Assembly (NCBI RefSeq): GCF_900107545.1
Contig: NZ_FNQZ01000006.1
Span: 62,001 to 126,000, forward strand
Source: Pseudobutyrivibrio sp. ACV-2
GTDB lineage: Bacteria; Bacillota; Clostridia; Lachnospirales; Lachnospiraceae
Length of the DNA: 64,000 bases
Direction: 5' to 3'
Part shown: one piece after another, positions 1-64,000 of the stretch
Numbering within the stretch: position 1 is the stretch's first letter
Layout of the letters: each line of letters starts with the position of its first letter
Translations under genes and position numbers: made by a program
The notes under the pieces: generated by a model
Told to the model about the DNA's origin: nothing
What the model saw: the letters and a program-made list of their open reading frames with translations, nothing else
Databases searched by the model: none

Positions 1-1
1 T

Positions 2-1195
2 ATAGAAATAGTTGTTGTGATATTTGTGGTTGGCCTTGGAATTCTAGTTTTTGACTTTGTGAATGCAAATTATGGATTCGATGGAACTGTCAGGAGAAAT
101 GAGGCCGGTGCAGGTCCATCTTCAGAAAATCTTAGAGTGGATTTTAAAGATAACACCAAGGATTTTACTGTGGAAATATCTGATAAGAAGCTGTCTAAAA
201 AGGAACTAAAGAAAGCCTTTGATAAAGCTATTGCAGAAATAGATGAAACTTATTTAGGCCAGAATAAATCAGCAAATGATGTATGCCAGGACCTTGATTT
301 AAGGGATAGTTATGTAGATGGCTTGATTGCAGCGGATTGGAAATTTGACTACTACGGCATTATAGCCTCCGATGGAACCTTGAATCAGGATGATATCCCC
401 GATGAAGGGGTTGTGGTAAACATCACAGGAATGCTTAGCTACGAGGATGAAGAGAACCTATACAGTTTTTCTGTGGTGGTTAATCCTAAGGGGATAGATA
501 CTTTAGATGGGCAGATTGCAGCTATAAATAAAGCTATAAAAAATGAGGATGAGAGTAGTCGCGGTAAGGAAAAGATGAAACTACCCAAAGAGGCTTCCGG
601 GATGAAGCTATCCTGGAAGAAAAAGATGAATTATCGTGGGCTGCAGCTGATTATCTTAGGTATGGTTACTGTAGCTGGCATTCAGATTGGAAAAAAGCGA
701 GATGCAAAAAAACAGCTTGAAGCCACTGCCCATGAAAAGGATATGGACTATCCTCTTATTGTAAGTCAGCTGTCAATTCTCATGGGAGCTGGCATGAGCT
801 TTAGAAAAGCACTGGAGCGAATTTCAGTTAAATATGTGAATGGCCTGAAAAACGGAGCTAAGCCAAGAGCTGGTTTTGATGAAATACTTATGACCTATCG
901 CAAGATTACCGATGGTAGAAGTGAAATTCAGGCCTTGGAAGAACTGGGAAAAACCTGTGAAAGCAAAGAATACAGAAAGCTATCAATGATGCTTGTTCAG
1001 AATTTGAGAAAGGGATCAAGGGATTTGCTTGAGGCTCTGGAAAAAGAAGAGAAATATGCCTTTGAGCTAAGAAAGCAAAAAGCAATCAGGGCAGGTGAAG
1101 AGGCATCTACAAAGCTTTTAGTACCTATGGCAGGAATGCTTTTTATAGTGATTATTATTTTGGTTGTTCCGGCTATTTTGCAGATGAATTTATAA
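2..1195 (+). CDS. TadC-like type II secretion F family membrane protein (5' partial)
   Basis: The reading frame is open to the left edge, so the true start lies outside the window; the first in-window start codon is GTG at 17. The visible product has a hydrophobic segment at its extreme N-terminus, a long charged, probably non-cytoplasmic loop (about residues 20-210), a second membrane segment near 212-225, a helical T2SSF-like region (about 240-350, around 'LSILMGAGMSFRKALERIS') and a C-terminal membrane helix. This layout fits the inner-membrane platform protein TadC of Tad/Flp pili. The neighbours (Flp pilin, DUF5702, TadE-like, A24 peptidase) support that role. The family assignment rests on topology, the LxxGMSFRKAL-type motif and context. 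Confidence 0.72.
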   Translation: MEIVVVIFVVGLGILVFDFVNANYGFDGTVRRNEAGAGPSSENLRVDFKDNTKDFTVEISDKKLSKKELKKAFDKAIAEIDETYLGQNKSANDVCQDLDLRDSYVDGLIAADWKFDYYGIIASDGTLNQDDIPDEGVVVNITGMLSYEDEENLYSFSVVVNPKGIDTLDGQIAAINKAIKNEDESSRGKEKMKLPKEASGMKLSWKKKMNYRGLQLIILGMVTVAGIQIGKKRDAKKQLEATAHEKDMDYPLIVSQLSILMGAGMSFRKALERISVKYVNGLKNGAKPRAGFDEILMTYRKITDGRSEIQALEELGKTCESKEYRKLSMMLVQNLRKGSRDLLEALEKEEKYAFELRKQKAIRAGEEASTKLLVPMAGMLFIVIIILVVPAILQMNL

Positions 1196-1222
1196 ACATA
1201 AAAAGAAAGTTGAGGAAGAAAA

Positions 1223-1402
1223 ATGAACTATTTAATGAATAAGATAAAGAACTTTGTTGTTGAAGAGGATGGAATTGGAACAGTGGAAATGATTTTGATT
1301 TTGGTGGTACTTATCGGAATCGTTCTTATATTCAAGGACAATCTAAATTCACTTGTAGCAGACATTTTCAGAACTATTAAAACACAGGCAGGAAGAGTGT
1401 AG
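1223..1402 (+). CDS. Flp-family type IVb pilin, 59 aa
   Basis: A small gene starting at ATG 1223 behind a GAGGAAGAAAA ribosome site, 27 bases after the TadC-like gene. It encodes a short basic leader, then 'GIGTVEMILILVVLIGIVLIF', which is a hydrophobic helix with the conserved Glu expected of an Flp/type IVb pilin. It lacks long soluble regions, as usual for the 50-60 residue Flp1 pilins of Lachnospiraceae Tad loci. It is probably the major pilus subunit, processed by the A24 peptidase encoded at 3905. Its stop codon overlaps the GTG start of the next gene by one base. Confidence 0.8.
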   Translation: MNYLMNKIKNFVVEEDGIGTVEMILILVVLIGIVLIFKDNLNSLVADIFRTIKTQAGRV

Positions 1403-2895
1403 TGGCAAAAGGATCACTATCGGTTTTCTTTGCACTGATAATGACGGCTGTTATGGGGCTGATTTTCACCATGGGCGAATGCATTAGGCTATACGAGCTT
1501 AATGACTTCGCTCAGGAGTATACCGATATGGCGGTAGAAAGTGCCTTATCGGAATATAATCCATATCTTTGGGCCAATTATAAGTTACTTGCCATTGATT
1601 TAGGCTATGGCAGTAACTCAAAAGGTCCAGGGATTATGGAGCAAAAGACCCTTGATTACTGCAAATACAATTCTAGCGTAGAGTCGGGCCACAATTTTGC
1701 AAGACTAACCGCTGATAGCTGTATGATTCAGGATTATACCCTGCTATCTGATAACAATGGGGCAGGGCTAATGACACTTGGTGTAAAGGCTGCAAAGGAA
1801 GGACTTGCAACTCAGGTAATTGATGGTATTCAGAGCAAGGTGGATAGTATCAACAACATAGAAAAGGTGTCGGTGGAGGATAAGGCAAAGTCAGGAAAGC
1901 AATCCTTAGAGGAAGCCAAGGCAGCCAATTCTGCCGCGAAATATGCAGCAGAACATGATGATAATCCCGATACCCATGCTTCAGATTATCCTGATCCTGT
2001 GGAAGTGGAAGAAAATCCTTTAGATATATTTGAAATCCTAAAGGAATCATTTTCAAAAAGCGTTTTGTCATCGGTTACAGATGTGGAAAAAGTGTCTGAC
2101 TTAGAGATGGATATTGCAAATGCCCCATCTCACAGGCAGCTTCAAAGTGGAACAATGGATATGGAAAGCTCATGGGAGCTGACAGACAAGGCGCTTTACA
2201 TAGATTATTTGATTACAAATTTTGGCTATTTCGGTAATTCAAAGCATGATGGGATGAAGTATGAGGTGGAATATCTTCTTTCAGGAAAACATACGGACCC
2301 ACAGGCTTTGGCATCGGTAGTAGAGCAGATTCTTTTAGTTAGAGAAGCGGCAAATTTCTATACCATCACCCACACACCTTCACTTGAGGCACAGGCGGAG
2401 GGCGTAGCCATGGCTATAGCTGCATTCGCGGGGAATCCTGCAATAGAAGGGATAGTGAAAAGCGGAATAATAGCAGCCTGGGCATATGCTGAGTCTACTC
2501 TTGATGTGCGCTTGATTTTAGCTGGTGGGAAAGTACCAGCTGTTAAAAACTTAGATCAATGGACAAGCGACGTGTGGCATTTAGCCGGAGTCACAAACGT
2601 AAATTACATGGCAAAGGACTGCGGCGGAGGAATAGGCTACAAAGACTATTTAATTGCATTTTTAGCTTTAAGGTCAAATGAAACACTTTCAATGAGAGGC
2701 TTGGATATTCTTGAAAACGCTCTAAATTCCACAGAAGACTACAAGGATGTGAAGGTGGACAATCTATTGCTTGCAGCAAACGTCAGGATGGGATACTCGG
2801 CAGAAGAGATGTTTTTATCACTATTATCATCAGTTACGCCTGATGATGTCATGGATTCATATTTCCTGGAAAAGGAAAAGTTTATTAGTTATTAA
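1402..2895 (+). CDS. DUF5702-type Tad locus protein
   Basis: A 497-residue protein starting with GTG that overlaps the pilin stop by one base, so the two are translationally coupled. An N-terminal membrane helix (residues about 5-25, 'SLSVFFALIMTAVMGLIF') followed by 'GECIRLYELNDFAQEYTDMAVESALSEYN' matches the TadE/TadG-like pseudopilin pattern seen in DUF5702 proteins. The rest is a large predicted extracellular domain with a low-complexity charged stretch around residues 150-215. The function within the pilus machine is unknown; by position it is probably a minor or tip-associated pseudopilin. The DUF assignment is from memory of the family pattern. Confidence 0.65.
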   Translation: MAKGSLSVFFALIMTAVMGLIFTMGECIRLYELNDFAQEYTDMAVESALSEYNPYLWANYKLLAIDLGYGSNSKGPGIMEQKTLDYCKYNSSVESGHNFARLTADSCMIQDYTLLSDNNGAGLMTLGVKAAKEGLATQVIDGIQSKVDSINNIEKVSVEDKAKSGKQSLEEAKAANSAAKYAAEHDDNPDTHASDYPDPVEVEENPLDIFEILKESFSKSVLSSVTDVEKVSDLEMDIANAPSHRQLQSGTMDMESSWELTDKALYIDYLITNFGYFGNSKHDGMKYEVEYLLSGKHTDPQALASVVEQILLVREAANFYTITHTPSLEAQAEGVAMAIAAFAGNPAIEGIVKSGIIAAWAYAESTLDVRLILAGGKVPAVKNLDQWTSDVWHLAGVTNVNYMAKDCGGGIGYKDYLIAFLALRSNETLSMRGLDILENALNSTEDYKDVKVDNLLLAANVRMGYSAEEMFLSLLSSVTPDDVMDSYFLEKEKFISY

Positions 2896-2917
2896 ACCAG
2901 AGAGGAGGTGTAAAAAG

Positions 2918-3877
2918 GTGTCTCTATTCTATAAAAAACCATATCTGATTGCACCAGATATGCATGGTGGCCCGCCAGCTGCCAAAAGAACTATCAAACA
3001 TTTCTCTTTTATAAGCCAAATTCAAGGTCAAAACAATATTTACCAGCCAGAGATGCCTTTTTATGCCTCCTCTAAAAAGGCAAGCTATACCATAGAGGCG
3101 GCAGTTATCATGCCATTATTTATCACTCTGATGGTATTTGGAATGTTTATTTTCAGACTGCTACAGGTTCAGTCGGGAGTGCAGCAGTCAATCAATGCGA
3201 CCAGTCGCACTATGTCTGTAGCATTAGGAAATCTGGCAAATTCAGGGACTTCAGATACAGATGTGGATACAAGTGACGAAGAACCTACCATAGAAGGCCT
3301 ACTGTCAGAGGGTGTTTTAATTGGTGCCGCAGCGGCAAAGACTGCAGTGGAAATGGAGGACAGGCATGTGCCCATAGAGTTTATAGATGGTGGTGCAGCA
3401 GGATTTAGTTTTCTAGGTACATCTTTTGAAGGAAACTATGTGGATATCAAAGTAGATTATCAGATGACCTTTCCTGTAGGCCTGTTAGGCCACTATACAT
3501 TTGATGTATCCCAGCGGGCCAGAACAAGAAAATGGGTAGGCTACGATAAGACAGAGGATTTCACCGACTCTAGATATGTGTTTATAACCGAAAAAGGTGA
3601 ACATTATCACATGAATTATCATTGTACTTATCTGAATCCTTCTGTACACAGGTTGCCGATAGAGGAATTGGAAGCAGCCAGAAACAAGGGAGGAGCCAAA
3701 TACTATAGGTGCGAAAGATGCAAGGGTAAAACCACAAGGGGATTCGTATTTGTAACAGATTACGGAACCTCTTTCCATGGTGATATTAATTGCAGTGAAA
3801 TCAAGCACAATATTAAAAAGGTGCTATATGAGGAAGTGAAGGACATAATGCCTGCCTGTAGCAAGTGCGGACATTAG
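2918..3877 (+). CDS. TadE-like pseudopilin with C-terminal CxxC metal-binding-like domain
   Basis: The frame is open upstream to about 2771, but the GTG at 2918 follows a clear AGGAGG site and avoids overlap with the preceding gene; this gives 319 residues. After about 50 residues comes 'ASYTIEAAVIMPLFITLMVFG', the Glu-containing hydrophobic helix of TadE-like pilins. The middle is extracellular-like. The last 90 residues carry spaced Cys/His: 'YHCTYL', 'YRCERC', 'HGDINC' and 'PACSKCGH', suggesting a zinc-binding or disulfide domain. That tail is unusual for a plain TadE and may mark a cell-surface or sortase-independent anchoring module. The role in the pilus is inferred from neighbours. Confidence 0.65.
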   Translation: MSLFYKKPYLIAPDMHGGPPAAKRTIKHFSFISQIQGQNNIYQPEMPFYASSKKASYTIEAAVIMPLFITLMVFGMFIFRLLQVQSGVQQSINATSRTMSVALGNLANSGTSDTDVDTSDEEPTIEGLLSEGVLIGAAAAKTAVEMEDRHVPIEFIDGGAAGFSFLGTSFEGNYVDIKVDYQMTFPVGLLGHYTFDVSQRARTRKWVGYDKTEDFTDSRYVFITEKGEHYHMNYHCTYLNPSVHRLPIEELEAARNKGGAKYYRCERCKGKTTRGFVFVTDYGTSFHGDINCSEIKHNIKKVLYEEVKDIMPACSKCGH

Positions 3878-3904
3878 TTGGAAAAAATATGGAGTAAATG
3901 ATTT

Positions 3905-4342
3905 ATGGAAGCGTTTGGATTGGCCGTGTTTTATGGCCTTACAGCAATTGACGATGTTAGGACAAAAAGCATAAGAGTATTGGAAGTGATTATATTTGCG
4001 GTGATAGGGGTATTGATTGATGTGATTTTAAAACCTTACTCCTGGGTAAGCATTGCAGGTGGAGTGGCAGTTGGCGCAGTTTTATATATTATAAGCATTC
4101 TGACAAAAGAAAAAATCGGCAAAGGGGATGCCGTGATAGTGATGGTCTCAGGGCTTTACCTTGGTTTTATGAACACCATGATAGTGCTATGGCTGGCCTC
4201 ATTACTTGCTGCTATCGTTGGAGTAATAATGGTTAGATGCCAAGGGCATCAGATTGATGTTGAAATACCCTTTGTTCCATTTTTGCTTGTAGCATATGCG
4301 ACAGTGTTTTTGGTAGGACAGCTAGGAGGGCTGATGTTATGA
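3905..4342 (+). CDS. A24 prepilin peptidase (TadV/CpaA-like)
   Basis: A 145-residue polytopic membrane protein with the two aspartates of A24 peptidases: the first in 'AIDDVRTKSI' near residue 17 and the second in the GxGD signature 'GKGDAVIVMVSG' near residue 77. It has five or so hydrophobic helices and lacks the N-methylation domain, as in the short TadV type. It would cleave the leader of the Flp pilin at 1223 and the TadE-like pseudopilins nearby. It overlaps the next gene by four bases (ATGA-type coupling). Confidence 0.82.
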   Translation: MEAFGLAVFYGLTAIDDVRTKSIRVLEVIIFAVIGVLIDVILKPYSWVSIAGGVAVGAVLYIISILTKEKIGKGDAVIVMVSGLYLGFMNTMIVLWLASLLAAIVGVIMVRCQGHQIDVEIPFVPFLLVAYATVFLVGQLGGLML

Positions 4343-4545
4343 GATTAAAAGGTAGCTATACAGTAGAAGCATCAATGATTATTAGCTTTAGTTTTTTGGT
4401 ATTTGGGATGGCAGTATGCATTGGTTTTGAGCTGTTTAAAAGTACAGTGGAGTATGTAAGCTACAAGCCAGATACCTTTGACGCTGTACAAGCATTTAGA
4501 TTGAAGGAAGGAGTAGTTGGCATTTTTAATGCCATAAGGAATTGA
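4339..4545 (+). CDS. Short TadE/Flp-like pseudopilin, 68 aa
   Basis: A 68-residue protein beginning 'MRLKGSYTVEASMIISFSFLVFG', the short basic leader plus Glu-containing hydrophobic helix of TadE-like pseudopilins, followed by about 35 soluble residues. The start overlaps the prepilin peptidase stop and its stop overlaps the FHA gene start, so it is tightly coupled in the operon. It is probably a minor pilin or an assembly-initiating subunit. It is too short to carry any other domain. Confidence 0.65.
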   Translation: MRLKGSYTVEASMIISFSFLVFGMAVCIGFELFKSTVEYVSYKPDTFDAVQAFRLKEGVVGIFNAIRN

Positions 4546-5675
4546 TGATGGATATAAGTTATAAGAGACAACACAATGAAAGCTTTATGGTGGTTGAACT
4601 TGAGGATACAGTGTCAACCTACGAGGAAAAGATGATAGAAGAAAATCAAATATCCTCACTTCTGACAATCACAAGGCTGAATTTTAACGGATGTATGCAA
4701 TATCACTACAATATCAGCAGAAAAGAAAATCTGGAGGATTTCTTAGATTCTCACGATTTAAATTTGGACACATTCAGAAGGTTTGTAGTCAATCTAAAGC
4801 TGGCATACGCAGAACTGGATAAATATTTGATTGATGAAAGGCATATTTGGCTAGATAAGGAGTCAGTGTTTTTTGAGAAGGGTGCAGACAGTTTCAAGCT
4901 AAGTCTATGCTTTTATCCAAAGGATATGGGTACCATGCAAGAACAGTTCAGATTCATTATGGATTACATTCTTAAGAAAGTGCCATCCGCAGACAGAGAA
5001 TTTTCAAGAATCATCTATGAAATATATGATTTATGCCTAAAGGAAGACTATACATTAGGAGAAATTCTCGAATATCTGCAGCCAAAAGAGTCGGAAGTTG
5101 AAACAAAGGTGGAAAGCATCAACCTTAGAGACGATTTCCTGGTAGAGCCTACAGAAGAATTAAGGGCTGATGACTATCCCTTAGGTCAGGAATTTGTATC
5201 AGATTTAACTTCATTTCAAGTGCTGGAAAAGCCAAGCATATTTGGGAAATTCATATCAGGCGCAAAAGGGTTTTTAACTAAAAAAATAGAGTTCAAGGAT
5301 GAATATTTAGAGGAAAGTGAAGACTTTATCATAGAGCCTGATGCAGAATTTGAAGAAAAGACGGTACTATTATCTGAAACAAAGCCTGTAGGCAGGCTGG
5401 TTTATGATGGCCAGGACGGAGAAAATGATTTTCTTGTGACAAAGGATATTTTCAGGATAGGAAAATCAAAGTCTTGTGATGCCGTGATTTCAGCCCCTAC
5501 AATCAGCCAAAATCATGCAAAAATAGTCAGAGAAGGGGACGATTATTTCTTAAGTGATATGAATTCCACAAACAGTACCTTTCTAAACGACGAAGAGCTT
5601 GTGTACAGAAGACCTGTAAAGCTGAAAATTATGGATAAAATCAGGTTTGCAAATGTGAGCTATACTTTTATGTAA
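4542..5675 (+). CDS. DUF6382/FHA-domain protein of the Tad operon
   Basis: A 377-residue protein with no membrane helix at its N-terminus. Residues 1-180 resemble the DUF6382 region found in Firmicute Tad loci. Residues about 285-377 form an FHA domain: 'FRIGKSKSCDAVISAPTISQNHAKIV' and 'YFLSDMNSTNSTFLN' contain the G-R/K-S, S-x-x-H and N-S-T-F positions that bind phosphothreonine. It may recruit a phosphoprotein (Hanks-type kinase target) to the pilus machine, which is an inference. Start overlaps the preceding gene by four bases. It is the last gene of the operon. Confidence 0.7.
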   Translation: MMMDISYKRQHNESFMVVELEDTVSTYEEKMIEENQISSLLTITRLNFNGCMQYHYNISRKENLEDFLDSHDLNLDTFRRFVVNLKLAYAELDKYLIDERHIWLDKESVFFEKGADSFKLSLCFYPKDMGTMQEQFRFIMDYILKKVPSADREFSRIIYEIYDLCLKEDYTLGEILEYLQPKESEVETKVESINLRDDFLVEPTEELRADDYPLGQEFVSDLTSFQVLEKPSIFGKFISGAKGFLTKKIEFKDEYLEESEDFIIEPDAEFEEKTVLLSETKPVGRLVYDGQDGENDFLVTKDIFRIGKSKSCDAVISAPTISQNHAKIVREGDDYFLSDMNSTNSTFLNDEELVYRRPVKLKIMDKIRFANVSYTFM

Positions 5676-5678
5676 ACG

Positions 5679-5707
5679 TTGAGAAACTAACCTGTTTCTG
5701 TTAAAAT
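5679..5707 (+). promoter_or_regulatory. Predicted sigma-A promoter of secA
   Basis: TTGAGA at 5679-5684 and TAAAAT at 5702-5707 are separated by 17 bases, about 55 bases upstream of the secA ATG. The 5' leader between them contains a weak GGGAT/ATCCC hairpin and the GGAG ribosome site. Confidence 0.5.
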
Positions 5708-5761
5708 AATACACAGTTTGTGGGATTTTAAGGGTATCCCAATAGGTTAGGAGATAAAATA

Positions 5762-8332
5762 ATGAACATTATTGATAAGGTGTTTGGTACACATTCGGAG
5801 CGAGAGCTTAAGCGCATTAAGCCTATCGTTGATAAAATAGAATCATACAAAGATGCTATGGGGGCTCTTTCTGATGAGGAGCTTAAAGCTAAAACTACAG
5901 AATTTAAAGAAAGACTTGCTAAGGGTGAGACCTTAGATGACCTCCTTCCAGAGGCATATGCTACAGTTCGTGAAGCCGGCAAGCGTGCTCTTGGAATGGA
6001 GCATTTCCGTGTTCAGTTAATCGGTGGTATCATTCTTCACCAGGGCCGTATCGCAGAGATGCGTACCGGTGAAGGTAAGACTCTTGTTTCTACACTTCCT
6101 GCATACCTGAATGCACTTGAGGGCAAGGGTGTTCACATCGTTACTGTAAATGATTACCTGGCAAAGCGTGATGCTGAGTGGATGGGCGAGGTTCACCGTT
6201 TCCTTGGTCTTACAGTTGGTGTAGTTCTTAACGATATGACAAAGGAGGAGCGTCAGGCAGCATACAATTGTGATATTACATACATCACAAACAACGAGCT
6301 TGGTTTTGATTACCTCCGTGACAATATGTGTGTTTACGAGAAGGACCTTGTTCAGAGAGGCCTTCACTACTGTATCATCGATGAGGTTGACTCAGTTCTT
6401 ATCGATGAGGCACGTACACCACTTATTATTTCTGGTCAATCAGGAAAGTCTACAAAGCTTTATGAGCTTTGCGATGTTTTAGCCCGTCAGCTTAAGCGAG
6501 GCGAGGATCTTCCAGAATTCTCAAAGATGGATGCCATCATGGGCGTTGAGAGAAATGAGACTGGAGACTTCATCGTAGATGAAAAGGACAAGGTAGTTAA
6601 CCTTACAGCAGAGGGTGTAGAAAAGGTTGAGAAATTCTTCCACATTGAAAACCTTGCAGACCCAGAAAACCTCGAAATTCAGCACAACATCATCCTTGCA
6701 CTTCGTGCTCACAACCTTATGTTTAAGGATCAGGATTACGTTGTTTCAGATGGTCAGGTCATGATTGTAGACTCATTTACAGGTCGTATCATGCCAGGTC
6801 GTCGTTATTCAGATGGTCTCCACCAGGCTATCGAGGCCAAGGAGCGCGTTGAAGTTAAACGAGAGTCTATGACTCTTGCCAGCATCACATTCCAGAACTT
6901 CTTCAACAAATACGATAAAAAGGCTGGTATGACAGGTACAGCGCTTACAGAGGAGCAGGAGTTCCGTGATATCTACGGCATGGATGTTGTAGAGGTTCCT
7001 ACTAACCGTCCTGTTCAGCGTATCGACCATGATGATGCTGTTTACAAGACAAAGGCAGAAAAGTACAAGGCTGTAGTTGAAGAAGTAAAAAAGGCTCACG
7101 CCAAGGGGCAGCCAGTACTTGTAGGTACTATAGATATAGATATTTCAGAGCTTGTTTCAAAGATGCTTCGTAAAGAGGGAATTGAGCACAATGTATTGAA
7201 CGCTAAGTTCCATGAGAAGGAAGCTGAAATCGTAGCCGAGGCCGGAAAGCATGGTGCAGTTACCATCGCTACCAACATGGCAGGTCGTGGTACCGATATC
7301 AAGCTCGATGAGGATGCACGAGCAGCCGGTGGTCTCAAGATTATTGGTACAGAGCGTCACGAGTCACGTCGTATCGACAATCAGCTCCGTGGACGTTCAG
7401 GTCGTCAGGGTGATGTTGGTGAGTCTCAGTTCTTTATCTCACTTGAAGACGACTTAATGCGTCTTTTCGGTTCAGAAAGACTTATCAATATGTTCAACGC
7501 TCTCGGTGTTCCAGAAGGAGAGCAAATCAAGCATAAGATGCTTTCAGATGCCATCGAAAAGGCACAGAAGAAGATTGAAGAGAACAACTTCTCAGCTCGT
7601 AAGAACCTTCTTGATTACGATCAGGTAATGAACGAGCAGAGAGAGCTTATATACGCACAGCGCCACAGAGTACTTATGGGCGAAGACATGCACGACCAGA
7701 TTCTTGGTATGATTCGCGACAAGGTGGATGAGTGCATTGAAAAGACAATCCCAGACGATGTTGAAAAAGAGCTTTGGGAGCTTCAGGAGCTTAATCATCT
7801 CCTTTGCCCAGTAATTCCAGTTCCTGTTATGAATCAGCTTTCTATTGGAAATATTAAAAGCAAGAATGAGCTCAAGGAGAAGCTTACAGAAATCGCTCTC
7901 AAGATGTATGCAGACAAGGAAAAGGAATTCGAGCAGCCAGAGCAGTTCAGAGAAGTTGAGCGAGTTATTTTACTTCGTGTTATCGACCGTAAGTGGATGG
8001 AAGAGATTGACGATATGGAACAGCTTCGTCAGGGTATCCGTCTTCAGGCATATGGTAACCGTAATCCAGTTGATGAGTACAAGGCAGCCAGCTACGATAT
8101 GCTTGATGCCATGAACGCATCAATCATCAATGATACACTTACAATGCTTTACAGAATCCGCATTGAAAAGAAGGTAGAGCGTGAGGAAGTGGCAAAGGTT
8201 ACAGGAACAAACAAGGATGACACATCTGCCCGCGCACCGAAGAAGCGTGAGGATAAAAAGGTCTTTCCTAATGATCCATGTCCATGCGGAAGTGGTCTTA
8301 AATACAAGCAATGTTGTGGTAGAGCAAAATAA
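5762..8332 (+). CDS. secA: Preprotein translocase ATPase SecA
   Basis: An 856-residue full-length SecA, the motor that drives secretory proteins through SecYEG. The Walker A 'MRTGEGKT' lies near residue 100, the DEAD-type Walker B '[18 protein letters not shown]' near 208, and 'NMAGRGTDI' and '[11 protein letters not shown]' of nucleotide-binding fold 2 near 505 and 545. The C-terminus carries the zinc-binding '[13 protein letters not shown]' that binds SecB or the ribosome in other bacteria. It stands alone behind its own promoter and is followed by a strong terminator. Length and motifs are normal. Confidence 0.98.
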
Positions 8333-8345
8333 TCTAGATAGAGTA

Positions 8346-8375
8346 GGGCCTCATACAAAGTATGAGGCCTTTTTT
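8346..8375 (+). terminator. Intrinsic terminator after secA
   Basis: A GGCCTCATAC/GTATGAGGCC stem with a 3-base loop is followed by a run of six T. Confidence 0.85.
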
Positions 8376-8386
8376 AGAGGTGTTAG

Positions 8387-9187
8387 ATGAATCAATTAGA
8401 AGAATATTATAACAAATTCAATGAGGACAAGCGCTTAAGCAGTCGTCACGGCATTATGGAATTCACTGTGACTATGAAATATGTTCACAAATATTTAGAG
8501 CAGCTTGCAGCTGAAAAATCATTGGAAAAAGCTGAAATAAAAATATTAGACATTGGCGCAGCAACAGGCGGCTACAGCATCCCTTTATGGGAAGAAGGCT
8601 ATGATGTCACAGCTGTAGAATTGGTAAAGCATAACATTGGAAGACTTAAGGCTAAGGGTACTGGTGTAAAAGCATATCAGGGAAATGCCCTTAAGCTCAA
8701 AAGATTCGAAGACAATACCTTTGATTTAACTCTTCTTTTTGGCCCAATGTATCATCTTAAAACCACAGATGAGCAACTTCAGGCTCTGCGAGAAGCGAAG
8801 CGAGTAACAAACCCAGGAGGATATATTTTAGTTGCCTACGTTATGAATGAGTATGCATTCCTCACCTATGGAATAAAGGAAGGCCACGTATTGGAAAACA
8901 TAGCAGATGGAAAGCTTGACGATACATTCCATGTTCGCCCAGGGGAAGATGACCTTTATATGTTCATGCGCACCGAGGATATAGACAGCCTGAATGCCGA
9001 AGCAGGTCTTACTCGAATGCAGATAATATCCCCAGATGGCCCGGCAAATCACATGCGTCGAGAGGTAAATGCCCTTACAGAAGAGCAGTTTAAACAGTTT
9101 ATAAATTACCAAATGTCGGTATGTGAAAGAGCAGATTTACTTGGAGCCAGTGCACATACAGTAGATATATTAAAGAAGGAAATATAA
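8387..9187 (+). CDS. Class I SAM-dependent methyltransferase
   Basis: A 266-residue protein with the Rossmann SAM-binding motif I 'ILDIGAATGGYSIPLW' near residue 58-73, motif II acidic residue in 'VTAVELVKHNI', and 'FDLTLLFGPMYHL' as motif IV. The N-terminal 'YYNKFNEDKRLSSRHGIMEF' is common to a family of small Firmicute methyltransferases that act on unknown small molecules. The start ATG follows AGAGG. It begins just 12 bases after the secA terminator, so read-through or a promoter inside the terminator region must drive it. The substrate cannot be predicted. Confidence 0.85.
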   Translation: MNQLEEYYNKFNEDKRLSSRHGIMEFTVTMKYVHKYLEQLAAEKSLEKAEIKILDIGAATGGYSIPLWEEGYDVTAVELVKHNIGRLKAKGTGVKAYQGNALKLKRFEDNTFDLTLLFGPMYHLKTTDEQLQALREAKRVTNPGGYILVAYVMNEYAFLTYGIKEGHVLENIADGKLDDTFHVRPGEDDLYMFMRTEDIDSLNAEAGLTRMQIISPDGPANHMRREVNALTEEQFKQFINYQMSVCERADLLGASAHTVDILKKEI

Positions 9188-9202
9188 TGACTTGAGGGGT
9201 AT

Positions 9203-9250
9203 TTGAAAATAATAGAAAGGATGTTATAATGTAACTAAATATTAGTTGCA
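9203..9250 (+). promoter_or_regulatory. hicAB promoter with palindromic operator
   Basis: TTGAAA at 9203-9208 and TATAAT at 9225-9230 have 16-base spacing. Immediately after the -10 lies a palindrome AACTAA-ATA-TTAGTT (9233-9247), placed at the start of transcription. This is where autorepression by the HicB antitoxin or HicAB complex would be expected. Confidence 0.6.
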
Positions 9251-9258
9251 GTTTTCAA

Positions 9259-9519
9259 ATGCCAAAAAAGAAGGATTTAATAGAAAAGCTATATAGAAAA
9301 CCATATCCAAAAAACTTTACAACCAGAGAATTAGATGCTCTTATGAGCAAATGTAACTGTGAGAAATATCAAGGTGGTAGAGGGTCTGGAATTGGATACT
9401 ATCATATTATTACAGGGAGACAGCTTCAATTTGATGGTCCTCATCCCGGAAATGAATTATACAAATATCAGATTGATATGATTAAAAAATTTATTAAAGA
9501 TATTGGAGAAAAGGAGTAG
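9259..9519 (+). CDS. hicA: HicA-family toxin (type II toxin-antitoxin)
   Basis: An 86-residue protein with the HicA double-stranded-RNA-binding-like fold pattern: N-terminal 'KKDLIEKLYRKPYPKNFTTRELDALM', a 'GRGSGIGYYHI' strand where most HicA proteins have the catalytic His on the G-S-H strand (here the H is in 'YYHI'), and the diagnostic 'FDGPHPGNELYKYQIDMIKKFI' end. HicA toxins cleave mRNA independently of the ribosome. The ATG at 9259 lacks an obvious Shine-Dalgarno sequence, consistent with weak toxin translation. The antitoxin gene follows with a 3-base gap. The active-site histidine context is slightly off the norm. Confidence 0.8.
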   Translation: MPKKKDLIEKLYRKPYPKNFTTRELDALMSKCNCEKYQGGRGSGIGYYHIITGRQLQFDGPHPGNELYKYQIDMIKKFIKDIGEKE

Positions 9520-9522
9520 CTT

Positions 9523-9879
9523 ATGAAATCAGATATGATGAAATATAAAGGGTATCGGGCAACCATAGGCTATGATAGTCGGGATAATATTTTTGTTGGG
9601 CAGGTTTTTGGAATTAAAGATTCCTTAAATTTCCATGGAAGATCAATTGAAGAATTAGAGAAGTCTTTTCATGACTCAATAGATAATTATTTAGAAGTGT
9701 GCGAGAAATATGGAAAAATTCCTGAAAAGGAGTACTCAGGTACATTTAATGTAAGGACTACCCCTACAATACATGAAGAGGCAGCAGAGTATGCGGCAGA
9801 GAATGGATTTACTCTAAATCAGGTGGTGACTATGGCTATGGAAATGTTCTTGGTAAATAAGAAAAGAGCAGGAATATAG
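9523..9879 (+). CDS. hicB: HicB-family antitoxin
   Basis: A 118-residue protein with the HicB N-terminal RNase-H-like fold ('KYKGYRATIGYDSRDNIFVGQVFGIKDSLNFHGRSIEELEKSFHDSIDNYLEVCE') and a C-terminal ribbon-helix-helix-like segment ('TIHEEAAEYAAENGFTLNQVVTMAMEMFL') that should bind the operator upstream. Its ribosome site AAGGAG lies inside the end of hicA, so it is translated better than the toxin. It neutralises HicA and probably represses the operon. Confidence 0.85.
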   Translation: MKSDMMKYKGYRATIGYDSRDNIFVGQVFGIKDSLNFHGRSIEELEKSFHDSIDNYLEVCEKYGKIPEKEYSGTFNVRTTPTIHEEAAEYAAENGFTLNQVVTMAMEMFLVNKKRAGI

Positions 9880-10001
9880 ACAAAGTGAATAAAATCACAA
9901 CAATATAATTGTATAATTTATACACAGCGTCAGTGGTTTTTTCTGAAAATCGTGGTATTCTATAGGTATAAAATGGAAAACAGGCTATAGGAGGTTTTAC
10001 C

Positions 10002-10088
10002 ATGAATATTTTCAAAGAATTATTTGACAGCGAAAACGGTACAGTAATGACTTTTATAGAGTATTTAAAGAGCAGCTACATCGACTAA
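10002..10088 (+). CDS. 28-codon leader ORF in front of queT
   Basis: A short ORF beginning at ATG 10002 behind a consensus AGGAGG site (9989-9994), encoding 28 residues ending in 'LKSSYID'. Its UAA stop codon forms the 3-base loop of a terminator hairpin. The last Tyr (TAC) and Asp (GAC) codons and an internal Asn (AAC) are of the type read by queuosine-modified tRNAs, and the downstream gene imports a queuosine precursor. It may be a regulatory leader peptide rather than a functional protein. No protein family is recognised. Confidence 0.5.
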   Translation: MNIFKELFDSENGTVMTFIEYLKSSYID

Positions 10089-10105
10089 GTCGAGTAGCTG
10101 TTTTT
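10073..10105 (+). terminator. Leader terminator (possible attenuator) upstream of queT
   Basis: CAGCTAC-A-TCGAC, loop TAA, GTCGA-GTAGCTG, then TTTTT. The stem is 12 base pairs with one bulged A. The left arm and loop are the end of the leader ORF, so a ribosome reaching the stop codon would keep the hairpin from forming. Confidence 0.75.
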
Positions 10106-10143
10106 AGGCATAAAAGTTTAATAGATTGGAGTATTTAATTAAC

Positions 10144-10650
10144 ATGGGTAACAAAAATGGAAAAAATAAGGCGTTATTTATAACCCAAGCAGCCATGATT
10201 GCAGCCCTTTATGTGGTACTAACATGGGTGGCCAACACCTTAGGTTTGGCTAACGGAGCCATTCAAGTGAGATTTTCCGAGGCGCTTTGCGTTCTTCCAG
10301 TGTTTACCACAGCTGCAATCCCAGGATTATTTGTTGGATGTTTGATTTCCAATATTATCAATGGCTGTGTAATATGGGACATTATTTTTGGAAGTATTGC
10401 AACACTTCTTGGCGCAGTAGGAACTTATTATCTTAGAAAGACAAAGTTCATATTTACTCTGCCACCAGTAATCGCAAACATGGCAATAGTTCCATTTGTT
10501 TTGCAGTACGCGTACAAGGTAGAGGATGCGTATTGGTTTTTAGTAGTTACAGTAGGAGTTGGTGAAGTGATTAGTGTATGTATCTTAGGATTTATCCTAA
10601 AATTAGCTTTAGCAAAAAATAAAAAAGCAATATTTGAACAGGACAACTAA
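10144..10650 (+). CDS. queT: QueT-family queuosine-precursor transporter (ECF S component)
   Basis: A 168-residue integral membrane protein of the QueT family, the substrate-binding subunit for preQ1 or a related queuosine precursor, which works with a shared ECF ATPase/T module encoded elsewhere. Five to six helices are visible; 'LPVFTTAAIPGLFVGCLISNIINGCVIWDIIFGSIATLLGA' is the conserved core. The frame also has an upstream TTG at 10126, but that codon is inside the GGAG ribosome site; ATG 10144 is preferred although the spacing is long (12 bases). It is preceded by the leader ORF and terminator and followed by its own terminator. Confidence 0.85.
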   Translation: MGNKNGKNKALFITQAAMIAALYVVLTWVANTLGLANGAIQVRFSEALCVLPVFTTAAIPGLFVGCLISNIINGCVIWDIIFGSIATLLGAVGTYYLRKTKFIFTLPPVIANMAIVPFVLQYAYKVEDAYWFLVVTVGVGEVISVCILGFILKLALAKNKKAIFEQDN

Positions 10651-10670
10651 AAACTAGCAATTAATAAAAG

Positions 10671-10714
10671 GTCTGTGATTATCTTTTTAGCAAGATGAAT
10701 CACAGGCTTTTTTT
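10671..10714 (+). terminator. Intrinsic terminator after queT
   Basis: A two-part stem GTCTGTGATT-ATCTT / AAGAT-AATCACAGGC (one G-U pair, one bulged G) is followed by seven T. Confidence 0.85.
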
Positions 10715-10810
10715 CTATAAAAATAATTAAAAAAAATGTAACGAATACAGAAAAAAGTAGACTAATATTGTAGAATCAAAAAAGTGAGTAAGAAAGGAGG
10801 AAGCCACAGC

Positions 10811-11302
10811 TTGAATATAAAGAAAATATGTGAAGAATACTATCCGCTTGTGTTAGGCTACCTTCTTACCCTTGCTAATGGAAACAGAGATTTAGCCGAG
10901 GATTTGACACAGGATACATTTTACAGAGCAATTAAAAATATCGATGGGTTCCGAGGTGATTGTAAGGTTTCGACATGGCTTTGTCAGATTGCAAAGTATA
11001 CGTTCTGGCAGTATCTGGATAAATCAAATAAATACAAGCAGGTACCGCTGGATGAGGTGATGAATATTTCAGCAGGTGAGCTGGTGGAAGAAATGTACAT
11101 CAGAGAAGAAACTAATAGAGCTTTATACGAAAGTATAGAAAAACTTGATAGCCTGACAAAGGATGTAATGCTATTTAGATTGACTGGTGAAATGTCATTC
11201 AAGGAAATAGGTGAGCTGTTGGATAAAACAGAAAACTGGGCGCGAGTAACCTTTTATCGAGGAAAGGCAAAAATAGGAAAGGAGATGAATAGCTATGAGT
11301 AA
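10811..11302 (+). CDS. ECF-type RNA polymerase sigma factor
   Basis: A 163-residue sigma-70 family protein: region 2 'YYPLVLGYLLTLANGNRDLAEDLTQDTFYRAIKNIDGFRGDCKVSTWLCQIAKYTFWQYL' and region 4 'LDSLTKDVMLFRLTGEMSFKEIGELLDKTENWARVTFYRGKAKI'. TTG at 10811 is chosen because the AAAGGAGG site (10793-10800) lies 10 bases upstream; the further GTG at 10784 would place that site inside the gene. A GTAAC-like element followed by AGACTA about 65 bases upstream may be an autoregulated ECF promoter. The gene overlaps the first anti-sigma gene by eight bases, so the two are likely made together. Confidence 0.88.
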   Translation: MNIKKICEEYYPLVLGYLLTLANGNRDLAEDLTQDTFYRAIKNIDGFRGDCKVSTWLCQIAKYTFWQYLDKSNKYKQVPLDEVMNISAGELVEEMYIREETNRALYESIEKLDSLTKDVMLFRLTGEMSFKEIGELLDKTENWARVTFYRGKAKIGKEMNSYE

Positions 11303-11591
11303 ATTTGAATGTGAATTAGTTAATGATCTTCTTCCAGGTTATGTCGATAAGAAAACATCTATTGAAACTAATAAGTTTATTGAAGAGCATTTTAAAAGCT
11401 GTGAGGAATGCAGAAAACTGTACGAGGCAATGATTGATGAGGTGAGTATTGAGAATCAGCCTATGCCTTATCAGAAAAAATTCAGAATTAACAGCATAGG
11501 AAAAATGATGTTAATAGTTTTAGGTTATCTAGTTGTTGTGATAATTGGATTAGTAGTTTTCACCTACATAATGGTAAACGGGGTGATTTAA
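11295..11591 (+). CDS. zf-HC2 anti-sigma factor, membrane anchored (first of two)
   Basis: A 98-residue protein with an N-terminal zinc-finger of the ZAS/zf-HC2 type ('HFKSCEECRKLYEAM' with H-x3-C-x2-C, preceded by the Cys in 'FECELV') and one membrane helix near residues 70-95. This is the layout of an anti-sigma factor that holds an ECF sigma factor at the membrane until a signal arrives. It overlaps the sigma gene and is followed, by a TAATG overlap, by a second copy of the same type. Confidence 0.8.
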   Translation: MSKFECELVNDLLPGYVDKKTSIETNKFIEEHFKSCEECRKLYEAMIDEVSIENQPMPYQKKFRINSIGKMMLIVLGYLVVVIIGLVVFTYIMVNGVI

Positions 11592-11908
11592 TGGAAAAGA
11601 AAAATATTTCGTGCAAAATAATAGAAGATTTGCTGCCTTCATATATGGATGAAATACTGTCTGAAGGAGTTAATGAGGCGGTGCAAATTCATTTGGATAG
11701 CTGTGAATCATGCAGAAAAAAACTTAGTGAATTACAGCATCAGCTGGATGAGGGAAAAGCCCAGACAGAGAAAAACGAAGCAGCTTTTATAAAGGGAATT
11801 AAGAGATATAAGCATTATGTAATTGGTATGGTTATAGGAGCAGGAATACCAATAATGGCGTTGCTGCTGTTTATTCTATGGGTAATGGTTATATCAATGA
11901 ACAGTTAA
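11591..11908 (+). CDS. zf-HC2 anti-sigma-like membrane protein (second of two)
   Basis: A 105-residue paralogue of the preceding protein: 'SCKIIEDLLPSYMDEILSEGVNEAVQIHLDSCESCRKKL' again has the H-x3-C-x2-C motif, and a membrane helix lies at about 76-100. Both proteins share the 'DLLPxYxD' start. Two zf-HC2 proteins behind one sigma factor is not the usual 1:1 arrangement; one may bind sigma and the other may tune or sense. It is translationally coupled to its neighbours. Confidence 0.75.
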   Translation: MEKKNISCKIIEDLLPSYMDEILSEGVNEAVQIHLDSCESCRKKLSELQHQLDEGKAQTEKNEAAFIKGIKRYKHYVIGMVIGAGIPIMALLLFILWVMVISMNS

Positions 11909-11920
11909 AAGGAGCAGGAA

Positions 11921-13060
11921 ATGTTACAGAAGAAGGGCACAAAAATTGCAATTGGTATCATAGGTGGATTGATTATTGGTCTAATTACAGTGATAGCTGT
12001 TATCTTCATATTTATTTTATTGTTCTTTTTCGGAGGTCCACCAAAGGTAACAAAGAACGTTGAAAAATATGAGCAGACAATGGAAGAGAATCTTACACGT
12101 GAATATGGAAAGGCTAGAACAGAATTCATAACTTTTCCTAAGGAGATTCCTGAAAGTGCATTTGAACAGGAAACAAAGCCAGAATTTTATAATTCTTTTC
12201 AGGACACTTGGGATGACCCTACTTACGAAGTGTATTTAAAATGTCAGTATAGCGATGGCGAATACGAAAGCGAGATAGAAAGGCTTAGCACACTAGAGAA
12301 AACCTACACTAAGTATGATGATAGAAAAAAGACACTGAAAAAAGACAACACGGATAGATTTAATTATCCAGCCTATATAGCAATTGATCACAATGATTAT
12401 TCTTATGAGTATGCGCTAGATTTAGGTGATAATAGTATTGCATATATTTATGTAGCATATAAATCATCTGAGAAAAACCTAAAAAAGATTCCAAAGGAAT
12501 ATCTACCTTCCGATTATGAGGAAAGTTTGACGCTAGAAAATGGTAGTCATATGAATACAACGTATGAGGATAGCAAAGCCTATAACATATATGAGGTTCC
12601 ATTGCATAAAGGAAATAGCGCTGTTCATGGATTGAGCGCTTACAATATAGTGGAACTGCAAAATGCGTGTGATGGTATTTCTGGACTAGCGATTTTCCCA
12701 GATGATATAAGTAATCTAAAAGATGGTTCATTTGTATATAGAAGTGATAATGAAAAAGTACTTGTAGTTTTAGAAGCTGTATACTCTCAGGGCGATTATA
12801 AGATAGAAGAAGACAGATTAAAAGATGAAGAGTATATGTGCGCCACATATGATGATTCAAACTATAACTATCCAGCTTATGTTTTGCGAGCAGGGGCAAT
12901 AACGGGTCTTCCAGAGGATATTATGGAGGAAACTGATAAAGCAGATATTCATGAATATGCTCTTATGGACAAACCTAACAACAAGATAATATATGTTTTA
13001 ATAGCCTATCCAAAAGAGCAGGAATTGAGCCTGTACGAGGATTATTTGGCAGTAAATTAA
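11921..13060 (+). CDS. Membrane-anchored protein with internally duplicated extracellular domain
   Basis: A 379-residue protein with an N-terminal membrane helix (about residues 9-38, ending 'FFFGGPP') and a long extracellular part. The outside part is an internal duplication: about residues 65-195 and 245-375 share a 'FP.EI' start, 'YSxGxYxxExxRL', '(F/Y)NYPAY' and 'EYALxDxxxNxIxYVxIAY' landmarks. The protein is last in the ECF sigma operon, so it may be the signal receiver or the envelope protein protected by the regulon. No family is recognised. Ribosome site AAAGGAG precedes the ATG. Confidence 0.6.
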   Translation: MLQKKGTKIAIGIIGGLIIGLITVIAVIFIFILLFFFGGPPKVTKNVEKYEQTMEENLTREYGKARTEFITFPKEIPESAFEQETKPEFYNSFQDTWDDPTYEVYLKCQYSDGEYESEIERLSTLEKTYTKYDDRKKTLKKDNTDRFNYPAYIAIDHNDYSYEYALDLGDNSIAYIYVAYKSSEKNLKKIPKEYLPSDYEESLTLENGSHMNTTYEDSKAYNIYEVPLHKGNSAVHGLSAYNIVELQNACDGISGLAIFPDDISNLKDGSFVYRSDNEKVLVVLEAVYSQGDYKIEEDRLKDEEYMCATYDDSNYNYPAYVLRAGAITGLPEDIMEETDKADIHEYALMDKPNNKIIYVLIAYPKEQELSLYEDYLAVN

Positions 13061-13102
13061 AATGACAGCGAGGCCTGTGGCTCAGCCTTTTTACGAGGGC
13101 TG
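13057..13102. repeat. 46-bp direct repeat, copy 1
   Basis: Identical at 45 of 46 positions to 14254-14299, where the sequence is the last codons of the araC-type gene. Here it is an orphan fragment after the sigma operon. The two copies flank the ATPase module with a period of 1197 bases. Confidence 0.85.
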
Positions 13103-13110
13103 AGTTTTTT
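13081..13110 (+). terminator. Intrinsic terminator after the ECF sigma operon
   Basis: CTCAGCC / GGCTGAG stem followed by TTTTTT. The stem lies mostly in repeat copy 1; the last two bases of the 3' arm and the T-run lie beyond the repeat, so the junction completed or preserves a working terminator. Confidence 0.75.
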
Positions 13111-13121
13111 GTTGCCAAAAC

Positions 13122-13197
13122 CTGTAATAAGTTATAAGATAAAGACAAACCTGTAATAAGTTATAAGATGATTCAAAACATGTAATAAGTTGTAATA
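13122..13197. repeat. Three iteron-like direct repeats before the ATPase gene
   Basis: The 18-base unit CTGTAATAAGTTATAAGA occurs at 13122-13139 and 13151-13168, and a diverged copy ATGTAATAAGTTGTAATA at 13180-13197. The spacing is exactly 29 bases each time. Each of the first two contains the small palindrome ATAAGTTAT. They lie just upstream of the ATPase ribosome site, as binding sites for a repressor or initiator-like protein would. Confidence 0.75.
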
Positions 13198-13211
13198 CGA
13201 GGAGGCGGGTT

Positions 13212-14252
13212 ATGAATAATCCTTTTAGCTTAGATTTTGGAACAGAGCCTAATTTATATATACCTAGACATGCAGAACAGAACAATATAATCAGTACTTT
13301 TAATTCAAGTGTACCATCAACCCATATGTATTTAATACTTGGTGCGAGAGGATCCGGAAAAACAGTACTTATGACATCGGTTTCACATGAATTAGCCAAA
13401 CAAGATGATTGGCTTCATGTGGATTTGAGTGTTGAAAAAGATATGTTGAATTCTTTGGCTGCAAATCTGTATAAAAAAACTCAAGGTAAATTTCCAAAAA
13501 TCAAGTTTGAGGTGTCTATTAAGGGAGTATCTGTATCAGTTGATAAAGAGGAAAAATATTCAGATATTCAGTTAGATATTGACAACATGCTTGAGACATT
13601 GGCAAAGAAAAATATAAAAGTTTTAATTACTATAGATGAGGTTATAAATTCTCAGAATGTTAGGGAGTTTACAACATATTATCAGCACTGCTTAAGAGAA
13701 AAATTACCTGTGTTTGTTTTAATGACAGGGTTATACAAAAATATTAGAGCATTGCAGAATAATCGTTCACAGACATTTCTAAAGAGGGCTCCTAAGATTT
13801 TATTAGGTGCTCTAAACATTAGGAGAGTAGCAAAGCAGTATGAGGAAATATTTAAAATTGATGAAGCTGCCTCATTTGAAATTGCGAAACTCACGGCAGG
13901 ATACTCATACGCATTCCAAATACTTGGATACTTTCTTTATGCAGAAAAGAAGACAACAGTAGATAAAGATATATTGTTTGAATATGAAACAAATCTTGAG
14001 GAATGCTCTTATGAAAAGATTTGGGAGGAATTATCTCCAGGAGAGCAAAATGTTGCAAAAGCCATCGCATCTTTAGAAGATGGGACAACAGTTAAAGCTG
14101 TCAGAGATAAGCTTAAAATGGATTCAAACATGTTTTCCACATATCAAAATACATTGATTCATTCTGGAATTCTTACTACAACAGATGCTTCTTATGGAAG
14201 ATTAAATTTTGCGCTACCATATTTTAAAGAATTTGTACAGAATCATATTTAG
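13212..14252 (+). CDS. AAA ATPase with C-terminal winged-helix-like region (orphan module)
   Basis: A 346-residue soluble ATPase: Walker A 'LGARGSGKT' near residue 45-53, Walker B 'VLITIDEV' near 140, a sensor-like 'VLMTGLYKNI' strand, and a C-terminal winged-helix-like segment about 265-346. It resembles the Orc1/Cdc6- or STAND-like ATP-binding proteins found in clostridial accessory regions; function unknown. A GAGGAGG site precedes the ATG and three direct repeats lie just upstream. The gene fills a 1.2-kb module bounded by a 46-bp direct repeat, which suggests insertion. No integrase or transposase is present. Confidence 0.65.
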   Translation: MNNPFSLDFGTEPNLYIPRHAEQNNIISTFNSSVPSTHMYLILGARGSGKTVLMTSVSHELAKQDDWLHVDLSVEKDMLNSLAANLYKKTQGKFPKIKFEVSIKGVSVSVDKEEKYSDIQLDIDNMLETLAKKNIKVLITIDEVINSQNVREFTTYYQHCLREKLPVFVLMTGLYKNIRALQNNRSQTFLKRAPKILLGALNIRRVAKQYEEIFKIDEAASFEIAKLTAGYSYAFQILGYFLYAEKKTTVDKDILFEYETNLEECSYEKIWEELSPGEQNVAKAIASLEDGTTVKAVRDKLKMDSNMFSTYQNTLIHSGILTTTDASYGRLNFALPYFKEFVQNHI

Positions 14253-14253
14253 T

Positions 14254-14299
14254 TTAAAATGACAGCGAGGCCTGTGACTCAGCCTTTTTACGAGGGCTG
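14254..14299. repeat. 46-bp direct repeat, copy 2 (3' end of the araC-type gene)
   Basis: Begins exactly at the stop codon of the reverse-strand AraC-type gene and covers its last 14 codons. It matches 13057-13102 with a single difference. Confidence 0.85.
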
Positions 14300-15111
14300 G
14301 TGCCATAGGTCTTTTTGTATGCCCTCAGGAAGGTGGAGTAGGTTCCAAAGCCTGCCTGCTCGCTGGCATCCACAATTGGGGCTCCCGCGTCAATGAGAGC
14401 CTGGGCTGCAGAAAGGCGCTTCATGGTGATGTAGTTTCCTATTGTGTAGCCGGTCTCATCTTTGAAGGTGTGCATAAGGTAATAGCGTGACAAGAAGAAT
14501 TTGGCGGCCAAAATATCCACAGACAGATCTGAGGTTAAATTCTCATTGATATATTGAATAATAGAATTAATCTTTGTGCCTGAGTAGCTGGTGGAGATAT
14601 ATTCTACTTCGTCGCTGATGGCTGCCCGATTCAGCTGAACCATAAACTCTAAAAAAAGCACCTGCATAAAAAGTTCATTTGCGTAAGCATTTTTGCCTAG
14701 GTTACTTATCAAAGCATTTACAGATGCAGCCACCGGTGAACTTTTAAAAGAGCGAAGTCGCAAAACATGAGAGTTTTTTTCCATTGCATTTCTAAAGCAG
14801 TAAGATAAATCATTTTCATCCTTAGCGTATTCAGCCAGAAATTCCTTAGATATATAGATAATGATTCGCTCATAAGTGGAATTATCGTGAAAGATTGGGC
14901 GGTGAACTTCGCCCGCATTAACAAACACAATGTCATTTGCCTGTAAATCGAAATTCTGACCTTCTATGGAATAGGAAGTATTTCCTGACAGGTGAATTAA
15001 AACCTTGTGGAAATCGTGATAATGGAAATCAATTTCACCAAGATTCGAATCTGACAAATGAAAGATTTTGAAGTTTGAATAAAGATAACCCTTTTTGTTG
15101 TATTCGCTCAT
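14254..15111 (-). CDS. AraC-family transcriptional regulator with N-terminal cupin
   Basis: A 285-residue regulator. The N-terminal half is a cupin-like effector domain ('FHYHDFHKVLIHLSGNTSYSIEG', 'NDIVFVNAGEVHRP'). The C-terminal 100 residues hold two helix-turn-helix motifs ('LSVDILAAKFFLSRYYLMHTFKDETG' and 'IVDASEQAGFGTYSTFLRAYKKTYGTSP'). It faces away from dapF and is convergent with the ATPase module. Its target is unknown; the divergent promoter region 15112-15241 is a candidate for its binding. Its 3' end is duplicated at 13057. Confidence 0.88.
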   Translation of the reverse strand: MSEYNKKGYLYSNFKIFHLSDSNLGEIDFHYHDFHKVLIHLSGNTSYSIEGQNFDLQANDIVFVNAGEVHRPIFHDNSTYERIIIYISKEFLAEYAKDENDLSYCFRNAMEKNSHVLRLRSFKSSPVAASVNALISNLGKNAYANELFMQVLFLEFMVQLNRAAISDEVEYISTSYSGTKINSIIQYINENLTSDLSVDILAAKFFLSRYYLMHTFKDETGYTIGNYITMKRLSAAQALIDAGAPIVDASEQAGFGTYSTFLRAYKKTYGTSPRKKAESQASLSF

Positions 15112-15241
15112 ATGTATATGATAATTGCTAAAAGCACTATTTGCAATATTTTAAACACTAACTGACATTATATCATTAGAAAGTGCGGTGTATACTCAAA
15201 TTAAGATAAAAGAACTGTCGATTAGATTCGAAAGGACAACT

Positions 15242-16075
15242 ATGAAATTTACAAAAATGCACGGCTGTGGAAATGATTATGTTTACGTAAATCTTTTTGA
15301 GGAAAAGTTGGATGACCCAGCATCAGTTTCAATTAAGGTAAGCGACAGACATTTTGGAATTGGCTCAGATGGCTTGATTACAATTGGTCCATCAGAAAAA
15401 GCAGATTTTAGAATGAGAATATATAACGCAGACGGCTCAGAGGCTGAGATGTGTGGAAATGGTATCAGATGCGTTGCCAAATACGTGTATGATCATCATC
15501 TTACAGATAATACAGAAATTACTGTAGAAACAGGAGCCGGAGTGCTTACACTAATTCTTTATCCAGAAAATGGTAAGGTGCAGCAGGTGCGAGTGGATAT
15601 GGGTGAGCCAATCCTTACACCAACAGAGATTCCAGTAGTAGCCGAGGGTGACAAGGTTATAGATGAACCAATCGAAGTAGGCGGCAAGACTTGGAACATG
15701 ACCTGCGTTTCTATGGGAAATCCACACGCTGTTGTTTTTGTGAATGATACAGAGCATTTTGAGCTTGAAAAATATGGTCCACTTTTTGAAAATCATGAAA
15801 GATTTCCAAAGAGAACCAACACAGAGTTCGTTCAGATAATTTCCAGAACAGAAGCCAACATGCGAGTTTGGGAGCGCGGAAGTGCTGAGACCTGGGCTTG
15901 CGGAACAGGCACATGTGCCTGTGTTATGGCGTCTATTTTAAATAAAAAGACAGAAGATAAAGTCCTTGTACACCTTAGGGGCGGAGATTTGACTATTGAA
16001 TATGACCGCGCGACAAATCATGTGTTCATGACAGGACCAGCAACTGAGGTATTTGAAGGAGAAATAGAGGTTTAA
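15242..16075 (+). CDS. dapF: Diaminopimelate epimerase
   Basis: A 277-residue DapF that converts LL- to meso-diaminopimelate for lysine and cell-wall synthesis. The two catalytic cysteines are in 'EMCGNGIRC' (about residue 72) and 'WACGTGTCA' (about 220). ATG 15242 is chosen because it begins the conserved 'MKFTKMHGCGNDY' and follows AAAGGA; an in-frame ATG 54 bases upstream lacks a ribosome site. It is followed two bases later by murE and then dapA, an operon that makes meso-DAP and inserts it into peptidoglycan. Confidence 0.95.
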   Translation: MKFTKMHGCGNDYVYVNLFEEKLDDPASVSIKVSDRHFGIGSDGLITIGPSEKADFRMRIYNADGSEAEMCGNGIRCVAKYVYDHHLTDNTEITVETGAGVLTLILYPENGKVQQVRVDMGEPILTPTEIPVVAEGDKVIDEPIEVGGKTWNMTCVSMGNPHAVVFVNDTEHFELEKYGPLFENHERFPKRTNTEFVQIISRTEANMRVWERGSAETWACGTGTCACVMASILNKKTEDKVLVHLRGGDLTIEYDRATNHVFMTGPATEVFEGEIEV

Positions 16076-16077
16076 AA

Positions 16078-17550
16078 ATGAAATTAACAACTCTTTTAGA
16101 AGAATTAGATTATGAATTATATGCAGGAGATCTTGATAAAGAAATTTCCACATTGGTATACGACTCTAGAAAGGTAGAGAAGGATAGCGTGTTTGTTTGC
16201 ATCTCAGGTACAGTAAGAGATGCACATGATTTCATCCCAGATGTAATCGAAAAAGGCGCAGGAACAATCATCATCGAAAAGGATGTTGAGCCCGTAGAGG
16301 GAGTGACATACATTAAGGTGGCTAACAGCCGCCAGGCACTTGCATACACATCAGCTGCATACTTTGGTCATCCAGCTAAAAAGCTTAAGACCATCGGTAT
16401 CACAGGTACAAAGGGCAAGACTACTACAACCTACATGGTTAAATCCATCCTTGAAAAAGCTGGTATCAAGACAGGTCTCATTGGAACAATTGAGTCTATC
16501 GTAGGCGAGGAGCGCATCCCTGCTGTCAACACTACTCCAGAGTCATACCGAGTTCAGGAGCTTTTTGCACAGATGGTTGATGCTGGACTTGATGCAGTAG
16601 TTATGGAAGTTAGCTCACAGGCGTTGATGCTTCACAGAGTGTCAGGCTTCACCTTTGATATTGGAGTATTTACAAACCTTGAGCCAGATCATATTGGTGA
16701 AAACGAGCACAAGGACTTTGAAGATTATATGCACTGCAAGAGCCTTTTATTCCAACAGTGCAAGACAGGTATCTTCAATGGAGACAGCGAGCATATTGAA
16801 GGCATCTTAAAGGGTCACACTTGTGAAGTAATTAAATACGGTTATGGCAAGGATAATGACCTTATCGCTGAAAATGTAGAGCTTCTCAATGAAAATGGCG
16901 CATTAGGTGTTAAATACCATATTTCTGGCAAGGAAAACATGGATGTAGAGGTAAACGTCCCAGGAACATTTTCTGTATACAATTCTCTTACTGCAGTGGC
17001 TATTTGCAAGCAGTTTGACGTTGCTGAGGACAAAATTAAGGCTGCCCTTAAGGATGTTCATGTAAAGGGACGTATCGAGCTTATTCCTGTATCAAATAAA
17101 TTTACAGTAATGATTGACTATGCACATAATGCAATGGCACTTGAAAGCCTTCTTACTACACTCAAGGCTTACGAGCCAGGCAGACTTGTGTGCATGTTTG
17201 GCTGTGGTGGAAACAGAGCAAAGAGCCGCCGCTATGAAATGGGCGAGGTTAGCTCAAAGCTTGCAGATTTAACAGTTGTTACATCTGATAACCCACGTAA
17301 CGAGGAGCCTATGGATATCATTAGCGATATTTTAATTGGTGTGAAAAAGGCTGACGGCGAATATGTTACAGTTCCAGACCGCAAGGAAGCTATCAGATAT
17401 TGTCTTGTAAATGCAAAAGAGGGAGATATCATAGTTTTCGCTGGTAAGGGACACGAGGATTATCAGGAAATAAAGGGTGTAAAGCATCACATGGATGAGC
17501 GTGAGCTTATCGCAGAAGTTATGGAGGAGAACGGCAATGACATTATTTAA
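16078..17550 (+). CDS. murE: UDP-MurNAc-tripeptide synthetase (meso-DAP type)
   Basis: A 490-residue Mur ligase adding the third residue to the peptidoglycan stem. The ATP-binding 'GITGTKGKTTTT' is near residue 109, 'NTTPES' and 'NLEPDHIGEH'-like ('NLEPDHIGENEHKD') motifs follow, and the 'DNPRNEEP' signature near 402 marks meso-DAP rather than lysine specificity. This agrees with adjacent dapF and dapA. Its 3' end overlaps the dapA start by 14 bases. Confidence 0.96.
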   Translation: MKLTTLLEELDYELYAGDLDKEISTLVYDSRKVEKDSVFVCISGTVRDAHDFIPDVIEKGAGTIIIEKDVEPVEGVTYIKVANSRQALAYTSAAYFGHPAKKLKTIGITGTKGKTTTTYMVKSILEKAGIKTGLIGTIESIVGEERIPAVNTTPESYRVQELFAQMVDAGLDAVVMEVSSQALMLHRVSGFTFDIGVFTNLEPDHIGENEHKDFEDYMHCKSLLFQQCKTGIFNGDSEHIEGILKGHTCEVIKYGYGKDNDLIAENVELLNENGALGVKYHISGKENMDVEVNVPGTFSVYNSLTAVAICKQFDVAEDKIKAALKDVHVKGRIELIPVSNKFTVMIDYAHNAMALESLLTTLKAYEPGRLVCMFGCGGNRAKSRRYEMGEVSSKLADLTVVTSDNPRNEEPMDIISDILIGVKKADGEYVTVPDRKEAIRYCLVNAKEGDIIVFAGKGHEDYQEIKGVKHHMDERELIAEVMEENGNDII

Positions 17551-18430
17551 GGGTGCAGGAGTAGCACTTATTACTCCATTCAATGAAGATGAGACCGTAA
17601 ATTATGACATGCTTGGAACTCTTATTGACAGACAGATTGAGGGGGGCACAGATGCTATCATTGTGTGCGGCACCACAGGTGAGCCTGCTACAATGACAGA
17701 AGAAGAAAAACTTTCTGTTATCGAATACACAGTAAAAAGAGTAAATCACCGCATCCCTGTAATTGCAGGTGCAGGTGCCAATTCAACAAGACTTGTTATC
17801 GATTTCTCAAAGAAGCTTGAGGCTCTTGGTGTAGATGGACTTCTTATAGTTACACCATTTTACAATAAGGCCACACAGCAGGGCTTATACGAGCACTACA
17901 CCACCATTGCCAAGGCTATCGACCTACCTATCATCATGTACAATGTGCCATCTCGCACAGGTTGCAACATTTTACCGGAAACAGCCATGAAGCTTGGCCT
18001 TGAAAATAAAAATATCGTGGGTATCAAGGAAGCTAGTGGAAACATTTCTCAGATTACAAAGCTTGCAAGCCTGGTAAGAGGCTGTCTTGATATCTATGCA
18101 GGAAACGATGACCAGATAGTTCCTATCCTTTCTCTTGGAGGAATCGGTGTAATTTCAGTACTTTCCAATGTTGCGCCAAAGGGAACTCACGACATGGTTA
18201 TGTCGTATTTAAACGGAGAAGAGGGAAAAGCCCGCAAGCTTCAGCTTGACTATCTTGAGCTTGTAGATGCCCTTTTCTGCGAGGTTAATCCAATCCCTGT
18301 TAAATCCACTATGAATATGTTAGGATTTAATGTAGGAAGCCTAAGACTTCCTCTTACAGAGATGGAGGATAAGCATAAAGTGGCAATGAGCCAGCTGCTC
18401 AGCCGAATGCCACAGGAAATGCTTGCATAG
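17537..18430 (+). CDS. dapA: 4-hydroxy-tetrahydrodipicolinate synthase
   Basis: A 297-residue (beta/alpha)8 enzyme condensing pyruvate and aspartate semialdehyde. The Schiff-base lysine is in 'GIKEASGNISQI' (about residue 162), the proton-relay tyrosine in 'IMYNVPSRTG' (about 134), and 'GTTGEPATM' binds pyruvate. ATG 17537 follows GGAGG inside the murE end and begins the conserved 'FKGAGVALITPF'; a longer frame would extend further into murE. Confidence 0.96.
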   Translation: MTLFKGAGVALITPFNEDETVNYDMLGTLIDRQIEGGTDAIIVCGTTGEPATMTEEEKLSVIEYTVKRVNHRIPVIAGAGANSTRLVIDFSKKLEALGVDGLLIVTPFYNKATQQGLYEHYTTIAKAIDLPIIMYNVPSRTGCNILPETAMKLGLENKNIVGIKEASGNISQITKLASLVRGCLDIYAGNDDQIVPILSLGGIGVISVLSNVAPKGTHDMVMSYLNGEEGKARKLQLDYLELVDALFCEVNPIPVKSTMNMLGFNVGSLRLPLTEMEDKHKVAMSQLLSRMPQEMLA

Positions 18431-18431
18431 C

Positions 18432-19091
18432 GTGAAAAGTAGAAATAGTGATTTTATAAAACCTCAGAACGGACCAGTTACATTTATTTTGGTGGCAATT
18501 AATATAATTGTCTTTATTGTGCTGGAACTGATGGGGAACACAAACGATGGAGAATTTATGCTGCTAAACGGCGCGATGAATCCATCGTTTGTTTTATATA
18601 GGCATGAATGGTACAGACTTTTTACCTGCATGTTCATGCATTTTGGAATTAATCATCTGGCAAATAATATGCTTCTGCTGTTTCTGCTGGGGCAGATTTT
18701 TGAGAGAGCAGTAGGAGCAACCAGGTATTTAGGAATATATTTGGGGTCAGGCTTAGCTGGTTCCTTTTTGTCATTCTTTTATATGTGTTTAATGGGAAAA
18801 AACGATATTGTGGCCGGAGCATCAGGGGCTATATTTGGAATAATAGGCGGAATGATAATTGTGGTCATTTTCAACAAAGGGAAATATAGTGGCATAAGCA
18901 CCAAAAGAATGATATTCATGGCTCTTCTAACTCTTTATTTTGGATTTACCACAGCTGGCACCGATAATGTTGGCCATTTGGGAGGCCTGGTAGCTGGAAT
19001 TATTTTTACAATCATCACTTACGGCATACCTACAGCGTTAAAACATGTGATAGAAAAAGGTAAAACCAACAGTTCCGTTGATTTTGAGTAG
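18432..19091 (+). CDS. Rhomboid-family intramembrane serine protease
   Basis: A 219-residue membrane protease with six or more helices. 'NHLANNMLLLFLLG' is the conserved H-x-x-x-N segment, 'GASGAIFG' holds the nucleophile serine and 'NVGHLGGLVAG' the catalytic histidine. GTG 18432 directly after the dapA stop is preferred; an in-frame TTG nine bases earlier overlaps dapA. It cleaves membrane protein segments; substrates are unknown. It is co-directional with the dap-mur operon and probably co-transcribed. Confidence 0.9.
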   Translation: MKSRNSDFIKPQNGPVTFILVAINIIVFIVLELMGNTNDGEFMLLNGAMNPSFVLYRHEWYRLFTCMFMHFGINHLANNMLLLFLLGQIFERAVGATRYLGIYLGSGLAGSFLSFFYMCLMGKNDIVAGASGAIFGIIGGMIIVVIFNKGKYSGISTKRMIFMALLTLYFGFTTAGTDNVGHLGGLVAGIIFTIITYGIPTALKHVIEKGKTNSSVDFE

Positions 19092-19142
19092 AAAAATCTC
19101 TATACTTTTAAGTAACCAATGTTGATAAAGAGGGGTAATTTT

Positions 19143-20138
19143 ATGAAGGTAAACATTTACTATGGGGGACGTGGACTTCTAGAGGACCCAACACTTTATG
19201 TAATAGGAAAAATGCAGCAGGTACTTACAGAGCTTCAGGTTGAGGTGAATCTGTATAAAATTTTTGAGCAGAAAAACGCCATTTCCATGTTGCCACAGAC
19301 TTTGAAGGATGCGGATGGTATCATCCTTGCCACCACAGTTGAATGGCTGGGAATAGGCGGATATATGAACCAGTTTCTGGACGCTTGCTGGCTTTATGCG
19401 GACAAAACAGCACTTGCCTCTACTTACATGCAGCCTGTAGTTATGTCCACTACCTACGGCGAGAGAGAGGCTATGGTTACTCTTGAAAATGCCTGGGAAA
19501 TCTTGGGTGGATTGCCTTGCTCAGGCTTTTGCGGCTATGTGGAAGATGTGAAGGAATTCCGCGAAAATGCAGATTATGCTCACATTATTGAAAAAAAGGT
19601 TGAGACACTTTACCGCACCATTTCACAGCACACAAAGGGTCTTCCTACTAGTAATCAGGCCGTAACCCGCAGCATTCTTCGCACGCAGCAGCTTGATCTT
19701 TCTCCACAGGAGACAGAGCAGCTTTCCAAATTTGTTTCTGACGAGGAGTATGTTCAGACTCAGAAAGCAGATATTGCGGATTTAACCAGCCTGTTTAAGG
19801 ACATGCTTGGAAAAAATAAAGAAGACAGTGGTGGCGAATATATAAAGGATTTCAAGGAGAATTTCAAGGGAAATTCAGAATTTTCCGCTAAATATCTTTT
19901 TATGATTGAGGGCAAAGAAAAACCTCTGTTTCTTGGAATTACAGGCAACGAAATGGATTGCCACTATGGAAAGGAAGAAAATATTGATGTTTACATGAAA
20001 CTTTCATCAAGCATCATGGACAATATTGTGGCGGGCCGTGAGACCTTCCAGAGAGCATTTTCCGTAGGAGATATGACAGCAAAGGGCAATTTCAGAACCC
20101 TTAGAATGCTAGACGAATTATTAACTTTCAGCGCATAG
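19143..20138 (+). CDS. Flavodoxin-like fold protein fused to an SCP2-like domain
   Basis: A 331-residue protein. Residues 1-165 have a flavodoxin/NAD(P)H oxidoreductase-like pattern ('KVNIYYGGRG' start, 'DADGIILATTVEWLGIGGYMNQFLDACW', 'PVVMSTTYGEREA'). Residues about 215-331 look like an SCP2 sterol-carrier domain ('KYLFMIEGKEKPLFLGITG' to 'FSVGDMTAKGNFRTLRML'). The ATG at 19143 follows GAGGGG. The reaction is unknown. It lies nine bases before the HIT gene. Confidence 0.65.
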   Translation: MKVNIYYGGRGLLEDPTLYVIGKMQQVLTELQVEVNLYKIFEQKNAISMLPQTLKDADGIILATTVEWLGIGGYMNQFLDACWLYADKTALASTYMQPVVMSTTYGEREAMVTLENAWEILGGLPCSGFCGYVEDVKEFRENADYAHIIEKKVETLYRTISQHTKGLPTSNQAVTRSILRTQQLDLSPQETEQLSKFVSDEEYVQTQKADIADLTSLFKDMLGKNKEDSGGEYIKDFKENFKGNSEFSAKYLFMIEGKEKPLFLGITGNEMDCHYGKEENIDVYMKLSSSIMDNIVAGRETFQRAFSVGDMTAKGNFRTLRMLDELLTFSA

Positions 20139-20146
20139 GAGGAAAC

Positions 20147-20560
20147 ATGAAGGACGAAAAATGTATTTTTTGTAAGCTTGCAAATGGAGATATTCCAACA
20201 AATTTTATATATGAGGATGATGATTTCAAAGTGATTTTAGACGCAGGCCCTGCAACAAAAGGACATGCACTTATTTTACCAAAAAATCATTTCGCAAATC
20301 TTTTTGAGATTGATGAGGAGACAGCTGCTAAAGCACTTCCTCTGGCAAAGAAAATCGCAAAGAACATGATGGATAAGCTGGGCTGCGCAGGAATTAACCT
20401 GGTACAAAATAATGGTGAAGCTGCCGGACAGACAGTTCACCATTTTCATATCCATGTGATACCTCGTTATGAGGGTGATGACAAAGCTATGTGTGCTTGG
20501 AAGCCACAGGAGCTTAAAGAAGCAGATGCTAAGGAGCTTGTTGAAAAATTAAGCTTGTAA
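20147..20560 (+). CDS. HIT-family nucleotide hydrolase
   Basis: A 137-residue histidine-triad protein. 'VHHFHIHVIPRY' near residue 97 gives the H-x-H-x-H active site, and 'CIFCKLANGDIPTNFIYEDDDF' is the standard N-terminus with a CxxC zinc pair. It is an Hint-type AMP-lysine or phosphoramidate hydrolase by family. Its 3' end overlaps the convergent murG gene by 12 bases. Confidence 0.93.
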   Translation: MKDEKCIFCKLANGDIPTNFIYEDDDFKVILDAGPATKGHALILPKNHFANLFEIDEETAAKALPLAKKIAKNMMDKLGCAGINLVQNNGEAAGQTVHHFHIHVIPRYEGDDKAMCAWKPQELKEADAKELVEKLSL

Positions 20561-21607
20561 TATCAAATCCATAATGACCTTATTGGCGTCCAGTAGATTG
20601 CTGGATGCCATTTTTTCTTTAATCGCATCTCTGCGAGAGAAAACATCCTGAATGCTTGAAAGTAAAAGCTCGGAAGTAAGAGTCTCTTCCTGTAAAACAG
20701 TGGAAAAGCCCTGCTTTTCGTAGCTGTTGGCATTTAATATCTGGTCACCTCTACTTGCAGCAGCAGATAATGGAATCAGGATATTTGGAATCTTAAGAGC
20801 AAGAATCTCGCTGATTGAGTTAGCACCGGCGCGGCTAATCATGATATCTGTCATAGCAAAAATATCATTGAGCTGTTCACTAATGAACTCATATTGTTGA
20901 TAACCGGCCTTTTCTTTAATGTCTTTGTTGATATTTCCCTTGCCCACAAGGTGCACAATCTGGAAAGTCTTGAGCAATTCGTCAAGGGACTCCCAAACTG
21001 CATTATTAATGAAACGAGAACCGATGCTGCCGCCCATAATAAGAAGAACCGGCTTGTCCTCAGCAAATCCACAGAATGAAAGTCCAGCCTCTCTAGAGCC
21101 GCTGAAAAGTTCCTGACGGATAGGAGAGCCTGTGTGGACAGCCTTGCCCTCAGGAAGATACTGCATAGTCTCAGGGAAATTGCAGCAAACCTTTGTAGCA
21201 AAAGGAATGGCAAGCTTGTTTGCAAGACCAGGTGTCATATCTGACTCGTGAATGATGGCAGGAATATGCTGACGTCCAGCCGCCATAACAACTGGCACAG
21301 AAACAAATCCACCTTTAGAAAATACCACATCTGGCTGAATGTGCTTTAGCAGCTGATTTGCCTCAGAAAAGCCCTTGATTACACGGAATGGGTCAGTGAA
21401 ATTCTTCCAGTCGTGATAGCGTCTAAGTTTTCCGGAAGAAATGCCGTAGTAAGTGATTCCAGCGTCTTCTACAAGCTTTTTCTCGATGCCATTGTAAGAA
21501 CCGATGTAGGAAATTTCGTAACCGGCCTTCTTTAATAGAGGAACTAATGCCAGATTAGGAGTAACATGTCCGGCAGTTCCACCACCAGTCATAACTATTT
21601 TTTTCAT
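20549..21607 (-). CDS. murG: UDP-GlcNAc:lipid I transferase MurG
   Basis: A 352-residue GT28 glycosyltransferase that makes lipid II on the inner membrane face. The glycine-rich 'MTGGGTAGHVTPN' is at the N-terminus, 'MGGSIGSRFINNAV' in the middle, and 'ISRAGANSISEILALKIPNILIPL' is the UDP-GlcNAc-binding signature. The ATG at 21607 follows GAGG with good spacing; the frame extends five codons further upstream. It is transcribed away from the SleB-like gene, and both share the intergenic region 21608-21787. Confidence 0.95.
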   Translation of the reverse strand: MKKIVMTGGGTAGHVTPNLALVPLLKKAGYEISYIGSYNGIEKKLVEDAGITYYGISSGKLRRYHDWKNFTDPFRVIKGFSEANQLLKHIQPDVVFSKGGFVSVPVVMAAGRQHIPAIIHESDMTPGLANKLAIPFATKVCCNFPETMQYLPEGKAVHTGSPIRQELFSGSREAGLSFCGFAEDKPVLLIMGGSIGSRFINNAVWESLDELLKTFQIVHLVGKGNINKDIKEKAGYQQYEFISEQLNDIFAMTDIMISRAGANSISEILALKIPNILIPLSAAASRGDQILNANSYEKQGFSTVLQEETLTSELLLSSIQDVFSRRDAIKEKMASSNLLDANKVIMDLILQA

Positions 21608-21673
21608 ATATTTAATCCTCAAAATGTTTATATTTTCATAACCAGTAATTGGCTACAAATTCTATAATATCAA

Positions 21674-21731
21674 GACATTTTTAAATGTCAAATGGCGAAA
21701 ATTTGACATTTAGGGCCAGAAGTGTTATATT
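21674..21731 (+). promoter_or_regulatory. Promoter of the SleB-like gene overlapped by inverted repeats
   Basis: TTGACA at 21703-21708 and TATATT at 21726-21731 have a 17-base spacer. The -35 sits in the right arm of a perfect 12-bp inverted repeat, TAAATGTCAAAT (21682-21693) and ATTTGACATTTA (21701-21712). A second palindrome, GACATTT-TT-AAATGTC (21674-21689), shares the central arm. Three half-sites thus cover the -35. Confidence 0.7.
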
Positions 21732-21787
21732 ATGTCACGTAACAACTTCGTAATATTTAAACATATTTCGTAAAAAAGTGGAGGCTT

Positions 21788-23008
21788 ATGAACAAATTAA
21801 GCAATAATCTTTCTGCAATGTACACACATTATCGTAAAAAAATAAACAAGCGTACCAAGCAGTCAGTGGCGCTTGCGCTTTCTACAGCTCTTTTGATTAC
21901 AGGGGCTTATATCGACCAGCCTACTAAATTAACTGTAGATGTTTCTCCAAAACCAGCCAGCACGGCAGGTGTATTTGCTGCGGTGTCAGCTATGGATCTC
22001 AGCGTAAGTTCATCTAATTTTGATTTTGCATCTGCAGATGTTACAGTAGTTGCAGCTACTTCAGACCAGGTAGATCCAGATAAAGCAGACATCTACGACG
22101 AATGGGCTGACAAAATAGTAGCTGATGTTGATGATTTCCTCTATGTTCGCGCAGAGGCAGATATAGCATCTGAGGTGGTAGCAAAGCTTCGCAAGGGCGA
22201 TATGGCTACACTCGTAGATGTTTTCGATGGTTGGTACGAGATTGAGTCTGGAAATGCTCACGGATATGTATCAGCTGATTATTGTGTTACAGGAATTGAG
22301 GCATATGAGCTTGCACTTGATGTGTGCGACACATATGCAACTATAGATGTTAATGGTCTTCGTGTCAGAGATGAGGCATCAGAGGATGCTAAAATCGTCA
22401 CAGCTGTTTCAAAGGGAACAAAGCTTGAGGTAGACACAGAAGCCGAGGAAGTAGAAGGCTGGGTAGCTGTTAAATACGACGGCAAAAAAGGCTACGTTAA
22501 GGCTGATTATGTTCAAGTAGATTTGGCTACAGGCGAAGCAATCACACTTGAGGAAGAGGCTGAGGCCATAAGGGCAGCTGAAGAAGCCGCAGCCAAGAAA
22601 GCTGCAGAGCAGGCAGCACAGAAAGAGGCCGCTAAAGCTGCAGCAGCGCAGACAGCATCTGCAAAGCAGTCTGTTATTGCATCAGCTGATGACCTTACAC
22701 TTCTTGCAGCAATCATCCAGATTGAGGCCGGCAGTGAGTTATACGAGGGACAGGTTGCTGTAGGTGCAGTTGTAATGAACAGAGTTGTAAGCGGTTCATA
22801 TGCCAACTCTATCGAGGGAGTTATCTTCCAGAAGGGGCAGTTCTCTACATCCCGTATGTCATCAGTTGTGGCAAATGGTCCAAAGGCTTCATGCGTGCAG
22901 GCAGCACAGGAGGCCATGGCAGGTGTAGATCCTACAGGAGGACTTACCCACTTTAGACGTGCAGGTTCCAAGTCAGGCTACATCATTGGTAACCACGTAT
23001 TCTACTAA
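21788..23008 (+). CDS. Secreted cell-wall hydrolase with two SH3 domains and SleB-like catalytic domain
   Basis: A 406-residue exported protein: N-terminal basic region and signal helix (residues about 24-42), two bacterial SH3 domains ('FLYVRAEADIASEVVAKLRKGD' about 118 and 'GLRVRDEASEDAKIVTAVSKGT' about 193), an Ala/Glu/Lys-rich linker (about 255-295), and a C-terminal hydrolase_2 domain of the SleB/CwlJ type beginning 'LLAAIIQIEAGSELYEGQVAVGAVVMNRV'. It probably cleaves peptidoglycan at the surface; the SH3 modules bind wall peptides. It has its own regulated promoter and a strong terminator. Confidence 0.85.
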   Translation: MNKLSNNLSAMYTHYRKKINKRTKQSVALALSTALLITGAYIDQPTKLTVDVSPKPASTAGVFAAVSAMDLSVSSSNFDFASADVTVVAATSDQVDPDKADIYDEWADKIVADVDDFLYVRAEADIASEVVAKLRKGDMATLVDVFDGWYEIESGNAHGYVSADYCVTGIEAYELALDVCDTYATIDVNGLRVRDEASEDAKIVTAVSKGTKLEVDTEAEEVEGWVAVKYDGKKGYVKADYVQVDLATGEAITLEEEAEAIRAAEEAAAKKAAEQAAQKEAAKAAAAQTASAKQSVIASADDLTLLAAIIQIEAGSELYEGQVAVGAVVMNRVVSGSYANSIEGVIFQKGQFSTSRMSSVVANGPKASCVQAAQEAMAGVDPTGGLTHFRRAGSKSGYIIGNHVFY

Positions 23009-23033
23009 TTGTTAATATTATTCAAAAATATAC

Positions 23034-23064
23034 GAGCTCTTGGTCTTTACCCAAGAGCTCTTTT
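23034..23064 (+). terminator. Intrinsic terminator after the SleB-like gene
   Basis: GAGCTCTTGG / CCAAGAGCTC stem of 10 bp with a 7-base loop and TTTT. Confidence 0.85.
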
Positions 23065-23093
23065 GTGTTATGATGCATAATAAATCACAACTA

Positions 23094-23109
23094 ATGAATA
23101 TTTATACAT
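23094..23109 (+). promoter_or_regulatory. Candidate ARG box (ArgR/AhrC operator) upstream of argF
   Basis: ATGAATATTTATACAT matches the ARG-box core TGAAT-WWWW-ATTCA with one mismatch and lies about 20 bases upstream of the argF start. A second palindromic element TTATG-ATG-CATAA sits about 25 bases further upstream. Confidence 0.5.
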
Positions 23110-23129
23110 AAGAACGATGGAGGTGCGTT

Positions 23130-24122
23130 ATGTTAAAAGGTAAGAATTTTTTAAAGATGCTTGATTTTACACCAGAAGAGATTAATTATTTAATCGATTT
23201 ATCTCTGAAATTAAAGGAAGAAAAGAAGCAGGGAAAGTCACAAAAGGACTATATGTCAGGAAAAAACATTGCCCTGATTTTCGAAAAAACATCTACCCGC
23301 ACCCGTTGTTCCTTTGAGGTAGCTGCCTATGATATGGGAGTTTGTGTAACATATCTGGATCCATCAGGCTCTCAGATTGGTAAAAAAGAATCAATGGCAG
23401 ATACAGCTCGTGTATTAGGCCGCATGTTTGATGGTATTGAGTACCGTGGTTTTGAGCAGACAAAGGTGGAAGACTTAGCTAAATATTCAGGCGTGCCAGT
23501 ATGGAACGGTCTTACAAACGAGTCACATCCTACACAGATGATTGCAGATATGATGACCATAAAGGAACATTTTGGAAAATTACAGGGAATAAAATTTGTA
23601 TATATGGGCGATGCCCGCTATAATATGGGTAATTCACTAATGGTTACATGTGCAAAGCTTGGAATGGATTTTGTAGCCTGCACCAATAAAAATTACTTCC
23701 CTGAGGAAGGCCTTGTAAAGCAGTGCCAGGAAATCGCAAGTCAGACAGGAGCTACCATCACTCTCACAGAGGATGTGGCAGAAGGCTGCAAGGATGCAGA
23801 TGTTATCTACACAGACGTATGGGTTTCAATGGGCGAGCCTGACGAGGTTTGGGCAGAGCGTATTGAAGAATTAAGCCCATATCAGGTAAATGCAAAGGCA
23901 TTTTCTTATGCAAAGGAGGGTGCAAAGTTTATGCACTGTCTACCTGCATTCCACGACCTAAATACAACCATTGGTAAAGAAATATACGAAAAATTCGGTA
24001 TCGACTGCATGGAAGTTACCGATGAAATATTTGAAAGTGAGCGTTCTATTGTCTTTGATGAGGCAGAGAATCGTATGCATTCAATAAAGGCAGTTATGTA
24101 CGCAACATTGGGAAATGCTTAA
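23130..24122 (+). CDS. argF: Ornithine carbamoyltransferase
   Basis: A 330-residue enzyme forming citrulline from ornithine and carbamoyl phosphate. The carbamoyl-phosphate loop 'STRTRCSFE' is near residue 54 and the ornithine-binding 'HCLPAFHD' near 269, both diagnostic against aspartate carbamoyltransferase. The ATG follows GGAGG. A candidate ARG box just upstream suggests repression by arginine. The stop overlaps the birA start by eight bases. Confidence 0.95.
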
Positions 24123-24888
24123 AGAACTAGACTTTGAATACTATGAATCAGTAGATTCAACCAACGACAGAATAAAAGTAAGAGCGCATGATGGAGCAGG
24201 CCAGGGACTAATCATTTCTGCAGGTACTCAGACAGCTGGAAAGGGACGAATAGGTAGAAAATGGGAATCCCCAACACAGGATTCCATTTCTACATCTATT
24301 CTTTTAAAACCAGAGGAGATAAACCTAGAAGCTGTTGCCACTATCACCATAATAGCAGCAATGGCGGTAAGAAGTGCCTTGGAAAAGACCTGTGGCCTGA
24401 AGCCTATGATTAAATGGCCAAATGATATTGTCTTAGATGGCAAAAAAATATGCGGTATCCTCACCGAAATGGAAATGAAGGACGGCAAGGTGTGGTTCGT
24501 AACCTGCGGAATAGGGGTGAACGTCCATAATGCTGGTTTTCCAGAGGAGATTGCATACAAAGCCACATCTGTAGATTTAGAGCTAAAAAAGCTTGGAAGA
24601 AACGAAAAAAGCAGCAGAAAAGCCATTACTACAGCCATCTGGGAGAACTTTAGAGAGTATTACAATATCTTCCTTGAGACAGCAGATTTGACAGGACTTA
24701 AGGAAGAATATGAAAGAAACCTTGCTAATCGTGGCGAACGTGTTAGAATAGAAGCTCAGGAAAACTCCTATGAAGCTAAAGCTATCGGCATCAACAATCA
24801 TGGTGAGCTGATAGTTGAAGTGGATGGAAATAGACAAATCATACGCACCGGAGAGGTTTCGGTGAGAGGAATATACGGTTACGTTTAA
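24115..24888 (+). CDS. birA: Biotin-protein ligase
   Basis: A 257-residue BirA catalytic and C-terminal domain protein: '[12 protein letters not shown]' near residue 42 is the biotinyl-AMP loop and '[17 protein letters not shown]' near 101 the active-site lysine region. There is no N-terminal helix-turn-helix, so it is a class I ligase that modifies biotin carboxylases without repressing the biotin genes. It overlaps argF and precedes a small conserved gene and coaX. Confidence 0.93.
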
Positions 24889-24904
24889 TTAGATAGGTAG
24901 GAAA

Positions 24905-25231
24905 ATGGAAGAGGTAACATTATGCGGCGCAAGCTGCTACACTAAAAAATACTATTTAAATCCAGATTTTGAGGGCCTCCCTCCAATGGTAAAGGATGAG
25001 CTGAAAATCATGTGTGTCATGTACACCGAAGAGGTCAGCGGTACTATCCAGCTTATATACGAGGAGGATGGTGCACTTAGAATTCAGGTGGACCACAACG
25101 AGGATGACCTATTGTACGATGAAATCGGCTCTGCCCTTGAGGTAAAGAGAATGCAAAGAGAGCGTACAGAATTATTTGAGGCGCTTGAAACATATTACAA
25201 GGTTGTGTTCTTAGGCGAGACCTTTGAATAG
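24905..25231 (+). CDS. Small conserved protein of the birA-coaX gap (DUF6145-like)
   Basis: A 108-residue soluble acidic protein, 'MEEVTLCGASCYTKKYYLNPDFEGLP' to the C-terminal 'ETYYKVVFLGETFE', with a Cys pair near the N-terminus. It resembles a short uncharacterised family (DUF6145) that I associate with this position in Lachnospiraceae; I am not certain of the number. It is co-directional, with 16 and 12 base gaps to its neighbours. Function unknown. Confidence 0.6.
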   Translation: MEEVTLCGASCYTKKYYLNPDFEGLPPMVKDELKIMCVMYTEEVSGTIQLIYEEDGALRIQVDHNEDDLLYDEIGSALEVKRMQRERTELFEALETYYKVVFLGETFE

Positions 25232-25243
25232 AAAGGAATAATC

Positions 25244-26014
25244 ATGTTACTTACAATAGACGTTGGAAATACAAATATCACAATGGGTGTGTTCGATGGC
25301 GAGGAATTACTTGGCTCATTTCGTTTCACAACCAAAATAAATCGTACATCAGATGAATTTGGTATAGTTATTCGTGAAATTCTTAGCTCTAACAATTTGG
25401 ACTATTCAAAGATTGAAGATGTTATTATCGCATCTGTAGTACCAAATGTTATGCACTCACTGACAAGCTCAATCATCAAATATTTTGATATTCAGCCTAT
25501 TATCGTTGAGGCGGGCATCAAGACAGGTATCAGAATTGCTACAGAGAATCCAAAGCAGATAGGTGCAGACAGAATCGTAGATGCAGCAGGTGCTTATGAG
25601 CTCTACGGTGGCCCTGTTTTAGTTCTTGATTTTGGAACTGCTACTACATACGATTTGGTGGACGAAAAGGGCGCATTTGTTTCAGGTGTAACAGCCCCTG
25701 GAATTCGTATCAGTGCTCGCGCACTTTGGGAAGATGCTGCAAAGCTTCCTGAAATAGAAATCAAAAAGCCTGAGAAAATCCTTGCAAAGGAAACCATTTC
25801 TTCTATGCAGGCAGGTCTTGTGTACGGACAGATTGGACAGACTGAATACATTGTCAGCCACATGATAAAGGAAAGCGGTTATGAGAATGTAAAGGTTGTA
25901 GCTACAGGAGGTCTTGGCAATCTTATCGCCAGTGAGACAAAGTGTATCGACATCTACAATCCTAACCTTACACTTTATGGTATGAAGTTTATTTACGATA
26001 AGCAAAAGAGATAA
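25244..26014 (+). CDS. coaX: Type III pantothenate kinase
   Basis: A 256-residue CoaX, first step of coenzyme A synthesis. The ASKHA phosphate motif '[14 protein letters not shown]' is at residues 4-17, '[11 protein letters not shown]' near 107 and '[13 protein letters not shown]' near 125 complete the family pattern. It is translated from AAAGGAA-ATG just after the small conserved gene. Confidence 0.95.
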
Positions 26015-26028
26015 TTAGAAATATATAC

Positions 26029-27012
26029 ATGATTGAAAAATTAACAATTGGAAATGTAACATTAGACAATAATTTAATTTTGGCACCAATGGCAGGCGTA
26101 ACAGACCTGCCATTTCGTTTGCTATGCAAGGAGCAGGGGGCAGCCCTATGCTGCATGGAGATGGTCAGTGCCAAAGGGATTTATTATAATAACAAAAATA
26201 CTGAAAGTTTGCTCACAGTAGACGAAAGAGAGCGTCCTGTAAGCCTGCAGCTGTTTGGCTCAGACCCTGAAATCATGGGGGCCATGGCTGCAAAAATCCA
26301 GCATAGAAATTTTGACATATTAGATATCAATATGGGCTGCCCGGTGCCAAAGGTGGTAAATAACGGAGATGGTTCAGCTCTCATGAAAAATCCTGTTCTT
26401 GCGGGACAGATTATAGAGAGTATGGTTAAAGCCACTGAAAAACCGGTAACGGTTAAAATTCGAAAGGGTTTTGACGATGAACATATTAATGCAGTAGAGA
26501 TGGCCCATGTGGCTCAGGAGTCAGGTGCAGCTGCTGTTGCGGTTCATGGCCGTACCAGAGAGCAGTACTATTCAGGGAAGGCTGACTGGAGCATCATTGC
26601 AGATGTAAAGCAGGCGGTGTCCATACCAGTTATTGGAAATGGTGATATTCTTGATGCTAAGGACGTAATCGCCATGAAGGAGCAGACAGGTTGCGATGGA
26701 TTCATGATAGGCAGAGGTGCCCAGGGAAATCCATGGATATTCCATCAGATTCTCCACTATTTTGAGACTGGTGAACTGATAGGAAAACCACCTATGGAAG
26801 AGATGGTTAAAACCATGCTTCGTCATGCCAAGCTACAGATAGAATTCAAAGGAGACTATCTGGGAATTCGTGAAATGCGTAAGCATGCAGCCTGGTACAC
26901 AGCAGGCTACAAGGGCGCCAGCAAGCTACGTGGTGCCATCAATAATGTGGAAAGCTACGAGGATTTAGAGAATTTATTTGAAGAATTTATGAACCATTAT
27001 GGGAATTCTTGA
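26029..27012 (+). CDS. dusB: tRNA-dihydrouridine synthase
   Basis: A 327-residue FMN-dependent TIM-barrel enzyme reducing uridine in the tRNA D-loop. 'NLILAPMAGVTDLPFR' is the N-terminal motif, 'NMGCPVPKV' near residue 103 holds the catalytic cysteine, and 'GDILDAKD' and 'IGRGAQGNPWIF' bind FMN phosphate. It has no clear ribosome site of its own and lies 14 bases after coaX. The family is certain; the B subtype is by overall likeness. Confidence 0.92.
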   Translation: MIEKLTIGNVTLDNNLILAPMAGVTDLPFRLLCKEQGAALCCMEMVSAKGIYYNNKNTESLLTVDERERPVSLQLFGSDPEIMGAMAAKIQHRNFDILDINMGCPVPKVVNNGDGSALMKNPVLAGQIIESMVKATEKPVTVKIRKGFDDEHINAVEMAHVAQESGAAAVAVHGRTREQYYSGKADWSIIADVKQAVSIPVIGNGDILDAKDVIAMKEQTGCDGFMIGRGAQGNPWIFHQILHYFETGELIGKPPMEEMVKTMLRHAKLQIEFKGDYLGIREMRKHAAWYTAGYKGASKLRGAINNVESYEDLENLFEEFMNHYGNS

Positions 27013-27037
27013 CATCAATAATATGGTGGCTTATAAT
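27009..27037 (+). promoter_or_regulatory. Consensus sigma-A promoter of greA
   Basis: TTGACA (27009-27014), 17-base spacer, TATAAT (27032-27037). Both hexamers are perfect. The -35 overlaps the dusB stop codon. Confidence 0.8.
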
Positions 27038-27125
27038 CACTAAAGTTACAGAGAATTACAAGAAGTTTTGCCTTTATTTTTAAGGGAAAATCAATAACAA
27101 TAAATCCGAATGAAAGGAAAATTTT

Positions 27126-27605
27126 ATGGAAGCAAAGAAGAATTTACTTACCGCTGAAGGACTTAAAATATTAGAGGACGAACTTGAGGATCTCAAGGTT
27201 AATAAACGTAAAGAAGTATCTCAGAAGATTAAGGAAGCCAGAGAGCAGGGTGACCTTTCAGAAAACGCTGAGTACGATGCTGCAAAGGACGAACAGCGCG
27301 ATATCGAGGCTCGTATCGAAGAAATCGAGAAAATCCTTAAGAACGCTGAAGTTGTTACAGACGAACACGACACAAAGAACATTAACATCGGTTGGACAGT
27401 TAAGCTTCTTGACGTAGAGTTCGACGAGGAAGTTGAATATAAAATCGTTGGTTCTACAGAGGCAAACAGTCTCAAGGGCAAAATCTCAAACGAATCACCA
27501 GTAGGCAAGGCTATCATTGGACACAAGGCCGGCGAAACAGTCACAGTAGAGACAGAAGCAGGTGAATTCCAGTACAAGATTCTTGAGGCAAATAAGTCTA
27601 AGTAA
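27126..27605 (+). CDS. greA: Transcription elongation factor GreA
   Basis: A 159-residue GreA that rescues stalled RNA polymerase by stimulating RNA cleavage. The N-terminal antiparallel coiled coil (about 8-75) has the acidic tip 'GDLSENAEYDAAKDEQ', and the C-terminal FKBP-like domain contains 'ISNESPVGKAIIGHKAGE'. It stands alone between a perfect promoter and a strong terminator. Confidence 0.96.
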   Translation: MEAKKNLLTAEGLKILEDELEDLKVNKRKEVSQKIKEAREQGDLSENAEYDAAKDEQRDIEARIEEIEKILKNAEVVTDEHDTKNINIGWTVKLLDVEFDEEVEYKIVGSTEANSLKGKISNESPVGKAIIGHKAGETVTVETEAGEFQYKILEANKSK

Positions 27606-27620
27606 TACGTAGGATAATAA

Positions 27621-27657
27621 TACGTCGCAATCCGGTGTTGGGTTGCGGCGTATTTTT
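27621..27657 (+). terminator. Intrinsic terminator after greA
   Basis: A 13-bp stem, TACGTCGCAATCC / GGGTTGCGGCGTA with G-U pairs, loop GGTGTT, then TTTTT. Confidence 0.85.
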
Positions 27658-27700
27658 GTTTATTGATATTCACTTTTATTTCATCCAAAGGAGGGACATA

Positions 27701-29086
27701 ATGCTAGCAAAATTAAAGAAAAAATACATTGGTGACAAGGCGTTTTATAGAAGATATATTTTCCTTGCTACGCCTATGATTATCCAACAGGCCATTACAA
27801 ATTTTGTAAGCTTTTTAGACAACCTTATGGTAGGTCAGTTGGGCCAGGAAGCTATCTCTGCAGTTGCCACAGTAAACCAGCTAAATTTTGTATTTTCACT
27901 GGCTATATTTGGCGCAGCTTCAGCAGGCAGTATTTACGGTGCCCAGTATTTCGGCAAAGGCGACCACAAGGGGCACATGTATACATTCCGTTTCAAGCTG
28001 TATGCTACATTGCTTGCCACAATCCTAGGAATAATTTTGTTTATGGCCCAGGGTAGTAATCTTATCTCTCTGTTCCTTACAGAAAGTGAGGGGGCATCGC
28101 CAGAGCTTGCATTATCTCTTGGTATGGAATACCTAAGCATCATTCTAGTGGGACTTATACCATTTGCTGTAAATCAGGCCTATGCAACAAATATTAAAGA
28201 AACAGGTCAAACAGTTATTCCTATGATTGCCGGTATGGTGGCCGTTGCAACCAATGCAGTGCTTGACTACTGCCTAATTTTTGGATTTGTTTTCTTCCCA
28301 AAGCTTGGGGTACAAGGAGCAGCCCTTGCAACAGTAATCGCCAGATATATCGAGTGCGCAATAGTAGTGGTATGGGCTCATACACATAGATCCTTGAATA
28401 GATATCTTGAGGGTGCATATCTGGGATTTGGTCTTCCAAAGGACATATTCAGACAGATTATGATAAAGGGTGCACCACTTATGGTAAACGAGGTGCTTTG
28501 GGCTGCCGGTGTTAGCGCTGTAACACAGAGTTATTCAGTGCGTGGCATGAACGTGCTGACAGCATTAAGCATTTCAAATACTGTTGGAAATTTGTTTAAC
28601 ATCGTATTTATCCAACTTGGTGCTTGTATCAGCATCATAGTAGGTCAGTACTTAGGCGCCGGAGAGCTTGAAGAGGCCAAGGATGCAGACAATAAGATGA
28701 TTGCCTTCAGCGTATTTTGCTGCACCATCATGGCAATAATCATGTTTGCAATCGGAGGCCTGTTCCCAAGAATTTACAATGTTGACCCTGAGATAAGACA
28801 TCTTGCAACACGATTTATTGCAGTGGCAGCTATTTGGATGCCATTTTGTTCATTCAGTCACTGCTCATATTTCACACTGCGTTCAGGAGGAAAGACACTT
28901 GTTACATTCCTGTTTGACTCAGTGTTTACATGGGTTATTATGGCTCCGCTTGCATTTGTGCTGGCACATTATTCACCACTTGGCATTGTTGCGGTATATT
29001 TCTTTGTTCAGGGAACAGAGCTTATAAAAAATATATTGGGATATTTCATGGTAAAAAGTGATGTATGGCTGGTTCAGATGGTTTAA
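27701..29086 (+). CDS. MATE-family efflux transporter
   Basis: A 461-residue, 12-helix MATE protein. Two related halves begin 'RYIFLATPMIIQQAITNFVSFLDNLMVGQLG' and 'IMIKGAPLMVNEVLWAAGVSAVTQSYSVRG'. ATG 27701 follows AAGGAGGG; the frame extends 22 codons upstream into the greA terminator. It exports cations or drugs by sodium or proton antiport; the substrate is unknown. Confidence 0.9.
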   Translation: MLAKLKKKYIGDKAFYRRYIFLATPMIIQQAITNFVSFLDNLMVGQLGQEAISAVATVNQLNFVFSLAIFGAASAGSIYGAQYFGKGDHKGHMYTFRFKLYATLLATILGIILFMAQGSNLISLFLTESEGASPELALSLGMEYLSIILVGLIPFAVNQAYATNIKETGQTVIPMIAGMVAVATNAVLDYCLIFGFVFFPKLGVQGAALATVIARYIECAIVVVWAHTHRSLNRYLEGAYLGFGLPKDIFRQIMIKGAPLMVNEVLWAAGVSAVTQSYSVRGMNVLTALSISNTVGNLFNIVFIQLGACISIIVGQYLGAGELEEAKDADNKMIAFSVFCCTIMAIIMFAIGGLFPRIYNVDPEIRHLATRFIAVAAIWMPFCSFSHCSYFTLRSGGKTLVTFLFDSVFTWVIMAPLAFVLAHYSPLGIVAVYFFVQGTELIKNILGYFMVKSDVWLVQMV

Positions 29087-29115
29087 GAAAGCCCTTTTTC
29101 ATAAGGCTTCACACC

Positions 29116-29144
29116 TTGACATGCATTGTAACCCTAGCTATAAT
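29116..29144 (+). promoter_or_regulatory. Consensus sigma-A promoter of lysS
   Basis: TTGACA (29116-29121), 17-base spacer, TATAAT (29139-29144), about 50 bases before the lysS start. Both hexamers are perfect. Confidence 0.8.
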
Positions 29145-29196
29145 TTAGTAGTTTAAGAACAAGTAAAATAATAGTTTAAATAGATAAGGAGTAAAT

Positions 29197-31224
29197 ATGG
29201 CAGAACAGGATATTAACCAGTTACTTAAGGTTCGCCGTGAAAAGCTTTCTGCACTTCAGGAGGCAGGTAAGGACCCATTCCAGATTACAAAGTTTGACCA
29301 GACACATCACACAGATGAGGTCATCTCACTTTACGAGGAGCATGAGTCAAAGCTTTTAGCAGGCCGTGCAGCAGTTAATACTGACGGCATGGATGAAGAG
29401 GCTGCAAAGCAGGCAGTTAATGATGATTACAATGAGCGTCGCTCAATCATGGATGCACAGCCAATCCACGTTAGCATCGCAGGACGTATGATGTTCAAGC
29501 GTGTTATGGGTAAGGCAAGCTTCTGCAACATTCGTGATCGCAAGGGTGATATCCAGGTTTATGTTGCCAGAGATGCAATCGGCGAGGAGCCATACGCAGA
29601 TTTCAAGAAGTCAGATATCGGTGATATCTATGGTATCAAGGGCTGGGCTTTCAGAACAAAGACTGGTGAGATTTCTATCCACGCTGAGGAGCTTACTTTA
29701 CTGTCAAAGTCTCTTCAGATTCTTCCAGAGAAGTTCCATGGACTTACAGATACAGATATGAGATATCGTCAGCGTTACGTTGACCTTGTTATGAACAAGG
29801 ATTCACGTGAGGTATTTGTTAAGCGCTCACTCATGATGAAGGAAATCCGCAACTTCCTTGCAGAGCGTGATTTCATGGAGGTTGAGACACCTATTCTTGT
29901 TTCAAATGCAGGTGGTGCAGCAGCTCGCCCATTTGAGACACATTACAACTCACTTAATGAGGATGTTAAGCTTCGTATCTCTCTTGAGCTTTACCTTAAG
30001 AGACTTATCGTAGGTGGATTCGAGCGCGTTTATGAAATCGGTCGTGTATTCCGTAACGAGGGCGTTGATACTCGTCATAATCCTGAGTTCACACTTATGG
30101 AGCTTTACCAGGCATACACAGACTACGAGGGCATGATGGAACTCACTGAGACTATGTTCCGTCGTCTTGCTGAAAAGGTTGTTGGTTCTACAAAGATTTC
30201 TTACAACGGAATCGAAATCGACCTTGGTAAGCCTTTCGAGAGAATGACTATGACAGACGCTGTAAAGAAGTTTGCAGGCGTTGATTTTGATACTATTGCT
30301 GATGATGAGGCAGCAAAGGCTATCGCTCGTGAAAAGGGCGTAGAGTTTGAAGAGCGTCACAAGAAGGGTGATATCCTTAACCTCTTCTTCGAGGAGTTCT
30401 GCGAGGAGAACCTTATTCAGCCTACATTTATTACAGATCATCCAATCGAGATTTCACCTCTCACAAAGAAAAAGCCTACAGACCCTACAAGAGTAGAGCG
30501 TTTCGAGCTCTTCATCAATACATGGGAAATGTGTAACGCATACTCAGAGCTTAATGACCCAATCGATCAGCGTGAGCGTTTCGCTGCTCAGGATGCTAAT
30601 GCAGAAGCTGGTGACGATGAGGCTGAGCACACAGATGAGGACTTCTTAAATGCGCTCGAAATCGGAATGCCACCTACTGGTGGAATTGGGTACGGACTTG
30701 ATCGTTTGTGTATGCTTCTCACAGACAGCCAAGCAATCCGCGATGTGCTCCTGTTCCCTACTATGAAGAGCCTTGATGCACCAAAGAAGAGCGCTGCAGC
30801 TGCTGATGACAAGAGCGGTTTCTTCGCTCCAAATTCAAGCATTGATTTCTCAAATGTAGCAATCGAGCCATTATTTGAGGAGCAGGTTGATTTTGACACA
30901 TTCTCAAAGAGTGATTTTAGAGCAGTAAAGGTTAAGGCTTGCCAGGCAGTACCTAAGTCTAAAAAGCTTCTTCAGTTCACACTTGATGATGGAACAGGCA
31001 CAGATAGAACAATCCTTTCAGGAATTCACGAGTTCTACGAGCCAGAGGAATTAGTTGGTAAGACACTTGTAGCAATCACAAACCTTCCACCAAGAAAGAT
31101 GATGGGCATCGAGTCTTGCGGTATGTTACTTTCAGCAGTAAACAACCTTAAGGATTCAGATGGTGAAGAGCTTCACCTTCTTATGATTGATAACCACATC
31201 CCAGCTGGTGCGAAGCTATATTAA
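29197..31224 (+). CDS. lysS: Class II lysyl-tRNA synthetase with C-terminal tRNA-binding domain
   Basis: A 675-residue enzyme, about 175 longer than a standard LysRS. An OB-fold anticodon-binding domain is followed by the class II core ('RYRQRYVDLVMN' motif 1 region, 'RVFRNEGVDTRHNPEFTLMELYQAY' motif 2, 'GIGYGLDRLCMLLT' motif 3 near 495). After an Ala/Lys linker, residues about 555-675 form an EMAPII/MetG-C-like tRNA-binding domain ('FDTFSKSDFRAVKVKACQAV' to 'NLPPRKMMGIESCGMLLS'). An acidic insertion near the N-terminus (about 50-85) is also extra. Strong promoter, AAGGAG site and terminator. Confidence 0.95.
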   Translation: MAEQDINQLLKVRREKLSALQEAGKDPFQITKFDQTHHTDEVISLYEEHESKLLAGRAAVNTDGMDEEAAKQAVNDDYNERRSIMDAQPIHVSIAGRMMFKRVMGKASFCNIRDRKGDIQVYVARDAIGEEPYADFKKSDIGDIYGIKGWAFRTKTGEISIHAEELTLLSKSLQILPEKFHGLTDTDMRYRQRYVDLVMNKDSREVFVKRSLMMKEIRNFLAERDFMEVETPILVSNAGGAAARPFETHYNSLNEDVKLRISLELYLKRLIVGGFERVYEIGRVFRNEGVDTRHNPEFTLMELYQAYTDYEGMMELTETMFRRLAEKVVGSTKISYNGIEIDLGKPFERMTMTDAVKKFAGVDFDTIADDEAAKAIAREKGVEFEERHKKGDILNLFFEEFCEENLIQPTFITDHPIEISPLTKKKPTDPTRVERFELFINTWEMCNAYSELNDPIDQRERFAAQDANAEAGDDEAEHTDEDFLNALEIGMPPTGGIGYGLDRLCMLLTDSQAIRDVLLFPTMKSLDAPKKSAAAADDKSGFFAPNSSIDFSNVAIEPLFEEQVDFDTFSKSDFRAVKVKACQAVPKSKKLLQFTLDDGTGTDRTILSGIHEFYEPEELVGKTLVAITNLPPRKMMGIESCGMLLSAVNNLKDSDGEELHLLMIDNHIPAGAKLY

Positions 31225-31237
31225 ATAAGAGCATTAA

Positions 31238-31275
31238 AAATCTTCTTGGATAGTAATATCCAAGGAGATTTTTTT
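31238..31275 (+). terminator. Intrinsic terminator after lysS
   Basis: ATCTTCTTGGATA / TATCCAAGGAGAT stem, 4-base loop, then a long T-run. Confidence 0.85.
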
Positions 31276-31325
31276 AATAAAAAGATGATTAAGCATTAGC
31301 TAATAGACTCAGGAATATGACATAT

Positions 31326-31353
31326 TAATTGTGCAAGCAGTCTTGCACAATTA
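31326..31353. repeat. Perfect 12-bp inverted repeat in the lysS/toxin-antitoxin gap
   Basis: TAATTGTGCAAG-CAGT-CTTGCACAATTA. No T-run follows, so it is more likely an operator or an RNA hairpin than a terminator. Confidence 0.7.
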
Positions 31354-31490
31354 CAGGTTGAGAAACATCTGATATGATGATGAGGAGCTTTAAATTTTTA
31401 GGGGAAAGTAGACTTCTCTTCTAATGAAGCATGCTAAAATAGGTATTTTTAGTTTTTAGGAAATTGAACAAGAGAAGCAAGGAGTTTCAA

Positions 31491-31538
31491 ATGGCTAATG
31501 ACGATAAAACAATGGAGAAGAAGGTCTTTTTCTTTTGA
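31491..31538 (+). CDS. 15-codon ORF with ribosome site, function unknown
   Basis: ATG 31491 follows AAGGAG at good spacing and encodes 15 residues ending in 'KKVFFF'. A terminator follows 55 bases after the stop. It could be a leader peptide, a micro-protein or the start of a decayed gene. The rest of 31276-31840 holds the inverted repeat at 31326, this ORF, the terminator at 31593 and no other convincing coding sequence. Confidence 0.3.
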   Translation: MANDDKTMEKKVFFF

Positions 31539-31592
31539 TTGCCCCAGAACAATGAGCCTAAGGCATAAGCCACCTTGACCAAAACGGCATAG

Positions 31593-31626
31593 AAAAAGCT
31601 AGGAGTTGCCGCTCCTAGCTTTTTTG
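31593..31626 (+). terminator. Intrinsic terminator of a short orphan transcript
   Basis: AGCTAGGAG / CTCCTAGCT stem of 9 bp with flanking A and T runs (bidirectional look) and TTTTTT. No full-size gene precedes it. Confidence 0.8.
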
Positions 31627-31790
31627 CTTCACTGTTGAAACTCTTATTTCATTTCTTGCCTAAAATTATTATAACAAGTGAATTGGATAAGTCAATATAG
31701 AGTAAAAGCATTAAAGTATTTTTTAAAAATCTAATAAGTATAAATATAGCAGCGTGAGAGATTTTGCTATTTTAAGGGTTATGACATGTC

Positions 31791-31827
31791 TTTAAAGCAT
31801 AGACATATTATGATATAATATGTCTAT
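31791..31827 (+). promoter_or_regulatory. Promoter and palindromic operator of the Phd/ParE module
   Basis: TTTAAA (31791-31796), 17-base spacer, TATAAT (31814-31819). A 13-bp perfect inverted repeat ATAGACATATTAT-GAT-ATAATATGTCTAT (31799-31827) covers the -10, as expected for autorepression by an antitoxin. Confidence 0.65.
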
Positions 31828-31848
31828 ATAAGCAAGGAGGTGCCAATC

Positions 31849-32133
31849 ATGTTTGCATTACAAGAGACAATCAGACCATCAGCTGATTTGAGAAATCATT
31901 ATAACGATATATCTAAGCAGTGCAGGGAAGAGAAAGAGGCAGTTATCATTACTGTAAACGGCAGAGGCGATACTGTGTCTCTTTCATATGAGGAGTATAA
32001 GAGAATCAAGGCAAGGCTTGAGTTGCTGGAAATTCTTGCAGAGGCAGATGAGGATGTTAAGAATGGACGTGTAGCGCCTATTCAGGATACATTTGATGAC
32101 CTTAGGAGTATCCTGAAGGAGGGACTGAATTGA
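31849..32133 (+). CDS. Phd/YefM-family antitoxin
   Basis: A 94-residue antitoxin: the N-terminal DNA-binding fold begins 'FALQETIRPSADLRNHYNDISKQCREEKEAVIITVNGRGDTVSLSYEEYKRIK' and the C-terminus is an acidic helix ('LAEADEDVKNGRVAPIQDTFDDLRSIL') that should cover the toxin. ATG 31849 follows AAGGAGG; the upstream in-frame GTG overlaps that site. It probably represses its own promoter through the palindrome at 31799. The toxin gene start overlaps its stop. Confidence 0.85.
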   Translation: MFALQETIRPSADLRNHYNDISKQCREEKEAVIITVNGRGDTVSLSYEEYKRIKARLELLEILAEADEDVKNGRVAPIQDTFDDLRSILKEGLN

Positions 32134-32447
32134 AATACAAGATAATTCGTACTGATACCGCAGATTCCCTCATCAGAAAGATCATTCTTTATGTGGCAGA
32201 GAACTTTGGCAACGATGTTGCTCTGGAAAAGCTCGATGAGCTTGAAAAAGATATCATGTCGCTTGGAGATGATCCTTATATAGGTGTTGATCCAAAGTAT
32301 GCGGTTCTTAGAAGGCAGGGCTACAAGGTCTTGATAACAAAGATGGATCTCGTGTTTTACAAGATTGATGAGAAAAATAAGGTCGTGACGGTCTATGCCG
32401 TTGTTGACCATAGACAGGACTACCTCAGTATAATCAGAGGTTTGTAA
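32130..32447 (+). CDS. RelE/ParE-family toxin
   Basis: A 105-residue ParE/RelE-fold protein: 'YKIIRTDTADSLIRKIILYVAENFGNDVALEKLDELEKDIMSLGDDPYIG' forms the N-terminal helices and 'GYKVLITKMDLVFYKIDEKNKVVTVYAVVDHRQDY' the beta sheet end with the usual R-x-D/E-Y. It starts with TTG at 32130, four bases overlapping the antitoxin stop, behind AAGGAGGG. It either blocks gyrase or cleaves mRNA; which cannot be told here. Confidence 0.82.
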   Translation: MKYKIIRTDTADSLIRKIILYVAENFGNDVALEKLDELEKDIMSLGDDPYIGVDPKYAVLRRQGYKVLITKMDLVFYKIDEKNKVVTVYAVVDHRQDYLSIIRGL

Positions 32448-32474
32448 AACTGAATAACATACATGTTGATTGGT

Positions 32475-32504
32475 AGGGACGTTCATTTTTGAGCGTCCCT
32501 TTTT
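32475..32504 (+). terminator. Intrinsic terminator after the Phd/ParE module
   Basis: AGGGACG / CGTCCCT stem followed by TTTT. Confidence 0.75.
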
Positions 32505-32583
32505 GAAAGAAAATTGGCATATAGTTTAGCTCTGTTTTTCGTTATTAAGATGTTTTTTATGAAAAAAATTATTATCTATAGGT

Positions 32584-32641
32584 TTGACATGACTAACCAA
32601 AAGTTATAAGATAACAGTGTTATGTAGATAACGCCGTTATC
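32584..32641 (+). promoter_or_regulatory. Promoter and tandem TetR operators
   Basis: TTGACA at 32584-32589 is followed by AT-rich -10 candidates (TAAGAT at 32607-32612 with 17-base spacing). Two palindromes follow: GATAAC-AGT-GTTATG (32610-32624) and the perfect GATAAC-GCC-GTTATC (32627-32641), 17 bases centre to centre. They cover the predicted transcription start and fit autorepression by the TetR protein at 32662. Confidence 0.65.
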
Positions 32642-32661
32642 TTTTTTATTAGGGAGGAAAT

Positions 32662-33276
32662 ATGTCAACAAAGGAAAAGGAAGAAACCAAAGCAAAAATC
32701 ATTGCTGCAGCTAAAGAAGAGTTTTCTGAGTACGGGTTTGAAAAATCTTCTTTAAGAAGGATATGTTCAAAAGCTGAATGTACTACAGGAGCCATTTATT
32801 TTTTCTTCAAAGATAAAGATGAACTTTTTTGTGCGATTGTAAACCAAGTGTTGCTGCCGGTACAGGAGGCTGTTGCTGGGCATATTTTAGAGGATAAAGA
32901 AAGTACCAATCATCTTTTAATTGATTCTGATTTTGAGCATGAAATCAGTTTGGCAGATAAACTCGTAGATATTTTATATTCTCATCGCGAGGAAGCATTG
33001 ATTCTTTTGACAAAATCTGCAGGATCTTCATTGGAGAAAGCCCCAGATATATTTGTTGCACAGCTGGAAAAAGAATATGGAGAGCTTGCTGAAATTTATG
33101 CAAAACAAGAAGGCAAAAAAGTAGATAAATATATGGTGCATTGGCTGTCCCATTTACATGTGGAAGCATATATTCATTTAGTTACCCACGAAGAGGATGT
33201 TAATGAAGCAAAGAAAAGAACTAGAAAAATTATGCTCTTTTTAGTTAAGGGCTGGCTGGAATGTGTACTTATGTAA
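32662..33276 (+). CDS. TetR/AcrR-family repressor of the adjacent ABC exporter
   Basis: A 204-residue TetR-type regulator with the N-terminal helix-turn-helix 'AAKEEFSEYGFEKSSLRRICSKAECTTGAIYFFFKDKDELF' and an all-helical ligand domain. ATG follows AGGGAGG. Two tandem GATAAC palindromes in its promoter are likely its own operators. It is followed by the ABC ATPase (25 bases later) and FtsX-type permease in the same direction, so the three form a self-regulated operon. Confidence 0.88.
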   Translation: MSTKEKEETKAKIIAAAKEEFSEYGFEKSSLRRICSKAECTTGAIYFFFKDKDELFCAIVNQVLLPVQEAVAGHILEDKESTNHLLIDSDFEHEISLADKLVDILYSHREEALILLTKSAGSSLEKAPDIFVAQLEKEYGELAEIYAKQEGKKVDKYMVHWLSHLHVEAYIHLVTHEEDVNEAKKRTRKIMLFLVKGWLECVLM

Positions 33277-33301
33277 TTCCAAGAAGTTAAGGAGGAGACA
33301 G

Positions 33302-34009
33302 GTGAATAAAGTATCTTTAAGAAATGTATCAAAGGTTTATAACGTGGGAGAGAAGGAATATCGAGCTTTAGACCATGTAGATTTAGACATTGAGGAAGGC
33401 AAATTTGTAGTAATACTAGGTCCTTCAGGAGCAGGAAAATCTACACTACTAAATTTGATTGGCGGTATGGATACCCCGACCGAAGGAGAAGTAATTGTAA
33501 ATGGCGAAAATATAACAGGCTACTCTGAAAATAAGCTAAGTGATTTTAGAGCCGAATCGGTAGGTTTTATTTTCCAGTTTTACAATATTCTTCCGTCTCT
33601 TACAGTAAAAGAAAATGTGGAGCTGATTAATGAAATAGTAAAAAATCCTTTGGATGCCACCGAAGCACTAGAGGATGTTGGATTATCTGAGCACATGTAC
33701 AAGTTCCCTAATCAGTTGTCAGGTGGGGAACAACAGCGTGTGTCTATCGCTCGTGCTATCGCAAAAAATCCAGCGTTGTTACTATGTGACGAACCAACAG
33801 GAGCCCTTGATTCTCAGACTGGTGTAATGATTCTAAAGATTTTAAAGAAGCAGACAACAAAAGAAAGAGGCAATAACACGGTTATCATCGTTACACACAA
33901 TGCGCTTATTGCAGATATAGCAGACGTTGTTATTCGTGTAAAAAACGGAAAGATTAAGAGTGTGGAAGAAAATGAAAAACCAGCAAACATAGATGAGGTT
34001 CAATGGTAA
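33302..34009 (+). CDS. ABC transporter ATPase (MacB/LolD type)
   Basis: A 235-residue ATPase: Walker A 'GPSGAGKST' near residue 41, Q-loop, signature '[14 protein letters not shown]' near 141, Walker B '[13 protein letters not shown]' near 161 and the H-loop 'VTHN'. GTG 33302 is chosen because AAGGAGG lies seven bases upstream; the frame extends further back into the TetR gene. It pairs with the FtsX-type permease whose start it overlaps by 17 bases. Confidence 0.92.
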
Positions 34010-36680
34010 AATGCTTAGGAAAAAAATATTCAGAGAAATAAAGGGAAACTTTGGTCAGTTTTTTACGATATTTGCCATGATATTTTTGGCGATTATGGCT
34101 TATTCAGGAATCAATGCTTTTTCTGATGGATTGAAATACTCGTCGGTTGAATTCTATGAAGAGAATAATTTGCAGGATTTATGGCTATATGGTGAAAACT
34201 TTACAGATGATGATTTGGAAAAAATCAGGGCTTTAGATAATGTTGCGGATGTAGAAAGATATTTGTCCATGTCAGGTTCTGTTGATGTAAATAACTCAGA
34301 GGGCTCGGAGACTGAAAACATTCCAGCAGAGCTGAATTTTTTGGATAAAGAGGATGACAAAAAGAATATTTCCACCTTATATCTGAGAGAGGGTGAGGAG
34401 TATAGCCGGGATAAAGATGGCGTTTGGATTGGATATTATTTTGCTAAAGCCAGAGGAATTCAGGTTGGAGATGAACTGACATTTTATGTTGAAGGCTACA
34501 GATTTAATGAGGTAGTTAGAGGAATCGTTTCGACCCCGGATCATGTATATACAGTATCGGATCCTACTGTTATTTTTCAGGATGCCGCTGATTTCGGATG
34601 GGCATATTTGTCTATGAAGGAATTCCCTGGTGAGTATCTTTATGACGAGATTCTCAAAGAAGATGATATCGTAGAATATTTGGATTCAGCAGATGACATA
34701 AAGAAGGCCGTGGATACATATTCAGCTATGGGAGTCGATATAGAATCTATAAAAAAGCAGCTGGATATAGATGAGGATGTGGATCTTGAGACAGCATTGG
34801 AGAAAGCAAGCCTAATAAAGGATGGAAGAGCTGATATATCGGATAAAGCTGAATTTATTAAAGCTTTAGACCCTGATTTTGATTTAGATGAATGTCTGGT
34901 ATATCCAAACGCCATAGTTGATGTGGCAGGAACAGCCCCAAATCCATATGTTAAATCAAAAGAGCTTGATGAATTTGAAAGTAAACTGAAGTCAGTTAAA
35001 AATGAATTGTATGAGCTTGAGGACATTTCTGTTAGTGCAATTACCGGTAGAGATGTATGGCCATCTTATGCATCTTTGAAATCTGAGTCAGAAGAAGGTG
35101 ATACATATTCAGGTATGTTTACTTTTCTGTTTGTTTTTATTGCAGGGCTCTCAGTTGTGACAACAATGAGTCGTTTCGTAAAGAAGCAGCGTGTGCAGAT
35201 TGGAACATTAAAGGCCTTGGGCTTTAGAAATAATCGAGTCACTATCCACTATATTGCATATGGATTTTGGGTAAGTGTTATAGCTGCAATTTTAGGTCTT
35301 GTAATTGGCGGACCTTTGCTTGGCCAGCCATTTCTCAATATGGAATTATCAATGTTTGACCTGCCAGGAGCACATCGATGCATCCTCAGCAAAAACTATA
35401 TTCTTGCAGCTATTATTGTCATCGTAATTACAATGATTACTTATATGTCCATAAAAAGCATTCTGAAGGAATCAGCAGCTCAAACCCTTAGACTTGAAGT
35501 TCCACATATCAAAATTAAAGCAAAAGAAGGTGGTAAGGGAATAAGCGCCAAGCTACCATTTTCTGTAAAGTGGAATATGAGAGATATTCTAAGAAGCAAA
35601 TCCAGAAGCATTATGGCTATTGTTGGTGTAATGGGTTCAACTCTGCTTATAGTAATGGCGTTTGGTATGCAGGATTCCCTCAATCATTATCTTGAGTGGG
35701 AGTTTGATAAGATTCAGGCCTACAACTATAAACTTACATTGTCGGAAAACGTATCGGATGATAGATTAAATGAATTATTTGATACATATGGAGATGCAAC
35801 CAGTCAGACAGTTGCCATTGAATACAGGGATTCTGAAGGCAATATCGTCACTTCATCTATAACTGTAAATGATTCTGACGGATACTTGAGAGTTTCTGAC
35901 CATGATACAACAACCTATGATATTAATGATGGAATTCCAGATAACACGTATGGTGATATAAATAAAGCGGGGGCACTGTTTGCTACGGAGAAACTGCTTA
36001 AAGAAAATGGATATTCATTAGGTGATACAATCAAATGGAGAATCATGGGCGAGGATGATTGGAATGAAACCGAAATTGTAGCCGCCTACAGAGATCCTCA
36101 GAGCCAGCAGTTTTCTATGACAAGAGCCGCATTTGAAGGCTTGGGCGAAGATTATATCTGCGATACCATCTACACAAATGAAGACTTAAGTAATCTGACA
36201 GATGCAGATATAGATGGGGTATCTACGATTTCATCTATTGAATCTTTGAAAGAGCAGATGAATGTTATGCTTGAAATGATAAGCAGCATGATAATTTTAT
36301 TAATCACTATATCCGCTATCCTAGGCTTCATCATCATCTATAATATGGGAATTCTTGCTCTCAGTGAAAAGATGTATCAGTTCGCAACCCTAAAGGTGTT
36401 GGGATTCAGGTTTAAAAAGCTGGCGTTTATTTATACCCAGCAGAATCTATGGCTTACGATAGTAGGAATCATACTTGGCTTACCACTGGGCTATGAATTT
36501 ACCGATTGCATGTTCAAATACGCGATTGGAGATAATTACGACTTCTTTGCAAACATAGATTTATCGGCTTACCTCATTGCTATAATAGGAACACTTATAA
36601 TTATGTTTGTAACAAGCATTGCGTTGTCGCGAAATCTTAAAAAGATAGATATGGTTGCAAGCTTGAAGGCTAATGAGTAA
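33993..36680 (+). CDS. FtsX-type ABC permease, large form
   Basis: An 895-residue permease: N-terminal helix (about 20-40), a large extracellular domain (about 45-370) with an acidic helical stretch (about 225-345), three helices (about 375-490), then a second module with a helix near 540, an extracellular domain (about 570-755) and three C-terminal helices. This double FtsX layout is seen in exporters of lipids, peptides or lipoproteins that work by mechanotransmission. With the TetR and ATPase it forms an inducible efflux or envelope-stress operon. The substrate is unknown. Confidence 0.85.
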   Translation: MRFNGKMLRKKIFREIKGNFGQFFTIFAMIFLAIMAYSGINAFSDGLKYSSVEFYEENNLQDLWLYGENFTDDDLEKIRALDNVADVERYLSMSGSVDVNNSEGSETENIPAELNFLDKEDDKKNISTLYLREGEEYSRDKDGVWIGYYFAKARGIQVGDELTFYVEGYRFNEVVRGIVSTPDHVYTVSDPTVIFQDAADFGWAYLSMKEFPGEYLYDEILKEDDIVEYLDSADDIKKAVDTYSAMGVDIESIKKQLDIDEDVDLETALEKASLIKDGRADISDKAEFIKALDPDFDLDECLVYPNAIVDVAGTAPNPYVKSKELDEFESKLKSVKNELYELEDISVSAITGRDVWPSYASLKSESEEGDTYSGMFTFLFVFIAGLSVVTTMSRFVKKQRVQIGTLKALGFRNNRVTIHYIAYGFWVSVIAAILGLVIGGPLLGQPFLNMELSMFDLPGAHRCILSKNYILAAIIVIVITMITYMSIKSILKESAAQTLRLEVPHIKIKAKEGGKGISAKLPFSVKWNMRDILRSKSRSIMAIVGVMGSTLLIVMAFGMQDSLNHYLEWEFDKIQAYNYKLTLSENVSDDRLNELFDTYGDATSQTVAIEYRDSEGNIVTSSITVNDSDGYLRVSDHDTTTYDINDGIPDNTYGDINKAGALFATEKLLKENGYSLGDTIKWRIMGEDDWNETEIVAAYRDPQSQQFSMTRAAFEGLGEDYICDTIYTNEDLSNLTDADIDGVSTISSIESLKEQMNVMLEMISSMIILLITISAILGFIIIYNMGILALSEKMYQFATLKVLGFRFKKLAFIYTQQNLWLTIVGIILGLPLGYEFTDCMFKYAIGDNYDFFANIDLSAYLIAIIGTLIIMFVTSIALSRNLKKIDMVASLKANE

Positions 36681-36785
36681 AAAGGTGTTACGGCCGTTAT
36701 TTTGGAAACTCACATGAACTGGGTGGACAACGACCCGGTAAAGAGCATTGAAGCGAGTTCACAATTTATGAACGAACATTTTTAA
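36681..36785 (+). pseudogene. Possible C-terminal coding relic
   Basis: Directly after the permease stop the same frame reads about 34 residues, 'KGVTAVILETHMNW' through 'SIEASSQFMNEHF', then stops, overlapping the end of the convergent TetR gene. The pattern looks like the last strand and helix of an alpha/beta protein such as a flavodoxin-like fold, but I cannot name it. It has no start or ribosome site and is best seen as a leftover. Confidence 0.3.
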
Positions 36786-37374
36786 GCGTGGCTGAGGCGA
36801 GGAAGATAATGCTATGTGCAATGTCTTCCTCACTTTCTTTATATCCGGTTTTGCACCAGTTTTCTATTATGCTGGCACTTCCTGCAGAAATATATGAAAA
36901 GAGGATATCTTTTGTAATTCCTGAAGTTAAATTCTCATAAGGCGACATGGAATTTGAGAACATTTCATAGAGCATATCCGTTATTTTTGAAGTGAATCCG
37001 GAGCTGTCGGGGTATATCAGATGCTTTACGGAGGGTGAATCAGTGAGGTTTTCACGTATATATTTAAGTGTCTGGGCAATCGAAATGTCAAAAGAAGTAT
37101 CCTTGGCATTTTGCAGCTTTGATTTCAGCTCATTTACGGCATCTTTCTGCAATTCATCCACAAGGTTGGGAACGTCAAGATAATGCTTATAGAAGGTTGC
37201 CCTGTTTATTTCCGCAAGAGTGCATATGGATGTTACCGTTATCTTTTCGTACCCGGTTTTTTGCAAAAGCTCGTAGAAAGCCGATCTTATACGCATCTTG
37301 GTATATCGTACACGGCCGTCCTCTTTTTTGGCATTTTCTGTTTTGCCAGTGTGATTGCTCTTTATATCAGACAT
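36766..37374 (-). CDS. TetR/AcrR-family regulator (second)
   Basis: A TetR-like protein of 202 residues if the ATG at 37374 is used (11 bases from GGAGG); an ATG three codons upstream lies too close to the ribosome site. The helix-turn-helix is 'KITVTSICTLAEINRATFYKHYLDV' near residue 45-65. The C-terminal domain resembles the TetR_C type of DhaS-like regulators. It is divergent from the GH43 gene 200 bases away, which it may control. It is not closely similar to the TetR at 32662. Confidence 0.82.
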   Translation of the reverse strand: MSDIKSNHTGKTENAKKEDGRVRYTKMRIRSAFYELLQKTGYEKITVTSICTLAEINRATFYKHYLDVPNLVDELQKDAVNELKSKLQNAKDTSFDISIAQTLKYIRENLTDSPSVKHLIYPDSSGFTSKITDMLYEMFSNSMSPYENLTSGITKDILFSYISAGSASIIENWCKTGYKESEEDIAHSIIFLASATLKNVRS

Positions 37375-37526
37375 ATTCAACATTTCCTCCTATTTTGTTT
37401 GATAAATAACACTTTCTTATGTATTGATGGTTGAAGAGACCTATTGTGATATCTATAATCAATATATAAAGATAATATACATCTGTTGCATATATTTCAA
37501 GCGTTGTTTAAAGATATAACAAAGAT

Positions 37527-37546
37527 GGGGAACTCTAAAGTTCCCC
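37527..37546 (+). repeat. 8-bp stem-loop in the GH43 5' leader
   Basis: GGGGAACT-CTAA-AGTTCCCC, about 35 bases upstream of the GH43 start. No T-run follows. It could be an operator or an mRNA 5' hairpin. Confidence 0.5.
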
Positions 37547-37580
37547 GGCATAGAAGAGAGAAAGGTTAAGGGAGGAAACT

Positions 37581-39395
37581 ATGACTTATGTATGTAATCC
37601 GGTAAATATAAACTACAGATATCAGTTTAATGCTGATCCCAGAAGACACGGAGAGATTCAGATCTGTCGCGAAGCTGCAGATCCATCAATGATTTTTTAT
37701 AAAGGAAAGTATTATATATTTGCGTCCATGACTCTGGGGGTATGGGTTTCTGAAGATATGGCAGTCTGGGAAAATCACAGGCTTCCGGATTCACTTCCCT
37801 TATATGATTATGCCCCGGATGTGAGAGTGATGGGAGATTATGTGTACTTTTGTGCATCAAAACGTGATGAAAACTGTGACAGATACAGGACAAAAGACAT
37901 CTTGAACGGCGCCTATGAAAAAATACCCGGAAATTTTCCTTTCTGGGATCCGAATCTTTTTATCGATGATGACGGTAGAATCTACTTTTATTGGGGCTGC
38001 TCAAATATGACTCCGATTTACGGATGCGAGCTTGACCCGGAGACAATGCTTCCTGTTGGGGAGAAGGTTTCACTGATTCATGGCAATCCGTCAAAAAACG
38101 GGTATGAAAGAGTGGGAGAGAATAATTCTCTGCTTCCTGCAACCGATGAAGAGATCGAAGAGAAGTTTAAGGGCTTTCTAAAGCACCAGGGACTTACTGA
38201 GGATATGGTTCCGGAAAATACCAAGCCCCTTATAAAAGGAATGTTTTCCAATAAGCCATATATCGAAGGAGCCTGGATGGACAAACATGACGGAAAATAC
38301 TACCTTCAGTATGCTTTTGCTGGCACACAGTACAATACCTACGGTGATGGTGTTTATGTCTCGGATGCGCCTCTGGGGCCCTTTACCCTTGCTGAGAATA
38401 ACCCATATTCTTATAATCCCGGCGGATTTTTCCCGGGAGCCGGACACGGTTCTACCATGGAAGATAAGAACGGGAATTTCTGGCATACAGCTACCATGAG
38501 AATAAGCGTAAACCATGACTTTGAAAGAAGAGTGGGAATCTGGCCTGCAGGATTTGATGAGGACGGAGAGCTGTTCTGTAACCAGCGCTACGCAGACTGG
38601 CCTATGGAAATAAAGAACATGAAGCAGGATCCGTGGAAAAAACCTGATTGGTATATCCTCAGCTACAAGAAAAAGACATTTTGCTCATCATCACTTTCTG
38701 ATTGCCCTTGTGAAAATGCTGCGGATGAGAATGTTCAGACAATGTGGTGCCCTCAGACAAGCAGCGCTGATGAATGGCTTATGATTGATCTGGGAAAAGA
38801 ATATGATGTATATGCAATTCAGGTAAACTTTGGCGATCACAAGCTTGATATTCCTGTTCCCGGAAAGATACAGGGGACTTCTCAGGCACGATATATTGAT
38901 GAGACCACTTATACTACCGGTTGGAAACTTGAAGGCTCCTGCGGCGGGAAGGATTTCTTTACAATAGCTGATAAGACCTCGGCTGAGACAGATCTTACCC
39001 ATGATCTTATCGTAATTGATAATGGGCACAAGATGCGCTATGTTAGGATTTCAAATATGCACGTTCCCTATTCTCAGATTCCTGCAATCTCAGGGCTGAG
39101 GGTGTTTGGTATCGGAGATGGAGCTACTCCGGACAAAGCAAAATTTGCTGTTTCAAGACTTTCCGATATTGATATGACTGTCAGCATAGAACCGCATGCG
39201 GATACAGTAGGTCACATGATCCTATGGGGAAGCTCTCCCGAAAAGCTGTATCACAGCAGGATGGTTATGGGAGATGAAGCTATAGCTGAGCCCATTCGCA
39301 TAGGAGCCCTGGTATCGGGGAGGGATTATTATGTCCGTGTTGACAGCTTTAATGAGAGCGGTATTACAGAGGGAATAGTGCAATTTTGTCATTAA
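37581..39395 (+). CDS. Glycoside hydrolase family 43 enzyme with discoidin-like C-terminal domain
   Basis: A 604-residue protein without a signal peptide, so cytoplasmic. Residues about 30-350 form a GH43-like five-bladed propeller: the catalytic-base Asp is likely in 'EAADPSMIFYKGKYY', the second Asp in 'FWDPNLFIDDDG' and the acid Glu in 'YIEGAWMDKHDGKYYLQYA'. Residues about 370-515 look like an F5/8 type C (CBM32-like) domain ending 'RYVRISNMHVPYSQIPAISGLRVFG', followed by an fibronectin-III-like tail. It probably removes xylose or arabinose from imported plant oligosaccharides. GGGAGG ribosome site. Confidence 0.78.
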   Translation: MTYVCNPVNINYRYQFNADPRRHGEIQICREAADPSMIFYKGKYYIFASMTLGVWVSEDMAVWENHRLPDSLPLYDYAPDVRVMGDYVYFCASKRDENCDRYRTKDILNGAYEKIPGNFPFWDPNLFIDDDGRIYFYWGCSNMTPIYGCELDPETMLPVGEKVSLIHGNPSKNGYERVGENNSLLPATDEEIEEKFKGFLKHQGLTEDMVPENTKPLIKGMFSNKPYIEGAWMDKHDGKYYLQYAFAGTQYNTYGDGVYVSDAPLGPFTLAENNPYSYNPGGFFPGAGHGSTMEDKNGNFWHTATMRISVNHDFERRVGIWPAGFDEDGELFCNQRYADWPMEIKNMKQDPWKKPDWYILSYKKKTFCSSSLSDCPCENAADENVQTMWCPQTSSADEWLMIDLGKEYDVYAIQVNFGDHKLDIPVPGKIQGTSQARYIDETTYTTGWKLEGSCGGKDFFTIADKTSAETDLTHDLIVIDNGHKMRYVRISNMHVPYSQIPAISGLRVFGIGDGATPDKAKFAVSRLSDIDMTVSIEPHADTVGHMILWGSSPEKLYHSRMVMGDEAIAEPIRIGALVSGRDYYVRVDSFNESGITEGIVQFCH

Positions 39396-39582
39396 AGGGA
39401 GAAAGGGCTCACTTCCCGGTCATTTCGCCATAGTAGTAGGTTACTGGCAGACAAACTAAAGAAGGTGATGAACAGCTATATGATAGAGATACTGTGAGGT
39501 TTTTATTAATATATATAATACTGCCATCTACATACAGTAGTAGATAAAAACTATATACTATTTTGCATATACAGGCCCAAGT

Positions 39583-39658
39583 ATCTGCATATAAATGGAG
39601 ATTTTATATGCAGATAAAATTGAGAATCTGCATATTTTAATGTATATTATATGCAGAT
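39583..39658. repeat. Four-half-site operator array before the Fic gene
   Basis: ATCTGCATAT at 39583-39592 and 39626-39635 and its reverse complement ATATGCAGAT at 39606-39615 and 39649-39658. Each inverted pair is separated by 13 bases and the two pairs repeat with an exact 43-base period. The last half-site ends 17 bases before the Fic start codon. Confidence 0.85.
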
Positions 39659-39675
39659 ACTATTGGAGGTGTGAT

Positions 39676-40734
39676 ATGCATAGATATGATTATTCTTTTC
39701 TAGATGAAGGAATGTTACCCGCTGGAATGGTTAACTTAACAGCAACAATAACCGCGTTTAATGCCATATCTTCCGAGCGGAAGGATTCAAATAATAGTGT
39801 ATATACAGAGCTTGAGAAAATTGCCAGAGTGCAGTCTGTAAAGGGATCCAATGCTATCGAAGGAATCATTACTACAGATGCAAGGATTAAAGAAATTGTA
39901 GATGGAAATAGTGCTCCTTTGAGTCATAGCGAAAGGGAGATTGCTGGATACAGAGATGCGTTAGATGAGATCCATAAAAATCATCAGTCAATGAGTTTTA
40001 ACGAAAATACAATTTTGCAAATACATCGGCTGATGACAGATTTGGCGGGATATGAATTATCTGGCAAGTATAAAGTTGATGATAACCTAATAATGCAGGT
40101 TGACGAAAATGGTAGACGAAAAGTTCGATTTACACCAGTAACTGCAAATGAGACGAATGATGCAATGGAACAACTTATATTAGCTTATATGGATGCCAGG
40201 GATAATCCGAGGATAAATAATTTACTGTTGATTCCTTGTGTAATCCTTGATTTTCTTTGTATCCACCCTTTTACTGATGGTAACGGACGTGTATCAAGAC
40301 TGCTCACAATACTGCTTTTGTACAAGAGTGGATATGATGTTTGCAAATATGTTTCTTTTGAGCAACAGATAAACGACTCAAAAGAATTATATTACGAAGC
40401 TCTGCATGATTCTTCTCAGGGGTGGCATGAAAATAAAAACTCATATTTTGAGTTTATGAAGAATTTTTTATCTACACTGTATAAATGTTATAAAGAGTTA
40501 GATAAGAGATCTTCAACTGTAAATGGTAAAAGACTTAAAAAAAATGAAAGAGTAGAACAAACAGTACTAAATAGTGTGCTACCAGTATCAAAATCGGAAA
40601 TATGTGAAGTGCTCTCAGATGTTAGTCCAACAACGGTAGAGGCAGTTCTTGGAAAAATGGTAAAGAATGGCTCTATAAAAAAGATTGGTCAGGCTAGGGC
40701 AACAAAGTATGTCAACGCAAAGTACGTAGAGTAA
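39676..40734 (+). CDS. Fic-family protein (AMPylase-like) with winged-helix C-terminus
   Basis: A 352-residue Fic protein. The active-site motif 'HPFTDGNGRVSR' lies near residue 197-208 with all consensus positions. The N-terminal inhibitory motif is 'SNAIEG' (S-x-x-x-E-G) near residue 56, so the enzyme is of the self-inhibited class II. The C-terminal 80 residues end in a winged-helix-like segment ('SKSEICEVLSDVSPTTVEAVLGKMVKNGSIKKIG'). ATG 39676 follows TGGAGG; the frame is open further upstream through the operator array. It probably transfers AMP or another nucleotide to an unknown target and may bind its own promoter. Confidence 0.85.
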   Translation: MHRYDYSFLDEGMLPAGMVNLTATITAFNAISSERKDSNNSVYTELEKIARVQSVKGSNAIEGIITTDARIKEIVDGNSAPLSHSEREIAGYRDALDEIHKNHQSMSFNENTILQIHRLMTDLAGYELSGKYKVDDNLIMQVDENGRRKVRFTPVTANETNDAMEQLILAYMDARDNPRINNLLLIPCVILDFLCIHPFTDGNGRVSRLLTILLLYKSGYDVCKYVSFEQQINDSKELYYEALHDSSQGWHENKNSYFEFMKNFLSTLYKCYKELDKRSSTVNGKRLKKNERVEQTVLNSVLPVSKSEICEVLSDVSPTTVEAVLGKMVKNGSIKKIGQARATKYVNAKYVE

Positions 40735-40819
40735 TAAAAAAGGAAATAGCAAATGCGAAATATTGTAATCAGAGAAGCGACAATAGTGCAGCTATTCACC
40801 TTCCTACACTTAAGATAGA

Positions 40820-40897
40820 GGCAAAATAGTAATCGTAGTAACACATGATGAGGAATTCATAGATTTATGCTGCGATGAAATCTATAATTTGGCTTGA
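40820..40897 (+). pseudogene. Remnant of an ABC transporter ATPase C-terminus
   Basis: The frame reads 'GKIVIVVTHDEEFIDLCCDE' and a few more residues before TGA, which is the H-loop and end of an ECF-type ABC ATPase. No upstream ATPase domain remains. Confidence 0.6.
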
Positions 40898-40983
40898 AAC
40901 AAAATCAGGTATGATGGTGAGGTGATGCTATTACCTAAAAATGCGTCTGGCCGCAAAAAATGGTAATAGAAATTTGACTTTGC

Positions 40984-41322
40984 ATGATGATTGGAGTATT
41001 CCACTTAGCAAGAGGATATTCTGTGGATGTTGGTATGGTGGAAGTGAACCAGAAGAATAGTGAAGGCAAGAATGTGAGAAAACAATTGGAAGTAGATTTT
41101 GTGACCAACATGGGAAATCAGCGTTACTATATTCAGGTTGCATACGATCTTTCTACAGAAGAAAAACAACAGCAGGAATATAATTCTTTTAGAAATATTC
41201 CTGACTCATTCAAAAAAATAGTAATTGTAAATGGAACTTCAAAACCATGGAGAAATGATGAAGGCTACGTAATCATGGGAATGAAGTATTTTCTTTTGAA
41301 TAGTGAAAGCTTGGATTTTTAA
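40984..41322 (+). pseudogene. Remnant of a COG1373-type ATPase (C-terminal part)
   Basis: About 112 residues, 'RGYSVDVGMVEVNQKNSEGK' through 'KPWRNDEGYVIMGMKYFLLN', match the C-terminal end of the COG1373 (AAA_14/DUF4143) ATP-binding proteins. The N-terminal ATPase part is missing, and no ribosome site precedes the apparent start. It is probably non-functional. Confidence 0.6.
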
Positions 41323-41356
41323 AATAATGCAAGTGTTGTTGCACCAATATACCGGA

Positions 41357-41382
41357 GGAACAGTCTTAGTACTGTTCCTTTT
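41357..41382 (+). terminator. Intrinsic terminator after the COG1373 remnant
   Basis: GGAACAGT / ACTGTTCC stem with a 6-base loop followed by TTTT; consistent with the end of the former gene. Confidence 0.7.
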
Positions 41383-41473
41383 GTTCTCTGCGCTTTTTTA
41401 CTCCATGGACCTCAGAGATAAAGCTGCTATCCATATTCTGTTCCTGCCTCGTGACCGGAAAGCGAGGAAAAAG

Positions 41474-41665
41474 ATGATTGCAACATCTGATAAAGTAACA
41501 CTGGGACAGAGACTAAAGACAGCAAGAATCAGAAAGCACATGACTCAGGAGGAGCTTGCGGAAGAAATGCGTACCACAAAGAGCATAATCTCTTATTATG
41601 AGAACGACCACGGCGATATGAAGCAGATCATGCTGGTGCAGATGAGGGCAGTTGCAAGATTTTAA
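41474..41665 (+). pseudogene. Truncated XRE-family helix-turn-helix protein
   Basis: 63 residues from ATG 41474 contain the helix-turn-helix 'TLGQRLKTARIRKHMTQEELAEEMRTTKSIISYYEND' and then end within what is normally the fourth helix of the domain. The frame stays open upstream to 41303 without a recognised domain. It is likely a fragment, though a minimal DNA-binding protein cannot be excluded. Confidence 0.5.
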
Positions 41666-41759
41666 TCTTCTGAAGGTGTGAAAATGCGACTGAAATGGCG
41701 ATATTTGCCACTTTGCATGACTACATAGAGAAAAAATCTCTAAATAAGCAAATTAAATA

Positions 41760-41787
41760 TTGAATTTTACAATAGAAAGCCTATAAT
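41760..41787 (+). promoter_or_regulatory. Predicted promoter of the AbiL-like pair
   Basis: TTGAAT (41760-41765), 16-base spacer, TATAAT (41782-41787), about 33 bases before the ATPase start. Confidence 0.5.
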
Positions 41788-41818
41788 TAAAGAACACCCT
41801 GGAAAGGAGGCGCTTATT

Positions 41819-43174
41819 ATGTTGGTCAAATTATCTGTAGAAAACTTTAAATCGTTTGATCAAAAGGAAGAATTATCAATGATTTCTTCCAGCAAGATGC
41901 AGGGAAATAAGAGCCATCGTGTAAAAATCAAGCAGACACAATTGTTGAAGAATGCAATTGTTTATGGGGCAAATGCTTCTGGTAAATCTAATCTTGTTGT
42001 TGTATTTAATTTTATTAAAGCTGCTTTGATGGAAGGACTACCTGTTGGTTCAGCAAATGATTTTTGCAGGAACAGACAGGAAAATAAAAATCGCGAAAGT
42101 GTTTTTGAAATCCAATTTACTGTGGGTGATACTTTTTATGCCTATGGTTTTTCTGCAATACTCAGTCATAGAAAGATTACTGAGGAATGGTTGTATGAAC
42201 TTATGCAGGATGGTAGTGCTCATAGGCTGTTCATAAGGGAAGGCAGCAATGCACCGGTTCTTGGTGAAACTGTAAAGCTGTCGACATCTGAGAAGAGCAG
42301 ATTCAGCGTTTATTCAGAGGACTTTGCAGGTCAGGATGCGCAGCTGTTTTTGACTGAGATGAACCGTGGAAAGAAATATCCAGAGAATTCCAAGCTGATA
42401 TTCTTTGTGGAAGCTTTCAGCTGGATTATGAATAATATCATCGTCATCAATCCAAACATTGGTATTTCAAATACTGAAGCATATTATAATGATGAATCAT
42501 TGGACAATATCAGTAGGCTGATTCAGACTTTTGATACTGGTGTTACAGAGATAAAAACAAGACAGATTACTATAGATGAGATGGGCAAGATGATTCCTGC
42601 TGAAGTTGTTCAGGGAATTTTTTCGCAGTTGAAAGCTCAGCTTCAGATGAGTAACCTTCCAATCATTCAGATGACCTGGAGAGTTGAAGGTGGTTTCTTT
42701 AATATTCGCATCAAAGAGGGTGAGGAACCTGAGATTTCTACTCTTGTCCTTAAGCATGGCAAATCTGTTTTTGACTTTAATTTCTCTGAGGAATCAGATG
42801 GAACAAAGAGATTGTTTGATTTGATAGATATGCTCCTTACAGAGCGGCCTGATACTGTTTTTGTTGTTGACGAGTTGGAGCGCAGTTTGCATCCAAAGCT
42901 TACAGAACATTTTCTTAAACTTTTCATGGAAGCTCATGATGGTGTAAGAATGCAGCTTGTGTTTACTACTCATGAAGATACGATAATGGATCAGAGTCTT
43001 TTCCGTAGGGATGAGATATGGTTCGTTGAAAGAGATGCTGACAACGCCAGCAAGATTTATTCTCTGGACAGATTCAAGGAAAGATATGATAAGAAGCTGA
43101 GTAAGGCATATCTTGAAGGAAGATACGGTGCTATTCCTGTGTTTAGGCAGTTTTCTTTCCGGAAGGGAGAATAA
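41819..43174 (+). CDS. AAA_15/AbiLi-like ATPase of a predicted phage-defence pair
   Basis: A 451-residue SMC/ABC-like ATPase: N-terminal 'LVKLSVENFKSFDQKEELSM', Walker A 'VYGANASGKSNLV' near residue 48-60, and the C-terminal Walker B 'VFVVDELERSLHPKLTEHFLKLF' near 350, followed by 'FTTHEDTIM'. This is the RloA/AbiLi type of OLD-like ATPase, which lacks its own Toprim domain and is paired with a RloB/AbiLii partner. AAAGGAGG ribosome site; two bases separate it from the partner gene. Predicted abortive-infection function is from family knowledge. Confidence 0.82.
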   Translation: MLVKLSVENFKSFDQKEELSMISSSKMQGNKSHRVKIKQTQLLKNAIVYGANASGKSNLVVVFNFIKAALMEGLPVGSANDFCRNRQENKNRESVFEIQFTVGDTFYAYGFSAILSHRKITEEWLYELMQDGSAHRLFIREGSNAPVLGETVKLSTSEKSRFSVYSEDFAGQDAQLFLTEMNRGKKYPENSKLIFFVEAFSWIMNNIIVINPNIGISNTEAYYNDESLDNISRLIQTFDTGVTEIKTRQITIDEMGKMIPAEVVQGIFSQLKAQLQMSNLPIIQMTWRVEGGFFNIRIKEGEEPEISTLVLKHGKSVFDFNFSEESDGTKRLFDLIDMLLTERPDTVFVVDELERSLHPKLTEHFLKLFMEAHDGVRMQLVFTTHEDTIMDQSLFRRDEIWFVERDADNASKIYSLDRFKERYDKKLSKAYLEGRYGAIPVFRQFSFRKGE

Positions 43175-43176
43175 GT

Positions 43177-43878
43177 ATGCCTGTACATACATATACGAAC
43201 TGGAATCAGCGTCCATCAGATCGGGAAGAGCAGATTGAGCCATTTAGAAAATATTTTTTCATTTGTGAAGGAGCTAATACTGAGACTTTTTACTTCAAAC
43301 ACCTGATTGATTTAAGGAAGGAACTGGGGATTCATCCTCTGATTGATATCAGATTGTGGGAAAAGACAGAAGAAGACAAAAATATTTCTTTTGTAAAGAG
43401 ACTAGTTGATTTCGCTGAAGAGCAAAAGATGAATCCGGATAATGGATTTGATGCTGATAGAGATAAAATGGTCATTGTTTTTGATGGTGATATCTTTGAA
43501 GCAAAGGTCCAGGGATATGATGAACTGCTTGCAGCAATTGAGAAAAATGATATTGCGGCGGTGACCAATCCGAATTTTGAGCTATTCTTGATTCTTCATA
43601 TCGAGGGCAGCTACGAAAAATATATAAAAGGTCATGAGGAAGAGTTTTTGACAGTAGACGATAAAGACAGATATAGTCGTGCTTATTTTGTCCTTCATGA
43701 ACTGACAGGGATGAATGCTAAAAAGAATCCGGAGATCGGAAACCTTGCTGATAATGTCCTTGTTGCAATTGAACAGGAGAAAAACATAAATCAGGATATT
43801 CATGATCTGAAGGGAAAGGTAAGCAGTAATATCGGAAAGGTTATCGAGGAGATAATAAACGAGAAGCCTGATATATAA
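43177..43878 (+). CDS. RloB/AbiLii-like Toprim-type partner protein
   Basis: A 233-residue RloB-family protein. 'YFFICEGANTETFYFKHL' near residue 28-45 has the glutamate of a Toprim-like nuclease fold and 'MVIVFDGDIF' near 105 the D-x-D pair; 'AVTNPNFELFLILHI' is the RloB signature. It likely supplies the nuclease or effector activity activated by the ATPase encoded two bases upstream. The pair resembles lactococcal AbiL and Campylobacter RloAB. Confidence 0.8.
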   Translation: MPVHTYTNWNQRPSDREEQIEPFRKYFFICEGANTETFYFKHLIDLRKELGIHPLIDIRLWEKTEEDKNISFVKRLVDFAEEQKMNPDNGFDADRDKMVIVFDGDIFEAKVQGYDELLAAIEKNDIAAVTNPNFELFLILHIEGSYEKYIKGHEEEFLTVDDKDRYSRAYFVLHELTGMNAKKNPEIGNLADNVLVAIEQEKNINQDIHDLKGKVSSNIGKVIEEIINEKPDI

Positions 43879-43945
43879 GGCAGAAATATAATCGTTTAAG
43901 AAAGGGCGTTGTTTGGCAGTGATAATTCTGTTAATGATTACATGA

Positions 43946-43988
43946 TTGAGTATTAGCTAATATATATTATAATTAAATTAGCTAATAC
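43946..43988 (+). promoter_or_regulatory. Promoter and twin palindromes of the Phd/PIN module
   Basis: TTGAGT (43946-43951), 16-base spacer, TATAAT (43968-43973). The palindrome ATTAGCTAAT occurs at 43952-43961 and 43977-43986, on both sides of the -10 and 25 bases apart, inside a larger 12-bp inverted repeat GTATTAGCTAAT / ATTAGCTAATAC. Confidence 0.7.
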
Positions 43989-44005
43989 GAAAGGAGGCTG
44001 TTATC

Positions 44006-44248
44006 ATGGTAGAAGCAATAGCAACCGCTACAGAAATGAAAAATCAGTTTGGCAAATACTTGCAGATGGTCATAAATGGAAATGAAGTTATCGTAACTAA
44101 GAATGGACAGGAAGTAGGTAGATTTATTCCTAAAGCTAAAACAGTATCTTATCTTACAGATTCCCTCACAGGACTTTTAAAGGGGAACTATGATTATGAA
44201 GATGCTAGAGAGGAAGCTTTAAAAGAGAAATATGAAATTGCTGATTGA
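44006..44248 (+). CDS. Phd/YefM-family antitoxin (PIN partner)
   Basis: An 80-residue antitoxin: 'AIATATEMKNQFGKYLQMVINGNEVIVTKNGQEVGRFIP' is a typical Phd/YefM DNA-binding fold, and the acidic tail 'NYDYEDAREEALKEKYE' should bind the toxin. AAGGAGG ribosome site. Twin palindromes around its -10 are probable operators. It overlaps the PIN toxin gene by 17 bases. Confidence 0.85.
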   Translation: MVEAIATATEMKNQFGKYLQMVINGNEVIVTKNGQEVGRFIPKAKTVSYLTDSLTGLLKGNYDYEDAREEALKEKYEIAD

Positions 44249-44657
44249 TGCAAATATAATACTCGATGTTCTTCAGAAGAGAGAACCGCATTATAAATAT
44301 TCTGCTATCATCTGGAAGTTGTGTGAAACTTGCAAAGTTACAGGATACGTTTCTGTACTTACCTACATGAACATGGTCTATATCCTTAGAAAAGAGCTCA
44401 CTCCTGAGAAAATTGAAGAAGTTTACAAAGCCATTTCACTAATTTTTACCTTTGAGGATTTGACAGAAGAAGATGTAAAAAATGCTCTTATGAAAAAACA
44501 TAAAGACTTTGAAAATGCTGTTCAGATGGAAACGGCTGAAAGGGTCGGAGCTGATTTTATCATCACAAGAAATGTAAAAGATTTTATGAAGAGTCCTATA
44601 CCAGCATATACTCCACTAGAATTAATGCAGCGTGTAGAATTTGATGATTTATTCTAG
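44232..44657 (+). CDS. PIN-domain toxin
   Basis: A 141-residue PIN ribonuclease: 'LLIDANIILDVLQKREPH' carries the first Asp, Glu or Asp residues follow in 'FTFEDLTEEDVKNALMK' and 'KDFENAVQM', and 'GADFIITRNVKDF' holds the last acidic position. These acidic residues bind the metal that cleaves RNA. It is translated with overlap after its antitoxin. Confidence 0.88.
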   Translation: MKLLIDANIILDVLQKREPHYKYSAIIWKLCETCKVTGYVSVLTYMNMVYILRKELTPEKIEEVYKAISLIFTFEDLTEEDVKNALMKKHKDFENAVQMETAERVGADFIITRNVKDFMKSPIPAYTPLELMQRVEFDDLF

Positions 44658-44671
44658 GAGTAAAGACAATT

Positions 44672-45598
44672 ATGCATTTTAAAAGAAAATTTGTAGTATT
44701 ATTCGCGTTGTTATTATCAATAGGCCAGGTTACTGCCTGCGGGAAAAACAATGCTGGTATAGAAAAAACAAATAACGCTGAGCAGAAAGAAGTGGCAGAT
44801 GAGAATAATGATGAAACATCGAGTGGTTCTGACAAAACTGATTCAGATAAAATAGAAGAGCTAGACTTCGTAGATGTCTTTGGAGAACATTATCAGACAG
44901 AGATTCTTCCTACAGTTAAGAAACATGATTATTCTTCCGAAAAATTTGTTTATGATGGACACAAACTGACATATGAGGATGAAAAATATAAGTCTCGCTT
45001 GGGTGTTGATGTATCCCGCCATCAGGGAACAATAAACTGGGAAAAAGTGAAGGCAGAAGGCATTGAATTTGCAATATTAAGAATTGGGTATCGTGGATAT
45101 GGTGATGCAGGTAATATAAACTTTGATGAGCGATTTTATGAGAACATAAAAGGTGCACAAGAGGCTGGGTTAGAGGTTGGTGTTTATTTCTTCGCCCAGG
45201 CTATCAATGAAGAAGAAGCGTTGGAAGAAGCAAATTTTGTAATCGAGCATTTAAAAGGCTATGAACTACAGCTACCTGTTGTATACGATCCGGAAAGTAT
45301 TCTTGATGATGTAGCCAGAACAGACAATGTTACTGGAGAACAGTTTACAAAAAATACTCTGGTATTTTGTGATGCGGTCAAAAAAGCAGGCTTTGAACCA
45401 ATGGTTTACAGCAATATGCTTTGGGAAGCATTTGAATTTGATATGACACAAATAGATTCTTTACCAATCTGGTATGCAGATTATGAAAAACTTCCACAGA
45501 CACCATATCATTTTGAATTCTGGCAGTACACTAACACTGGAGTGATAAATGGAATTGACGGTCCGGTGGATATTAATATTCAGATGATTGAAAAATAA
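44672..45598 (+). CDS. GH25 lysozyme-family lipoprotein
   Basis: A 308-residue lipoprotein. The signal peptide ends in the lipobox 'VTAC' (Cys near residue 24), then a charged linker (about 25-110) leads to a GH25 domain: 'LGVDVSRHQGTINWEKVKAEGIEFAILRIGY', 'VGVYFFAQA', the catalytic D-x-E in 'PVVYDPES', and 'PIWYADYEKLP' with 'FWQYTNTG'. It probably cuts peptidoglycan between MurNAc and GlcNAc at the cell surface. It is only 14 bases after the PIN toxin gene but has no functional link evident. Confidence 0.88.
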   Translation: MHFKRKFVVLFALLLSIGQVTACGKNNAGIEKTNNAEQKEVADENNDETSSGSDKTDSDKIEELDFVDVFGEHYQTEILPTVKKHDYSSEKFVYDGHKLTYEDEKYKSRLGVDVSRHQGTINWEKVKAEGIEFAILRIGYRGYGDAGNINFDERFYENIKGAQEAGLEVGVYFFAQAINEEEALEEANFVIEHLKGYELQLPVVYDPESILDDVARTDNVTGEQFTKNTLVFCDAVKKAGFEPMVYSNMLWEAFEFDMTQIDSLPIWYADYEKLPQTPYHFEFWQYTNTGVINGIDGPVDINIQMIEK

Positions 45599-45645
45599 AA
45601 AAGTGCCCTCGCTACTGGTTTCCCAGCAACGAGGGCACTTTTCAA
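45595..45645. terminator. Bidirectional terminator between GH25 and the unknown lipoprotein
   Basis: AAGTGCCCTCG / CGAGGGCACTT perfect 11-bp stem with a smaller CTGG/CCAG stem in the loop, flanked by A-run and T-run so it can serve both strands. Confidence 0.85.
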
Positions 45646-45658
45646 ATCAAGAAATCAT

Positions 45659-47248
45659 TTATGGCACATAAACCTGTACAAAGTTGTAAAGCTCGCCATC
45701 AACAGCCCCAAGCCATACTAGCATGCCATTAGTCATATAGTATTCGTCCACATCTTGCATTGAGTCAGGGTAGTTGTCACCTTTGAATTCTCTTCCCAGA
45801 AGAAATTCTTCCGTGAGAGTATCACCTGAGTCTGGGCCGCCTTTAACAAACTTTTGAAGAGTGATTTCACAGTTATCCTTGATTGCAAAAGTAACATTTT
45901 TCTCGATAAGTTTTCTCACAGTGCCCTCTGACATCATTGGAACGACAGTGTAGAGTTCCTCGTAATCCTGTTTTTCAAGAGCATAATAGAAGTCATCGTC
46001 ACCGCCCTTTACAAGGAATTTAGAATATCTTGAAGGGGTTAACACATCAGCTTTAAATTCTTCATCTGTTGCATATTCAATCTCTTTATTTACATCCTCA
46101 AAACTTACAGCTGTAAATTGTGTGCCATTTACTGAAAAGATGTTGTCGCCAATCTTTGCATTTTCAACGTCCGTAGCCCTGATTCTTTCTTCTCGGTAAA
46201 TATCTCCGGTTAAAGATTTCTCATCAAATTTGGTTACCTGCATTAACAGATTGTTGTCGTTGTCATAATATTTTTGAGCTTCAAAGGTTTCTGGAGAGGC
46301 ATTTCCCAAACATGAAAGAGATATAGTTTCATCCTTTTCAGCAAATTTTAATATAGGAAAAGCGGCTTCATCCCAACTAAATGTGCTTTCTGATACATCA
46401 TCTGCCGATGCAAAGCTGAAAGTGATATCTGTTCCATTGACCTCATAAGTGAATGGAAGACCGGAAAGCCCATCAGGTGTTTGAGTGGAGCCTGTGGTGT
46501 CACTGTCAAAAATGTAGAAGCTTGAGATGTTGTAAAGGTCATCGCCTTTGTATGCAGCGTATACGGCGCCAGCAAGCTGAGGGATGCCGTCATCTGTTAT
46601 ACCAGCTTTTGTAAATCCAAGTACATTGGCACTTTGGTATTCATCAGATAGCTCATCGAACAAAGAAGAATCTTCTACGATTTCTGTAGTATCATCTTTG
46701 TAGTTGTGATAAACACCATCTTCTGAGGCCATATAGTCGACGGCTGATTCTTCTATAGTAATAAATTTGCCAGTAGCCTTGTCCACGTGACCTTTTATTG
46801 TGGAGTTACGCATTGATAATATAAGGTTGTTGTCCTCAGTTACTGCGATAGGATAAGCTGTTCCACCGCTTTGGACAGTGGTGATTTTTTCAAGAGAACC
46901 GTTATTTTCTACAAATATGGTAGCTTCATAAGTTCCAAGCACCCCATCTCCATTATCAAAAATATAGCTAGTTACTAATAATGCATCTTCGCCATCCGAT
47001 ATAGGCGCGTAAGCGTATGATTGTCCTGGATGGAGATTTGAGATAAGCTCCTCAAAGTTTTTAGGTTCAGTAGATTTTTCACTGGAATTTTCAGTTGTCT
47101 CGCCCTTAGTTTCTTCCTTTGAAGTTTCAGTGGAAGTGTCTGTGGCTGTTTTTCCACAACCAGTGATAGTAGATGCTGCCAACACTGTAGACAGCGAGAT
47201 AATAAGCATTTTTTTTATAATAGGATTACTTACATTGTCTCCATACAT
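45659..47248 (-). CDS. Unknown lipoprotein, 529 aa
   Basis: A 529-residue protein with a signal peptide and lipobox 'TITGC' (Cys near residue 32), a Thr/Ser/Glu-rich linker to about 65, and a large extracellular region with repeated short beta-strand patterns but no motif I recognise. ATG 47248 is used because AGAGGAG lies upstream at good spacing; the frame extends 20 codons further. It is divergent from the NRPS gene with 230 bases between. A role in binding or sensing at the surface is possible but not supported directly. Confidence 0.7.
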   Translation of the reverse strand: MYGDNVSNPIIKKMLIISLSTVLAASTITGCGKTATDTSTETSKEETKGETTENSSEKSTEPKNFEELISNLHPGQSYAYAPISDGEDALLVTSYIFDNGDGVLGTYEATIFVENNGSLEKITTVQSGGTAYPIAVTEDNNLILSMRNSTIKGHVDKATGKFITIEESAVDYMASEDGVYHNYKDDTTEIVEDSSLFDELSDEYQSANVLGFTKAGITDDGIPQLAGAVYAAYKGDDLYNISSFYIFDSDTTGSTQTPDGLSGLPFTYEVNGTDITFSFASADDVSESTFSWDEAAFPILKFAEKDETISLSCLGNASPETFEAQKYYDNDNNLLMQVTKFDEKSLTGDIYREERIRATDVENAKIGDNIFSVNGTQFTAVSFEDVNKEIEYATDEEFKADVLTPSRYSKFLVKGGDDDFYYALEKQDYEELYTVVPMMSEGTVRKLIEKNVTFAIKDNCEITLQKFVKGGPDSGDTLTEEFLLGREFKGDNYPDSMQDVDEYYMTNGMLVWLGAVDGELYNFVQVYVP

Positions 47249-47437
47249 TTGCGAATCTCCTCTTAACTTTAAGTTTGCACAATATTTTTTATTAATTGTT
47301 CTTTCCAAATATAAAATATCATACTCAGTGTCACAGAAATATCACACTACAACAACCCCCATGAAAGAATATATGTCTGAAAATGTGAAAAAAATGTGAC
47401 GATTTCAGAAAATATAGAAATATCCTTCAATAATATC

Positions 47438-47476
47438 TATAATACTTGACAAAAATATGAAAGAGGGGAGTATATT
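47438..47476 (+). promoter_or_regulatory. Candidate promoter elements before the NRPS gene
   Basis: TATAAT at 47438-47443 could serve as a -10 with only a weak -35. A perfect TTGACA at 47446-47451 is 29 bases before the start codon with TATATT at 47471-47476 (19-base spacing); if used, the mRNA would begin almost at the start codon. Which is used is unclear. Confidence 0.35.
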
Positions 47477-47479
47477 TTC

Positions 47480-50400
47480 ATGGACGATTTGCTAAGCCGG
47501 ATTCGAATGAATGTGAAAGAAAATCCGGATATGACAATCATTATTGATCAGGGGGAGAATAATTATTTTACGTACAAGTCACTTGATTTGTATGCGCGAA
47601 AAATCGCCACAAAGCTTGTTCGTAAGGGTGTTTCGAGAAACGATTTCGTCAGCATCGAGATGATGCGCACAAAAGAGTATGTAGCAGCAATGTACGCAGT
47701 ATGGCTGGTTGGGGCAGCGTTTGTTCCGCTGTCGTCTTCTTATCCAGAGGAAAGAAGAGCATTTATTCGCGATAACTGCCATGCCAAAACTGTGATCAAC
47801 ACAAGTTTTCTAAAAGGAGTTGAGAGCGAGGAAATATTCCAAAATGATGTTGTTTCCGATCCACAATCACCAGCTCTGGCTATTTACACTTCCGGTTCCA
47901 CAGGCAAACCTAAGGGAGTGCTGCATTCTCATGCTAGTATTGAGGATTCGGTATTCCGTTACATTGCCTCAATTCCAAGTACAAAAGGCTCTCACACTGC
48001 ACTTGGCGCACCATTTACTTTTGTTGCTTCTGTGCAGGGAGTCTTTACACCACTAGTCACAGGTACTGTATCCTATCTGATGCCATTTGAGGCTATGCGC
48101 GACCCGATTCTTCTGGCAGATTTTATTGAAGAAAATCAGATTAATCGTACATTTATCAGCCCAAAGATGCTCAAGGTGTTTAAGCCAAAGGGAGATAGTC
48201 TGAAAATGGTTTTCACTGGCAGTGAGCGCGTGTCAGATTTCTATACGGACATGTTTGAAACATACGTCGCCTACGGCCAAACAGAGTCAGCCGGCGCAGT
48301 AATGTTTTTCAAAATTGATAAATCCTACAATAATACCCCGATTGGAAAGCCGGTCGAGGGTGTTCGCATACACATTTTGGATGAGCAGGGCAGTGAGGCT
48401 GATGAAGGTGAGCTGTGCCTTGCAGGCATATTTGCAGATGGCTATATAGACCTTCCTGAGCAGACGAAAAATGTCTTTATAGATAATCCATTTGCAAAGC
48501 AGGATGGTTTTGCAAAGCTTTTAAAAACCGGTGATATTGTAAAAAAGGGCGAAGATGGCAATATTATTTACTTAAATCGTAAGGATTGGATGGTGAAAAT
48601 CAACGGTCAGCGTGTGGAGCCGGGAGAAATAGAGACTATCATTAGGCAGACTCCAGGGATAAAGGATGCTGTCCTGAAGGATTTCAAAAATCAGTACGGG
48701 CAAGTGTACCTCGTTGCCTACTACATAGAAAATGAGCCTGTGGATGCCGCCGACATCAAAGAAGCAATAGGACGGAAGCTACCGTCTTATATGGTTCCAG
48801 CATTTTTCGTCAAACTTGATTCATTTCCTATCAATGCCAACGGAAAACTGGATAGAAATGCATTGGTCGAGCCAGAGACCGGGGCTTTCAAAAATGATTA
48901 CGCTGCACCAGAGACGGATATGCAAAAAGCGCTTTGTGCTGCCTTTGAATCTGTGCTTGCTGTTGAAAATGTAGGTATCGACGATGATTTCTTTGCCCTG
49001 GGAGGAGATTCAATCAAGTGTGCCCTGGTATCAGAGGCCTGCAGTAAATATATGATTAAGACTGCAGATATATTTGCCGGAAAAACTCCTCGCATGATTG
49101 AGCGCTTGTTATTACAAAAAGCTAGTGGGAAGAAACATGTAAAGAAGGCTAAAAAAGCGAGAATTTATCCTCTAACTCCACTAGAACGTGGCATGTATCT
49201 TGAACAGAAGATGCATGAGGATTCCACTGTCTATAATCTAAATATTGCTGCGATCATTAAAGGCTCAGATTTCGAGACTGTAAAACAATCTCTAAGTGAG
49301 GTTTTCAAAGCTCACGAGGCCTTTACATCGTATTATGGTGAGGAAAAAGGGCTGCCTGTACGCATTCTTTCTGACAAGCTACCAGAAATCGTTGAGAAGT
49401 CAGCTGCAACTCGTGAGGAAGTTATCGCCATTATCGACAGTTACGCTGAGCCTTTCAATTTAAATGCAGAAATACCTGTCCGCCCGACACTTTATGGAGT
49501 GGCTGATGGCAGCATTATTTTGCATATGGCAATTCATCATATAGCCTTTGACGGAGGTTCTGCCAAGACCTTCGTGAAAGAGCTCATTGATGGTATTGAG
49601 GGAAGAAAAGTCACAGCAGATGGAATTGACCTTTCGGACCTGTATGATGATAGCCTGGCCGATAAGTATGAGAGCGGTATGTCCTTCTACCATGAGCTAT
49701 TTGCAGATGGTGTGCCTGTAAATGAAATGCCGGTCAAAGGAAAACGGCCAAAGGTACATCCACTATCTGACAGAGAAATCAGTTTTGATTATGATAATGC
49801 ACAGCTTAAAGGAATTGATAACATTGCAAGACGTTTCAGCGTTACAGAGTTTGAATTAATTTTTAGTGCGGTGTCTATGGCGCTTGGAAAATATACTGCC
49901 TCTGAGGATGTTGTGCTTGGCATCCCTACCAACATGCGCCCAGAGGATGGAGATAATGTAATAGGTATGTTTGTCAACACAGCACCCGTTCGTGTGAAGC
50001 CAAAGCGTGATGCTGACATAAGCGAATATCTTGCCGCTGTCAGCACTGCAGTACGAAATGCCACTTATGGTGCATATCTTCCATTTGAAGATGTTGTAGC
50101 CGAATTCGTAAAACAGCGAGACGAATCCCGCAACCCGATTTTTGATGTAAGTGTCAATTATATGGTAAATCCGCCTGCATATGATAATAATGGCCTTTCT
50201 GTAGAGTTATACGCTCCACTTCAGAAGATGGGTCGCGATATCGGTATTGTAATCAGAAAAAGTGAAAAAGGCCTGCATTTCATGGTGCAGTATTCAACCG
50301 AACTGTTTGAGGATGAGGTGATAGAAAATTTTGTTGGCCAGATACAGCACACTCTTTCCCTTCTGGGTGGTGATGTGAAAACTGTTCGCGATGCCCTTTC

Positions 50401-53400
50401 ATTGCCTGATAATCAAAGGTCTCGTCTTGAGGCATTTAAGACAGAAGCTACCGCAGAAATTCCTATTACTTTGCTACATAAGCTTTTCGAGCATAGTGCC
50501 TGTGAAAATGCAGATAAGACTGCACTGATTGCAAGGGACGTCAGACTTTCATACCAGGAATTAAACGATAGGGCAAATATAGTAGCCCATAATCTGATAG
50601 CAAGAGGTATCAAGACAGGGGACAGCGTAGCCCTGTTACTTCCAAGAGAAAGCTGCTTTTTTGCATGTATGCTTGGTGTAAATAAAGCAGGCGCTGCATT
50701 CATACCATGCGACCCACAGTATCCGGCAGACAGAATCAACTATATTATTGAGGATTCCGGAGCAGCATTTATTATCACTACTGCTGATAAGCTTTCAGAT
50801 TATCCATCAGAAAAAGCAATCGACGTCAAGGATTTGATGACAGGTGATGCAAAGAATGACCCTGATATTTCAATGAGCGACGATGAACTTAGCTACATTA
50901 TTTACACCTCAGGTTCCACCGGAAAACCTAAGGGAGTAATGCTCAGACATAAGGGCATATGCAATTACCTTATGCCACATCCTGCAAATACACATATGCA
51001 TTATCTGAAGGAGAACACCTCCGTGTATCTGTCTGTTACAACTGTGTCCTTTGACATGTCCTTCAAGGAGCATGCAGCAGCATTTTGTAACGGGAAAACT
51101 CTGGTTTTTGCAGCAGAGGATGAAATGAATGACCCACGAGCATTGGCTACCTTAATGGAGCAGTACAAGGTTGATTGTTTCAATGCCACACCATCAAGAT
51201 TGCAGCAGTATCTGGAATATGAGCCTTTCAGGAAAGCCCTTTCTAGGTGCAAGCTTGTAATGTCGGGGGGTGAAGGCTATCCAATTTCACTGCGTGATGC
51301 AATTAAAAAGTGCAGCAGTGATATACGAATCATCAACACTTATGGTCCTACTGAAATCACTGTATCCTGCAATGCAGCAGACCTTACTGATGTCGATTAT
51401 GTGACTGTTGGAAGACCACTGCTTAATTACCATGAGATAATCGTAGATAAGTTTGGGGATATTGCACCATATGGAGTGATTGGTGAATTATATATCGGTG
51501 GAACAGGCGTAGCAAAAGGCTATAGAAATCTTCCGGAAAAGACAGCTGGTGTCTTTGTTAACTACGAAAACTGTCTGATGTACCGTTCTGGAGACTATGC
51601 TAAGTGGGATAATGAGGGAAAAGTACAGATTCTTGGCAGACTTGATAATCAGGTAAAGCTGAGAGGTCTTCGCATTGAGCTTGACGAGATTCAGGGACTT
51701 ATTGCTATGCAGCCTCACATCAGAAAAGCAGAGGTAGTTATACGAAAACTGAACGGACAGGATAATCTGTGTGCTTACTTTACAGCTGATACCGAAATCG
51801 ATGTGGATGAGCTTAGAACTGAGCTCAAGAAGCATCTGACCCATTACATGGTGCCTACTGCTTACCTGCAGATGAACGAGATGCCTATGACCGCAAACGG
51901 CAAGACTGATATCAAAAAGCTGCCGGACCCTGTTCCTGTAAACCTGGGTGAATATGTAGCCCCAGCCAATGAAATGGAGGAATTTTTCTGTCAAATCTTT
52001 GGAAAAGCCCTTCATTTGGAGCGTGTTGGAGCAACAGATGATTTCTTCGAGATAGGTGGTACATCGCTCCTGGTAACTGCAGTGGTAATGTACGCTTCGG
52101 AAAAAGGCTACGAGATAACCTATGGTGATATCTTCAAATACACCACACCAAGGGCTTTAGCGGAGCTTTTCAAAGATGGCGAAATAAATGATACAAATAA
52201 ATTATTCGACTTTGATGATTATGATTACACCAAAATCAATAAACTGCTTGCTAATAATACCGTGGAAGCCTTCAAGTCTGGGCAACTTCGTGATATAGGT
52301 AATATCCTGCTCACAGGTGCTACCGGCTATATGGGTGCCCACCTGCTGGCAGAATATCTAAAGACTGAAAAGGGCAAAGCATACTGCTTAATCCGCAAAG
52401 GCAAATTCGATACGGCCTTCAAGCGACTTGAAAATATCATGTTCTATTACTTCGGCTCAACCTATGAGAAGGAACTTAATGAGCGAGTAGAAGTAATGAA
52501 CGGTGATGTAACCGATTACAAGTATTTTGAGCCTATGGAGAATCTTCCAATCAACACGGTGTTTAACTGTGCAGCCAACGTGAAGCATTTTTCTAACGGA
52601 ACTGATATAGAGGATATCAATGTAGGTGGAGTGACCAATTGTGTCAGACTGTGCAAGAAAAACGGTGCAAGATTAATTCATTTTTCCACCATATCTGTAT
52701 CGGGTACAACAGAAGATGTGACAAAGCTCAGCCGCAGGGAATTGGACGAGCAGTCCCTTTACTTTGGCCAAACACTGGATAATAAATATACATCTTCAAA
52801 GTTGATGGGAGAGCGTGTGGTACTTGAGGCAGTGGCTGAAGGCCTGGATGCAAAGGTAATTCGTGTAGGAACCCTTGCGGCTCGTGAGTCGGACGGAGAG
52901 TTTCAGATCAATTTCCTGACCAACAATTTTATGGGAAGACTGCGCTCTTATAGCTTGCTTGGATGTTTCCCATACAACATGATTGAAAATCAGGTATGCA
53001 TGGGAGCAATAGACCGTTCCTGCGAAGCCTTTCTCAAGCTTGCAAAAACACCTGGGGAATGCTGTGTGTTCAATGCGGTAAACAACCATACTCTTCCTCT
53101 CGGTGACATTATCCGCCGGATGAATCACAATGGAAGTCATATTAACTTTGTGGAGTATGATGAATTTGCAGAGGTTCTGAAGGAAGCACAGAAGAATCCA
53201 GATAAAGCGGCTATTCTTTCAAGTATGACAGCCTACATGAACACTGCCCACGGCAAGAAGATATCAGCTATTCCGTACAAGTGCCATTACACCACCCAGA
53301 TACTTGCCCGCATGGGATTTTTCTGGAATGCCAGCAGTGAAAAGTATGTTGATGATTTTATCAATGTATTGCGAGGTTTCATGTTCTTCAGCAGTGACAA

Positions 53401-53413
53401 TCTGAAACGATAG
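47480..53413 (+). CDS. Two-module nonribosomal peptide synthetase ending in a reductase
   Basis: A 1977-residue NRPS with order A-T-C-A-T-R. A1 (about 10-475) has 'YTSGSTGKPKG' but its A4 motif reads 'FTFVAS' with Val in place of the usual Asp that binds the amino group. T1 has 'GGDSIK' (Ser511). The condensation domain (about 560-980) has 'HHIAFDG' near 686. A2 (about 1000-1480) has 'YTSGSTGKPKG' near 1140 and a normal 'FDMS'. T2 has 'GGTSLL' (Ser1529). The terminal NAD(P)-dependent reductase (about 1605-1977) has 'TGATGYMGAH' and 'YTSSK', releasing an aldehyde or alcohol. AGGGG ribosome site. Downstream is a MATE exporter fused to a GHKL domain. Confidence 0.95.
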   Translation: MDDLLSRIRMNVKENPDMTIIIDQGENNYFTYKSLDLYARKIATKLVRKGVSRNDFVSIEMMRTKEYVAAMYAVWLVGAAFVPLSSSYPEERRAFIRDNCHAKTVINTSFLKGVESEEIFQNDVVSDPQSPALAIYTSGSTGKPKGVLHSHASIEDSVFRYIASIPSTKGSHTALGAPFTFVASVQGVFTPLVTGTVSYLMPFEAMRDPILLADFIEENQINRTFISPKMLKVFKPKGDSLKMVFTGSERVSDFYTDMFETYVAYGQTESAGAVMFFKIDKSYNNTPIGKPVEGVRIHILDEQGSEADEGELCLAGIFADGYIDLPEQTKNVFIDNPFAKQDGFAKLLKTGDIVKKGEDGNIIYLNRKDWMVKINGQRVEPGEIETIIRQTPGIKDAVLKDFKNQYGQVYLVAYYIENEPVDAADIKEAIGRKLPSYMVPAFFVKLDSFPINANGKLDRNALVEPETGAFKNDYAAPETDMQKALCAAFESVLAVENVGIDDDFFALGGDSIKCALVSEACSKYMIKTADIFAGKTPRMIERLLLQKASGKKHVKKAKKARIYPLTPLERGMYLEQKMHEDSTVYNLNIAAIIKGSDFETVKQSLSEVFKAHEAFTSYYGEEKGLPVRILSDKLPEIVEKSAATREEVIAIIDSYAEPFNLNAEIPVRPTLYGVADGSIILHMAIHHIAFDGGSAKTFVKELIDGIEGRKVTADGIDLSDLYDDSLADKYESGMSFYHELFADGVPVNEMPVKGKRPKVHPLSDREISFDYDNAQLKGIDNIARRFSVTEFELIFSAVSMALGKYTASEDVVLGIPTNMRPEDGDNVIGMFVNTAPVRVKPKRDADISEYLAAVSTAVRNATYGAYLPFEDVVAEFVKQRDESRNPIFDVSVNYMVNPPAYDNNGLSVELYAPLQKMGRDIGIVIRKSEKGLHFMVQYSTELFEDEVIENFVGQIQHTLSLLGGDVKTVRDALSLPDNQRSRLEAFKTEATAEIPITLLHKLFEHSACENADKTALIARDVRLSYQELNDRANIVAHNLIARGIKTGDSVALLLPRESCFFACMLGVNKAGAAFIPCDPQYPADRINYIIEDSGAAFIITTADKLSDYPSEKAIDVKDLMTGDAKNDPDISMSDDELSYIIYTSGSTGKPKGVMLRHKGICNYLMPHPANTHMHYLKENTSVYLSVTTVSFDMSFKEHAAAFCNGKTLVFAAEDEMNDPRALATLMEQYKVDCFNATPSRLQQYLEYEPFRKALSRCKLVMSGGEGYPISLRDAIKKCSSDIRIINTYGPTEITVSCNAADLTDVDYVTVGRPLLNYHEIIVDKFGDIAPYGVIGELYIGGTGVAKGYRNLPEKTAGVFVNYENCLMYRSGDYAKWDNEGKVQILGRLDNQVKLRGLRIELDEIQGLIAMQPHIRKAEVVIRKLNGQDNLCAYFTADTEIDVDELRTELKKHLTHYMVPTAYLQMNEMPMTANGKTDIKKLPDPVPVNLGEYVAPANEMEEFFCQIFGKALHLERVGATDDFFEIGGTSLLVTAVVMYASEKGYEITYGDIFKYTTPRALAELFKDGEINDTNKLFDFDDYDYTKINKLLANNTVEAFKSGQLRDIGNILLTGATGYMGAHLLAEYLKTEKGKAYCLIRKGKFDTAFKRLENIMFYYFGSTYEKELNERVEVMNGDVTDYKYFEPMENLPINTVFNCAANVKHFSNGTDIEDINVGGVTNCVRLCKKNGARLIHFSTISVSGTTEDVTKLSRRELDEQSLYFGQTLDNKYTSSKLMGERVVLEAVAEGLDAKVIRVGTLAARESDGEFQINFLTNNFMGRLRSYSLLGCFPYNMIENQVCMGAIDRSCEAFLKLAKTPGECCVFNAVNNHTLPLGDIIRRMNHNGSHINFVEYDEFAEVLKEAQKNPDKAAILSSMTAYMNTAHGKKISAIPYKCHYTTQILARMGFFWNASSEKYVDDFINVLRGFMFFSSDNLKR

Positions 53414-53427
53414 GCAGGGGGATTGGG

Positions 53428-55158
53428 ATGAAGAGAAGAGGTACACTACTAAATAAAAAGTATAATGCCCTGCTGGTGGCAACCCTTGCTATGACAGCCT
53501 CTAACTACCTTGCCGGTATTTTTGATGGCATCATGGTGGGCAGGATACTTGGTACTATGGAGCTGTATGCCATAAATTTGACAACGGCTATCATATTTTT
53601 ACGAAGTATTCCTATAGCCCTGTTTACCTTTGGTGGCAACACATTATCCGTCTATCATAAGAGTCAGCGTGATTCGAAATCAGCTAATATCGTGTTCACA
53701 CTGTCATTCTGGGCGGGAGTACTGATTAGCGTACTTATATCAGGGGTTGGTATTTCTTTGCTGAAACCTACTGCAATGCTGCTTGCGCAGGGAAAAGAAG
53801 AACTTGCTGGACTTGTAATGGATTATCTGCTGCCCCTGTGGATTCTGACCCCACTTGTGGCTGTAGTCAATCAAACAGCTGCCTACGCCAGAACTGACGG
53901 GCATAAGGAAAAAGCTACAATGCTTCCCATAGTATCAAATGTAGTTAACTTAATCTGTGACTACATTTATATGGCCCTATTTGGCTGGGGAATTGCTGGA
54001 GCTGGTTGGGCGACCATCACCGGCTATGCAGTAGGTGTTGTTATGTCGGTTCTTTACTTAAGGTCGGATGGAAGAACTGTCCATTTCACAAAAGATGCCA
54101 TTACCAGGCTCAAAGCTCTGGGTGAAATATTCCGCGTGGGACTGCCTTCAGCATTGATATATGTATGTAGTTTCATAAGACTGTTTTTCACAAATGCCAT
54201 TATTCTTTCATTTACCGGCATAATGGGAGGAAAGATTGCTTCGGTGTCTTTCTCCCTGAATAGTCTTGCCTTTATATTCGTAGAGGGGGCATCTATGACC
54301 CTTCTGCCGATACTTGGTGCGTTGTACGGGGAGAAGGATGTCAATGGCCAAAGGCTTACACTACGTTATGGAATGATATTCAGTATCGCAATATCCTTGG
54401 GGGTGTTTATTATATCCGAGCTGTTTCCTGTTCAGCTTGCGATGCTATATGGTATGAAAGACCCTGAAATCATTCAGGTGTTTGCAGTCACATTCCGTAT
54501 AGTTTCGCTGAACATCCCTATACTGGCAGTCATATACGTGATGCGATCCTTTTTTCAGGCAACAAAACAGGAGAAGCTTGCCAACCTGATAGTCATTCTG
54601 GATGGCGCTTTGGCAATCGTACCCCTAATGTTTTGGTTTGCACATTATAATATTTACTGGCTTTGGGCTTCCTTCCCGGTATCCAAACTGGTAACAGTAG
54701 CTATTACATTAATAGCAATGTTGATTAGCTGGAAAACAGAGCATAAGCAGAACATTCTTGGAATTCAGGAACAGGACTGCGTTTTATATGATTTTTCTGC
54801 CAAGAAGGATATTAATCAGGTCATAAAGGCTTCACAGGAAGCTCAGGACTTTTGTGAGAAGAACAATGTTCCTAAAAGAACAGCAAATGCTGTTGGTGTA
54901 ACGGTGGAGGAACTATGTCACAATATCGTGGATTATTCACAGGGAAGCAGTGACGCCATTGATGTGTGTATACGCATTTTCCCTGAAATGGTAAATGTGC
55001 GCCTGCGTGACGATGGTGTAGAATTTGATCCTACCAATTATCTGGATGATAGTGGAAAACGTATAACCGGTCTAAAACTGGCACGAATGCTGAGTTCGTC
55101 CATAGATTATAATCGTGTGCTAGGCTTTAATGTGACAAATATTGCTATAAATTACTAA
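53428..55158 (+). CDS. MATE exporter fused to a C-terminal GHKL/HATPase domain
   Basis: A 576-residue protein. Residues 1-440 are a complete 12-helix MATE transporter ('KYNALLVATLAMTASNYLAGIFDGIMVGRILG' and 'IFRVGLPSALIYVCSFIRLFFTNAIIL' begin the two halves). Residues about 445-576 form a cytoplasmic ATP-binding domain of the anti-sigma/serine-kinase HATPase_c_2 type: 'GVTVEELCHNIVDYSQGS' is the N-box and 'VRLRDDGVEFDP' the G1-like D-x-G. GGGGG/GGGATTGGG precedes the ATG, 15 bases after the NRPS stop, so it probably exports the NRPS product. The fusion may couple export to signalling. Confidence 0.85.
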   Translation: MKRRGTLLNKKYNALLVATLAMTASNYLAGIFDGIMVGRILGTMELYAINLTTAIIFLRSIPIALFTFGGNTLSVYHKSQRDSKSANIVFTLSFWAGVLISVLISGVGISLLKPTAMLLAQGKEELAGLVMDYLLPLWILTPLVAVVNQTAAYARTDGHKEKATMLPIVSNVVNLICDYIYMALFGWGIAGAGWATITGYAVGVVMSVLYLRSDGRTVHFTKDAITRLKALGEIFRVGLPSALIYVCSFIRLFFTNAIILSFTGIMGGKIASVSFSLNSLAFIFVEGASMTLLPILGALYGEKDVNGQRLTLRYGMIFSIAISLGVFIISELFPVQLAMLYGMKDPEIIQVFAVTFRIVSLNIPILAVIYVMRSFFQATKQEKLANLIVILDGALAIVPLMFWFAHYNIYWLWASFPVSKLVTVAITLIAMLISWKTEHKQNILGIQEQDCVLYDFSAKKDINQVIKASQEAQDFCEKNNVPKRTANAVGVTVEELCHNIVDYSQGSSDAIDVCIRIFPEMVNVRLRDDGVEFDPTNYLDDSGKRITGLKLARMLSSSIDYNRVLGFNVTNIAINY

Positions 55159-55294
55159 ATGCAAAACCAAATATATACAATATGAGAAATCTAAGGACTT
55201 TTTTGCGTTAAAGTTTAAAAGTTTAAAGTGCTAACACATTGTATTTATAATGTTTTAAATCATTCGTTTTATAGAGATGACCTCTAAAAGATGG

Positions 55295-55318
55295 TATAAT
55301 TTACGACGCTGTCGTAAA
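55295..55318 (+). promoter_or_regulatory. -10 element and operator-like palindrome before yjeM
   Basis: TATAAT (55295-55300) is immediately followed by TTTACGAC-GCT-GTCGTAAA (55300-55318), an 8-bp perfect inverted repeat at the expected transcription start. Further upstream, AAAGTTTAA is repeated twice. Confidence 0.5.
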
Positions 55319-55360
55319 AATTAAATAAAGAATTCATTTAGAGGAGTCTTGAATATCAAA

Positions 55361-56917
55361 ATGAAAGAGGAAAAGAAATTGGGACTCATGTCCCTCATAC
55401 TGATGATTTTTACATCAGTTTATGGATTTAACAACATTCCAAGATCATATTATTTGATGGGCTATGCAGCTATTCCTTGGTTTGTTATCGCAGGTATTTT
55501 GTTTTTTATACCTTTTGCATTTATGGTTGCAGAATTTGGTTCTGCATTTAGAAATGAGACAGGTGGTATGTACTCTTGGATGTGCAAGTCTGTAGGTCCA
55601 AAATATGCATTCATAGGAACATTTATGTGGTACACATCTTACGTACTTTGGATGGTAAATGTATCATCAGGTATCTGGGTACCTGTTTCAAACGTTATCT
55701 TTGGTGAGGATAACACAGCAGGCTGGTCACTTTTTGGCTCACAGTTCTTATCTGGTTCAAGATTACTTGGACTTATGGCTGTAGTATTTTTCATCATCAT
55801 TACTTACTTTGATTCAAAGGGAATCGATAAAATCAGCACAGTAACATCTGTTGGTGGTTCAGCAGTTCTTACAATCAACATTTTAGTAGTAGTTGGTTCA
55901 ATCGTTATGATTATTGCCCGCCATGGACAGCTTGAGCAGCCTTTCGCAGGTCTTGAGTCTCTTAAGACACCACTTAATGTGGCTTACCAGGGCAGCCCAA
56001 TCATGATTTTATCATTTATCGTATATGCGCTTTTTGCATACGGCGGAATCGAAGCAGTAGGTGGTCTTGTAGACAAGACAGAGAACCCTAAAAAGAATTT
56101 CCCTAAGGGAATCGTTTCAGCAGCGCTTGTTATCGTTGTTGGATACGCGCTTTTAATCATGCTAGTTGGTTCTTTCACAAATTACAGTGAGATCCTCGGA
56201 TCAGACAGCATCACACTTGGTAATGTTTCATATGTAATCATGTCAAACTTTGCCGCATCATTTGGTAAGGCTTTTGGTGCATCACAGGCTACACAGATTG
56301 CACTTGCACACGGATTCGCCAGAGTATATGCCCTTATCATGCTTCTTGCACTTATGGGTGCTATGTTTACACTTGTTTATTCTCCACTTAAGCAGCTTAT
56401 CGATGGTACTCCAAAGGAGCTTTGGCCTGGAAAGATGGGCGAAATCGCTGAGGACGGTATGCCAAAGAACGCTATGTGGGTACAGTGTACAATCGTATGC
56501 ATCATGGTACTTTTAGTATCATTCGGTGGCGACACAATGCAGCAGTTCTTCGTTATTTTAACAGCTATGGTAAATGTTGGTATGACAGTACCTTACATGT
56601 TTATCTCATTTGCCTTCCCTAAGTTCAAAAAGATGAAGGGTGTTGACAGAAGCTTCGTAGTTTACAAATCACAGACTTCAGCAAACATCTGGGGCTATGT
56701 AGTAACACTTACACTTCTCTTTGCCAATGTATTTGCTATTATCCAGCCAGCACTTGATGGCGATTTCAAAACTACATTCTGGTCACTTAGTGGTCCTGTA
56801 GTATTTGGCCTTGCAGCTTGGATCATTTACACAGGCTATGAAAAGCGTATCGCTTCTGGCAAGATTGCAGCAGAAAAGACAAACACAACAGGCGTTACAG
56901 CAAACGCTAACGACTAA
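55361..56917 (+). CDS. yjeM: YjeM-like amino-acid permease
   Basis: A 518-residue APC-superfamily transporter with 12-14 helices. 'KKLGLMSLILMIFTSVYGFNNIPRSYYLMGYAAIPWF' and 'GGMYSWMCKSVGPKYAFIGTFMWYTSYVLWMVNVSSGIWVP' match the glutamate/GABA-like family member YjeM. ATG 55361 is preferred; an in-frame TTG at 55349 lies only two bases from GAGGAG while the ATG is 14 away, so the start is not certain. It has its own promoter and terminator; link to the NRPS cluster is only proximity. Confidence 0.85.
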   Translation: MKEEKKLGLMSLILMIFTSVYGFNNIPRSYYLMGYAAIPWFVIAGILFFIPFAFMVAEFGSAFRNETGGMYSWMCKSVGPKYAFIGTFMWYTSYVLWMVNVSSGIWVPVSNVIFGEDNTAGWSLFGSQFLSGSRLLGLMAVVFFIIITYFDSKGIDKISTVTSVGGSAVLTINILVVVGSIVMIIARHGQLEQPFAGLESLKTPLNVAYQGSPIMILSFIVYALFAYGGIEAVGGLVDKTENPKKNFPKGIVSAALVIVVGYALLIMLVGSFTNYSEILGSDSITLGNVSYVIMSNFAASFGKAFGASQATQIALAHGFARVYALIMLLALMGAMFTLVYSPLKQLIDGTPKELWPGKMGEIAEDGMPKNAMWVQCTIVCIMVLLVSFGGDTMQQFFVILTAMVNVGMTVPYMFISFAFPKFKKMKGVDRSFVVYKSQTSANIWGYVVTLTLLFANVFAIIQPALDGDFKTTFWSLSGPVVFGLAAWIIYTGYEKRIASGKIAAEKTNTTGVTANAND

Positions 56918-56929
56918 ACCAATCATTAA

Positions 56930-56957
56930 CCATCTGGTGAAAGCCAGATGGTTTTTT
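56930..56957 (+). terminator. Intrinsic terminator after yjeM
   Basis: CCATCTGG / CCAGATGG stem, 6-base loop, TTTTTT. Confidence 0.85.
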
Positions 56958-56965
56958 GTTATCTA

Positions 56966-56992
56966 TAAATAAATCAGAAAATGGGTCGATAT
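56966..56992 (+). promoter_or_regulatory. Sigma-28 (SigD/FliA) type promoter 1
   Basis: TAAA (56966-56969), 15 bases, GTCGATAT (56985-56992). The Bacillus SigD consensus is TAAA-N15-GCCGATAT; one mismatch. It points into the structured non-coding stretch beginning near 57010. Confidence 0.65.
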
Positions 56993-57010
56993 AAGAGGTA
57001 AGAAAGCAAA

Positions 57011-57116
57011 AATGAATTGAAACTTCAAAGAATAAATCCAAATCTCCGCTGGTTGATTTGGGAGATAGGCCAGATTGATTGGCGCGAAGGATGAGTATTT
57101 GAAATTCAATTCAGAA
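57011..57116 (+). ncRNA. Candidate structured RNA downstream of a sigma-28 promoter
   Basis: A closing stem pairs TGAATTGAA (57013-57021) with TTCAATTCA (57105-57113) and, after a small internal loop, TTCAAA (57024-57029) with TTTGAA (57098-57103). Inside are CCAAATC / GATTTGG (57038-57044, 57055-57061) and GCCA / TGGC (57069-57072, 57080-57083), a multibranch fold. There is no ORF of size in this stretch. The fold was found by eye and not energy-tested. Confidence 0.45.
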
Positions 57117-57131
57117 AGGACCCAAAATACA

Positions 57132-57155
57132 TGACATTATCACAATCTTCATAAG
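57132..57155 (+). other. 7-codon ORF before a strong hairpin
   Basis: ATG 57132 lies 11 bases after AAAGGA and encodes seven residues, 'MTLSQSS'. The stop codon sits next to the stem starting at 57156. It may be chance or a leader ORF. Confidence 0.2.
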
Positions 57156-57194
57156 AGCTGCTTCCCGATTTCAAAAAGAAGTCGGGGGGCAGCT
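57156..57194 (+). other. 17-bp hairpin before flgM
   Basis: AGCTGCTTCCCGATTTC pairs end to end (with G-U pairs) with GAAGTCGGGGGGCAGCT around an AAAAA loop. No T-run follows, so it is not a classical terminator. It lies between the two sigma-28 promoters and could end or protect the upstream RNA. Confidence 0.6.
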
Positions 57195-57249
57195 GGCATC
57201 TTGTGAAAAGAAATTATGAAAATTTTGTTAAATTTTTATAATTCAGCTA

Positions 57250-57276
57250 TAAAGTTTACAAAACACTGACCGATAT
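57250..57276 (+). promoter_or_regulatory. Sigma-28 (SigD/FliA) type promoter 2, for the flgM operon
   Basis: TAAA (57250-57253), 15 bases, ACCGATAT (57269-57276); one mismatch to the SigD consensus. It lies about 78 bases before the flgM start. Confidence 0.7.
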
Positions 57277-57353
57277 ATGCAGTGTAAAGGTAAAGATAGA
57301 AATGCTTTATGAAAAATGGTTAAACAAAAAAAGGGAGGAAAGGAGTGTGGCGT

Positions 57354-57635
57354 ATGCGTATAGAGTCTTATAATCAGGTAGCACAGCTCTATCAGACAAC
57401 AAACACTAAAAACACTACACAGGCTGCAAAATCAAGCGGCATGGGACGTGATCAGGTCCAGATTTCATCAAAAGGAAAGGACTATCATGTAGCAAAACCA
57501 GCAGTAGCAGACGCAGCTGACATCAGAGAGGACAAGGTTGCGGACATCAAAGCCAGAATTAAGAACGGCACTTATGATGTAAGCCCGGAAGACTTCGCAG
57601 AGAAGTTATTATCTCAGATGGGATCAATTTTTTAA
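57354..57635 (+). CDS. flgM: Anti-sigma-28 factor FlgM
   Basis: A 93-residue FlgM that holds sigma-28 inactive until the hook is complete and FlgM is exported. The variable N-terminus ('MRIESYNQVAQLYQTTN') leads to the sigma-binding C-terminus 'REDKVADIKARIKNGTYDVSPEDFAEKLL'. ATG 57354 follows AAAGGAG; an in-frame GTG nine bases upstream overlaps that site. It is the first gene of a sigma-28 late operon, a classic feedback arrangement. Confidence 0.92.
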   Translation: MRIESYNQVAQLYQTTNTKNTTQAAKSSGMGRDQVQISSKGKDYHVAKPAVADAADIREDKVADIKARIKNGTYDVSPEDFAEKLLSQMGSIF

Positions 57636-57656
57636 CAGAATTGTGAGGATTAATGC

Positions 57657-58169
57657 GTGGCTAGTTTAATGGATGAATTGCTCTTAACTATGGATGGTGA
57701 AACGGAGCAGTATGAAAAGTTAATTAGTCTTAATGGAGAAAAGAAAGATTCTATTATCCATAAGAAACTGGACGTACTGGAAGCAATAACCGCTCAGGAG
57801 CAGGCCATCGCAGACTCCTTATTGGAGTTGGAAAAAAGGCGCGTCAAATTGCTGGGTAGCATTGCGACAGTCATGGGCCACGATGGGGAGCAAATTAGTG
57901 TATCATGGATGATCGATAATTTGTCGAACCAACCTGTAGAGCAACAGCAGCTAATAAATGCCAGAGGAAGGCTTAAAGAGGCGGCAAGTAATGTTCAGGT
58001 TTTGAATAACCAGGTACAAGCGCTTTTAAGACAGGCTCTTGAAATGGTGGATTTTGACATCCAGCTAATCAAGAGCATAAAGCAGGCTCCTCAGACTTCA
58101 AACTATGGTAGAGATGCAAATACTACAGGATCAGTATTAAGTAGATCAGGATTTGATGCTAAGCAGTAG
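57657..58169 (+). CDS. flgN: FlgN-like export chaperone
   Basis: A 170-residue, mostly helical coiled-coil protein of the FlgN type: 'MDELLLTMDGETEQYEKLISLNGEKKDSIIHKKLDVLEAITAQEQAIADSLLELEKRR' is the characteristic N-terminal helix pair. FlgN holds FlgK and FlgL for export, and both follow directly. It starts with GTG seven bases after GAGGA. The unstructured tail after residue 145 is Ser/Thr-rich. Confidence 0.82.
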   Translation: MASLMDELLLTMDGETEQYEKLISLNGEKKDSIIHKKLDVLEAITAQEQAIADSLLELEKRRVKLLGSIATVMGHDGEQISVSWMIDNLSNQPVEQQQLINARGRLKEAASNVQVLNNQVQALLRQALEMVDFDIQLIKSIKQAPQTSNYGRDANTTGSVLSRSGFDAKQ

Positions 58170-58213
58170 GAAAAGGATGTCCTTAAAGTTTTAGCAAGCT
58201 TTAAGGAGGACCT

Positions 58214-60052
58214 ATGGCTAATAGTTTTGGAAGCTTATATGTTGGAGCATCTGGCCTACAATCAGCATCACACGGTTTAAATACAACATCTAACAACCTT
58301 ATGAACGTAAACACAGAAGGTTACGTTCGCGAGCAGGTTGTTTATGAAGATAGAAATTATCAGAAAATAGGTAGAGCATCCGTCAGTGACCAGTATAGGG
58401 GTCTCGGCGTTGATGTTGGAACAATCGTCCATACTCGCGATGTCTTTTTGGATAAAGCATATCGTCAGGAGAATGGGCGACATTCTTTTTATGACGCTAG
58501 TTCAGAAGCAGTGCAGGAGGTATACACACATCTGCAGGAGATTGACGGCGTAGCTTTTAAGGATGCCATCGCTAATTTTGAGGAGGCATTTGAAGAGTTC
58601 GCCAAAGATCCGTCAGATACTGTATACCAGAATCTTGTGTTGCAAAGAGCTAGTCTTTTTTTAGATAGAGCACAAAAAGTGCAAAAAGGCTTTGAAGATT
58701 ATCAAACCATCATCAATTCTAAGATTACAGAAGATTTGGACCGAATCAATAAAATAGGAAAAGAGATGGTTGAATACAATAAAAAAATCCAGACCATTGA
58801 AGCTGGCAAGGTAGAAAAGGCAATGGAGCTTCGTGATAAAAGAGATTTACTTTTAGATGAGCTTTCCGGTCTGGTTCGTATGTCATACGAGGAACTGCCA
58901 AGTGGTGTAGTAAGGGTTCAGATAGAGGGTGCAGAATTTGTAAGCGAAGTAAAATACAACCCTATCGGAAATCTTAAGAATCAAAGAACAGGCTATGTGA
59001 CACCTTACTGGCCATATCTTTCAGAGATAGTTGATAAAGATGATCCTTCCAAGAACTTTTACTATCCTGTATTTGATACAACGAATGTCAGTGCCGAGCA
59101 AAACTCAGATATAGGTGAAGTAAAAGCGCTTCTTATGGCAAGAGGAACTGGCTGGAGTAATTTCCTTGGATTTTACGATGAAAAGGGAGAGCCTCTGGCT
59201 GCAGATGCTTATAAAAAGGGTATCGCTAATTCGATTATGATGAATTCTGAGGCTGAATTGGATACTCTTGTACATAAACTGGTTACAACAATCAATGATA
59301 TCTTTAGTCCATTAACCACAGTTAAAGATGCATATTCTAACGCCGTTAATGCTATTTATAAGGATGCGGACGGAACGACTGTTACGGTGGATATGGACAC
59401 TACAAGGATTCTTGATGAGGTTAATTGTTCCGTTGGTAGTGATGATGAGTTACCACCACGAGAGCTTTTCATAAGAAATAGTTATGAAAATAGATATGTG
59501 AAGCGTAAAGTTACCCTCACAATTGAGGACAAGGATAATCAGGGTAATGTAACAGGCTCACATGTAGAAGAGAAGGATATGTGGTTCTACAATGAAGAGG
59601 ACTACACAAATCCTGACACCTGCTATTCAGTAAAAACTATTCACATTAACGAGGATTTGGAAAAGCAGGAATCATATATTCCACATTTAAAATATCTGGA
59701 TCACAAAGGTGCTGTGGATATGGCCCTTGGCTCAGCATTGAGCAAGATTTGGAACGCCACAGATTTCAACCTTAATCCTGGAGATACAACTCCATGTGGC
59801 TACACCGGATTTTATGTAAAGTGGATAGGAGAAATTGGCAATACTGGAAATATTTATAAGGGTACAGCCAAGGCTTTGGAAGGCACAAAAGAAGAAATAG
59901 AATTCAGCCGACAGGGAGTAATTGGCGTATCTTCTGACGAAGAGCTTACAACAATGATTAAATATCAGTCAGCTTATAACGCAGCCAGTCGATATATAAA
60001 TGTAGTAGATGAAATGATTGAGCATATACTTAATACCCTTGGCAATGCTTAG
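58214..60052 (+). CDS. flgK: Flagellar hook-associated protein FlgK, copy 1
   Basis: A 612-residue FlgK that joins hook and filament. The N-terminal flagellar rod motif is 'SLYVGASGLQSASHGLNTTSNNLMNVNTEGYVREQVVYE', and the C-terminus 'QGVIGVSSDEELTTMIKYQSAYNAASRYINVVDEMIEHILN' is the D0/D1 closing helix. The variable middle (about 240-540) is larger than in enteric FlgK. AAGGAGG ribosome site. A second FlgK follows 12 bases later, so one may be the junction protein and the other a specialised cap or second junction. Confidence 0.88.
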   Translation: MANSFGSLYVGASGLQSASHGLNTTSNNLMNVNTEGYVREQVVYEDRNYQKIGRASVSDQYRGLGVDVGTIVHTRDVFLDKAYRQENGRHSFYDASSEAVQEVYTHLQEIDGVAFKDAIANFEEAFEEFAKDPSDTVYQNLVLQRASLFLDRAQKVQKGFEDYQTIINSKITEDLDRINKIGKEMVEYNKKIQTIEAGKVEKAMELRDKRDLLLDELSGLVRMSYEELPSGVVRVQIEGAEFVSEVKYNPIGNLKNQRTGYVTPYWPYLSEIVDKDDPSKNFYYPVFDTTNVSAEQNSDIGEVKALLMARGTGWSNFLGFYDEKGEPLAADAYKKGIANSIMMNSEAELDTLVHKLVTTINDIFSPLTTVKDAYSNAVNAIYKDADGTTVTVDMDTTRILDEVNCSVGSDDELPPRELFIRNSYENRYVKRKVTLTIEDKDNQGNVTGSHVEEKDMWFYNEEDYTNPDTCYSVKTIHINEDLEKQESYIPHLKYLDHKGAVDMALGSALSKIWNATDFNLNPGDTTPCGYTGFYVKWIGEIGNTGNIYKGTAKALEGTKEEIEFSRQGVIGVSSDEELTTMIKYQSAYNAASRYINVVDEMIEHILNTLGNA

Positions 60053-60064
60053 AAAGGATAGCCT

Positions 60065-62062
60065 ATGTCATCAACATTTTTTGGTTTAACAATCGCAGCT
60101 TCAGGTCTTAACACATCTCAGGCTCAGATTAATACCACGGCTAACAATATTTCAAATGTAAATACTGACGGGTACAGCAGGCAGACTGTAAATACCGTGT
60201 CTTCATCTGCTCTGAGAGCTTATGCAAGCTGGGGTACCACAGGTACTGGTGTTGAGGCTGTTTCTGTAACACAGCGTAGAGACCTTTATTATGATGAGAA
60301 ATACTGGAACAACCAGGCATCGCTGGGATTTTACACCAAAAAGCAGTACTACATGAACCAGATAGAGGACTATTTCAACGAGAATAACAACAACACCGGC
60401 TTCACCACTGTGTACACAAAGATGTTCAATTCCATGAGTTCAATGCAGGGTAATCCTGGTGATGACACCATCAGAAAGCAGTTCGTTTCAGGCGCTAAGC
60501 AGCTGACAGAATATTTCAATCAGTTATCAACAAAGCTTGAGGAATTGCAGAACAATATCAACGATGAGATAAAGACCGCAGTGGATAGTATCAATTCAGT
60601 ATCTGAAAAGATAATGATTTTGAACAAGCAGATAAATACAATCGAACAGGGCGGTGGTCACGCCAATGAGCTGAGAGACCAAAGAGCACTTCTCATTGAT
60701 GAGCTTTCAGATATTGTTGATGTAAAAGTTACAGAGTCTGAGGTTAGAAATAATAATAATCCGGATATGAAAACCGGAGCCACCTACTACACTGTTTATA
60801 TCAACGGTCAGGTTTTGGTTGACACTTATGAACGCTATGAGCTGACAGTACAGTCCAGAGAAACTGAGCAGAAGCATAATCAGTGTGACATAGATGGCTT
60901 ATATGAAATCATATGGGCAAAGGATGGAAATAGATTTAATGCAACACCAAGCTCTGGTGGTGGAAGTCTCAAGGCCATGTTTGAGGTTAGAGATGGAAAC
61001 AACAATGAAAATATGCATGGTGTGGTAAGCGATGATTCTCCAACATCTATTACTATCTCAGGCCTGAGCATAACTGATTTAAATGAACTGAACATGCCAA
61101 CCAAGGGTTCCTTGGATGTAAACAATAAAGAATATACATATCACGATTTTTCATTTAAAACCGATGCGGACGGAGCAGTTACTGAGGTAACCTTTTATCT
61201 GGAGCAGACACTTTCCGTATCAGAGCAGGATGGCCTAAGGGGTAAAGCACTCCAGGTAGGTGATGATGTGGACTTTATGGGTATTCCATATTATCAAAAT
61301 CAGATGAATCTGTTTTTGAGAAACTTCTGTCAGGCTTTCAACAATGTAGAGATAGGCACAGAAGTATATGATGCAGATGGAAACCCAATTCTTTTAAAGG
61401 ATTTTGAGAAATATGTTGAGGGCCAAGTGTATAATGCAGCAGGCGTGGCTCTTACAGGTGAAGAATTTGAGAAAGCCCTTAAAAAAATGGGTTCCGATTT
61501 AAACGACAACAGAATAGGCGCATTTTTCATTGCACAGGATAAAATGGACCAGGCCAATGAACATCAGATGAGAGGCAATGTGAGCAATGCAACTTTCTAT
61601 AGCGCTCAGGATATAAATGACCCGGACAAAAAATATGAGTCATATTATCTTTTAACAGCGAAAAATGTAACAATAGCTAAAGAATCTGATAAAAATGCTG
61701 ATGTATTCGCAACAACTACACATGGAAATTACAGCTCAGGTGTGGATTCAGCAGAATTAGTTGTAAAGCTGCTGCCACTACAGACAAAGGAAAAACTGTT
61801 TAGAGGCGGAGGAGGAAACGCATTTTTACAGTGTATATATTCAGACGTAACTGTTGACACCCAGGAATGCAAGATTTTCACCAAAAACTTTGAAAACATA
61901 GGGACCTCTATCAAAGAGCAGAGAATGTCAATCTCTGGCGTAGATGAAGATGACGAGGCCCTTGACCTGATGAAATTCCAAAACGCTTACAATCTGGCAT
62001 CTAAGTGTATTTCGGTTTTCCAGGAAATATATGACAGATTGATTTTAAATACTGGAGTTTAA
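60065..62062 (+). CDS. flgK: Flagellar hook-associated protein FlgK, copy 2
   Basis: A 665-residue FlgK paralogue with its own N-terminal motif 'GLTIAASGLNTSQAQINTTANNISNVNTDGYSRQTVN' (closer to canonical FlgK than copy 1) and the C-terminus 'SISGVDEDDEALDLMKFQNAYNLASKCISVFQEIYDRLI'. The central region (about 250-560) differs fully from copy 1. AAAGGA precedes the ATG. Tandem FlgK genes are not the norm; this copy is more likely the classical HAP1, which is an inference from the N-terminus. Confidence 0.9.
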   Translation: MSSTFFGLTIAASGLNTSQAQINTTANNISNVNTDGYSRQTVNTVSSSALRAYASWGTTGTGVEAVSVTQRRDLYYDEKYWNNQASLGFYTKKQYYMNQIEDYFNENNNNTGFTTVYTKMFNSMSSMQGNPGDDTIRKQFVSGAKQLTEYFNQLSTKLEELQNNINDEIKTAVDSINSVSEKIMILNKQINTIEQGGGHANELRDQRALLIDELSDIVDVKVTESEVRNNNNPDMKTGATYYTVYINGQVLVDTYERYELTVQSRETEQKHNQCDIDGLYEIIWAKDGNRFNATPSSGGGSLKAMFEVRDGNNNENMHGVVSDDSPTSITISGLSITDLNELNMPTKGSLDVNNKEYTYHDFSFKTDADGAVTEVTFYLEQTLSVSEQDGLRGKALQVGDDVDFMGIPYYQNQMNLFLRNFCQAFNNVEIGTEVYDADGNPILLKDFEKYVEGQVYNAAGVALTGEEFEKALKKMGSDLNDNRIGAFFIAQDKMDQANEHQMRGNVSNATFYSAQDINDPDKKYESYYLLTAKNVTIAKESDKNADVFATTTHGNYSSGVDSAELVVKLLPLQTKEKLFRGGGGNAFLQCIYSDVTVDTQECKIFTKNFENIGTSIKEQRMSISGVDEDDEALDLMKFQNAYNLASKCISVFQEIYDRLILNTGV

Positions 62063-62115
62063 TCTATAGCCTTCCCCTTGCGGTGGATGAGGTGTCATAT
62101 TAGAGAGGTATTACT

Positions 62116-63705
62116 ATGAGAGTCACAAACAAAATGATAATGAACAACGCATCTTCAAACATCAACAGCGCAAAGGAGTGCGTCAATACCAGAAACAAAC
62201 AGATGACCAGTCAGAAAAAAATCGATCGTCCATCTGATGATCCTGTAATTGCTGTGCGTTCTCTTAGATTGTCTACGACTCTCTCTCAGGTTACGCAATA
62301 TCACCAGAAGAACATCCCTGATGCTACAAGCTGGATTGAGGTTACAGAAACATCCCTTATCAACATCAGAGCGCTTTTTGACGATTGCAAAGGTCTGGCA
62401 AACAAGGGTACCAACGACACCTATAATAAAGAAGACAGAAATACCATGATTACTCAGATGGAAGCTTTGCAGAAGCAGCTTTTTGAAGAGGGCAATGCTG
62501 ACTATGCTAATCGTACTGTTTTTACAGGCTACAGGACAAATAGCACTCTTACATTTACAGAGGATGCAAAAGAGACTACATATAGTATTTCACAGCGCCT
62601 ATCCATTGAAAAAGACATGGAAGAGCATAGATACTACGATGGCGTTCAGGCAATTCCTACCACTGAAGAGGGGATTTTAGCACCTACAAAAACCCCTGGC
62701 ACCGCAGATTACAGGGAAGTTGACTATATTGAGCAGACTACATATTACAGATTGCGCCTGAATTATGACAAAGTAGATTTTGATGCTATAAATGACAATC
62801 TTAAGATTATAGGTTCTGATTATCAGGAGATAGGATACGAAGCAGTAGTATTTGATAATGAGTCTGTGTGGAGTGATTATTCGGCTGATAAAGAAAAGGG
62901 AACAAAGACTGTTCCTGATGACAAAATTTATATTATAAAAGAGACTGGAGACATCATATTAGGTAAAAATGTGGCTGCTAATCTTAAAGAAAAACAGGCA
63001 GTCATAGATATAAATTACAAAAAAACAGGCTTCAATCAGGGGGAAATCCGTCCTGAATTCTATTACAACTGCACCAAGACTGCAGACCCAAAGGAAAAGG
63101 TTCCTGTAACATATACCAAGTATACTTTTGACGGAACTACAAATAACTATGTTATGAACCGCAATTTTTTTGATATTGAATATACAGTAGCTGCAAATCA
63201 GACAATGAATATCAACACCGAAGCTTGTGATGCCTTCACAAATGATATTCAGCGTGACCTTACAGAGCTTATAGATGCAGTAAAAAAGCAGATTGCAGCC
63301 CATGATAAATATGACCAACTCAAAAAGATGAAGGGTGAAACCCAGTATCAGTCAGAAGCTGTTCAGGAGCAGTTAGGTATTTGGATGGATGCCTTAAAGA
63401 AGGAAAGTGACTACTTTGATGACAATATTCAAAAACTTTTCTCTACAGAAATAGGCAAAATTGACAAATATTATGCTACAATAAGTTTATCTATTACTGA
63501 TTTGGGTTGTAAGAAGGATTCTCTTGATCTTACTGGTAATAGAGTGGGGGACCAGAGAGAGACAGTACAGAGTTTACAATCACAGAATGATGACCTAGAT
63601 TTATCCCAAATCATCATTGACTATACAGCCGCTTACACCGCATATCAGGCATCGCTTACAGCCGCTGGAAAGCTGGGCGATTCGACATTACTTAATTACC
63701 TATAA
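62116..63705 (+). CDS. flgL: Flagellar hook-associated protein FlgL, long form
   Basis: A 529-residue flagellin-like FlgL. The N-terminus 'RVTNKMIMNNASSNINSAKECVNTRNKQMTSQKKIDRPSDDPVIAVRSLRLSTTLSQV' is typical, and the C-terminus 'RVGDQRETVQSLQSQNDDLDLSQIIIDYTAAYTAYQASLTAAGKL' closes the coiled core. It is some 200 residues longer than usual, with an inserted middle domain (about 160-400) that should be surface exposed. It follows flgK copy 2 after a gap of 53 bases and precedes fliW. Confidence 0.9.
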   Translation: MRVTNKMIMNNASSNINSAKECVNTRNKQMTSQKKIDRPSDDPVIAVRSLRLSTTLSQVTQYHQKNIPDATSWIEVTETSLINIRALFDDCKGLANKGTNDTYNKEDRNTMITQMEALQKQLFEEGNADYANRTVFTGYRTNSTLTFTEDAKETTYSISQRLSIEKDMEEHRYYDGVQAIPTTEEGILAPTKTPGTADYREVDYIEQTTYYRLRLNYDKVDFDAINDNLKIIGSDYQEIGYEAVVFDNESVWSDYSADKEKGTKTVPDDKIYIIKETGDIILGKNVAANLKEKQAVIDINYKKTGFNQGEIRPEFYYNCTKTADPKEKVPVTYTKYTFDGTTNNYVMNRNFFDIEYTVAANQTMNINTEACDAFTNDIQRDLTELIDAVKKQIAAHDKYDQLKKMKGETQYQSEAVQEQLGIWMDALKKESDYFDDNIQKLFSTEIGKIDKYYATISLSITDLGCKKDSLDLTGNRVGDQRETVQSLQSQNDDLDLSQIIIDYTAAYTAYQASLTAAGKLGDSTLLNYL

Positions 63706-63728
63706 TAACGCACAAAGGAGAAGGGATA

Positions 63729-64000
63729 ATGCAGGTAAAAACTAGACTGTTCGGTGAAATTGAAATTTCAGATGAAAAAGTCATCAATCTCATTCATGGG
63801 CTTATCGGTTTTCCAGACATGAAGAGATACACCCTTATTTTTGATGAGGAAAAAAGGAACAAAGGTAATATCATGTGGCTACAATCATTAGATGAGACAG
63901 ATTTTGCAATGCCGGTTATGCTTCCACACGTAGTAAAACCAGATTACGCACCAAGCTTTAATACAGATGCGTTGGCGCAGCTGGGGGAGCTTAACAACAA
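63729..64000 (+). CDS. fliW: Flagellar assembly factor FliW (3' partial)
   Basis: The first 90 residues, beginning 'MQVKTRLFGEIEISDEKVINLIHGLIGFPDMKRYTLI', match FliW, which binds flagellin and releases CsrA so that flagellin is translated. The ATG follows AAAGGAGAAGGG, and the gene runs off the window end. In Firmicutes fliW is normally followed by csrA and flagellin, expected just outside the window. Confidence 0.92.
   Translation, partial: MQVKTRLFGEIEISDEKVINLIHGLIGFPDMKRYTLIFDEEKRNKGNIMWLQSLDETDFAMPVMLPHVVKPDYAPSFNTDALAQLGELNN

Follow-up and report, generated by a model that had tools for sequence, protein, structure and literature searches.

AusA, the aureusimine/phevalin synthetase (NF047350), is a nonribosomal peptide synthetase (NRPS) with the domain order A-T-C-A-T-R, and in synthetases of the ruminopeptin type the acyl group enters via a leading C domain. 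N-acylated aldehydes from gut bacteria, namely ruminopeptin and the product of the N-octanoyl-Met-Phe-H cluster, are described in sections of two papers (PMC8518294, PMC12327764). The excerpts used here of the Methanobrevibacter ruminantium paper describe mru0068 as an NRPS of two modules whose vicinity includes a MatE exporter, serine phosphatases and an anti-sigma factor antagonist, and give its terminus as a thioester reductase in a figure legend and as a thioesterase in the main text (PMC2812497). On substrate selection, parts of one study (PMC11253843) describe StsA, a structurally solved alpha-keto-acid domain in which Ile306 replaces the Asp and Met415 the Pro, and in which M415P abolished adenylation; McyG, which has Val at the Asp235 position yet is described as a Phe domain; and aryl-acid domains, which have neither Asp235 nor the YGPTE motif.

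Domain architecture of the synthetase

In the window, the whole 64,000-nt stretch analysed here, the ORF list gave a single ORF at 47480-53413 (+ strand) for a 1977-aa NRPS. Pfam matched AMP-binding and PP-binding twice each, Condensation at residues 560-962 and NAD_binding_4 at residues 1611-1817, which confirmed the order A1-T1-C-A2-T2-R given in the initial annotation. All domains lie on the + strand: the A1 starter adenylation domain (residues 11-465; 47510-48874), the carrier T1 (48911-49114, limits approximate) with LGGDS at residues 507-511, the C domain (49157-50365) with an intact HHIAFDG motif, the amino-acid adenylation domain A2 (50486-51919, limits approximate), the carrier T2 (51986-52168) with IGGTS, and the thioester reductase R (52310-53359, end approximate). 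The ATP-site, carrier, condensation and reductase motifs, to which catalytic roles are assigned in NRPSs, retain their core residues in nearly all of 48 full-length aligned rows (the window NRPS and 47 relatives).

The R domain has the features of a reductase-terminated NRPS, being an SDR-type domain after the last T with the nucleotide motif TGATGYMG, the Thr and YxxxK. Alone it scored 148.5 bits against TIGR01746, below the cut-off of 213.35; it scored 128 bits against the AusA reductase domain and 242 bits against another NRPS reductase, PDB 6vtj, its best match, which we take to be from M. ruminantium mru0068.

The A1 domain lacks Asp235 and Pro325

LgrA was the top solved relative of A1, the best solved relatives all being NRPS A domains, and phmmer placed FTFVASVQG of A1 over FSFDGSALD of LgrA A1 with no gap nearby. 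Because this alignment is gap-free, Val182 (codon 48023-48025, +) occupies the position of GrsA Asp235, the residue that binds the substrate amino group; the earlier reading of Val for Asp in the A4 motif is thereby upheld. A second change, on which the initial annotation did not remark, was found by alignment at Pro325, where Gln267 (codon 48278-48280, +) gives YGQTE in A5 instead of the YGPTE of amino-acid domains. Extraction of the specificity codes, as had been proposed, returned V235 A236 Q239 F278 F299 G301 A322 G330 A331 K517 (VAQFFGAGAK) for A1, with no Asp or Glu at the ten positions, and DMKNMGTVSK for A2. The code columns were checked on the known Ser domain of E. coli EntF, which gave DVWHFSLVDK (9/10 to a printed Ser code), and on two domains of unknown substrate, which were exact matches to printed Leu and Thr codes; single code letters of the most distant starters (L109, L099) vary with the alignment. 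Against TIGR01733 (amino-acid adenylation), A1 scored 261.5 bits, below the curated cut-off of 317.4, and A2 356.7 bits, above it. The StsA-type pattern, an aliphatic residue at 235 with non-Pro in A5, is present in A1 (V, Q), other acids being compatible as well; and since McyG has Val, Val at 235 alone does not prove a non-amino substrate.

A starter lineage among the relatives

A genome scan gave 221 confirmed stretches, of which the best 80 were used, corresponding to 78 distinct loci; ruminant labels stood in the titles of 59 of these 78, with RUG and RGIG presumably denoting ruminant gut genomes. Together with the window, these best-80-of-221 loci gave 73 starter-like domains, defined as matches of at least 330 aa near the ORF start, the own-genome proteins L006 and L007 being excluded. 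Position 235 was V in 62, A in 7, I in 4 and D in none, and position 325 was Q in 63, T in 6, S in 2, M in 1, A in 1 and P in none, so that the StsA-type pattern (V/I/A plus non-Pro) was present in 73/73. Since none of the 73 keeps Asp, its loss is not a matter of chance. Among the 99 other domains of the same best-80-of-221 sample and the window, 96 had Asp235 (the window's A2 being counted twice, as itself and as L005), and 93 of these 96 had Pro325; the other three, Thr-coded domains of the window's genome, have Ile instead. The three domains lacking Asp235 were the ligase-like L006 and L031 and the starter fragment L073. A second set comprised 20 stretches, drawn from 42 matches listed across 299 genomes of the family; 18 contained a domain with neither Asp235 nor Pro325, and the exceptions (L100, L108) had Asp235 domains only.

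With A* for the starter, T domains unscored and cut ORFs counted apart, the architectures were A*-C-A-R in 50 (window gene included), A*-C-A-C-A-R in 10 and A*-C-A-C-A-C-A-R in 4; a Pfam scan of six relatives identified four, of 979-1047 aa, as A-T-C loading modules. The passages and single sections of literature searched, with many journals outside their coverage, gave no recognised description of this starter family.

A quick tree was built from 98 selected A domains. Of its 42 rows without Asp235, 41 formed one clade (SH-aLRT 100), which sits among NRPS A domains and apart from EntE, MenE and FadD; the 42nd, the ligase-like ORF L031, grouped with those three and an own-genome ligase. When the tree was repeated minus MenE, L031, L109, L007, L008 and L006, 40/40 starters fell on one side of a branch with support 100. 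Both trees were built without bootstraps and have EntE on a long branch, and StsA and McyG sequences are not among their rows. For the domains sampled here, a single origin of the starter lineage from NRPS A domains appears likely. Descent of A1 with aryl-acid ligases of the EntE/DhbE type was found in neither quick tree, with the long branch of EntE to be kept in mind, and an EntE-type origin is unlikely. As no starter of the 73 has Asp235 or Pro325 and 41 starters form one clade, A1 is a dedicated starter, probably for an alpha-keto or aliphatic acid.

In the C-domain tree, the window's C domain belongs to a clade of 20 rows (SH-aLRT 100) that all follow starters, and the remaining starters precede C domains of other clades. 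A 'starter C domain' had been considered from L074, which appeared to have no A domain ahead; its ORF, truncated where the locus ends, proved to start with a starter A, and the idea was dropped.

The near-constant A2 domain

A2 belongs to the ordinary amino-acid domains, and its code hardly varies. Over eight specificity positions in the 48 full-length rows, 2 changes were counted in A2 versus 59 in A1, and 68 of the 82 A domains that precede R had a D[ML]KN code, the 82 including L116, L124 and L131, repeat fetches of counted genes, two of the three with D[ML]KN. Within A1, positions 299 and 322 fall in the 95th percentile for variability, having changed 18 and 17 times where the mean is 6.2, and positions 278, 301 and 517 hardly vary. 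Diversifying selection on the A1 pocket was considered and not retained, the set tests, at only 4118 and 12789 of 200000, being suggestive at most.

The codes were compared with those printed in the available parts of three papers, a table beyond which a better match is possible. The A2 code matched the homoserine code DLKNLGTDVK at 6/10, with Met for Leu at 236 and 299 and VS for DV at 330/331, and Thr and one printed Gln/Glu code (DAVQMGCVDK) reached 5/10. The family variant DLKNLGTISK reached 8/10 to the homoserine code, D-x-K-N-x-G-T being common to them; among other family codes, DMKS and DFKG were closest to Thr, DMKNI tied, and DVLK and DVMS did not point to homoserine. Homoserine is thus a tentative lead for the A2 amino acid, not proof, and Lys239 may also suit an acidic side chain. 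In some three-module relatives, a Leu-like code stands ahead of the DMKN-type domain.

Genomic neighbourhood

Fourteen bases after the NRPS starts a 576-aa ORF (53428-55158, +), identified by Pfam as a MATE exporter with a C-terminal RsbW-like HATPase_c_2 domain (54808-55116). To our knowledge, direct coupling of an exporter to a partner-switching kinase domain is an uncommon regulatory link. Single-linkage clustering of the flanks of 73 loci with an A2-like ORF (from the best 80 of 221 stretches, many contigs being cut) gave MATE-HATPase at 40, SpoIIE phosphatase plus HATPase at 39, PGA_cap at 26, STAS at 17, ABC transporter at 15, PPTase at 13 and a PaaK-like ligase at 9. The ABC and PaaK-like genes co-occur at several loci (e.g. 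L033, L034, L036, L040, L049), and two types of cassette seem to exist. The ligase, PaaK/F390-synthetase-like (best NCBIfam TIGR02304, far below cut-off), could supply an activated acid at these 9 of 73 loci. Another 'ligase' cluster, of 7 loci, was rejected as a single-linkage mixture of NRPS starter A fragments and stand-alone acyl-CoA ligases.

The window shares only the MATE exporter with the relatives' loci, its other tested neighbours not being common, and its genome carries SpoIIE-like and PPTase genes at other sites. No acid-making or acid-activating gene was found beside the NRPS among the window's ORFs and Pfam matches, consistent with an acid drawn from central metabolism. Among 29 genomes of the genus, the full-length orthologue occurs in the window's own alone, three others having 33-38% matches, and the NRPS has a GC content of 43.1% versus 38.0% and 39.5% beside it; this offset and the absence of full-length orthologues together suggest horizontal gain of the gene.

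Proposed assembly and alternative readings

We propose, at a probability of roughly 0.65, that the synthetase joins a non-amino acid starter to the A2 amino acid, with reductive release as an aldehyde and export by the MATE protein. A1 would adenylate a carboxylic acid that lacks the alpha-amino group, an alpha-keto or branched/aliphatic acid from central metabolism being the likeliest, and load it onto T1; C would condense it with the amino acid loaded by A2, for which homoserine is the best lead; R would release the chain by reduction, as an N-acyl amino aldehyde; and the adjacent MATE protein would export the product. A homoserine aldehyde would exist as a cyclic lactol, the reduced twin of an N-acyl-homoserine lactone (AHL). 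We infer the acid class, the A2 residue, aldehyde over alcohol, export and purpose alike.

That the first unit lacks an alpha-amino group, as initially annotated, appears highly probable from the A1 sequence, although of the acids then listed the aryl acids lose ground, an EntE-type ligase being unlikely by descent and YGQTE fitting a keto or aliphatic acid. An alpha-keto acid in particular can be put forward only tentatively, and the A1 data do not separate keto, hydroxy, plain aliphatic and aryl acids: with position 235 ignored, Leu/Ile/Val codes came first for 6 of the 9 starter codes tried, but with 4-5 of 9 matches. Pfam found no ketoreductase in A1, and the pertinent section of one source describes a keto-acid module with a ketoreductase (PMC11355689); this absence counts against the keto-acid reading.

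Were A1 instead to activate a hydrophobic L-amino acid without Asp235, the product would be an ordinary dipeptide aldehyde or pyrazinone. The McyG precedent (excerpts of PMC11253843), the position of A1 among amino-acid A domains in the quick trees and an AusA-like domain order with AusA as best NCBIfam model agree with this, but the joint loss of Pro325 and Asp235 in 73/73 starters (best 80 of 221), a code without Asp or Glu, the TIGR01733 score below cut-off and the 1025.4 bits against NF047350, far from its cut-off of 2500, make it improbable. An aryl acid (benzoate, phenylacetate or phenylpropionate), which would yield an N-aroyl or arylacyl amino aldehyde, is likewise a poor candidate: A1 does not group with EntE, long-branched as that is, and no PaaK-like ligase lies beside the NRPS in the window, even though aryl-acid domains share the missing Asp235 and YGPTE (excerpts of PMC11253843), the small residues at 322, 330 and 331 would leave room, and 9/73 loci (best 80 of 221) carry the PaaK/F390-synthetase-like AMP ligase near the NRPS. 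Least credible is that A1 has decayed or loads unspecifically, its pocket varying under relaxed constraint; the A1-versus-A2 pocket contrast is only moderately unusual against random column sets (4118/200000; 12789/200000 in the stricter test), but the A10 Lys of A1 is kept in 48/48 full-length rows and the ATP-site motifs in nearly all, and 278, 301 and 517 are nearly invariant while 299 and 322 vary.

As to A2, loading of Glu or Asp would make the product an N-acyl Glu/Asp aldehyde and a ruminopeptin-like protease inhibitor. Lys at 239 could be read in this sense, as could the 5/10 match to DAVQMGCVDK, the Leu-like code before the DMKN-type domain in some three-module relatives and ruminopeptin itself, an N-acylated Leu-Glu aldehyde in the section cited (PMC8518294); the better fit of the homoserine codes (6/10, and 8/10 for DLKNLGTISK) leaves it doubtful. 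The initial suggestion of a typical protease inhibitor accordingly keeps the ruminopeptin precedent, and is weakened by an A2 code nearest homoserine among the codes compared and by the exporter and partner-switching module that neighbour the NRPS in many relatives.

Returning to the non-amino acid starter with reductive release, Clostridia of the gut and rumen, together with a single goat MAG labelled Synergistaceae, would, if it holds, share a non-amino-acid NRPS starter lineage, whose fusion to a near-constant amino-acid and aldehyde-forming head offers testable natural acyl variants. From the code match we further hypothesize, as a speculative and rather unlikely extension, that the family is a route to N-acyl-homoserine lactols in gut anaerobes, the homoserine head being constant and the acyl part variable. 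AHL-like signal chemistry might then be made without a LuxI enzyme, and could help explain the AHL-like activity of rumen fluid, the producers of which are called unidentified in the relevant part of a 2025 review (PMC12086679); an AHL-producing Pseudomonas isolate from the rumen appears in another, partially consulted, source (PMC5954215).

Comparison with known systems

The window NRPS is homologous to AusA over residues 11-1962, R included, but its A1 is without Asp235 and Pro325, and for this reason a pyrazinone is not expected; architecture and atypical A1 support the N-acyl chain with reductive release anticipated in the initial annotation. In contrast to ruminopeptin-type synthetases, it would load the acid by a dedicated A-T module and then add one amino acid. 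Going by the residues published in the excerpts, StsA resembles A1 in a hydrophobic residue at Asp235 and a non-Pro in A5 (PMC11253843), and differs from the window NRPS, which has no ketoreductase. The M. ruminantium synthetase mru0068, likened here by the description in parts of its source only, has a C domain in its first module, and the MATE and partner-switch set around window-type NRPSs resembles its locus as described there (PMC2812497). The window NRPS is, in sum, a known kind of enzyme with an unusual dedicated starter.

Apparent exchange of starter modules

In the related loci L079–L081, L084–L086 and L089, the A2 domain is near that of the window's NRPS (47480–53413, + strand), with 73–76% likeness in the best stretch, whereas the starter preceding it, a first-position A domain lacking both Asp235 and Pro325 (GrsA numbering), is just 37–41% alike to the window's starter. 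On this pattern, starter modules seem to have been swapped. A second starter module, with A-T-C organization, stands alone in another locus (L062:22950–25886), near a MATE-HATPase gene; its contig also carries a two-module NRPS. The same starter family, at 48% identity, is also carried by a goat MAG labelled Synergistaceae (L082), which reflects either cross-phylum transfer or a mis-binned contig.

Genes flanking the NRPSs

Directly after the NRPS, a MATE exporter with a fused RsbW-like kinase domain is encoded (53428–55158, + strand). In relatives, as at L012:15935–19490, this fusion is followed by a SpoIIE phosphatase also bearing an RsbW-like domain; the MATE-RsbW-like fusion couples the exporter with a partner switch inside a single protein. 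A PaaK/F390-synthetase-like AMP ligase was found near the NRPS in nine of 73 loci, upstream in L033, L034, L036, L040, L049 and L062 and downstream in L050, L051 and L068, accompanied in several by paired ABC transporter genes, and these loci seem to represent a second kind of cassette. Upstream of the window's NRPS lies a 549-aa ORF with a lipoprotein-like start (45659–47308, − strand), for which no match was obtained in Pfam, NCBIfam or the ORFs of loci L001–L089.

A second NRPS cluster in the same genome

The ACV-2 genome also holds a larger NRPS cluster including a PPTase gene (C37:234082–263280; items L001–L004, L008 and L009). Its specificity codes comprise three of Thr type, each with Ile at position 325, and one aliphatic; one Thr-type domain is followed by a reductase. 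A further code, DPRHLAVLAK, matches a printed aminoadipate code at 9/10 residues.
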